A DNA stretch of 32,072 bases. It comes from an uncultured Oscillospiraceae bacterium. GTDB taxonomy: Bacteria; Bacillota; Clostridia; Oscillospirales; Oscillospiraceae. The notes beneath the pieces were generated by a model that worked only from the letters and a program-made list of their open reading frames with translations, was not told where the DNA came from and did not search any database. Shown here in pieces: positions 1-32,072 of the stretch. How positions within the stretch are numbered: position 1 is the stretch's first letter; each line of letters opens with the position of its first letter. The position numbers and the translations under genes are program-made. The stretch covers positions 1 to 32,072 of the forward strand of contig CANRFA010000017.1 of assembly GCA_947629775.1 (NCBI GenBank). The letters run 5' to 3'.

Positions 1-1707
1 CAGCCCGACGTGGACTTCATCATCGACATCGGCGGGCAGGACATGAAGTGCTTCAAGATCCGCAACGGAGCCGTGGACTCCATCATGCTCAACGAGGCCT
101 GCTCCTCCGGCTGCGGCTCCTTCATCGAGACCTTCGCCCGGGCCCTGGGCTACGAGATCGCGGACTTCGCGAAGCTGGGGCTCTTCACGAAGAAACCGGT
201 CAATCTGGGCTCCCGCTGCACCGTCTTCATGAACTCCAGCGTAAAGCAGGCCCAGAAGGACGGGGCCAGCGTGGAGGACATCTCCGCCGGCCTCTCCACC
301 TCCATCGTGAAAAACGCCATCTACAAGGTCATCCGGGCCGCCTCCGCGGACGACCTGGGCCGCCACATCGTGGTGCAGGGCGGCACCTTCCTCAACGACG
401 CCGTCCTGCGGGCCTTTGAACAGGAACTGGGCCGGGAGGTCACCCGGCCGGTCATCGCGGGCATCATGGGCGCCTTCGGAGCCGCTCTGGCCGCCCGGGA
501 CCTCCATCTGGAGAAGTCCTCCCTCCTGGACGCCGAGGCCCTGCAGCGCTTCACCCATACCGCCCGGCCCGCCACCTGCGGTCTGTGCACAAACCACTGC
601 TCCCTGACGGTCAACTCCTTTGACGGCGGCCGCCGGTTCATCTCCGGAAACCGGTGCTCCCGCCCGCTGGGCGAGGAACCCAGACGTCTGCCGGACCTGA
701 TGCGCTACAAGTACGCGAAACTCCGGGAGCTCCATGGCAAGGGAACCGGCACAGGCACCCGGGGACGCATCGGCATCCCCTTCGGTCTCAACATGTACGA
801 GAACCTGCCCTTCTGGTTCGCCTTCTTCACCCATCTGAACTTCGAGGTGGTGCTCTCTCCGGAATCCTCCCGGAAGCTCTATCTGAAGGGCCAGCGCACG
901 ATCCCCTCGGATACGGTCTGCTACCCCGCCAAGCTGCTCCACGGCCACGTGATCGCTCTGCTGGAGGCCGGGGTGGACGCCATCTTCTATCCCTGCATGC
1001 CCTACAACTTCGACGAGGGCGCCAGCGACAACAACTACAACTGCCCCGTGGTGGCCTACTACCCGGAACTCATCGCCGCCAACATCCCGGAGCTGAAGAA
1101 CGCCCGCTACCTGAACCCCTACTTCGGCCTCCACCGGCCCCGGGACTTTGAAAAGCGGGCCGCGGACTGGTGCCAGAAGGAGTTCGGCATCCCGAAGAAG
1201 GAGACCGTCGCCGCCGCCCGGGCCGCCTACGCGGCCTACGACGCCTACAAGCAGGACCTGCGCGCCACCGCCCGCCAGTACATCGAGCAGGCCCGCAAAG
1301 AAGGGCATCCCATCCTCGTGGTGGCCGGACGGCCCTACCACATGGATCCGGAGATCAACCACGGCATCAACGACCTCATCACCTCCTACGGTTTCGTCCT
1401 CATTACGGAGGACTCCGTAGCCTGGCTGGAGGACAAGGCTCCCCGCCACGTCCTCAACCAGTGGACCTACCACGCCCGGATGTACAACGCCGCCCGCTAC
1501 GTCACCACCCAGAAGGACATGGAGGTCATCCAGCTGGTCTCCTTTGGATGCGGCATCGACGCCATCACCGGCGACGAGATGCGCTCCATCCTGGAGTCCG
1601 GCGGGAAGCTGTATACGCAGCTCAAGATCGACGATATCAGCAATCTGGGAGCGGTCCGGATCCGCATCCGCAGCCTGATGGCCGCCATCGAAGCCCGCTC
1701 CCGCTGA
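1..1707 (+). CDS. Acyl-CoA dehydratase activase-related protein (BadF/HgdC ASKHA ATPase + DUF2229), 5' truncated by window edge
   Basis: The reading frame is open from base 1, so the true start lies upstream; 568 codons are visible. The first ~170 residues are the end of a BadF/BadG/HgdC-type ATPase domain. They contain the phosphate-binding DIGGQDMK motif (residues ~9-16) and the two cysteine regions NEACSSGC and SRCTVFMNSS, which match the positions of the [4Fe-4S] ligands in HgdC-type activases. A DUF2229-type domain follows, beginning with CGLCTNHC. In the family, activases use ATP to push one electron into 2-hydroxyacyl-CoA dehydratases, but the substrate of this large subfamily is not established. 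The next gene starts 12 bases on with its own ribosome binding site. In many Clostridia the equivalents of these two genes form one ~1,400-aa protein, so they probably act as one complex. Family is clear; exact function is not. Confidence 0.88.
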   Translation, partial: QPDVDFIIDIGGQDMKCFKIRNGAVDSIMLNEACSSGCGSFIETFARALGYEIADFAKLGLFTKKPVNLGSRCTVFMNSSVKQAQKDGASVEDISAGLSTSIVKNAIYKVIRAASADDLGRHIVVQGGTFLNDAVLRAFEQELGREVTRPVIAGIMGAFGAALAARDLHLEKSSLLDAEALQRFTHTARPATCGLCTNHCSLTVNSFDGGRRFISGNRCSRPLGEEPRRLPDLMRYKYAKLRELHGKGTGTGTRGRIGIPFGLNMYENLPFWFAFFTHLNFEVVLSPESSRKLYLKGQRTIPSDTVCYPAKLLHGHVIALLEAGVDAIFYPCMPYNFDEGASDNNYNCPVVAYYPELIAANIPELKNARYLNPYFGLHRPRDFEKRAADWCQKEFGIPKKETVAAARAAYAAYDAYKQDLRATARQYIEQARKEGHPILVVAGRPYHMDPEINHGINDLITSYGFVLITEDSVAWLEDKAPRHVLNQWTYHARMYNAARYVTTQKDMEVIQLVSFGCGIDAITGDEMRSILESGGKLYTQLKIDDISNLGAVRIRIRSLMAAIEARSR

Positions 1708-1719
1708 AAGGAGAATCCC

Positions 1720-3033
1720 ATGGCCAAACTTGTTTACGACGAAACCGGACGGCTGCTCTTCACGAAAGAGATGAAGCAGGAGTACACCCTCCTGATGCCT
1801 CAGATGCTGCCGGTCCACTTCGGCATGATGCAGAAGCTGCTGGAGCGGGAGGGCTACAAAGTCGACATGCTTACCACCAACCACCGGGGCATTGTGGACG
1901 AGGGACTCAAGTACGTCCACAACGACACCTGCTACCCGGCCCTGCTGGTCATCGGGCAGCTGCTGGACGCGGTGAAGCACGGCGGCTACGACCCCCACAA
2001 GGTCGCCCTTCTCATCACCCAGACAGGCGGCGGCTGCCGGGCCAGCAACTACATCCACCTGCTGCGCAAGGCTCTGGAGAAGGCCGATCTGGCCTTCGTC
2101 CCCGTGATCTCCGTCAACCTCTCCGGCCTGGAGCACAACCCCGGCTTCTCCATGTCCATCCCCTTCCTGCGCAAGGTGATCTTCGCCATGCTCTACGGGG
2201 ATATCATCGTCAACGTGGCCAACCAGGTCCGCCCCTACGAGGTGGAGGCCGGCGCCGCGGACGCCATGATCGAGCGCTGGTCCCACCGTCTGGTGGAGGG
2301 CTTCCAGTCCGGAAAGGGCATGAGCCGCGGCCAGATGCGGAACAACTTCGACGCCATCTGCGCCGACTTCGCCGCCATCCCCGTCCAGGGCGAACCCAAA
2401 ATCCGGGTGGGTGTGGTCGGCGAGATCTACGTGAAGTTCGCCCCCCTGGGCAACAACAACCTGGAGCGCTTTCTGCTCTCGGAGGGCGTGGAGCCGGTGG
2501 TTCCCGGCCTCACGGACTTCATTATCTTCAAGATCTACAACCGGGTGGCCGACGTGGAGCTCTACGGCGGCAAGTGGATCAAGAAGGTGGGCTGCCGGCT
2601 GTTCATGGGCTACATCGAAAGCTGTCAGAAGGACATGATCGACGCCCTCAAGCGCTCCGGCCGCTTCCGGGCCCCCGGCACCTTCGAGGATCTGCACAGG
2701 CTGGTCCACGGCTATCTGGGAGACGGCAACAAGATGGGCGAAGGCTGGCTGCTGACCGCCGAGATGCTGGAGCTCATCCACTCCGGCACCAACAACATCG
2801 TCTGCACCCAGCCCTTCGGCTGCCTGCCCAACCACGTGGTGGGCAAGGGCATGATCCGCCGTCTGAAGGACGACTACCCCTACTCCAACATCGTCGCCAT
2901 CGACTACGACCCCGGCGCCACCCGCATCAACCAGGAAAACCGCATCAAGCTGATGCTGGCCAACGCCAGAGGTCTGGCGGGACAGGCCGCCGCCCACGCC
3001 CATGGGGAGCAGCCCCAGCCCGCCCACGCCTGA
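1720..3033 (+). CDS. 2-hydroxyacyl-CoA dehydratase-like protein (COG3581 type), partner of the upstream activase
   Basis: 437 aa. It starts at ATG behind GAAAGGAG, 12 bases after the upstream stop, so the two genes are almost certainly co-transcribed. The protein resembles the C-terminal part of large activase/dehydratase proteins (COG3581, HgdB-like). Visible landmarks are HNDTCYPALLVIGQLLDA near residues 67-84, ITQTGGGCRASNY near 102-114, and CTQPFGCLPNHVVGKGM near 364-380; the conserved cysteines in these segments are plausible iron-sulfur ligands. No membrane segment or signal peptide is seen. The C-terminus is an Ala/His-rich tail (GQAAAHAHGEQ...). Presumed anaerobic, cytoplasmic and electron-activated; the substrate cannot be read from the sequence. 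A strong terminator follows directly. Confidence 0.85.
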   Translation: MAKLVYDETGRLLFTKEMKQEYTLLMPQMLPVHFGMMQKLLEREGYKVDMLTTNHRGIVDEGLKYVHNDTCYPALLVIGQLLDAVKHGGYDPHKVALLITQTGGGCRASNYIHLLRKALEKADLAFVPVISVNLSGLEHNPGFSMSIPFLRKVIFAMLYGDIIVNVANQVRPYEVEAGAADAMIERWSHRLVEGFQSGKGMSRGQMRNNFDAICADFAAIPVQGEPKIRVGVVGEIYVKFAPLGNNNLERFLLSEGVEPVVPGLTDFIIFKIYNRVADVELYGGKWIKKVGCRLFMGYIESCQKDMIDALKRSGRFRAPGTFEDLHRLVHGYLGDGNKMGEGWLLTAEMLELIHSGTNNIVCTQPFGCLPNHVVGKGMIRRLKDDYPYSNIVAIDYDPGATRINQENRIKLMLANARGLAGQAAAHAHGEQPQPAHA

Positions 3034-3037
3034 ACCG

Positions 3038-3075
3038 CAAAAACCCCGTCCGGCAAAGCCGGACGGGGTTTCGTT
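3038..3075. terminator. Strong bidirectional intrinsic terminator
   Basis: A perfect 14-bp stem (AAACCCCGTCCGGC at 3041-3054, GCCGGACGGGGTTT at 3058-3071) closes on a 3-nt AAA loop. It has a T-rich tail on the + strand and a run of five T on the - strand. It sits between the converging dehydratase-like gene (5 bases past its stop) and the lysozyme gene, and can serve both. Confidence 0.93.
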
Positions 3076-3085
3076 TCCTGTCGCT

Positions 3086-4768
3086 CTATTTTTTCAGGGT
3101 GAGGCGGACATTCATGTCCACCGCTCCTTTGATTCCCTTCACGGTGCCCCGGTCCGAATACTGCCAGATGGCGAAGTCATAGTAGAACTGAGGCTGCGCG
3201 TTGTAGTCCGCGATCCAGAAGGGATACTGAACCACCTTGTCCAGCTCGTAGAGCTCATAGGCGATGTAACGGTTAAAGTAGATCATGGGGGAATAGCCCG
3301 CCTTCTCCACGGTACGGCAGAAGGCCAGGGCGGCGGCCGTCACGTCGGCGGCCTTCATGTTGTCCGTCCGGGCCCGGTCGTTGCCGATGTTTTCCCAGTC
3401 GAACACGACCGGACCGTGGAAGTCCGGGTGGCGCTTCAGCTGCTCCAGCACGAAGCTGGCCTCCGCCACCGCCTCCTTCTCGGAGATGGCCTGGGAGAAG
3501 AAATAGACTCCCGTCTCCAGACCGGCGTCCATGGCCCCCTCCAGATTGGCGTCAAACCGGTTATCGCTGTAGATTGTGCCGCTGTTGAGCCCGTAGTAGC
3601 GTCCGCCCACCCGGATGATGGCGAACTTCACGCCGTCCCCCGCCACCTGTTTCCAGTTGATATCCCCCTGGTAGGTGGCGACATCGATGCCCAGCGTGAC
3701 CTCCACATCCTCCGCGGAACAGGTCACACGGCCGTTTTTCAGGGAGAAGGTCTCCTGATCATAGGGGCTGACGGGTACGCCCGGCGCGATGTCGATCATC
3801 TTATCGCGGAACGGAAACTGCGTGGGAGGCTCCTCTTCCCCGGGATCCACCGGGTCATCCGGATCGGACGGATCCCCGGGGGTCTGCGGGTCATTGGGAT
3901 CCGCCGGCTCGTTCGGGTCCGTCGGGTCGCTCGGGTCCATTCCGTTGTCGGGATTCTCCGGCTCCTGCGTCCCGCCGGGCTTCTGGATAAGACCGGGGTC
4001 TTCCATTTCGCCGAGGTTCTCCGAGCCGGCCGGGTCCTCCGCTTCGCCGGGGTTCTCCGGCCCGACCGGGTCTTCCGGCTTCGCGGGATCCTCCTGGCTG
4101 TCCGGGGTCAGCGGGCGGTTGCGCTGCCAGTCCACCATCCGCCAGACGATGGCGCTCAGTTCGCTGCGGCTGATGGGGGTATCCGGCATGAAGATCCGTC
4201 CGCCGCCCTCGAAGGTTCCCTCCACGAGGCCCTCCTGATAGAGAGCCGTCACGTACCCGTCGTCCACATCGGAGAAGGGAGAGGGCTCCGTGATCCCCGC
4301 TTCGGCGTCCCGCATGGCGGGTTCGATGCCCAGTCCCTTCGCCGCCATACGGGCGATGAACAGGCGGGTGGCGGAGCCGTTCAGCTCGTCCGGAATCTCT
4401 TCCGGATCCACCCACCCCCGGGCGATGGCGGTATCCACATAGCCCTGGGCGTAGTGGGTGCCTTCGGGCGGTTCGGGGTCCCCGCCTCCGGCGGTGCGGA
4501 CCACCAGAATGATGGAGTCTCCGGCCCGGATTTCGTCCTGCGGACCGAAGTTTCCGTTGTCGTAGCCCCGGATCAGCCCCAGACGGGTCAGCGCCTCCAC
4601 ATAGGGGTAGTACCATCTGTCCTCCTCCACGTCGGGGAAGGAACTGCTCCAGTCGGGGGAAACGTCGGGGGAGGAGGCGGCCAGAGATGGCATGACGGGC
4701 ATGACGGTCAGGGCGGCGGTCAGCAGCCAGGCGGCCGCCCGCCTTCCGGAATGCTTGAGAATGCGCAT
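3086..4768 (-). CDS. Secreted SLH-domain glycoside hydrolase family 25 lysozyme
   Basis: 560 aa. Residues 1-31 are a signal peptide (basic start, hydrophobic core, cut after SLA-A). Three SLH-like repeats follow at ~44-84 (FPDVEEDRWYYPYVEAL...), ~102-150 and ~164-218, which usually bind secondary cell-wall polymer. Residues 221-322 are a Pro/Asp/Glu/Gly-rich linker with repeated DPxDP units. The catalytic GH25 domain spans ~358-556. It opens with GIDVATYQGDINW, carries the DxE catalytic pair in FDWEN (D457, E459), and has the late FWIADYNAQP and FAIWQYSDRG strands. GH25 enzymes cut the MurNAc-GlcNAc bond, so this is probably a wall-anchored autolysin. The start is supported by GAAAGG 9 bases upstream. 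It has its own promoter at 4859-4887 and a GC-rich leader hairpin. Confidence 0.93.
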   Translation of the reverse strand: MRILKHSGRRAAAWLLTAALTVMPVMPSLAASSPDVSPDWSSSFPDVEEDRWYYPYVEALTRLGLIRGYDNGNFGPQDEIRAGDSIILVVRTAGGGDPEPPEGTHYAQGYVDTAIARGWVDPEEIPDELNGSATRLFIARMAAKGLGIEPAMRDAEAGITEPSPFSDVDDGYVTALYQEGLVEGTFEGGGRIFMPDTPISRSELSAIVWRMVDWQRNRPLTPDSQEDPAKPEDPVGPENPGEAEDPAGSENLGEMEDPGLIQKPGGTQEPENPDNGMDPSDPTDPNEPADPNDPQTPGDPSDPDDPVDPGEEEPPTQFPFRDKMIDIAPGVPVSPYDQETFSLKNGRVTCSAEDVEVTLGIDVATYQGDINWKQVAGDGVKFAIIRVGGRYYGLNSGTIYSDNRFDANLEGAMDAGLETGVYFFSQAISEKEAVAEASFVLEQLKRHPDFHGPVVFDWENIGNDRARTDNMKAADVTAAALAFCRTVEKAGYSPMIYFNRYIAYELYELDKVVQYPFWIADYNAQPQFYYDFAIWQYSDRGTVKGIKGAVDMNVRLTLKK

Positions 4769-4792
4769 ACGGATAATCCTTTCTGTTTTCTG

Positions 4793-4850
4793 CCTGAACG
4801 GGCCGGCCCGGGCGCTCCGAAACCGGGCGTACCCGGGCCGTTCCGGCAGG
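4793..4850 (-). promoter_or_regulatory. Imperfect GC-rich inverted repeat in the lysozyme mRNA leader
   Basis: CCTG...AACGG...GGCCCGGG pairs with CCCGGGCC...CCGTT...CAGG around a ~19-nt loop. About 15 bp can form with asymmetric bulges. It begins at the predicted transcription start and ends ~25 bases before the lysozyme ATG. On the - strand no T run follows, so it is not a terminator for the recombinase; on the + strand TTTT follows. It could stabilise or control translation of the lysozyme mRNA. Confidence 0.5.
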
Positions 4851-4858
4851 TTTTCCCT

Positions 4859-4887
4859 ATTTTAGCAGAAAGCGCCCCGCCTCTCAA
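4859..4887 (-). promoter_or_regulatory. Sigma-A-type promoter of the GH25 lysozyme gene
   Basis: On the - strand, TTGAGA (4882-4887), a 17-base spacer and TAAAAT (4859-4864). It lies 11 bases after the stop of the recombinase gene and ~90 bases upstream of the lysozyme start, so the lysozyme does not depend on recombinase transcription. Confidence 0.8.
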
Positions 4888-4898
4888 GAGGAAAGATT

Positions 4899-6113
4899 TT
4901 ACTCCTTCTTCTCCTGGTCCTGGTTCTGGTCCTGCTCCTGCGCCTTCTCCTGCGCCTTCTCCTCTTCCTTCTCCTTCTCCCCCTTCTTCTCCGGCTTCAG
5001 GGCCTCGGAGACCTTCACCATCACGTCCTCGTGGGTGCGGTCCACCAGGTGGGTGTAGATGCGCCCCGTGGTGGCGGGGGTGGAGTGACCCAGCGCCTTG
5101 CCGATGTCGAAGAGGGTCACGCCCTGGAGGGACGCGATGGTGGCGAAGGAGTGGCGCAGGCCGTGGAGGGTCACCCGGGGCAGGCCCCGGGCGCTGAGGA
5201 AGCGGGTGAAGGCCAGGGAGAGCACGTTGGGCGAGTAGGGCTCGCCCTTGCGGTTGAGGACCACGAAGCCCTCGGGGTTGCGGACGACCTCCGTCGCCTG
5301 GCGGTTCTTTTCCCTGCGCAGGAGAGAGAGCATGTCGTCCGAGAGGAAGAGGGTGCGGGTGGAGGAGCGGTTCTTGGGCTCCTTCTCCACGATGGTCCGG
5401 CCGCAGCAGGTCCGGGCCTCCCGGATGGAGACGATGCGCCGCTCCAGGTCCACGTTCTTCCACTTCAGGCCGCACAGCTCCTCCCGGCGCATGCCCAGGC
5501 TGCCGGCCAGGTGCACGGCCACCTCCAGCCGGTGACCCTCCACCTGCCGGTACAGTTCCTTCAGCTGGGCCGGGTTGTAGAAAGCCGTCTCGTTCTGCCG
5601 CACCCGCGGGGCCTCCACCCGGTCGAGGGGGGAGGAGAGAATCCGGCCCTGGCGCACCGCGGTGCGGTAGGCCGCCGCCAGCAGGTCGTGGTGCCGGCGC
5701 ACCGTATTGGAGCACAGGCCCTTCTCCCGCATGACGTCCACATAGTACTTCTGAATCTCGGCGGGGGTCACTTCGTCCAGGAAGCGGCTGCCGAACACCG
5801 GCAGCAGGTGGTTCTCGATGATCTTCTCATAGGAGTAGGCGGTGGTATCCGCCCGGTTCGGCCGAATGATGGTATCCATCCACTCATCCAGCCACTCTTC
5901 CACCGAGATCTTCGAGACGGGGGTCTGGGACTCGGACTTCCGCTGCGTCAGGACGTGTTCCCGGAGCGCTTCCCGGGCCGCGTCCAGGGTCTGATAGGTC
6001 CGGTACTGCCGGTACCGGCGGTTGGTGTCGTCCGTGCCCATGTCCAGACAGACATAGAAGCACTTCCGGCCGTTGTCGTAGGAGATGTTCTTCTCCACCA
6101 CGGTCCTTGCCAT
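4899..6113 (-). CDS. Orphan site-specific tyrosine recombinase (phage-type integrase)
   Basis: 404 aa with AAAGGAGG ahead of the ATG. Residues ~1-58 form a small arm-binding-like N-terminus, ~64-160 the SAM-like core-binding domain, and ~175-365 the catalytic domain. The catalytic set is complete: R209 (GMRREEL), K247 (likely), H317-x-x-R320 (HGLRHSF), H343 (LGHS) and nucleophile Y353 (GRIYTH). Such enzymes cut and rejoin DNA at attachment sites. The last ~30 residues are an unusual K/E/Q/D-rich tail encoded by a simple-sequence CTTCTC-like tract. No excisionase, phage or conjugation gene and no tRNA are nearby, so it is either a remnant of an integrated element or a stand-alone recombinase. 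No att direct repeats were recognised. Confidence 0.92.
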   Translation of the reverse strand: MARTVVEKNISYDNGRKCFYVCLDMGTDDTNRRYRQYRTYQTLDAAREALREHVLTQRKSESQTPVSKISVEEWLDEWMDTIIRPNRADTTAYSYEKIIENHLLPVFGSRFLDEVTPAEIQKYYVDVMREKGLCSNTVRRHHDLLAAAYRTAVRQGRILSSPLDRVEAPRVRQNETAFYNPAQLKELYRQVEGHRLEVAVHLAGSLGMRREELCGLKWKNVDLERRIVSIREARTCCGRTIVEKEPKNRSSTRTLFLSDDMLSLLRREKNRQATEVVRNPEGFVVLNRKGEPYSPNVLSLAFTRFLSARGLPRVTLHGLRHSFATIASLQGVTLFDIGKALGHSTPATTGRIYTHLVDRTHEDVMVKVSEALKPEKKGEKEKEEEKAQEKAQEQDQNQDQEKKE

Positions 6114-6141
6114 ATTATGGCCTCCTTTTCTCTGATTTACT

Positions 6142-6170
6142 GCCCTGTCAGTATCTTACACGAACAGGGC
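6142..6170. promoter_or_regulatory. Inverted repeat upstream of the recombinase gene
   Basis: GCCCTGT (6142-6148) and ACAGGGC (6164-6170) form a perfect 7-bp inverted repeat around 15 bases, 29-57 bases upstream of the recombinase start. The position fits an operator or recombination-related site. No clear -35/-10 pair was identified beside it. Confidence 0.3.
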
Positions 6171-6289
6171 GGCATTCGGCGCCGATGCGCGCCGGAAAGG
6201 AGCCACTGAGGCGGCGGTGGAATTCAGGCTTTTTCTTTTTCTCCGTCCGTGGTACAATGTCCGCAACGACTTCAGAAAGGGGAAGAGCC

Positions 6290-7870
6290 ATGATCTGCAT
6301 CTCCAACCTCGTCCTGCCGCCGGATGGAACCCCGGAACAGCTGCGCGCTCTGGCCGCCGCCGAACTGGGGGTTCCCGCCCGGGATCTGGACGGGATGCGA
6401 CTGGTCCGCCAGTCCATCGACGCCCGCCGGGGCACTGTCCGTCTGGTTTCCTCCGTGGAGGTCGCTCTTCCGGACGAGGAAGACGTGGTCCGCCGTTCTC
6501 CCGGCCGCCACGTGACGCTGGTTCATCCCGTTCCCTATGTCTTTCCTCCGGTCCTGCGCCGCTCCTCCCTTCCCCCCGTGGTGGTGGGAATGGGACCGGC
6601 GGGACTCTTTGCCGCCCTCTTTCTGGCCCGCGCCGGTCTGCCCTCCATCGTCCTGGAGCGGGGCCAGGATGTGGATCGGCGCAGGCGGGACGTACAGGGG
6701 TTCTGGAACGGCGGCCCTCTGGATCCGGACTCCAACGTGCAGTTCGGAGAAGGAGGCGCGGGGACCTTCTCCGACGGCAAGCTGACCACCGGCACCCACG
6801 ACGGCCGCATCGCCGTGGTTCTGGAAACGCTGGCGGGCGCCGGGGCCCCCGAGGATATCCTCTGGTCCCACAAGCCCCACATCGGAACGGATATTCTCTG
6901 CGAAGTGGTGCGCTCCATGCGCCTGGAGCTGCAGCGGCTGGGCTGCGACATCCGCTTCGGCCACCGGCTGGAGTCCCTCGTCACGGACCGCGGAGCGCTG
7001 TCCGCCCTGCGGGTCCGCTCTCCCGAGGGAGAATACGAACTTCCCGCCGACGCCTGCGTCCTGGCCCCCGGCCACTCCGCCCGGGATACCTTCGCCATGC
7101 TCCACGCCGCGGGGGTCCCCATGGAACCCAAGAGCTTCGCCATCGGGGTGCGGATGGAGCATCTGCAGCGGGACATCAGCCACAGGCAGTACGGTCCCGC
7201 CTGGCAGCAGCTGCCCCCCTCGGACTACCGGCTGGCCTGCCATCTGCCCGGCGGCCGCTCGGTGTTCAGCTTCTGTGTCTGCCCCGGAGGGCAGGTGGTG
7301 GCCGCCGCTTCGGAACCCGGCTGTCTGGTCACCAACGGCATGAGCCTCCGGGCCCGGGACGGGAAAAACATCAACGGCGCCCTGCTGGTCAATGTCACCC
7401 CGGAGGACTTTCCGGCCGGAGACGTCCTCTCCGGCGTGCGCTTTCAGCGGCAGTGGGAGCGCGCCGCCTTTGTTCTGGGGGGAGAAGGGTACCGCGCCCC
7501 CGCCCAGCGGCTGGAGGACTTCCTGCTCGCCCGTCCCTCCCGCGGCCCCGGCCACATCCGGCCGTCCTATCGGCCGGGCGTCGCCTGGACCTCTCTGGAC
7601 GGCTGTCTGCCCGGCTATGTGACCGCCTCCCTGCGGGAAGCGATTCCCCTTCTGGACCGCAAACTGAAGGGCTTCGCCACCCCGGACGCGCTGCTGATCG
7701 GAGTGGAGACCCGTTCTTCCTCTCCGGTCCGCATCCTGCGGGACGAAAACTGCCAGTCCTCCCTGGCCGGGCTCTTCCCCTGCGGGGAGGGAGCCGGCTA
7801 CGCCGGGGGCATCGTCTCCGCCGCCGTGGACGGCATCCGCGTAGCGGAAGCCGTGGCCTCCCGAAGCTGA
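6290..7870 (+). CDS. FAD-dependent dehydrogenase (COG2509-type)
   Basis: 526 aa. The ATG at 6290 is preceded by AAAGGGG at 7 bases; the frame is open further upstream but without a ribosome binding site. The Rossmann FAD-binding motif GMGPAG is at ~100-105 after an ~90-residue N-terminal region, followed by the acidic end of the second strand (VLERG). NVQFGEGGAGTFSDGKL (~145-161) is a hallmark of this uncharacterised family, and near the C-terminus FPCGEGAGYAGGIVSAAVDG contacts FAD. The electron donor, acceptor and substrate are unknown. A possible -10 (TACAAT, 6253-6258) lies upstream with only a poor -35. The last 73 bases overlap the 3' end of the convergent methyltransferase gene. Confidence 0.88.
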   Translation: MICISNLVLPPDGTPEQLRALAAAELGVPARDLDGMRLVRQSIDARRGTVRLVSSVEVALPDEEDVVRRSPGRHVTLVHPVPYVFPPVLRRSSLPPVVVGMGPAGLFAALFLARAGLPSIVLERGQDVDRRRRDVQGFWNGGPLDPDSNVQFGEGGAGTFSDGKLTTGTHDGRIAVVLETLAGAGAPEDILWSHKPHIGTDILCEVVRSMRLELQRLGCDIRFGHRLESLVTDRGALSALRVRSPEGEYELPADACVLAPGHSARDTFAMLHAAGVPMEPKSFAIGVRMEHLQRDISHRQYGPAWQQLPPSDYRLACHLPGGRSVFSFCVCPGGQVVAAASEPGCLVTNGMSLRARDGKNINGALLVNVTPEDFPAGDVLSGVRFQRQWERAAFVLGGEGYRAPAQRLEDFLLARPSRGPGHIRPSYRPGVAWTSLDGCLPGYVTASLREAIPLLDRKLKGFATPDALLIGVETRSSSPVRILRDENCQSSLAGLFPCGEGAGYAGGIVSAAVDGIRVAEAVASRS

Positions 7871-8490
7871 GGCTCCACCTGCAGCCCGGGTCTGCCCCCC
7901 TTTACCGCCTCCACGAGAAGCAGAAAGGGCGCCCGCTCCGGGGTGTGCGCCACCAGCTGCAGCCGCTTGGGCTCCAGACGCTCCCGCCGCAGCGCGCACA
8001 GCACGTCCGTCATGCGCTCCGGCCGATGGCAGAGGGCAAATCGTCCTCCGTTGCGGGTCAGCCGGGACGCCGCCCGGCACAATTCCTCCAGGGAACAGGT
8101 CTCTTCGCTGCGCGCCGGACCGCCGCCGCGGCCGCTGCCCACCGGAAAGTACGGCGGATTGGAGATCACCAGGTCGAAGGACCCGTCCGCAAAGGGCCGC
8201 TCCCGCAGGTCTCCCCACCGGATCTCCCCCCGCAGACCGTTGCGCTCCAGGTTGGCCCGGGCGGTCTCCGCCGCCCAGAGGTCCAGCTCCACGCCGCACA
8301 TATCCAGCGCCCTCTCCCGCTCCGCCAGCAGCAGAAGCAGCACGCCGCTCCCCGTTCCCAGGTCACAGACCCGCCACCCCCGCTTCACCGTGGCGAAGCG
8401 GCCCAGCCGAAGGGCGTCCGCCCCCAGGGGAAAGACCCCCTCTTCCCAGGACAGCACAAAGGGCCCCAGACGTTCCGTATGGCTCTCCAT
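7798..8490 (-). CDS. TrmN6-like tRNA1(Val) adenine-N6 methyltransferase family protein (COG4123)
   Basis: 230 aa. The chosen start (MESHTERLG) has AGGTG 9 bases upstream and matches the usual ERL... opening; an alternative start at 8523 adds 11 residues but lacks a ribosome binding site. It is a class I SAM methyltransferase: DLGTGSGVL is the SAM-binding loop, a GVELD segment follows, and NPPY is the N6-adenine catalytic motif. FALCHRPERM and the near-terminal VEAVKGGRPGL are typical of the family, which modifies a tRNA anticodon-loop adenine. The last ~24 residues (PQLREATASATR...) look atypical and are read antisense to the end of the FAD dehydrogenase gene, suggesting the natural 3' end was replaced. 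Confidence 0.85.
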   Translation of the reverse strand: MESHTERLGPFVLSWEEGVFPLGADALRLGRFATVKRGWRVCDLGTGSGVLLLLLAERERALDMCGVELDLWAAETARANLERNGLRGEIRWGDLRERPFADGSFDLVISNPPYFPVGSGRGGGPARSEETCSLEELCRAASRLTRNGGRFALCHRPERMTDVLCALRRERLEPKRLQLVAHTPERAPFLLLVEAVKGGRPGLQVEPQLREATASATRMPSTAAETMPPA

Positions 8491-8562
8491 GACCCTTTTC
8501 ACCTGCCCGGAATCCGTTTTCATACCCGCCACACGCCACACGCCATTGGAAGGAGAATCAGC

Positions 8563-9408
8563 ATGGCCGGTACGCTCTACCTTGTTCCTACCCCCATCGG
8601 AAATCTGGGGGACCTCTCTCAGCGGATCGTGGATACCCTGGCCCAGGCGGACTTCATCGCCGCCGAAGATACCCGCGTCACTCTGAAACTGCTCAGCCAC
8701 CTCAATCTGCGCAAACCGCTGCTGTCCTATCACCGGCACAACACGGACACCGCCGGCCCCTCCATCCTGGAGCGTCTGCGGGGCGGGGAGACCTGCGCCC
8801 TGGTCACGGACGCCGGCACTCCTGCCATCTCGGACCCGGGAGAAGACCTGGTGGCCCGCTGCGCCGCGGAAGGAATCGAGGTGATCGCCCTCCCCGGTCC
8901 CTGCGCCCTCGTGACGGCGCTGGCCGTCTCGGGACTGCCTACCGGCCGCTTCACCTTCGAGGGATTCCTCCCCATGAACCGGAAAAACCGCCGCGCCCGC
9001 CTGGACGCTCTGCGGGATGAAATCCGCACCATGGTTTTTTACGAAGCGCCCCATAAGCTGAACGCCACGCTGCGGGACCTGGCGGAAACCTTCGGTCCCG
9101 AACGCCGGATCAGTCTCTGCCGGGAACTGACCAAGCTCCACGAGGAGGTTGTGCGCCTCACTCTGGGCGAGGCGGTGGAACGCTTCCGGGAGACGCCTCC
9201 CCGGGGAGAATTCGTGCTGGTGGTGGCCGGCGCGGCGCCAAAGCCCCGGGAAGAACCGGACATGGATGAAGGTCTGGAGCGGGTGGAGCGTCTGCGGGAG
9301 GAAGAGGGACTCTCCCTGCGGGACGCCGTCCGCCGGGTCGCAAAGGAACTCCGGCTGTCCCGCAACGCGCTCTACGAGCTGGCGGTTTCCTCGGGATCGG
9401 AGGACTGA
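8563..9408 (+). CDS. rsmI: 16S rRNA (cytidine(1402)-2'-O)-methyltransferase RsmI
   Basis: 281 aa, the normal family length. AAGGAG stands 7 bases before the ATG. Signature segments in order are LVPTPIGNLGDLSQR at the N-terminus, AADFIAAEDTR-like FIAAEDTR, LVTDAGTPAISDPGE, ALPGPCALVTAL and MVFYEAPHKL. These are the SAM-binding and catalytic elements of the tetrapyrrole-methylase fold. The C-terminal ~45 residues (LREEEGLSLRDAVRRVAKEL...) form the small helical extension seen in many RsmI proteins. The enzyme 2'-O-methylates C1402 in the ribosomal P site. The gene is divergent from the TrmN6-like gene with a 72-base gap. Confidence 0.96.
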   Translation: MAGTLYLVPTPIGNLGDLSQRIVDTLAQADFIAAEDTRVTLKLLSHLNLRKPLLSYHRHNTDTAGPSILERLRGGETCALVTDAGTPAISDPGEDLVARCAAEGIEVIALPGPCALVTALAVSGLPTGRFTFEGFLPMNRKNRRARLDALRDEIRTMVFYEAPHKLNATLRDLAETFGPERRISLCRELTKLHEEVVRLTLGEAVERFRETPPRGEFVLVVAGAAPKPREEPDMDEGLERVERLREEEGLSLRDAVRRVAKELRLSRNALYELAVSSGSED

Positions 9409-9410
9409 AA

Positions 9411-9445
9411 ACAACAAGGCGCGGGCGAAAGGCCCGCGCCCCTTA
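9411..9445. terminator. Intrinsic terminator between rsmI and the AbrB-family gene
   Basis: GGCGCGGGC (9418-9426) and GCCCGCGCC (9432-9440) form a perfect 9-bp stem with loop GAAAG. Reading on the - strand it is followed by TTGTTGTTTT, a good terminator tail for the AbrB-type gene. On the + strand, after rsmI, the tail is weaker (CCTTAA). Confidence 0.75.
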
Positions 9446-9529
9446 ACGGCTTCTGTTACCGTATCCCGTAAAACAGTTCCTGCGGCCTGCCCTCCGCCTG
9501 GAACCTGGAGGTCTGTATCAGGGAGCGGA

Positions 9530-9781
9530 TTACTCCTGCCCCGAAGTCTTGATCGCCTTGATGCACTTCGAGCAGATGTTCTTCCCGCGGAAGACCACGA
9601 TGTCCCGGGCCTCATCGCAGAAGATGCAGGAGGGCTGGTATTTCTTGAGGACGATGGCGGGGCCATCCATGTAAATTTCCAGGCAATCCTTCTCCGCGAT
9701 ATCCAGGGTCCGCCGAAGCTCGATCGGAAGCACGATCCGTCCCAACTCATCTACTCTGCGTACGATGCCGGTCGATTTCAT
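9530..9781 (-). CDS. AbrB/SpoVT-family transition-state regulator with a two-CxxC C-terminus
   Basis: 83 aa from ATG 9781; a GTG at 9790 would add three residues, and AAAGGA lies upstream of both. Residues 1-48 are a SpoVT-AbrB swapped-hairpin DNA-binding domain: STGIVRRVDELGRIVLPIELRRTL is the canonical motif. The second half carries two CxxC pairs (CIFC and CSKC), which probably bind zinc. Dimeric or tetrameric AbrB-type proteins control transition-state and sporulation genes; the targets of this one are unknown. It is divergent from spmAB, and its promoter region contains a perfect palindrome and a direct repeat that could serve autoregulation. Confidence 0.93.
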   Translation of the reverse strand: MKSTGIVRRVDELGRIVLPIELRRTLDIAEKDCLEIYMDGPAIVLKKYQPSCIFCDEARDIVVFRGKNICSKCIKAIKTSGQE

Positions 9782-9884
9782 GTTTACCACTTTTCCTTTC
9801 CATTGTCCAGCGGCAGATTCCTCCTATACGTCGTATGAGCAGGGCAATGCGCGAAAACTGGCACCGATGATTGAGAACGCTCCT

Positions 9885-9912
9885 ATTTTACTCCAGCTCG
9901 AACTAAAGTCAA
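9885..9912 (-). promoter_or_regulatory. Sigma-A-type promoter of the AbrB-family gene
   Basis: On the - strand, TTGACT (9907-9912), a 16-base spacer and TAAAAT (9885-9890), giving a leader of ~100 bases. The -35 box lies across a tandem repeat of AACTAAA (9901-9907 and 9911-9917, one helical turn apart), a plausible operator. Confidence 0.75.
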
Positions 9913-9916
9913 CTAA

Positions 9917-9937
9917 ATCTTCAAAAATTTTGAAGAT
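9917..9937. promoter_or_regulatory. Perfect 21-base palindrome in the abrB-type/spmA divergent region
   Basis: ATCTTCAAAA and TTTTGAAGAT flank a single A. It lies immediately upstream of the -35 box of the AbrB-family promoter. A perfect A/T-rich dyad here suggests a regulator binding site; AbrB autoregulation or a sporulation regulator are candidates. No following T tract makes it a terminator. Confidence 0.5.
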
Positions 9938-10023
9938 CGCTTAAAAACATTCAGTTCGCTTGCAAATTATGGATATATTTCCCATTTGCTTCCAGCCAAT
10001 ATTAAGATTCCGTTAGGATCTCT

Positions 10024-10052
10024 GCATATTTCCGCCTCCTCCTCCATATATC
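10024..10052 (+). promoter_or_regulatory. Sigma-E-like promoter upstream of spmA
   Basis: GCATATT (10024-10030), a 14-base spacer and CATATATC (10045-10052) fit the mother-cell sigma-E pattern (KMATATT-N14-CATAMMHT, -10 matching 6 of 8). It is followed by AAGGAGG (10061-10067) and the spmA ATG at 10075. spmA-spmB are sigma-E-dependent in Bacillus subtilis, which supports the call. Confidence 0.6.
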
Positions 10053-10074
10053 GGATGCAGAAGGAGGCTGTATT

Positions 10075-10704
10075 ATGACCATGACCGTACTTTGGACCGC
10101 GATGATTACCATTTCGCTGGCAGCCGGACTGGAAATGGGAAGGGGCCCCGAGGTGGCCGCCGCCGCCCTGGAAGGGGCGGAATCCGCGATAAAACTGAGC
10201 CTCTCCATCGCCGGAATGCTCTGTCTCTGGAGCGGCGTCATGGAGGTCATGCGCCGCTCCGGACTGGCGGACCGGCTGTCCCGGATGCTGCGTCCCCTGC
10301 TGAGGCTGCTGTTCCCGGACGTGGCGGACGACCGGGCCGCCATGGACAGCATCGCCGCCAATGTTTCCGCCAATCTCCTGGGACTTGGCAGCGCCGCCAC
10401 CCCCCTTGGACTGGAAGCCGCCCGCCGCATCAGCCGCAAGGGACCGCCGGGAACCGCCTCGGACGCCCTGTGTACGCTGGTGGTGTGCAACACGGCCTCC
10501 ATCCAGCTGATCCCCACCACCGTCGCTTCCGTGCGGGCCTCGGCGGGCTGCGCCACGCCCTTCGATATCCTGCCCGCCGTCTGGCTGGCCTCCTCCCTCT
10601 CCGTCTGCGTGGGCCTTCTGGCCTGCCGTCTCTTCGCCCGGCTCTGGAACGATCTGCCCCGTCCGGTCCGGCCGTCCCTTCGCAGGGAGGTTCCCCATGT
10701 CTGA
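10075..10704 (+). CDS. spmA: Spore maturation protein A
   Basis: 209 aa, close to the usual SpmA length. AAGGAGG lies 7 bases before the ATG. It is a nucleoside-recognition (Gate) domain membrane protein with hydrophobic stretches at ~1-20, ~40-58 and ~160-188. The family block SIAANVSANLLGLGSAATPLGLEA is near 99-122, and VVCNTASIQLIPTTVAS near 140-156. SpmA and SpmB are needed for proper core dehydration of the spore in B. subtilis; the transported substrate, if any, is unknown. spmB overlaps its 3' end by 8 bases, so the two are translationally coupled. A sigma-E-like promoter stands upstream. Confidence 0.95.
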   Translation: MTMTVLWTAMITISLAAGLEMGRGPEVAAAALEGAESAIKLSLSIAGMLCLWSGVMEVMRRSGLADRLSRMLRPLLRLLFPDVADDRAAMDSIAANVSANLLGLGSAATPLGLEAARRISRKGPPGTASDALCTLVVCNTASIQLIPTTVASVRASAGCATPFDILPAVWLASSLSVCVGLLACRLFARLWNDLPRPVRPSLRREVPHV

Positions 10705-11224
10705 GACGCTCTTCTCCATGGTGGTGCCGCTGGTGCTCTGCGGCGTGGCGCTCTACGGCACAGCACGGCGGGTGGATGTCTACGACGCTCTGGTGCGGGG
10801 AGCGGGAGAGGGACTGGAGACTCTGCTGCGCATCGTACCCGCCCTGGTGGCCCTCATGACCGCCGTCTCCATGCTGCGAGCCTCGGGCGCTCTGGATCTG
10901 GCCGCCGCCGCTTTGGCGCCGGCGCTGGACCGGGTGGGGCTGGACGCCCGCCTGCTGCCTCTGATGCTCACCCGCCCCATCAGCGGCTCCGCCGCTCTGG
11001 GGGTGGGAGCGGATCTGATCGCCACCTGGGGACCGGATTCCACGGTGGGACGCACCGCCGCCGTCATGCTCGGCTCCACGGAGACCACGTTTTACACCAT
11101 CGCCGTCTACTTCGGGGCGGTGGGCATCTCCCGCACCCGCTACGCGGTGCCGGCCGCCCTCTGCGCGGACCTCACGGGCTTTCTGGCCGCCGCCTGGGCG
11201 GTGCGGCTCTGTTTCCCGTCCTGA
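10697..11224 (+). CDS. spmB: Spore maturation protein B
   Basis: 175 aa, normal length. It starts inside the end of spmA behind GGGAGG. It has hydrophobic segments at ~7-22, ~47-62, ~110-130 and ~150-170. The conserved LMLTRPISGSAALGV block is at ~94-108 and MLGSTETTFYTIAVYFGAVGI at ~129-149, both hallmarks of SpmB. It acts with SpmA in spore core dehydration, presumably in a forespore-surrounding membrane. The stop is only 6 bases from the stop of the convergent DUF1576 gene, and no terminator was seen between them. Confidence 0.95.
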   Translation: MSETLFSMVVPLVLCGVALYGTARRVDVYDALVRGAGEGLETLLRIVPALVALMTAVSMLRASGALDLAAAALAPALDRVGLDARLLPLMLTRPISGSAALGVGADLIATWGPDSTVGRTAAVMLGSTETTFYTIAVYFGAVGISRTRYAVPAALCADLTGFLAAAWAVRLCFPS

Positions 11225-11230
11225 GGACGC

Positions 11231-12577
11231 TCAGTCGTCCCGCTGCTCCCGGAAGCGGCCCGCCACCTGGGGCGCCGTGGGCGTATCCTCCTGGGTCAGG
11301 GCCAGGTAGTCGTCGTTCTGGAGTTCCGGCTTGCGATCGTGGACAACGGCGATGATGATGGGATAGAGCACCATGGCCACCAGTCCGCCGGAAAAACCGT
11401 TGTTGTAGAGGTTCATGCCCGCCACCGGAGAACCTGTGTAGAGCACGACGGAGGAGTGGAGGAATCCCGCCAGCACCCCGAAGGGCCAGCCGAAATACCC
11501 GGAGACCGGAGCCAGGGCCGTACAGAAGAGGCAGGCCAGCTGCACCGCCGGGTCGCTGAGCGACCAGTGCATGACGAGGCTGCCCAGAAAGACCCCCGCC
11601 ATGACGGGAAGGATGTTGCGGGCGTGCTTGCCGAAGGCGGAGAATCCCATGATGGTGAGCACGCCTCCCACCGTGGGCCCGTTCAGCGTGCCCCCTCCCA
11701 GCAGCACGAAACTCATGCCGATGAGCCCGTTGACCCCCATGTTGATCAGCACGGGAGGAAGATCGAACATGCGCACGTAGTCGCTGGGCGCCCGGCCGGT
11801 GGTACGCAGCAGTACCCGGTAGCCGGCCCAGGAGGCCCACCAGGGCTTTCCGGCAAAGAAGATCCCCCAGACGATGAGTCCCACGCACAGGATGGCCAGC
11901 CCGGGAGCGAAGAGCAGGGTGCAGTCCTCCGCCCAGTGATAGCGGGTCTCCGGCTCCGCGCCCAGCGAGGAGAGCAGCGGAACCAGAATCATGGCGGTCA
12001 CCCCGCAGGCGAAGCCCATATTGTACAGATTCATGCCGTTCTGGACCTTATAGGTGTAGGCGCTGAGCGGGGGCATGACAAAGCCGATCCCCAGCCCGAT
12101 AAGCACCGCCAGAAGCGGATGGCCCCAGCCGTTGTCCAGAAAGATGTAACTGATGATGGGCGCGAGCGCCGTGCTCATCAGACCGGCGCTGATGTGCAGG
12201 CCCAGGGGCTCTCTCTTCCAGCGGGCGTAGAGCCAGGTGCCCGCCAGGATGGGCCAGATGTTGATCAGATTCTTGCCAAAGAGGGAGAAGCCCATCATCA
12301 GACCCGTGGTCACCAGCGTTGTTCCATTGCAGGGCACCCGGTTCGCCCACAGGAGAAACAGGGACAGCAGCGTCACAAGCGCGGAGTTGATGAGGGCGGG
12401 CCCCGGGCCGCCTACCAGCACATAGTCCGTGATCAGGGCGTCCTCCGACAGCACGATCCGTTCCAGGCCTTCCAGCGCCTCCACAGGACCGCAGAGGGCC
12501 AGCCCGATCAGGCCCTGCGCCAGAACGAACACCGCCAGCACGGAGTACATCCGCTGATAGCGCGTCGCCGTCTTCAT
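11231..12577 (-). CDS. DUF1576 family integral membrane protein
   Basis: 448 aa with GAGAGGAGG before the ATG. It is very hydrophobic, with roughly ten or more membrane segments. Two halves look internally related: NGTTLVTTGLMMGFSLFGKNLIN in the first half mirrors GGTLNGPTVGGVLTIMGFSAFGKHARN in the second, and each is followed by a PI(L/V)AG-type block. NLYNMGFAC and NLYNNGFSG repeat as well. This inverted or tandem duplication is typical of transporters, but no substrate is known for DUF1576. It is the last gene of the MATE-truB-ribF operon, 54 bases after ribF. Confidence 0.85.
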   Translation of the reverse strand: MKTATRYQRMYSVLAVFVLAQGLIGLALCGPVEALEGLERIVLSEDALITDYVLVGGPGPALINSALVTLLSLFLLWANRVPCNGTTLVTTGLMMGFSLFGKNLINIWPILAGTWLYARWKREPLGLHISAGLMSTALAPIISYIFLDNGWGHPLLAVLIGLGIGFVMPPLSAYTYKVQNGMNLYNMGFACGVTAMILVPLLSSLGAEPETRYHWAEDCTLLFAPGLAILCVGLIVWGIFFAGKPWWASWAGYRVLLRTTGRAPSDYVRMFDLPPVLINMGVNGLIGMSFVLLGGGTLNGPTVGGVLTIMGFSAFGKHARNILPVMAGVFLGSLVMHWSLSDPAVQLACLFCTALAPVSGYFGWPFGVLAGFLHSSVVLYTGSPVAGMNLYNNGFSGGLVAMVLYPIIIAVVHDRKPELQNDDYLALTQEDTPTAPQVAGRFREQRDD

Positions 12578-12631
12578 GGGGTCCTCCTCTCCGCTCCGTC
12601 CCTTCGCCCCGCTGCTTCCGTCCGCCTCCGT

Positions 12632-13549
12632 TTACTGCTGTCTCTCCCGGATCTGCTGAAAATACTCCCGGGTCTGCCGGGCGTTGCGGCGGATCTCCTC
12701 CGCCAGGGCCTCCATGGAGGGAAACTTCCGCTCTCCCCGCAGGTGCCGGAAGAACTCCATCCGCAGTTCATGGCCGTACAGGTCCCCCTGGAAATCCAGG
12801 AGAAACCCTTCAATGGTCACCCGCCCGTCGTTGTCCCGCACCGTGGGCCGCACGCCCACATTGGTCACCGCCTCCCGGCAGGTTCCGTCAAACCACACCC
12901 GGGTGGCATAGACCCCGAAGGCCGGCACGATCACCCCCTCATGAGGGCGCAGATTCACCGTGGGAAAGCCCAGCGTGGAACTGCCGATCCGCTTGCCGTG
13001 GCCCACGCGATCCGTCAGAAGGTGGGGGTGCCCCAGGAACTGGTTGGCCCGCTCCATCTCCCCCTGGGCGATCAGGGTGCGGATGTAGGTGGAGGAGATG
13101 GTGATTCCGTCCTGGACCACCTTCGGAACGATCCGGCAGCCGATTCCCAGCTCTTCGCACGCCTGCCGCAGCCGTTCCGGGTTCCCCTTGCCCATGTATC
13201 CGAAGTGGAAGTCGTGGCCCGCCACCACATGGATGGCCCCCAGCTGTCCCACCAGGTACTTCTCGATGAAATCCCGCCAGTCCATGCGCTGCATGGCGGC
13301 GAAGGGGGCCACAATGACCTCCTGAATGCCGTAGTTGTGGCGCATGAGCCAGATCCGGTCCTCCACGGATCCGATCAGGGGCACAGGCTGGCCGGTAATG
13401 ACGGTGTTGGGATGGCGGTCGAAGGTAAAGGCCGCCGGAACGGCGTCCAGCCGCGCCGCCTCCTCGGTCGCCCGGCGCAGCAGCGCTCCATGGCCCAGAT
13501 GGACCCCGTCGAAAAATCCCAGCGCGATGACACGCCTCGGTCCGCTCAC
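12632..13549 (-). CDS. ribF: Bifunctional riboflavin kinase / FAD synthetase
   Basis: 305 aa from a GTG start with AAAGGCGGG upstream. The N-terminal FAD synthetase half has the nucleotidyltransferase GFFDGVHLGHGALL motif (~11-24), AGHDFHFGYMGKGN (~110-123) and the ISSTYIR loop (~151-157). The C-terminal riboflavin kinase half (~185-300) carries VGHGKRIGSSTLGFPTVNL and AVTNVGVRPTV. It makes FMN from riboflavin and ATP, then FAD. Order truB-ribF is common in Firmicutes. It lies 33 bases after truB and is in the same operon. Confidence 0.96.
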   Translation of the reverse strand: MSGPRRVIALGFFDGVHLGHGALLRRATEEAARLDAVPAAFTFDRHPNTVITGQPVPLIGSVEDRIWLMRHNYGIQEVIVAPFAAMQRMDWRDFIEKYLVGQLGAIHVVAGHDFHFGYMGKGNPERLRQACEELGIGCRIVPKVVQDGITISSTYIRTLIAQGEMERANQFLGHPHLLTDRVGHGKRIGSSTLGFPTVNLRPHEGVIVPAFGVYATRVWFDGTCREAVTNVGVRPTVRDNDGRVTIEGFLLDFQGDLYGHELRMEFFRHLRGERKFPSMEALAEEIRRNARQTREYFQQIRERQQ

Positions 13550-13582
13550 GGCAAACCCGCCTTTCTCCGTATTCTGCGGTCC

Positions 13583-14452
13583 TCAGACCTCGAAAAAGCT
13601 TCGGATCGTCTTCAGCTTCTCCCGCTCCACCCGGCCAAGGGCCAGGAAGGTCCCGTCCGTTCCGAACACCCGGTACTCGCCGTCCGCCTGCCCGGGCAGG
13701 TTCGCCACGCCTCCGTTGCGCACCTTCTTTTCCGCCGCCGCGCTGCCAAGGGTCAGCGGAGAACGGTCCGCGAAGAGGCTCTCCACGGGCAGCAGCAGCG
13801 CGCCAGGGTCTTCGCTCTCCAGCACCCGCGCCAGAGGGATCGCCTGCTCCACCCGGTAGCCGGCCGCCATGGTCCTCCGCAGAGCGCTCATGCACCCTCC
13901 GCAGCCCAGGGCCTGCCCGATGTCGTGGCAGAGGGTGCGGATATAAGTGCCCTTCGTACAGCGGACCCGCAGACGGAAGGTATCCGGCGCCACCGCCTCT
14001 TCCAGCTCCAGCTCCCGGATGACAATCCGCCTCGGGGCGCGCTCCACCTCTTTCCCCTTCCGGGCCAGCTCGTAGAGCTTCTTCCCCTGCACCTTGATGG
14101 CGGAGTACATGGGCGGCACCTGACTCTGGGGGCCACGGAAGCGCTCCAGAACGGCCTCCAGTTCCTCCCGGGTCACAGAGGCCTCCCGCTGCTCCAGCAC
14201 CTCGCCCTGGGTGTCCTGGGTGGTGGTGACCAGTCCCAGCTTCAGCTCCGCCCGGTATTCCTTGTCCGACTCCGTGGCAAACTCCACGCCCCGGGTGGCG
14301 CGCCCCACAAACACGGGCAGCACGCCGGTGGCCATGGGATCCAGGGTCCCTCCGTGCCCGATGCGTTTCTCGTGAAAGACTCCCCGCAGCCGGGCGCACA
14401 CGTCCATGGACGTCCAGCCCTGCGGCTTGTCGATGATGATGATTCCGTTCAT
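13583..14452 (-). CDS. truB: tRNA pseudouridine(55) synthase TruB
   Basis: 289 aa. The start overlaps the stop of the MATE gene by four bases (ATGA), which implies translational coupling and fixes the start. GIIIIDKPQGWTSMDV opens the protein, and HGGTLDPMATGVLPV contains the catalytic Asp38. MYSAIKVQGKKLYELARKG and KGTYIRTLCHDIG are the other conserved blocks. A short C-terminal PUA-like segment ends in RVEREKLKTIRSFFEV. The enzyme makes pseudouridine 55 in the T-loop of tRNAs. Confidence 0.97.
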   Translation of the reverse strand: MNGIIIIDKPQGWTSMDVCARLRGVFHEKRIGHGGTLDPMATGVLPVFVGRATRGVEFATESDKEYRAELKLGLVTTTQDTQGEVLEQREASVTREELEAVLERFRGPQSQVPPMYSAIKVQGKKLYELARKGKEVERAPRRIVIRELELEEAVAPDTFRLRVRCTKGTYIRTLCHDIGQALGCGGCMSALRRTMAAGYRVEQAIPLARVLESEDPGALLLPVESLFADRSPLTLGSAAAEKKVRNGGVANLPGQADGEYRVFGTDGTFLALGRVEREKLKTIRSFFEV

Positions 14453-15816
14453 GTCTTCCGCTGTTCTCCTTCCAGAGGGCGGATCGTGTCGATCCGCTCC
14501 CGTTTCAGCCGCAGGCAGACCCAGGCGGCCACCACGCAGGCGAGAACCTCCGCCACCGGCAGGGCCAGAAACACCAGCGGGGACCGCAGGGGCAGCAGCA
14601 GGCGGGCGGCGGGCAGCACAAAGACCGCCTGCCGCAGCAGAGCGACCCCCAGGGACTGGCCGCCCCGGCCCAGCGACTGCAGCGCCGAGCAGCCGATGAT
14701 GCTGGCGGCGGCGGGAGCGAAGCCGAGGGCGGTCAGCCGCAGCGCGGGAACGCCCAGCGCCAGGGCCTCCGGACCGGCCACAAAGCCCCATCGCAGCAGC
14801 GGATCCGCCACCAGGGACAACAGCCCCTGTCCCAGCAGAGCCGCCCCCACGGCGAAGAGCAGCCCGGTCCCCAGGGCGGCGGAAACCCGCTCCCGGTTCC
14901 TGGCTCCATGGTTGAAACTCACCACGGCGATCAGCCCGTTGCTGATGGAGAAGATCGGCATGAAAACGAAGGACTGCACCTTAAAGTAAACTCCCATCAC
15001 CCACACCGCCGTCTCGGACCATATCCGGAAGATGGCGTTGAGGCCAAGAGACATGACGCTGCTCAGGGCCTGCATGGCGATGGCGGGCACCGCCGTGACC
15101 CCCATATCCCGGATCAGCTCCGGCCGCAGCCGGAAGCCCCGCAGAGACACGGGCATCTCCCGGCGGATTCCCCACAAAAGCCCGAAGCCGATCCCCGCCG
15201 CCACAAGCTGTCCGGTCACGGTGGCGATGGCCGCGCCCCGGACTCCCATGCCCAGCGCGAAGATGAGAACGGGATCCAGAACCAGATTGATCACCGCTCC
15301 GGAGCCCTGAATCAGCATGAAGCCGGCCGGGTGTCCGCAGGACTGCAGCACCCGCTCCAGCGGGAACATGAGGCACATGCCCAGGGAGGCGCCGCAGCAG
15401 ATGCGCAGATACTCCCCGCCCATGGCCGCCACGTCCGGCGCGTCCGTGCAGAAGTTCATATAGGCCCGGCAGCCCGTGAGGGCGAAGGCCAGAAAGAGGA
15501 CCCAGCAGGCCAGGTAGAGCAGCAGCCCGTGGAGCACGGCGTCCCCCGCGCCCCGGATATCCTTCCGCCCCAGGCAGCGGGAGAGCACCGCGCTGAATCC
15601 CACCCCGGTGCCCACGCAGAAGGCCACCATCAGGGTCTGGATCGGATAGGCATAGGACAGGGCCAGGAAGGCGGCGTCTCCCAGCCGGGAGACATAGAGG
15701 CTGTCCACCAGGTTATAGACCGCCTGCAGCAGCATGGAAACCATGATCGGCCAGGACATGTGGAGCACGAGACGCCCCATGGGCATGGTGCCCAGAATGT
15801 TATCCCGTCCTTCCAT
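14449..15816 (-). CDS. MATE family efflux transporter
   Basis: 455 aa from the ATG at 15816, which has GAGAGGGG 7 bases upstream. An in-frame extension to 15948 would begin upstream of the promoter and is rejected. About 12 membrane segments are visible. The N-terminal MSWPIMVSMLLQAVYNLVDSLYVSRLGDAAFLAL stretch is typical of NorM/DinF-type exporters, which expel cationic compounds using Na+ or H+ gradients; the substrate is unknown. It is the first gene of an operon with truB, ribF and a DUF1576 gene. Its own sigma-A promoter is followed by a terminator hairpin with a competing alternative fold in the 66-base leader. Confidence 0.93.
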   Translation of the reverse strand: MEGRDNILGTMPMGRLVLHMSWPIMVSMLLQAVYNLVDSLYVSRLGDAAFLALSYAYPIQTLMVAFCVGTGVGFSAVLSRCLGRKDIRGAGDAVLHGLLLYLACWVLFLAFALTGCRAYMNFCTDAPDVAAMGGEYLRICCGASLGMCLMFPLERVLQSCGHPAGFMLIQGSGAVINLVLDPVLIFALGMGVRGAAIATVTGQLVAAGIGFGLLWGIRREMPVSLRGFRLRPELIRDMGVTAVPAIAMQALSSVMSLGLNAIFRIWSETAVWVMGVYFKVQSFVFMPIFSISNGLIAVVSFNHGARNRERVSAALGTGLLFAVGAALLGQGLLSLVADPLLRWGFVAGPEALALGVPALRLTALGFAPAAASIIGCSALQSLGRGGQSLGVALLRQAVFVLPAARLLLPLRSPLVFLALPVAEVLACVVAAWVCLRLKRERIDTIRPLEGEQRKT

Positions 15817-15871
15817 CCCCTGGCCCCTCTCTTTTCGGAAAAGGCGCAGGTCCGAAAAGAACCTGCGCCAT
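15800..15871 (-). CDS. Possible 23-codon leader peptide overlapping the MATE start
   Basis: An ATG at 15871 opens a 23-codon frame (MAQVLFGPAPFPKREG...) that ends 14 bases inside the MATE gene in another frame. Codons 1-4 cover the 5' arm of the leader terminator, so translation would prevent that hairpin from forming. GGAG stands 10 bases upstream, but the predicted transcript begins at about that point, so its ribosome binding site may be incomplete. Speculative. Confidence 0.25.
   Translation of the reverse strand: MAQVLFGPAPFPKREGPGDGRTG
15830..15869 (-). promoter_or_regulatory. Leader attenuator of the MATE operon (terminator with competing hairpin or pseudoknot)
   Basis: In the mRNA sense, GGCGCAGGT (15861-15869) and ACCTGCGCC (15843-15851) form a perfect 9-bp stem followed by TTTT (15839-15842), an intrinsic terminator. 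Its 9-base loop TCTTTTCGG (15852-15860) is the exact complement of CCGAAAAGA (15830-15838) just after the T run. The loop can therefore pair either as an antiterminator hairpin or as a pseudoknot, and the second partner abuts the MATE ribosome binding site. Confidence 0.65.
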
Positions 15872-15888
15872 CCAAGTCTTACTCCGGT

Positions 15889-15917
15889 ACTATAGCAGAC
15901 CCCCATGCAGAAGTCAA
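15889..15917 (-). promoter_or_regulatory. Sigma-A promoter of the MATE-truB-ribF-DUF1576 operon
   Basis: On the - strand, TTGACT (15912-15917), 17 bases and TATAGT (15889-15894). The expected start site is near 15882, giving a ~66-base leader almost entirely occupied by the attenuator. Confidence 0.85.
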
Positions 15918-15988
15918 GCCGCCTGGAAAAATAAGCCTCGGAGGCCATTTCTTCCTCAATCCCCGGGAAGTTATTCTCGGCAAACCGA

Positions 15989-16017
15989 TTGACGGATGTA
16001 AAGAGGAGTGCTATACT
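15989..16017 (+). promoter_or_regulatory. Sigma-A promoter of the methyltransferase-ECF operon
   Basis: TTGACG (15989-15994), a 17-base spacer and TATACT (16012-16017). It is divergent from the MATE promoter with ~70 bases between the -35 boxes, and lies ~47 bases before the methyltransferase ribosome binding site region. Confidence 0.85.
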
Positions 16018-16070
16018 TACTTAGTTTTATGCTGGATTACTGTATTCATTTAAAGGAGGACCCGGATTTC

Positions 16071-16943
16071 ATGTGGTGCCCTGACACCTGGCGGGATTAC
16101 GAGCTGCTGGACTGCAGCGGCGGAGAGAAACTGGAGCGCTGGGGCGGGCAGCTGCTGGTCCGCCCGGATCCCCAGGCCATCTGGAATACGCCCCGGGTCC
16201 ATCGGGGCTGGAAGCACAACGCCGGGCGCTACGCCCGCTCCTCCAGCGGCGGCGGGAAGTGGGAAAACCGCTCCATGCCGGAGCGCTGGACGGTGGCCTG
16301 GAAGGAGCTCACCTTCAATGTGAAGCCCATGAACTTCAAGCACACCGGTCTCTTTCCCGAGCAGGCCGCCAACTGGGACTGGGCCCGGGAGCGCATCCGC
16401 GCCGCGGGACGTCCCGTCTCGGTTCTGAATCTCTTCGCCTACACCGGAGGCGCCACCCTGGCCTGCGCCTCCGCCGGTGCGTCCGTGTGCCATGTGGACG
16501 CCGCCCGGGGCATGGTGCAGTGGGCCCGGGAAAACGCCCGCTCGTCCGGTCTGGAGGACGCCCCCATCCGCTGGATCGTGGACGACTGCGGCAAGTTTGT
16601 GGAGCGGGAGATCCGCCGGGGCCGGTTCTACGACGCCATCATCCTGGATCCCCCCTCCTATGGAAGAGGCCCCTCCGGAGAGGTCTGGAAGCTGGAGGAA
16701 AACCTCTACCCCTTCCTGGAGCTGGTGTCCCGGGTCCTGTCTCCCCAGCCCCTCTTCGTCCTCCTGAATTCCTATACCACCGGCCTCGCCCCGGGTGTGC
16801 TGACCTACCTGCTGGAAACCCTGTTCTCCGCGAAGTACGGAGGACACGCCGTCTCCGGCGAACTGGGTCTGCCCGTCTCGGAGAGCGGCCTTATCCTTCC
16901 CTGCGGCGCCACCGGCCGGTGGACCGCTTCGACTGCGAGGTAA
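16071..16943 (+). CDS. Class I SAM-dependent methyltransferase (RlmI/RlmK-like, COG1092)
   Basis: 290 aa. The ATG at 16071 follows AAAGGAGG by ~11 bases; an earlier ATG at 16032 in the same frame lacks a site. WRDYELLDCSGGEKLERWG starts the protein. FPEQAANWDW precedes the SAM-binding loop NLFAYTGGATLACASAGA, with VDAARGMVQWARENA after it. ILDPPSYGRGP is the catalytic motif IV shared with rRNA m5C methyltransferases of the RlmI type. Unlike RlmI it lacks an N-terminal PUA domain, so the target base is uncertain. ecfA1 begins 4 bases downstream, so the two are co-transcribed. Confidence 0.88.
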   Translation: MWCPDTWRDYELLDCSGGEKLERWGGQLLVRPDPQAIWNTPRVHRGWKHNAGRYARSSSGGGKWENRSMPERWTVAWKELTFNVKPMNFKHTGLFPEQAANWDWARERIRAAGRPVSVLNLFAYTGGATLACASAGASVCHVDAARGMVQWARENARSSGLEDAPIRWIVDDCGKFVEREIRRGRFYDAIILDPPSYGRGPSGEVWKLEENLYPFLELVSRVLSPQPLFVLLNSYTTGLAPGVLTYLLETLFSAKYGGHAVSGELGLPVSESGLILPCGATGRWTASTAR

Positions 16944-16947
16944 TACC

Positions 16948-17823
16948 ATGCCCGATATCATCGAAACCCGGGATCTGCGCTTCTCCTATGTCACGGAGGA
17001 GGGCGTGGCCCCCGTTGTCCTGGACGGCGTCAGCATCCGGATTCAGGAGGGCTCCTTCGTGGCGATCCTGGGCCACAACGGCAGCGGCAAATCCACCCTG
17101 GCCAAGTGCATGAACGCCATCCTCCTCCCCGCCGGCGGCACCGTTTACGTGGACGGCATCTCCACCGCGGACGAGGACCGTCTGCTGGAGATCCGCCGGA
17201 CGGTGGGCATGGTCTTTCAGAACCCGGACAACCAGATCGTCGCCAACGTGGTGGAGGAGGACGTGGCCTTCGCCCCGGAGAACCTGGGGATTCCCCCGAA
17301 GGAGATCCGGCAGCGGGTGGACGACGCCCTGCGCTCCACCGGCATGTACGAATTCCGGGAGCACGCCCCCCACCTGCTCTCCGGCGGCCAGAAGCAGCGG
17401 GTAGCCATCGCCGGCGTGATCGCCATGCAGCCCCGCTGCATCGTGCTCGACGAACCCACCGCCATGCTGGATCCCGTGGGACGGCGGGACGTGCTGCGCA
17501 CCATCCGCGCCCTTAACCGGGAGCGGGGCGTCACCGTGGTACTGATCACCCACCACATGGACGAAGCCGCCCAGGCGGATCGGCTGATTGTCATGGCCCG
17601 GGGCCACGTGGTGGCGGACGGCACGCCGAAACAGGTCTTCTCCGATGTGGAAGGGCTGGAAGCCGTGGGCCTTACGGTCCCCCATACCACCCGGCTTCTC
17701 TGGGAACTGCGCCAGGAGGGTCTTCCGGTCCCCCTGGACGCCCTCTCCGACGAGGAGTGCGCCCGGGCGCTGGCGGACCTTCTGCGCTCCGGATGGAAAC
17801 CGGGGCCCGCCCGGACCTCCTGA
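16948..17823 (+). CDS. ecfA1: Energy-coupling factor transporter ATPase EcfA1
   Basis: 291 aa with GAGGT 6 bases before the ATG. A full ABC ATPase: Walker A GHNGSGKST (~41-49), Q-loop VFQNPDNQIVA, signature LSGGQKQR, Walker B CIVLDEPTAMLD and the H-loop in LITHHMDEA. NPDNQ is the ECF-specific Q-helix that contacts EcfT. With EcfA2 and EcfT it forms the shared energising module for vitamin and metal uptake; substrate-binding S components are encoded elsewhere. Confidence 0.96.
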   Translation: MPDIIETRDLRFSYVTEEGVAPVVLDGVSIRIQEGSFVAILGHNGSGKSTLAKCMNAILLPAGGTVYVDGISTADEDRLLEIRRTVGMVFQNPDNQIVANVVEEDVAFAPENLGIPPKEIRQRVDDALRSTGMYEFREHAPHLLSGGQKQRVAIAGVIAMQPRCIVLDEPTAMLDPVGRRDVLRTIRALNRERGVTVVLITHHMDEAAQADRLIVMARGHVVADGTPKQVFSDVEGLEAVGLTVPHTTRLLWELRQEGLPVPLDALSDEECARALADLLRSGWKPGPARTS

Positions 17824-17946
17824 GCCTCCCCCTCCGGCCGCCTTCCCCGGGGAGGCCATTCCCTTCCCGAACCCCCAACTGAAACCTTGGAAAGGCAGGT
17901 GGAGCGCGTCGCCCCCGCACCTCTTCGGGGGGCCGCGCCCGTATCT

Positions 17947-18810
17947 ATGACCCCCATCCTTGAAACCCGCCGGCTCTCCCATATCTACTCCGCCGGTACC
18001 CCCTTTCAGCATACCGCCCTGGACGAGGTGGATTTCACCGCCCACGAGGGAGAATACCTGGGCCTTATCGGACGGACCGGCTCCGGCAAGTCCACCCTCA
18101 TCCAGCACCTGAACGGCCTGCTGAAGCCCACCTCCGGCCAGGTGCTCTTCCAGGGGGAAGACATCTGGTCCAGCCCGAAGAAGACCCGGGCCACCCGCTT
18201 TCAGGTGGGACTGGTCTTTCAGTATCCGGAATACCAGCTCTTCGAGGAGACGGTCTACAAGGACATCTCCTTCGGCCCGAAGAACATGGGCCTCGACGCG
18301 AAGGAAGTCGACCGCCGGGTCCGCTCCGCCGCCTGCTTTGTGGGACTGCGGGACGATCAGCTGCAGGCCTCCCCCTTCGAGCTGTCCGGCGGACAGAAGA
18401 GGCGGGTCGCCATCGCCGGCGTCATCGCCATGGAGCCCAGGGTCCTGATCCTGGACGAGCCCACCGCCGGTCTGGATCCGGTGGGCGTGGAATCCATCCT
18501 GGGCAACATCCGGGACTACCACAAGGCCCACAACGCCACCATCATTCTGGTCTCCCACTCCATGGAGGAAGTGGCCCGCACCGTCGACCGCCTGGTGGTG
18601 GTCAGCAACGGCCGCATTCCGCTGGAAGGCACCCCCCGGGAGGTCTTCCGCCACGGAGACGAGCTGGAGGAAATGGGGCTGGGCGTCCCCCAGATCACCC
18701 GGGTCTTCCACCGCCTGCGCTCCATGGGCGTGGATATCGATCCCTCCGTCTACACCATCGCGCAGGCCAGGCAGGCCATTCTGGACCGCCTGGGAAAGGG
18801 GGCGAAGTAA
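17947..18810 (+). CDS. ecfA2: Energy-coupling factor transporter ATPase EcfA2
   Basis: 287 aa from the ATG at 17947; the upstream frame extension to a TTG (17887) has no supporting site. The chosen start has only a weak G-rich stretch upstream. It has Walker A GRTGSGKST, Q-loop VFQYPEYQLFEETV, signature LSGGQKRR, Walker B LILDEPTAGLD and an H-loop in LVSHSMEEV. It pairs with EcfA1. The 123-base gap from ecfA1 is unusually long for this cluster and contains a GC-rich imperfect stem-loop (GGCC...GGGGAGGCC, ~17837-17858). ecfT starts directly after its stop codon. Confidence 0.95.
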   Translation: MTPILETRRLSHIYSAGTPFQHTALDEVDFTAHEGEYLGLIGRTGSGKSTLIQHLNGLLKPTSGQVLFQGEDIWSSPKKTRATRFQVGLVFQYPEYQLFEETVYKDISFGPKNMGLDAKEVDRRVRSAACFVGLRDDQLQASPFELSGGQKRRVAIAGVIAMEPRVLILDEPTAGLDPVGVESILGNIRDYHKAHNATIILVSHSMEEVARTVDRLVVVSNGRIPLEGTPREVFRHGDELEEMGLGVPQITRVFHRLRSMGVDIDPSVYTIAQARQAILDRLGKGAK

Positions 18811-19620
18811 ATGGCGCTGAAGGATATCACCCTGGGCCAGTACTTCCCCGGCCATTCCCTGGTCCACCGCCTGGATCCCCGCACCAAGCTGATCGCGCTG
18901 ATCGCCTACATCGTGGCGCTCTTCCTGGCGGCCTCCTTTGTCTCCTACGCGCTGATGGTCCTGGTGCTGGCGCTCTCCGTGACCGTCTCCAGAGTTCCTC
19001 TGAAGGCCATCGTCCGGGGCCTGAAGCCCATCCTCTTCATCGCGATCTTCACCGCCGTCCTCAATATGCTCTATACCCCGGGCACCCACGTGCTGGTCTC
19101 CTTCTGGATCTTCACGATCACGACGGAGGGCCTGCTGCGGGCCTTCTTCATGGTGGTGCGCATCATGATGCTGGTCACAGGCACCTTCCTTCTGACCTAC
19201 ACCACCTCCCCCATCCTGCTCACGGACGGACTGGAGTCCCTCCTGTCCCCCCTGAAGGCCCTGAAGGTGCCGGTGCACGAACTCGCCATGATGATGTCCA
19301 TCGCCCTGCGCATGATCCCCACCCTCATCGAGGAGACCGACAAGATCATGGCGGCCCAGAAGGCCCGGGGCGCGGACTTCGAGAGCGGCGGACTCATTCA
19401 GCGGGCCAAAGCCCTGGTCCCCATTCTGGTTCCCCTCTTCATCTCCGCCTTCCGCCGGGCCGACGAGCTGGCAGTGGCCATGGAGTGCCGCTGCTACCAC
19501 GGCGGCGAGGGCCGCACCCGCCTGCGCCAGCTGAAGTACGAGGGCCGGGACTATGCCGTTCTGGCGCTGTTTGTCCTGGTCACGGTGGCGGCGGGCGTCC
19601 TGGGCCACTTCGGCCTCTGA
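18811..19620 (+). CDS. ecfT: Energy-coupling factor transporter transmembrane protein EcfT
   Basis: 269 aa. The ATG directly follows the ecfA2 stop, implying coupling. FPGHSLVHRLDPRTKL is the family N-terminus. Four to five membrane segments (for example ~26-58, ~68-88, ~103-135 and ~245-265) flank a helical cytoplasmic region. The two coupling-helix motifs are QKARGADFE and MECRCYHGG, the second being a variant of the usual A-R-G type. EcfT links the ATPases to exchangeable S components. Confidence 0.95.
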   Translation: MALKDITLGQYFPGHSLVHRLDPRTKLIALIAYIVALFLAASFVSYALMVLVLALSVTVSRVPLKAIVRGLKPILFIAIFTAVLNMLYTPGTHVLVSFWIFTITTEGLLRAFFMVVRIMMLVTGTFLLTYTTSPILLTDGLESLLSPLKALKVPVHELAMMMSIALRMIPTLIEETDKIMAAQKARGADFESGGLIQRAKALVPILVPLFISAFRRADELAVAMECRCYHGGEGRTRLRQLKYEGRDYAVLALFVLVTVAAGVLGHFGL

Positions 19621-19662
19621 TCCGACAGCAGATTCCTTTCCAGACCGACAGGAGGTGAGCGC

Positions 19663-20415
19663 ATGGAACGCAACATCGCCCTCAAACTGATGTACAACGG
19701 CACCGCCTATCACGGCTGGCAGGTGCAGAAAAACGCGATCACGGTGGCGGAAACCCTGGAGAAGGCCCTGGCCACCGTGGTCTGCCACCCGGTGCGCTGC
19801 ACCGGCGCCGGACGCACGGACGCCGGCGTCCACGCCGAGGTCTACCTGGCCAGCTTCCGCACCACCTCCACCATCCCCTGCGACCGGCTGCCGCTGGCGG
19901 TGAACAGCCGTCTGCCGGACGACATTGTCGCCACCCGGGCCACGGAGGTGCCGCCCGGCTTCAACGCCATCGGTTCCTGCCTGCAGAAGGAGTACACCTA
20001 CCGCATCTGGAATTCCCGACTCGGCAATCCGTTTCTTGTAAACCGGGCCTGGTTCTATCCCAAGCCCCTGGACGAAACCGTCATGCAGCGGGCGGCGGAC
20101 GCCTTCGTAGGCACCCACGATTTCCGGGCGGTGCGCTCCGTGGGCACGGAGACCCGCACCACGGTCCGCACGGTCCACTGGTTCCAGGTCTCCCGGACGG
20201 GAAACCTCATCGAATGCCGGGTCTGCGCGGACGGGTTCCTTTATAATATGGTGCGGGCCATGGTGGGAACCATTGTCTACGCCTCTGAAGGCAAGCTCTC
20301 TCCGGAGGACATTCCCGCCATTCTCGCCTCCGGCAACCGCACTCTGGCGGGCCCCACCGTCCCTCCGGGCGGTCTGTATATGACCCGCCTCTGGTACAAC
20401 GAGGATGTTCTCTAA
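19663..20415 (+). CDS. truA: tRNA pseudouridine(38-40) synthase TruA
   Basis: 250 aa with AGGAGGTGAG before the ATG. The opening block YNGTAYHGWQVQKN is typical. The catalytic Asp53 lies in GAGRTDAGVHA. FNAIGSCLQKEYTYRIWNS and FLYNMVRAMVGTIVYASEGKL are the other conserved blocks. It modifies U38-40 in the anticodon arm of many tRNAs. Order ecfA1-ecfA2-ecfT-truA is common in Firmicutes, there usually after the ribosomal protein operon. Confidence 0.97.
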   Translation: MERNIALKLMYNGTAYHGWQVQKNAITVAETLEKALATVVCHPVRCTGAGRTDAGVHAEVYLASFRTTSTIPCDRLPLAVNSRLPDDIVATRATEVPPGFNAIGSCLQKEYTYRIWNSRLGNPFLVNRAWFYPKPLDETVMQRAADAFVGTHDFRAVRSVGTETRTTVRTVHWFQVSRTGNLIECRVCADGFLYNMVRAMVGTIVYASEGKLSPEDIPAILASGNRTLAGPTVPPGGLYMTRLWYNEDVL

Positions 20416-20440
20416 CCGATCCGGAGCCGGATTCCCGGTT
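20414..20440 (+). promoter_or_regulatory. Stem-loop at the truA/DUF5711 junction
   Basis: AACCG-ATCCGG and CCGGAT-(TCC)-CGGTT form an 11-bp stem with one 3-base bulge, starting within the truA stop codon. No T run follows, so it is more likely a processing or partial-termination element than a terminator. Confidence 0.35.
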
Positions 20441-20460
20441 CCTCCTTACAGGTGAACAAC

Positions 20461-21675
20461 ATGCCCAACAACAAAACTCCCGCCCCAGTGACGCCCATTT
20501 CTCCGGCGGTCGCGAAGGCAAAGTCCGCCAAGGACCGAAAAACGAATATTCTCTTCCGTCTCCTGGCGCTGCTGGTAACGGTGGTGCTGGTCATCGGAGC
20601 CGCCGCCCTGGTGGTCTTCCGGGACCGGCTCAATGTGGACGCCCTGCGCCGCTGGATCAGCTACCGCTCCATCACCACGGATGTGGACGGGCAGGCGGAG
20701 CCCTTTCCCCACGCGGGCGGGGACAAGCTCTCCCTGGCCTATCTGAACAGCGGCATCGTGCTCTCCTCCGCCACCGGCGCCCGCTACTACTCCTTTACCG
20801 GGGATCAGTACGCGGAAGAGGTGCTGAACATGACGAATCCCACCATGACCTCCTGCGGCAGCGCCGCGGTGGTCTTCGACGCGGGCTCCTCCTCCCTCTT
20901 TCTGTTCCGCAACGGAGAAGAGGCCACCGAATTCGCCGATGTGGGAACCGGCAGCATCCTCTCCGCCCGGGTCAACGAGAGCGGCTGGCTGACCGTCACG
21001 GCCCAGCAGACGGGCTATAAAGGAGCGGTCACGGTCTTCAACGCCGCCGGAGACGCGGTCATCCAGATCAGTCTCTCTTCCACCTTTGTGGTGGACGCGG
21101 CCCTCTCGCCTGACTGCAGGAGCATCGCGGTGATCACCATCGACCAGAAGGGCGGCGTCTTCGGAAGCCACCTGACCTTCTACTCCGTCAGCTCCACGGA
21201 ACCCGGAGTCGCGGTGGATCTGGGAAACACCACCGTACTGGACCTGGACTATGAAAGCGGACAGATCTGGGTTCTGGGCGAGGACCAGCTCATGTCCATC
21301 ACCCCGGATGGAGAAACGTTCAACCGCTGGTCCTTCGGCCGGGACTATCTGAAGGGCTGCGACCTGTCCCCGGACGGCTTCGCGCTGGTGCTCCTGGGCG
21401 GCTACCGCCTGGGCTCCGCGGACCGGGCGGTCACCATCGGCGCCACCGGAGAGGAACTGGGTTCCCTCTCCCTGCGCGAGCAGATTCTCTCCTACGCCGG
21501 CGCCGGCAACTACTGCTCTCTGCTGAGCGGTTCCGCCCTCACCATCTATGACCGCGCTCTGACTCCCTACGCCGGCACCCAGGATACCAACGGCGCCCGC
21601 TACACGGCTCTCGCGAAGGACGGTTCCGCTCTGCTGGCAGACGACCAGCGGGCCTGGCTCTATATTCCCGGCTAG
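20461..21675 (+). CDS. DUF5711-type membrane-anchored beta-propeller-like protein
   Basis: 404 aa from ATG 20461, with AGGTG 6 bases upstream; a GTG at 20452 would remove that spacing. Residues ~1-32 are a polar N-terminus, ~33-56 a single membrane helix (NILFRLLALLVTVVLVIGAAALVVF), and the rest is predicted extracytoplasmic. The outer part shows repeated short beta-strand blades (for example SPDCRSIAVITID and SPDGFALVLLGG, each starting LSPD), resembling WD40/TolB propellers. The function is unknown. It sits in a run with a CvpA-like gene and the Clp ATPase. Confidence 0.8.
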   Translation: MPNNKTPAPVTPISPAVAKAKSAKDRKTNILFRLLALLVTVVLVIGAAALVVFRDRLNVDALRRWISYRSITTDVDGQAEPFPHAGGDKLSLAYLNSGIVLSSATGARYYSFTGDQYAEEVLNMTNPTMTSCGSAAVVFDAGSSSLFLFRNGEEATEFADVGTGSILSARVNESGWLTVTAQQTGYKGAVTVFNAAGDAVIQISLSSTFVVDAALSPDCRSIAVITIDQKGGVFGSHLTFYSVSSTEPGVAVDLGNTTVLDLDYESGQIWVLGEDQLMSITPDGETFNRWSFGRDYLKGCDLSPDGFALVLLGGYRLGSADRAVTIGATGEELGSLSLREQILSYAGAGNYCSLLSGSALTIYDRALTPYAGTQDTNGARYTALAKDGSALLADDQRAWLYIPG

Positions 21676-21704
21676 TACATACAGAACTGGAGGTTTCCGC
21701 ACTT

Positions 21705-22418
21705 ATGACGTACCTGGTGATTGATCTGGTGATCCTTGGCATTCTCGCGCTGTCCGCCCTGATGGGCTACCGACGGGGTCTGATCCTGACCCTGTGCGGG
21801 TTTCTGGCGGTCTTTGTGGCCTTCTTCGGCGCCACGGCTGTCTCCAATACCATGTCGGAACCCCTGAGCCGCACCCTGCAGCCCGGCCTGGAATCCAACA
21901 TTCAGCGCTTTCTGGATGACCGGCTCAAACCAGACGATCAGGAGGACAGAACCCCCTCCATCGCCGGGGAACCCCAGGAGGACGAGGAACACGTGGTGGT
22001 CTCCGTGGAGGAGGCCCTCACCCTCCTGAAGGATACGAAGATCTACCGGGGCTTCGCGGAAGCCTTTCAGGAGATGGTGGATAAGGGCATGGCGGCGGTC
22101 ACCGCCGACGCCGCCCGGGTCATCTCCGAGTACATCGCCACCCAGGTGGCCCGGGCCGTTCTCTTCTTCCTGGGCTTTCTTCTGATCCTGGTCCTCTGGG
22201 CCATGCTCAGCCACGCCCTGGACCTGGCCTTCAAACTGCCTGTGCTCTCCACCCTCAACGCCTGGTGCGGGGCCCTGCTGGGGCTGCTGCGGGGCGGCGT
22301 GGTTCTCTTTATTGTCTGCTGGCTGCTGGGGGACGGCATTCTGCCCCGGGACGTGGTGGAAGGAACCCTTCTGCTGCAGTTTTTCTGCAGGGGGATTCCC
22401 TCCCTGCTTCTGTCCTGA
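21705..22418 (+). CDS. CvpA family membrane protein
   Basis: 237 aa with GGAGG 11 bases before the ATG. The N-terminal hydrophobic stretch (YLVIDLVILGILALSALMGYRRGL) is the CvpA signature. A charged loop of ~85 residues (~62-145) follows, then two or three further membrane segments from ~147 (ARAVLFFLGFLLILVLWAML; GALLGLLRGGVVLFIVCWLL). CvpA relatives are implicated in colicin V production and envelope stress, but the molecular role is not known. It starts 29 bases after the DUF5711 gene, so they share an operon. Confidence 0.85.
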   Translation: MTYLVIDLVILGILALSALMGYRRGLILTLCGFLAVFVAFFGATAVSNTMSEPLSRTLQPGLESNIQRFLDDRLKPDDQEDRTPSIAGEPQEDEEHVVVSVEEALTLLKDTKIYRGFAEAFQEMVDKGMAAVTADAARVISEYIATQVARAVLFFLGFLLILVLWAMLSHALDLAFKLPVLSTLNAWCGALLGLLRGGVVLFIVCWLLGDGILPRDVVEGTLLLQFFCRGIPSLLLS

Positions 22419-22556
22419 AGCCTCCCATATCCTCCAGAATTTTGCCTGCGCAGTCTTCATAATCTGTTCATACTTAAGGTGTATGATGATGTCCGTACCG
22501 ATACACGGTCATCTCCCCCATCCCTGATTATTTTCTCCAGAAGGAGGAGTTTTTCT

Positions 22557-24881
22557 ATGCAACCCACACTCTGCACCCGCTGCGGCAAAAATGTCGCTGT
22601 GATCTTCATTACCAAGCTGGAAAACGGCGTTTCCAAGAACGAGGGACTGTGCCTGAAGTGCGCCCGGGAACTCGGCATCAAGCCCATCGACGACATGATG
22701 AAGCGCATGGGCATCACGGACGAGGACCTGGACAACCTGACCAGCGAAATGATGTCCGCCTTCGGCGGCGCGGAAGCCCTGGACGGCATGCCCCAGAGCA
22801 AAGACGACGATGACGACAGCGAAGAGGGCCGCACAGCCACCTTCCCCTTCCTCAACCAGCTGTTCCAGCCCGGCTCCGGCGCCGCGCCCGGTTCCTCTCC
22901 CTCCGCCTCGGCCGGAACCTCCGGCGGCGCAAAACAGGCCGGCGGGGAGCGGAGCGGCGCCAAGGCCCCCAAGCGCAAGTTCCTGGACAACTACTGCATC
23001 TCCCTCTCCGCCAGAGCGAAGGAAGGCAAGCTGGATAAGCTGATCGGCCGCACCCGGGAACTGGAGCGGGTCATTCAGATCCTGAACCGCCGCCAGAAGA
23101 ACAATCCCTGCCTTATCGGCGAGCCCGGCGTGGGCAAAACCGCCATCGCCGAGGGCCTGGCCCAGCGCATCGCGGACCGCAACGTCCCCTACAAGCTGCT
23201 GGACAAGGAAGTCTTTCTGCTGGACCTCACCGCGCTGGTGGCCGGCACCCAGTTCCGCGGCCAGTTTGAAAGCCGCATGAAGGGCCTCATCGAGGAGATC
23301 CGCAAGCTCGGCAATATCATTCTCGTCATCGACGAAGTTCATACCATCGTGGGAGCCGGCGACGCCGAGGGCAGCATGAACGCCGCCAACATCCTCAAGC
23401 CCGCCCTCAGCCGGGGCGAGGTGCAGGTCATCGGCGCCACCACCCTCAACGAGTACCGCAAGCACATTGAAAAGGACTCGGCTCTGGAGCGCCGCTTCCA
23501 GCCCATCATCGTGGAGGAGCCCTCTCTGGACGACAGCATCAAGGTCATCGAGGGCGTGGCTCCCTACTACGAGGCCTTCCATCAGGTCACGGTCCCCAAG
23601 GAGATGTGCCGCGCCGCCGTGACCCTCAGCGAGCGCTATATCACGGACCGCTTCCTCCCGGACAAGGCCATCGACCTCATCGACGAGGCCTGCTCCAACG
23701 TCAACCTCCACGACCGCTCCATCGCCCGCCGCTACGAGCTGGAGAAGGAACTGGCGGATCTGGCCAAAGAGCGGGAGGTGCTCACCGGCGTCAGCACGGA
23801 GGACAGCTACCAGCGCCTGGCCGTCATCAAGAGCACGGAGCTGCGGGTGCAGGCCGAGCTGGATCAGATCATGGCTCAGGGACAGCCGGTCCTCACAGAG
23901 GAGAATCTGGCCAACGTCATCGAGCTCTGGACCAACATTCCCGCCAGCCGCATCCAGGAACAGGAATACCAGCGTCTGGCCCGGCTGGAAGACCGTCTGA
24001 AGGAGCACATCATCGGGCAGGATACCGCCGTAGCCGCGGTGGCCGCCGCAGTGCGCCGGGGCCGGGTGGGCATCTCGCCCAAGCACAAGCCCGTGTCCTT
24101 CATCTTTGTCGGCTCCACCGGCGTGGGCAAAACCGAACTGGTGAAGCAGCTGGCCGCGGACCTCTTCGACACCCCCGAATCCCTGATCCGTCTGGACATG
24201 TCCGAGTTCATGGAAAAGTTCGCGGTCTCCCGCATCATCGGCTCTCCCCCGGGCTACGTCGGCTACGACGAGGGCGGCCAGCTCACCGAGAAGATCCGCC
24301 GCAAACCCTACTCCGTGATCCTCTTCGACGAGATCGAGAAGGCCCACCCGGACGTGCTCAACATCCTGCTGCAGATTCTGGACGACGGCCGCATCACGGA
24401 CGCCCAGGGCCGTACGGTGAACTTCGAGAACACCGTGATCGTCATGACCTCCAACGCCGGCAGCCACACCAAGGTGGGCAGCGTGGGCTTCGGCCGCACC
24501 GCCAACGAGCAGGGCAAGGAGCGGGTCATCAAGGCGCTGAACGACTTCCTGCGTCCCGAGTTCATCAACCGCGTGGACGAGATCGTCTACTTCAACCAGC
24601 TCACGGAGGAGAACTTCAAGGGCATCGCCGGCATCATGCTGCGCGAACTGGCCGCCTCCCTGAAGGAGAAGAACATCACGCTGACCTGGGACGACAGCCT
24701 TCTGGACTACCTGGTCCGCAAGTCCTACTCCGCCCTCTACGGAGCCCGCAACCTGCGCCGGCTCATTCAGAAGGAGCTGGAGGACTCCATCGCCACCCGC
24801 CTCATCGAAGGCTTCGCCCACCCCGTCACCAGCATCAGCGTCTCCGCCGATGACAACGGAATCACCCTCGCCGCCATGTAA
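22557..24881 (+). CDS. Zinc-finger Clp AAA+ ATPase (ClpE-like), partner of ClpP
   Basis: 774 aa; AAGGAGGA lies 9 bases before the ATG, and the frame extension upstream is unsupported. The N-terminus has a four-cysteine zinc finger (C6, C9, C32, C35) as in ClpE, then a Gly/Ser/Asp linker (~80-140). AAA domain 1 has Walker A GEPGVGKT (188-195) and Walker B ILVIDE (255-260). AAA domain 2 has Walker A GSTGVGKT (519-526), Walker B VILFDE (587-592) and a VGF loop (~643-645) suited to ClpP docking. The middle domain between them is short (~390-480). It unfolds proteins for ClpP. No ctsR or mcsAB neighbours and no CtsR operator were seen. Confidence 0.93.
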
Positions 24882-24887
24882 TCCCCC

Positions 24888-24924
24888 GCCGCCCGCCTCC
24901 CCGCCGGAGACGGGCGGCATTTTT
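24888..24924 (+). terminator. Intrinsic terminator of the clp gene
   Basis: GCCGCCCG (24888-24895) pairs with CGGGCGGC (24911-24918), followed by ATTTTT. It begins 7 bases after the stop codon. Confidence 0.88.
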
Positions 24925-24936
24925 CCTGCGAGACGG

Positions 24937-24975
24937 AAAAAGGGCGCCGCACCGGTGTTTCCGATGCGGCGCCCT
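24937..24975 (-). terminator. Intrinsic terminator of M23 copy 1
   Basis: AGGGCGCCGCA (24941-24951) and TGCGGCGCCCT (24965-24975) form a perfect 11-bp stem. On the - strand it is followed by TTTTT. It lies ~17 bases beyond the copy 1 stop. Confidence 0.92.
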
Positions 24976-24991
24976 GCGTCGTCTGAAAGGG

Positions 24992-26398
24992 TCAGTTGAG
25001 ACGGACCGTCCGCCCGTTTTTCCGGTAGGACAGGCCGCTGAAGTACTTCGCCGGGTCCGTGCGCGAACCGTTGATGCGCACCTCGAAGTGCAGGTGATAG
25101 CCGGTGGTGCGGCCGGTGAGACCCACGTAGCCCACGACCGTCCCCTGGCTCACGGTGTCGCCCACGCTGACCGCGCGGCTGCCCATGTGGGCATAGAGCG
25201 TGCTGGTCCCGTCGCTGTGGGACACCACCACGTAGTTGCCGTAGGACCAGTAGCCGCCGCTGCCCATACAGGATACGGTCACCACGCCGCTCTTGGCGCA
25301 GTGGATGGGCGTTCCCTTGGGCGCCGGAATGTCAATGCCGGTGTGGGTGGCCGGTTTCCCGGTGATGGGATCCGTCCGCCCGCCGAAGAGGGAGGTCAGG
25401 GTGGTCCTGCCGGGCAGGGGCCAGGCAAAGCTTCCTTCCGACTGGACCGAGGAAATCGACGGCGCCAGCTCCCGCTCCATCCGCCGGATCTCGGAATCCG
25501 CCGCACTGGCGGAACGGCTCAGTTCCGCCTCTTCCGCCTCCAGCTCCTGCTCCGTGGCGCTCACCTGCGCGATCAGCTTCTCCACTTCAGCCTCCTGGCT
25601 CTCCAGTTCCTGCTGGGCGGCAAGCTGTTCCTGCTTCGCCTCTTCCTGGGCCTGCCTGGCGGCCTCCTGCTCCTGTTTCGCCTTCTCCTGCTCCTCCTTG
25701 GCCGTCTGGAGCTCGGCGCGGGCCTGTTCCAGCTGGGCCTGATCTTCCTCCAGGCTGGCCTTCTCCTCGCTGATTGTCTGGCGGAGCTCCTCCAGCTCCT
25801 CCATGATCTCGTTGTCGTAGGCCATGAACTCCCGGACCATCAGCAGGTTGTCCAGCAGATCCGAAAAACTGTCCGAGGAGAAGAGGATGGACCAGTAGGA
25901 GACCTGACCGTGCTCCTCCATCAGCCGCACCCGCTGGCAGAACAGCTCGTAGAGCCGGGCCTCCTTGGCCTCCGTGTCCTCCAGCTGGGACTGCTTGCGG
26001 GCAATCTGCTCCTCAAGGTCGGCGATTCTGTCGTCCAGTTCGGCGATATCCGCCTGCAGAGCGTCAACTTGACTCTGAATGCTGTCAATCTGCGCCTGGA
26101 TGCTTTCGATCCGCTCCTCGATGCTGGCGATGGTCTGCCGGATCAGGTCGATGTCCTCCTCCAGCAGGGCCTTCTGCTCCATCAGCTCGCTCTTCTCCGC
26201 CCGGGCCTCGGCCAGCTTTTCCTGCACGCTCCTGCGCTGCTCCGCCAGGTCCTCGGCCTGCTTTTTCAGTTTGTCGATATCCGCCTGGGTGACGGCCCGG
26301 ACCTCCTCCACCACCGTCACCGGAGACAGGGGCAGCAGCAGAGCCAGCATCACCACAAAGGAAACGATCCGCACCCAGAGGCGCTTCTCTCTCGTCAT
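24992..26398 (-). CDS. M23 peptidoglycan hydrolase, PcsB/CwlO-like, copy 1 (intact)
   Basis: 468 aa from MTREKRLW, which has GGAGGAAG 6 bases upstream; an ATG five codons earlier lacks a site. A signal/anchor helix spans ~10-28. A long coiled coil (~36-320) has Gln/Glu/Ala heptads and the PcsB-type block GQVSYWSILFSSDSFSDLLDN (~164-184). The C-terminal LytM domain is ~325-460 with zinc ligands H352 and D356 (HTGIDIP) and H435-x-H437 (HLHFE), plus H404 in YAHM. Such enzymes cut peptidoglycan cross-bridge peptides and are switched on through the coiled coil by FtsEX. Its promoter carries a WalR-like box. The coiled coil contains an exact copy of the guide predicted for the nearby IscB element (26068-26083). 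Confidence 0.95.
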   Translation of the reverse strand: MTREKRLWVRIVSFVVMLALLLPLSPVTVVEEVRAVTQADIDKLKKQAEDLAEQRRSVQEKLAEARAEKSELMEQKALLEEDIDLIRQTIASIEERIESIQAQIDSIQSQVDALQADIAELDDRIADLEEQIARKQSQLEDTEAKEARLYELFCQRVRLMEEHGQVSYWSILFSSDSFSDLLDNLLMVREFMAYDNEIMEELEELRQTISEEKASLEEDQAQLEQARAELQTAKEEQEKAKQEQEAARQAQEEAKQEQLAAQQELESQEAEVEKLIAQVSATEQELEAEEAELSRSASAADSEIRRMERELAPSISSVQSEGSFAWPLPGRTTLTSLFGGRTDPITGKPATHTGIDIPAPKGTPIHCAKSGVVTVSCMGSGGYWSYGNYVVVSHSDGTSTLYAHMGSRAVSVGDTVSQGTVVGYVGLTGRTTGYHLHFEVRINGSRTDPAKYFSGLSYRKNGRTVRLN

Positions 26399-26479
26399 GG
26401 GTTCTTCCTCCATCCCTGCCGGAGTCTCCCGCGCCCGGGTCCCGCCCGCCCGGTCGCCTCTCCGGCCTTCTCTGCAGAG

Positions 26480-26508
26480 AATCTATCCCTTTTCCGCCTC
26501 CCTGTCAA
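26480..26508 (-). promoter_or_regulatory. Sigma-A promoter of M23 copy 1
   Basis: On the - strand, TTGACA (26503-26508, perfect consensus), a 17-base spacer and TAGATT (26480-26485). The leader is ~75 bases. Confidence 0.88.
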
Positions 26509-26535
26509 GGCCGCGAAGCCCTTCCTGACGGAATA

Positions 26536-26552
26536 TTTACAGAAAAGTTACA
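26536..26552 (-). promoter_or_regulatory. WalR-like box upstream of M23 copy 1
   Basis: On the - strand TGTAAC-TTTTC-TGTAAA, an exact fit to the WalR (YycF) consensus TGTWAH-N5-TGTWAH. It lies ~28 bases upstream of the -35 box, a position suited to activation. WalRK controls wall hydrolases in Firmicutes. Confidence 0.65.
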
Positions 26553-26592
26553 AATGATTACGGCTTTGTCACTTTTGTCTCCTTCGCAGAAG

Positions 26593-26627
26593 AAAAGGGC
26601 ACCGCGCCGGAGAGGACGCGATGCCCT
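26593..26627 (-). terminator. Terminator downstream of M23 copy 2
   Basis: AGGGCA plus CGCG (26596-26606) pair with CGCG-A-TGCCCT (26617-26627), followed on the - strand by TTTTCTTCT. It resembles the terminator of copy 3 (30035-30069), not that of copy 1. Confidence 0.75.
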
Positions 26628-26644
26628 GGAACTGCGAAGCGCGG

Positions 26645-27720
26645 TCAGTTGAGGCGCACGGTCTTGCCGCCCGAGCGCACATAGAGGCCGCTGAAGTAGT
26701 TGACCGGATCTACCCGGGAACCGTTGACGCGGATCTCGAAGTGGAGATGGTTGCCGGTGGAGGAGCCGGTGGAGCCCACCTTGCCCAGCTCCTGGCCCTG
26801 GCTCACGGTGTCGCCCACGCTGACTGCGCGGCTGCCCATGTGAGCATAGAGGGTGCTGGTCCCGTCGCTGTGGGACACCACCACGTAGTTGCCGTAGGAC
26901 CAGTAGCCGCCGCTGCCCATACAGGATACGGTCACCACGCCGCTCTTGGCGCAGTGGATGGGCGTTCCCTTGGGCGCCGGAATGTCAATGCCGGTGTGGG
27001 TGGCCGGTTTCCCGGTGATGGGATCCGTCCGCCCGCCGAAGAGGGAGGTCAGGGTGGTCCTGCCGGGCAGGGGCCAGGCAAAGCTTCCTTCCGACTGGAC
27101 CGAGGAAATCGACGGCGCCAGCTCCCGCTCCATCCGCCGGATCTCGGAATCCGCCGCGCTGGCGGAACGGCTCAGCTCCGCCTCTTCCGCCTCCAGCTCC
27201 TGCTCCGTGGCGCTCACCTGCGCGATCAGCTTCTCCACCTCGGCTTCCTGGTTCTCCAGTTCCTGCTGGGCGGCGAGCTGTTCCTGCTTCGCTTACTCCT
27301 GGGCCTGCCTGGCGGCCTCCTGCTCCTGCTTCGCCGCCTCCTGCTCCTCCTTGGCCGCCTGGAGCTCGGTGCGGGCCTGCTCCAGCTGGGCCTGGTCGTC
27401 CTCCAGACTGGCCTTCTCCTCGCTGATCGTCTGGCGGAGCTCCTCCAGTTCCTCCATGATCTCGTTGTCATAGTCCATGAACTCCCGGACCATCAGGAGG
27501 TTGTCCAGCAGATCCGAAAAACTGTCCGACGAGAAGAGGATGGACCAGTAGGAGACCTGGCCGTGCTCCTCCATCGGCCGCACCCGCTGGCAGAACAGCT
27601 CGTAGAACCGGGCCTCTTTCGCCTCCGTGTCCTCCTGCTGGGACTGCTTGCGGGCGATCTGCTCCTCGAGGTCGGCGATTCTGTCGTCCAGTTCGGCGAT
27701 ATCCGCCTGCAGAGCATCAA
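26645..27720 (-). pseudogene. M23 hydrolase copy 2, 3' fragment (with an in-frame stop)
   Basis: The coding frame resumes at 27720 with DALQADIAELDD exactly where the 5' fragment (ending ...IQSQV) breaks off at the IscB element. It continues through the coiled coil to a TAA at 27293-27295, where copy 1 reads GAA GAG and this copy GAG TAA. From there the same frame continues to 26645 through a complete LytM domain with HTGIDIP and HLHFE ligands; a 197-aa piece could begin at an ATG at 27238 but has no signal peptide or ribosome binding site. The body matches copy 1, but from ~26805 to the stop it matches copy 3 (GQELGKVGSTGSSTGNHLHFEI), so it is a mosaic. Confidence 0.9.
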
Positions 27721-27745
27721 TTTTACCGTATCCAATTCGGTAAAA
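27721..27745. repeat. Terminal palindrome at the iscB-downstream end of the element
   Basis: TTTTACCG (27721-27728) and CGGTAAAA (27738-27745) form a perfect 8-bp inverted repeat around 9 bases, at the very edge of the insertion. Subterminal hairpins of this kind are the recognition structures of HUH (IS200/IS605) transposases. Confidence 0.75.
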
Positions 27746-27768
27746 GCCACGCCCCTTTATGGGGCGGT
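27746..27768 (-). terminator. Hairpin downstream of iscB, possible terminator
   Basis: CGCCCC (27750-27755) and GGGGCG (27761-27766) form a stem with loop TTTAT. On the - strand GTGGC and then TTTT follow, so termination would be imperfect. It may also be part of the element end. Confidence 0.5.
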
Positions 27769-27789
27769 TTTGCGTGCCTCGGCTTGAAC

Positions 27790-29280
27790 TCACAGATAAA
27801 CCAGACCGCCTGTCTGAATGAATCGGCAATCTTCAACCTTGTAGTTGGTCTTTTTGTCCCCTTCCGCACGAATGTATCTCCCGCCCGAAAGCTGTCCGGA
27901 CATGACGTAGCGCTTGCCTTTGTACAGGAAGATGCATCCTGGCAGATACTTGCGTTTCGGGTCATTATAATACCGTTTGGAGGGAACAACCGTAAGCCTG
28001 GAGCAGGTCCTGCGCCGGTCTTCAGGGGGCAGGCTGTTCAGGTAATCCTCAAGGCTGGGACCTTCTTGCTCAAAACGGGCTTTCCGGTTTTTCGCAACCA
28101 CCGTCTTAACCACCTTCTTACCCACCTTTTTAACCAGCATGTAGGTTCGCTCACGCTGGTTGTTGATGATGGCGCGATCATGCCGGCGGTACTGCTTCAC
28201 CTCATAGACAGGGGCATGTCCCGGAACGGGGTTCTGATTGAGGGGAACGGAAGCGATGCACATGGCATCCGTGGGGTGGTCCTTCAGAAGACCGCTGCGT
28301 TCCCGGATGGCCTTGGTATCATAACCGGAGCAGATATGCACATGATCTTCGCCGAAGCGATCTACCAGCCCCTGATAGAGGGCCGGCATGATCTGGTTCA
28401 GAACACTCAGAGCGGCATACTTCTTCTCCCTCCCGATTTTCTGAATACAGAGACGGACTCCCCTGGTGTGGATTTTTGCGTGACAGTCCTTGCACAGGCC
28501 AACCAGGTTTTCCGGGCCATCGAATCCGTTTTTGCTCTGCTCCCGGATATGATGGTAGCATTCGATCGGCTTACCGCAGCAGGGGCACACGCCGCCCTGG
28601 GAGGCCCAGACATACTCCTTGGCATTCCTGAATCCCTTCAGGCGGCCGTTCTGATAGTCTGCGCCGAAAATCGTTCCGTCCTCCATCTTCATGAAGGAGA
28701 AGCGGTTGACCTCCAGCGTCCAGTCTGTCACCGGCAGAATGCCGCAGATTTTGTCTACCATGTTCAGGTGCGTCCGGAGCAACTGCGTCGCCGTGGGGGT
28801 CAGCCACCCCTGCGGGCGCTTGCGGTTGGCAAACCGCGCCTCCGTGTTGATGATGTAGTGATTCTCGATCGGCTTCTCGCAACGGGGAAGAACCCGCGGT
28901 TTCTTCGGAGGATCCGTCACGGTGCCGCACTTTCTGGCCCTCCGCTGCCGCCGCTTCCGCTCTCCCTGCCTGGATGCACTGCGATGGGCAGCACGGTTGC
29001 TCATCAGCTTCGGAATCTCCTTGTTTCTGGTTTCCACATGGTCAACGTACACAACATCTCCGTTTTCCTTCATTACGGAATTTGAAATGTTGGTACGTCC
29101 GGGATCAGTACCTCCGTAGAGGTTCTGAACACAATCCTCGGTTTCATACAGAAGCTGGATGGTAAAGGGCTTCATTTTGACGATCTTTGCCAGCTTGTGA
29201 TCCAACAGGTAACGGACACGGCCGCCCCTGTCCGTAGGCATCAGGCGATTTCCGGTCATGCTCAGCACACTCACATACAT
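27790..29280 (-). CDS. iscB: RNA-guided DNA endonuclease IscB (OgeuIscB-like), complete
   Basis: 496 aa; AAGGAGG lies 8 bases before the ATG at 29280. The N-terminal PLMP domain has NRLMPTDRGGRVRYLL (11-26). RuvC-I is GGTDPGRTNI with D59. The Arg-rich bridge helix is ~95-117 (RRXRR region). RuvC-II is LEVNRFSF with E190. The HNH domain (~230-272) has a CxxC (C232/C235), HHIREQ (H243/H244), N258 and CKDCH (C263, C266, H267). RuvC-III is GYDTKAIRERSGLLKDHPTDA with H335 and D338. The C-terminal ~150 residues form the target/TAM-interacting part. All catalytic residues are present. Segments such as KPFTIQL, ETRNK-PKLM, NRKRP-GWLTPTA and ALSVLNQI-P match the gut metagenomic OgeuIscB as I recall it, which also has 496 residues. 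The protein cuts both DNA strands under omega RNA guidance. Confidence 0.95.
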   Translation of the reverse strand: MYVSVLSMTGNRLMPTDRGGRVRYLLDHKLAKIVKMKPFTIQLLYETEDCVQNLYGGTDPGRTNISNSVMKENGDVVYVDHVETRNKEIPKLMSNRAAHRSASRQGERKRRQRRARKCGTVTDPPKKPRVLPRCEKPIENHYIINTEARFANRKRPQGWLTPTATQLLRTHLNMVDKICGILPVTDWTLEVNRFSFMKMEDGTIFGADYQNGRLKGFRNAKEYVWASQGGVCPCCGKPIECYHHIREQSKNGFDGPENLVGLCKDCHAKIHTRGVRLCIQKIGREKKYAALSVLNQIMPALYQGLVDRFGEDHVHICSGYDTKAIRERSGLLKDHPTDAMCIASVPLNQNPVPGHAPVYEVKQYRRHDRAIINNQRERTYMLVKKVGKKVVKTVVAKNRKARFEQEGPSLEDYLNSLPPEDRRRTCSRLTVVPSKRYYNDPKRKYLPGCIFLYKGKRYVMSGQLSGGRYIRAEGDKKTNYKVEDCRFIQTGGLVYL

Positions 29281-29304
29281 CTCTGACACCTCCTTTGAAT
29301 AAAG

Positions 29305-29526
29305 TATGGTAAATCACCGCCCCGAAGGCGGGTAGGATTCCCGAGGCTCAAGACCCCCGAGGGGGTCCGGGCACCACTAAGCAGGGTCCGAAGCTGGAAA
29401 AACCCCGGAGTGCCCAGGTGTCACGCCTCTGCTCAAATCAGCACATGTCGTCAGACGGTAGCCTGTCAGGGCGAACCATAACAAGCCCCTTGCCTTCAGA
29501 TATGGGGTAACTTGACTCTGAATGCT
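29305..29526 (-). ncRNA. Putative omega RNA of IscB (16-nt guide from the flank + ~206-nt scaffold)
   Basis: Between the element edge (29510) and the iscB ribosome binding site lies a highly structured, non-coding region. Stems seen: CCGCC/GGCGG (29317-29331), GACCCCC/GGGGGTC (29352-29367), a long-range GGGCAC (29369-29374) with GTGCCC (29410-29415), and an inner GGGT/ACCC. IscB omega RNAs lie directly upstream of iscB with the guide at their 5' end, taken from the flanking DNA. Here the guide would be the M23 sequence at 29511-29526 (- strand AGCATTCAGAGTCAAG). The exact ends are inferred from known omega RNA length, not measured. Confidence 0.75.
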
Positions 29527-29841
29527 GTCAATCTGCGCCTGGATGCTTTCGATCCGCTCCTCAATGCTGGCGATGGTCTGCTGAATCAGGTCGATGTCCT
29601 CTTCCAGCAGGGCCTTCTGATCCATCAGCTCGCTCTTCTCCGCCCGGGCCTCGGCCAGCTTCTCCTGTACGCTCCTGCGCTGATCCGCCAGGTCCTCGGC
29701 CTTCTTTTTCAGCTTGTCGATATCCGCCTGGGTGACGGCCTGGACCTCTTCCACCACCGTCACCGGAGACAGGGGCAACAGCAGAGCCAGCACCACCGCA
29801 AAGGAAACGATCCGCACCCAGAGGCGCTTCTCTCTCGTCAT
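29377..29841 (-). pseudogene. M23 hydrolase copy 2, 5' fragment
   Basis: From the ATG at 29841 (GGAGGAAG upstream) 111 native residues remain: signal/anchor helix and the first coiled-coil segment, near-identical to copy 1. At the insertion point after SIQSQV the frame runs into the element and adds 43 foreign residues before stopping at 29377. No catalytic domain is left. The promoter, WalR-like box and ribosome binding site are intact, so the fragment is probably still transcribed, and ribosomes would enter the omega RNA scaffold. Confidence 0.88.
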
Positions 29842-29922
29842 GGGTTCTTCCTCCATCCCTGCCGGAGTCTCCCGCGCCCGGGTCCCGCCCGCCCGGTCGC
29901 CTCTCCGGCCTTCTCTGCAGAG

Positions 29923-29951
29923 AATCTATCCCTTTTCCGCCTCCCTGTCAA
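29923..29951 (-). promoter_or_regulatory. Sigma-A promoter of M23 copy 2, likely also driving the IscB omega RNA
   Basis: TTGACA (29946-29951), 17 bases and TAGATT (29923-29928) on the - strand, identical to copy 1. It reads through the 5' fragment into the omega RNA and iscB. Confidence 0.87.
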
Positions 29952-29978
29952 GGCCGCGAAGCCCTTCCTGACGGAATA

Positions 29979-29995
29979 TTTACAGAAAAGTTACA
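29979..29995 (-). promoter_or_regulatory. WalR-like box upstream of M23 copy 2
   Basis: TGTAAC-TTTTC-TGTAAA on the - strand, same consensus fit and same distance from the -35 box as in copy 1. Confidence 0.65.
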
Positions 29996-30034
29996 AACGG
30001 TTACGGCCGTGTCATTTTTCCTTCTGCGCGGAAG

Positions 30035-30069
30035 GAAAGGGCACCGCGCCGGAGATGGCGCGATGCCCT
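30035..30069 (-). terminator. Terminator of M23 copy 3
   Basis: AGGGCA-CCGCGCC (30038-30050) pairs imperfectly with GGCGCGA-TGCCCT (30057-30069). On the - strand TTTCCTTCC follows, a weak T-rich tail. Confidence 0.7.
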
Positions 30070-30088
30070 GAAACTGTGAAGCGCGCGG

Positions 30089-31534
30089 TCAGTTGAGGCG
30101 CACGGTCTTGCCGCCCGAGCGCACATACAGGCCGCTGAAGTAGTTGACCGGATCCACCCGGGAGCCGTTGACCCGGATCTCGAAGTGGAGATGGTTGCCG
30201 GTGGAGGAGCCGGTGGAACCCACCTTGCCCAGCTCCTGGCCCTGGCTTACGGACTGTCCCACGCTCACGGAGCGGCTGCTCATGTGGGCGTAGAGGGTGC
30301 TGGTGCCATCGCTGTGGGAGACCACCACGTAGTTGCCGTAGGAGGGGCCCCGCATGGAGATGGTCACGATGCCGCTCTTGGCGCACTTGATGCTGGTGCC
30401 GTAGGCGGCGGGGATATCGATTCCGGTGTGGTTGTTTGGCTTGCCGGTAATGGGATGGATCCGGCCGCCGAACAGGGAGGAGAGGGTGGTCTTGCCGGGC
30501 AGGGGCCAGGAGAAGCTGCCCTCCGCCTTTACGCTGGAGATCTTGGGCGCCAGCTCCTTCTCCATCTGCTTGATTTTCGCGTCCGCGCTGGCGGCGGCCT
30601 GCTTCAGGGCGGACTCCTCCGCCTGCAGCTGCTGCTCCGTGACGCTGATCTCATTGATCAGCTTCTGGACCTCCGCCTCCTGGCTCTCCAGGTCCTGCTG
30701 GGCGCTGACCTGTTCCTGTTTGGCCGCTTCCTGTTCCCGCATGGCCTCTTCCTGGGCCGCCTTGGCGGCCTCCTGCTCCCGTTTGGCGGCCTCCTGTTCC
30801 TCTCTGGCCGCCTGCAGGTCCTTGCGGGCCTGCTCCAGCTGGGAGCGGATCTCTTCCAGGTCCGCCTTCTGGGAACGGATCGTCTCCTGGAGCTCCTGCA
30901 GGTCCTCCATGATCTCGTTGTCGTAGTCCATGAATTCCCGGACCATCAGGATATTATCCAGCAGGTCGGAAAAACTGTCCGAGGAGAAGAGGATGGACCA
31001 GTAGGAAACCTGGCCGTGCTCCTCCATCAGCCGCACCCGCTCGCAGAAGAGCTCGTAGAGCTGAGCCTCTTCCGCCTCCGCTTCCTCCAGCTCCTTCTGT
31101 TTTTCGTCGATCAGTGCGATGTACTCCTCGATCTCCTTATCCTTGTCCGCGATCTGGCCGTCCAGGTCCGCGATCTTATCCTGAATGCTGCTGATCTGCC
31201 CCTGGATGCCCGTGATTTTGTCCTGGATCCCCGAGATCCGATCCTGGATGCTGGCGATGGTCTGCTGAATGAGGTCGATATCGTCCTCCAGCAGCCCCTT
31301 CTGGTCGGTCAGCTCGCTCTTCTCCGCCCGGGCCTTCGCCAGTTTGCTCTGCACTTCCTTGCGCTGACTGGCCAGACTGGCGGACTCCTTCTTCAGCTTG
31401 TCGATGTCCGCCTGGGTCACCGCCGAAACCGGATCCACCAGACTGACCGGAGACAGCGGGATCAGCAGAGCCAGAACCAGAACGAGGGGAACCAGCCGCA
31501 GCCACCCGTGTTTTTTCCGCTTCAGAAACCTCAT
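30089..31534 (-). CDS. M23 peptidoglycan hydrolase, PcsB/CwlO-like, copy 3 (intact)
   Basis: 481 aa from ATG 31534, with GGGGGT close upstream; a TTG at 31546 would add four residues. Residues ~12-38 are a signal/anchor helix after a basic start (RFLKRKKHGWLR). A coiled coil at ~40-335 contains heptads with repeated SIQDKI/GIQDKI units and the GQVSYWSILFSSDSFSDLLDN block. The LytM domain at ~345-478 has HTGIDIP and HLHFE zinc ligands. It is the most divergent of the three copies in the coiled coil and probably the ancestral one, because it sits directly behind ftsX and the 34-aa peptide. No separate promoter was found, so it is likely expressed with ftsX, fitting FtsEX-dependent activation at division. 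Confidence 0.95.
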   Translation of the reverse strand: MRFLKRKKHGWLRLVPLVLVLALLIPLSPVSLVDPVSAVTQADIDKLKKESASLASQRKEVQSKLAKARAEKSELTDQKGLLEDDIDLIQQTIASIQDRISGIQDKITGIQGQISSIQDKIADLDGQIADKDKEIEEYIALIDEKQKELEEAEAEEAQLYELFCERVRLMEEHGQVSYWSILFSSDSFSDLLDNILMVREFMDYDNEIMEDLQELQETIRSQKADLEEIRSQLEQARKDLQAAREEQEAAKREQEAAKAAQEEAMREQEAAKQEQVSAQQDLESQEAEVQKLINEISVTEQQLQAEESALKQAAASADAKIKQMEKELAPKISSVKAEGSFSWPLPGKTTLSSLFGGRIHPITGKPNNHTGIDIPAAYGTSIKCAKSGIVTISMRGPSYGNYVVVSHSDGTSTLYAHMSSRSVSVGQSVSQGQELGKVGSTGSSTGNHLHFEIRVNGSRVDPVNYFSGLYVRSGGKTVRLN

Positions 31535-31546
31535 AGTAACCCCCAA

Positions 31547-31651
31547 TCACCGAATCATGACAATATTCGCTACAATGGGCAGCAGCATCGCGATGATCAT
31601 CACAATGGCCAGCGCCGCCATCAGAATCCGTCTGCGCTTCTCCCTCTTCAC
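31547..31651 (-). CDS. 34-aa single-pass membrane peptide between ftsX and the M23 gene
   Basis: GTG start at 31651 with AAGGGGG 8 bases upstream. The frame gives a basic head (MKREKRRRI...), one hydrophobic helix of about 20 residues (LMAALAIVMIIAMLLPIVAN) and a short tail. It fills the gap between ftsX (14 bases upstream) and M23 copy 3 (12 bases downstream), so it is in the same operon. No family is recognised. The location suggests a role beside FtsEX, but this is inference. Confidence 0.65.
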   Translation of the reverse strand: MKREKRRRILMAALAIVMIIAMLLPIVANIVMIR

Positions 31652-31664
31652 AGCCTTCGCCCCC

Positions 31665-32072
31665 TTACACCTGCAGGAACTTGCGGATAGCCAGCAGGGA
31701 GCCGAACACGCCGATGATGATGCCGGCGCCGCAGAAGATGGGAAGAATGATGTGAATCAGGGCCACAAAGGGCAGCATGCCCATCAGGGAGAGCCCGTTG
31801 CCCTGGACGATGACCCGGGCCACCATCTCGTAGAGCCCCCACTGCAGGAAGAAAGCCACCAGAGCGCCCGTCAGGCCCAGCAGCAGCCCCTCCACCACGA
31901 AGGGCCACTGGATGAAGGCGTTGGTCGCCCCGCACATGCGCATGATGGCGATCTCCTCCCGCCGGTAGAAGGTGGCCAGCTTGATGGTATTGGCGATGAT
32001 GAACAGGGAGATGATCATCAGCATGGCGATCAGGGTCAGCGCCACGCCGGTGGCGATGTTCCGCACCAGAAC
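31665..32072 (-). CDS. ftsX: Cell division ABC transporter permease FtsX, C-terminal part (start beyond the window)
   Basis: 135 codons of the C-terminus are visible; the frame is open to the window edge. Three membrane helices: ~5-27 (GVALTLIAMLMIISLFIIANTI), ~55-78 and ~95-125. Between the first two is the FtsX signature TIKLATFYRREEIAIMRMCGATNAFIQWPF. FtsX with ATPase FtsE does not transport; it converts ATP hydrolysis into activation of coiled-coil wall hydrolases such as PcsB, CwlO or EnvC. The M23 genes directly downstream are its likely clients. Confidence 0.94.
   Translation of the reverse strand, partial: VLVRNIATGVALTLIAMLMIISLFIIANTIKLATFYRREEIAIMRMCGATNAFIQWPFVVEGLLLGLTGALVAFFLQWGLYEMVARVIVQGNGLSLMGMLPFVALIHIILPIFCGAGIIIGVFGSLLAIRKFLQV

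Follow-up and report, generated by a model that had tools for sequence, protein, structure and literature searches.

According to the accessible excerpts of its report (PMC13180657), OrufIscB recognizes the TAM NTAAA, its variants being ATAAA with a single change and lying within NWRRN. The TAM of OgeuIscB is given as NNRR in the corresponding excerpts of PMC9640706, where mismatches at guide positions 1–14 are described to abolish cutting and a pyrimidine at TAM position 3 is suggested, by modelling, to clash with the protein. For the TnpB nucleases, the available text of PMC8612924 states that ISDra2 TnpB cuts the emptied site and proposes that the element is restored by repair; that of PMC11870625 presents TnpB as a gene drive on plasmids. 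How RNA-guided transposon nucleases spare paralogous DNA in the same cell is not addressed in the portions of the IscB and TnpB literature consulted. Likewise, among the papers listed on IscB, TAM and HEARO, no title or abstract opening mentions an IscB with paralogous targets, which is no proof of absence.

The locus described here lies in a 32,072-bp stretch of DNA from an uncultured Oscillospiraceae bacterium (contig CANRFA010000017.1; the window), in which three genes for M23 peptidases stand in tandem on the minus strand (24992–31546); all window features given below are on that strand. Copy 1 (24992–26413, 473 aa, PF01551 and PF24568) and copy 3 (30089–31546, 485 aa, assigned by domain match) are intact. 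Copy 2 is divided into a 5′ part (29517–29856) and a 3′ part (26645–27726) by an IscB–omega RNA element of 1790 bp (27727–29516) that has the same sense as the gene. The left end of the element was set from the guide-adaptor helix P1 and position 1 of the HEARO model, and the right end from colinearity with copy 1. Taken as a whole, we regard it as likely that an IscB element sits in copy 2 with a guide whose register is set by P1 and an NTAAA-like TAM, and that copy 1 escapes it.

Copy 2 is a pseudogene twice over, in that a premature stop in its 3′ part (27293–27295) is independent of the IscB insertion. Its 3′ end resembles copy 3: the last 153 nt (26645–26797) equal copy 3 (30089–30241) at 148 places and copy 1 at 105, and 28 of the 31 codons that differ from copy 1 are the codons of copy 3. 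This pattern points to gene conversion or unequal crossing-over within the M23 array.

The iscB gene (27790–29289) encodes 499 aa with RRXRR and HNH domains and intact RuvC and HNH motifs, and its product scores 204.8 bits against NF040563, above the NCBI cutoff of 175. Asp62, Glu193, His246, His247, His338 and Asp341 are invariant in an alignment of four sequences, and the catalytic residues of the split RuvC and of the HNH domain are also kept in a pairwise comparison with OgeuIscB. Both OrufIscB and OgeuIscB are homologues, the former being the top-scoring relative with a solved structure. As in the IS200/IS605 class, the insertion has produced no target duplication, the rejoined flanks giving 1422 nt, the length of copy 1, with no indel. 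All open reading frames of at least 80 aa inside the element overlap iscB, and the element appears to lack a Y1 transposase gene (tnpA). Ends of the TIR or serine-recombinase type, for which a weak TTACC similarity and a 2-bp TT overlap were seen by eye, were rejected for this element because the reading with P1 and NTAAA accounts for both ends.

A putative HEARO-like omega RNA scaffold (29309–29516) would begin with G1 at 29516. It aligns with positions 1–211 of RF02033, position 1 falling on 29516 (E=0.0053), at 24.1 bits, below the gathering score of 83; at the gathering score, the Rfam search of the window gave no HEARO match. The 5′ strand of P1, UCAAGUUA (29508–29515), pairs with the 3′ strand UGAUUUGA (29433–29440), which is followed by GCAGAG and was chosen by eye from the GCAG. 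All eight pairs form (six Watson-Crick, two G-U), and none of 238 places scores better. Full pairing by chance would be expected for 0.1% of random 8-mers, or in 1.6% of cases if the host had supplied only TCAAG. The cmscan alignment of HEARO pairs a different 3′ strand, which we take for a misalignment because [GA]CAG directly follows P1 in 9 of 12 RNAs with P1, as it does here. Minimum-energy folds from RNAfold did not give the HEARO fold for the omega RNA and were not used. The 16 bases just upstream of G1, ATTGACAGCATTCAGA (29517–29532), are coding DNA of copy 2 and constitute the predicted guide; they are identical to 26074–26089 of copy 1.

Omega RNA starts and P1 strands were also placed by eye in relatives (loci with L numbers). 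Among 14 placed starts, P1 is complete in 10 (the window, L023, L025, L062, L097, L012, L018, L027, L028 and L030), of which L027, L028 and L030 are three copies from one genome bin and not independent; in two others it is interrupted at one or two pairs (L093, second RNA of L023), and L092 and L024 form no P1. This count leaves out L019/L029, L031, L094, L095 and L096, where no start was placed; in L098 no suitable frame was found. L025, L062 and the second RNA of L023 have HEARO matches that start at GTCAA, and a weak match in L029 starts at GACAA; the main omega RNA of L023 gave none, nor did most other relatives searched. In L023, a strong HEARO RNA (E=2.7e-29, L023:192-416) stands before a 449-aa IscB-like gene with DTGY; this gene and another IscB have their starts 2.5 kb apart. 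The relative L093 has inverted ends, GGCTCTTCCAACTT/AAGTTGGAAGAGCC, and an 8-bp duplication, ATATTAGG. Its P1 starts at element base 2, and therefore G1 is the first base. The duplication is followed by AAAGGA, which fits NWRRNA.

A left end at 29516 places the right end at 27727, next to the host flank GTAAAATTGATG. Given this G1, colinearity with copy 1 yields a TAM-side flank of GTAAAA (27721–27726), which fits both NTAAA and NWRRNA; the fit to NTAAA was noticed only once the left end was fixed. The TAM side is placed 3′ of the target from GTAAAA in the right flank and GTCAAG beside the guide, with the motif itself drawn from relatives. NTAAA is rare in this GC-rich window, at 43 of 64,144 positions on both strands (0.067%), and NWRRNA, as the OgeuIscB TAM is also written, occurs at 1074 of them. 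The right-flank codons AAA-ATT (K-I) resemble AAG-ATC (K-I) in copy 3, while copy 1 has CAA-GTT (Q-V). Because the codons of copy 3 give the same K-I, the right flank GTAAAATT seems to be host DNA, and the derived state seems to be that of copy 1. A palindrome, TTTTACCG-9-CGGTAAAA, spans the TAM-side junction (27721–27745); in one of its arms, the element contributes two letters and the host flank the other six.

In the relatives, NTAAA follows a terminal hairpin in L023, L025, L062, L092 and L097; as these right ends were placed by searching for NTAAA, they are not independent and serve as illustration, not as a test. No NTAAA was found within 150 bases of the iscB stop in L024 or L012. When the flanks are rejoined, the upstream frames stop within one codon in L023 and L097 and run on for five residues in L062, and no open frame results for L092 rejoined at NTAAA; as NTAAA itself contains TAA, the frame alone is informative here. 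Empty sites of L062, L092, L093 and L097 were sought through their flanks, and none was found.

A different placement of the junction had been made in the initial annotation. Its recognition of an IscB element that draws its guide from the 5′ flank agrees with the NF040563 match and with a predicted guide directly upstream of G1. It had further reported that the flank is identical to copy 1 at 26068–26083 and for more than 50 bases in all; both statements are borne out by an identity of 54 bases (26066–26119 against 29509–29562) whose first difference is at 26120. The hexamers that it had read beyond the junction, TTGACG in copy 1 (26062–26067) and TTGATG in the interrupted copy (27715–27720), are also as described. 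This placement gives a guide ending in ...AGTCAAG and TTGATG/TTGACG as the TAM, and the annotation had left two outcomes for copy 1: being cut, which would favour homing, or being protected by the one-base change. Two excisions are in fact possible, (a) 27721–29510, as in that annotation, and (b) 27727–29516, as preferred here, and both leave 1422 nt with no indels. The differences from copy 1 number 100 for (a) and 102 for (b), and 1 versus 3 in the 12 bases after the guide; the GTCAAGTT of the left junction is also present in copy 1, and parsimony therefore slightly favours (a). Moreover, copy 1 is the sole place in the genome with a mismatch-free CATTCAGAGTCAAG followed by NNRR, the element’s own locus differing at the TAM; with up to three mismatches, this 14-mer plus NNRR has 29 sites, and a backwards-pattern control 32. 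Against (a), the outer P1 helix is lost, the pairing being poor when the scaffold starts there. Neither TTGATG nor TTGACG fits NTAAA or NWRRNA; both fit NWRRN, and equally so, as they differ at its open fifth position, but the OrufIscB variants carry a single change, whereas TTGAT and TTGAC are two positions off NTAAA. The guide RNA would end in ...CAUUCAGA under (b) and in ...GUCAAG under (a). The codons of copy 3 likewise contradict (a), by marking GTAAAATT as host DNA. We consider boundary (a), with copy 1 cuttable and a target for homing, improbable. Boundary (b) is supported, at the level of sequence, by P1, the HEARO start, the NTAAA right flank and the K-I codons common with copy 3; an uninterrupted copy 2 reading GTCAAGTTGATG would contradict it.

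Under the preferred boundary (b), GTCAAG (29511–29516), previously assigned to the host and to the guide end, belongs to the 5′ strand of the guide-adaptor helix in the omega RNA. TTGATG, proposed as the TAM, loses that role, as the junction lies six bases away and TTGACG begins six bases beyond it; the synonymous T/C change that had been proposed as a possible protection of copy 1 is the 11th base beyond the guide and should not matter. That the intact paralogue carries a full match to the guide holds in the shifted register (16/16 at 26074–26089). Equally, the idea that the TAM decides the fate of copy 1 survives, with GTAAAA/GTCAAG rather than TTGATG/TTGACG as the deciding pair. A heptad argument for GTCAAG as host DNA was dropped, since both boundaries keep the same length and it cannot separate them; for the record, a coiled-coil stretch is present in 24 of 29 orthologue loci (L033–L061), all 24 being shorter than copy 1 by 28 residues, a multiple of seven. 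More generally, relying on a paralogue alone may misplace a guide register, and P1 ought to be taken into account.

At the guide match of copy 1 (26074–26089), the TAM position reads GTCAAG (26068–26073), which fits none of NNRR, NWRRN and NTAAA. Copy 1 is probably not cut, because GTCAAG has a pyrimidine at the third TAM position. Furthermore, the guide and the eight bases after it, GTCAAGTT, are identical at copy 1 and at the element’s own left flank; in the preferred register, cutting of copy 1 would thus entail cutting of the IscB’s own locus. In this register, the homing into copy 1 that had been suggested as possible is not expected at present, the guide match there being accompanied by GTCAAG and not by a functional TAM; an attempt in the past is conceivable. 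The equivalent site of copy 3 (31174–31195) is ATCAGCAGCATTCAGG followed by the TAM-like ATAAGA, and it mismatches the guide at positions 1, 12, 13 and 14 from the TAM, counted by eye. In the genome’s own assembly (95% complete), no site matches the 14-nt guide plus NNRR without mismatch. There are 77 sites with up to three mismatches (2 with one, 8 with two and 67 with three; 20 sites for a backwards-pattern control); the two one-mismatch sites lie in copy 1 and in the element’s own flank and owe their mismatch to the C at position 3 of the TAM.

The sequence of copy 1 bears on the way in which its TAM was lost. Its GTCAAGTT is identical to the eight bases with which the element begins, and six of these eight letters are common to GTAAAATT. 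The other two letters are derived in copy 1, copies 2 and 3 agreeing there, and both match the element. Copies 2 and 3 agree at 691 sites, at 24 of which copy 1 has a derived change; among 166 A sites, A>C is found at 2 and A>G at 4, the two TAM-site changes included. With these two left out, A>C occurs once and A>G three times at 165 A sites, which puts the chance of both at ~1e-4.

We lean towards ordinary point mutations, fixed either by drift before the element arrived or by selection against cutting. They call for no special event, and copy 1 does have its 24 derived changes in 691 comparable sites. Drift before arrival would also be why the element entered copy 2: in the available text of PMC8612924, ISDra2 and IS608 insert only beside their own motif, which copy 1 is without. 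What point mutations leave unexplained is that both new letters equal the element’s end. This is accounted for at once if GTCAAGTT in copy 1 is the footprint, or scar, of an IscB-driven event that removed the TAM and immunised copy 1. Such an event could have taken either of two routes. Copy 1, then reading GTAAAATT, might have been cut and repaired from copy 2, with the first bases of the element copied and the break rejoined at TT; or the element might once have been in copy 1, from which a deletion joining the near-repeats GTCAAGTT and GTAAAATT removed it. The M23 copies do recombine, as the copy 3 codons at the 3′ end of copy 2 attest, and the value of ~1e-4 speaks for a scar, albeit reckoned after the fact for a coincidence that was itself noticed after the fact. 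However, with six of the eight letters already in agreement, two substitutions suffice, and the genus search, with one genome per species, revealed no strain with the earlier state among the matches listed. We judge a scar rather unlikely. Were it true, footprints would immunise their target automatically, because the element’s own end is no TAM, and IscB elements would leave scarred, self-protected paralogues behind.

In its own genome, the element is present in one copy; six other matches, of 24–46% identity, fall in three other, distant IscB-like genes, L002 (G000:C18), L003 (G000:C120) and L004 (G000:C124), with stop-to-stop frames of 562, 513 and 597 aa. At the RuvC-I motif, L003 and L004 have DTGY, and L002 has DPGA, in place of DPGR. 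A nearly full-length relative is found in one other genome of the 64 in the genus (L012, 47%). At E up to 1e-60, relatives besides the own genome occur in 2 of 400 sampled genomes of the family, 0 of 394 of the order and 1 of 391 of the class. The search of genome_contigs gave 0 loci with the protein query alone and 9 with an alignment query; the searches of viral_contigs gave 3 distant loci, then 1 and 6. Plasmids held no relative at 1e-40, and the four phage records all have <34% identity. No other copies of the element ends were found in the genus, where the matches besides the own locus span only 17–37 bases. Copy 1 itself has matches in 61 of the 64 genus genomes, the own genome included. 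Among the matches listed, with one genome per species, none outside the own genome exceeds 86% identity to copy 1, and neither an empty site nor the element in copy 1 was seen in related genomes.

The IscB elements of L093 and L012 end in inverted repeats, GGCTCTTCC.../GGCTATTCC..., which resemble ISL3-type ends; no target duplication was seen for L012, unlike the 8 bp of L093. This suggests that different transposases move IscB genes. In a genome of the same family, the IscB of L018 has flanks as in L026. In Lapin-023 bin47, L027, L028 and L030 are ~98% identical over 1.5 kb, and two of their three pairs share 87–90% identity in the rest. The three copies have different flanks and, as judged by eye, near-inverted ends. 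They appear to be a recently active family.

Expression, TAM preference, cutting and mobility of the present element are what we infer in the following scheme. An IS200/IS605-like IscB element without its own transposase would have inserted between ...ATTGACAGCATTCAGA and GTAAAATTGATG. Its omega RNA would take the upstream flank as guide, and cutting would need an NTAAA-like TAM 3′ of the target, so that the element’s own locus would be safe, guide and TAM being 1790 bp apart. If the element left copy 2, the guide match and GTAAAA would be rejoined and the site cut, which, by analogy with TnpB, would favour recopying. Copy 1 would escape with a guide match but GTCAAG for the TAM, and copy 3 would present a TAM-like site beside a mismatched guide. 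In addition, copy 1, which holds neither the element nor a TAM, could act as a repair template for a cut copy 2, and tandem paralogues may thus help the host to shed the element. Each of the three tandem paralogues is predicted to escape in a different way: one is occupied, one has lost the TAM and one mismatches the guide. Since copy 1 agrees with copy 2 throughout the guide but not at the TAM, the pair would offer a natural measure of TAM stringency.

Among the described systems, the NTAAA TAM of OrufIscB, as given in the excerpts of PMC13180657, fits GTAAAA here, and the C-terminal stretches of the two proteins are similar (GKRYVMSGQLSGGRY / GKRYVMTGQITNGKYY), although the chain in PDB 9nvu is an engineered chimera. 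The OgeuIscB–omega RNA complex (PDB 7xht), in the part of PMC9640706 consulted, has the same domain order and catalytic residues and likewise a guide directly before G1 of the guide-adaptor hairpin, but its TAM is NNRR there, whereas NTAAA is predicted here. HEARO (RF02033) shares the start at GUCAA and the place 5′ of an HNH gene, differing in the low score of the present RNA relative to the gathering score. ISDra2 TnpB, as far as the available text of PMC8612924 goes, is alike in using the flank for its guide and in having the insertion motif for a TAM, which confines cutting to the emptied site; unlike the present element, it takes its guide from the right end, has its TAM 5′ of the target and carries tnpA in the element. 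The system is thus of a known kind, and its natural arrangement is informative.
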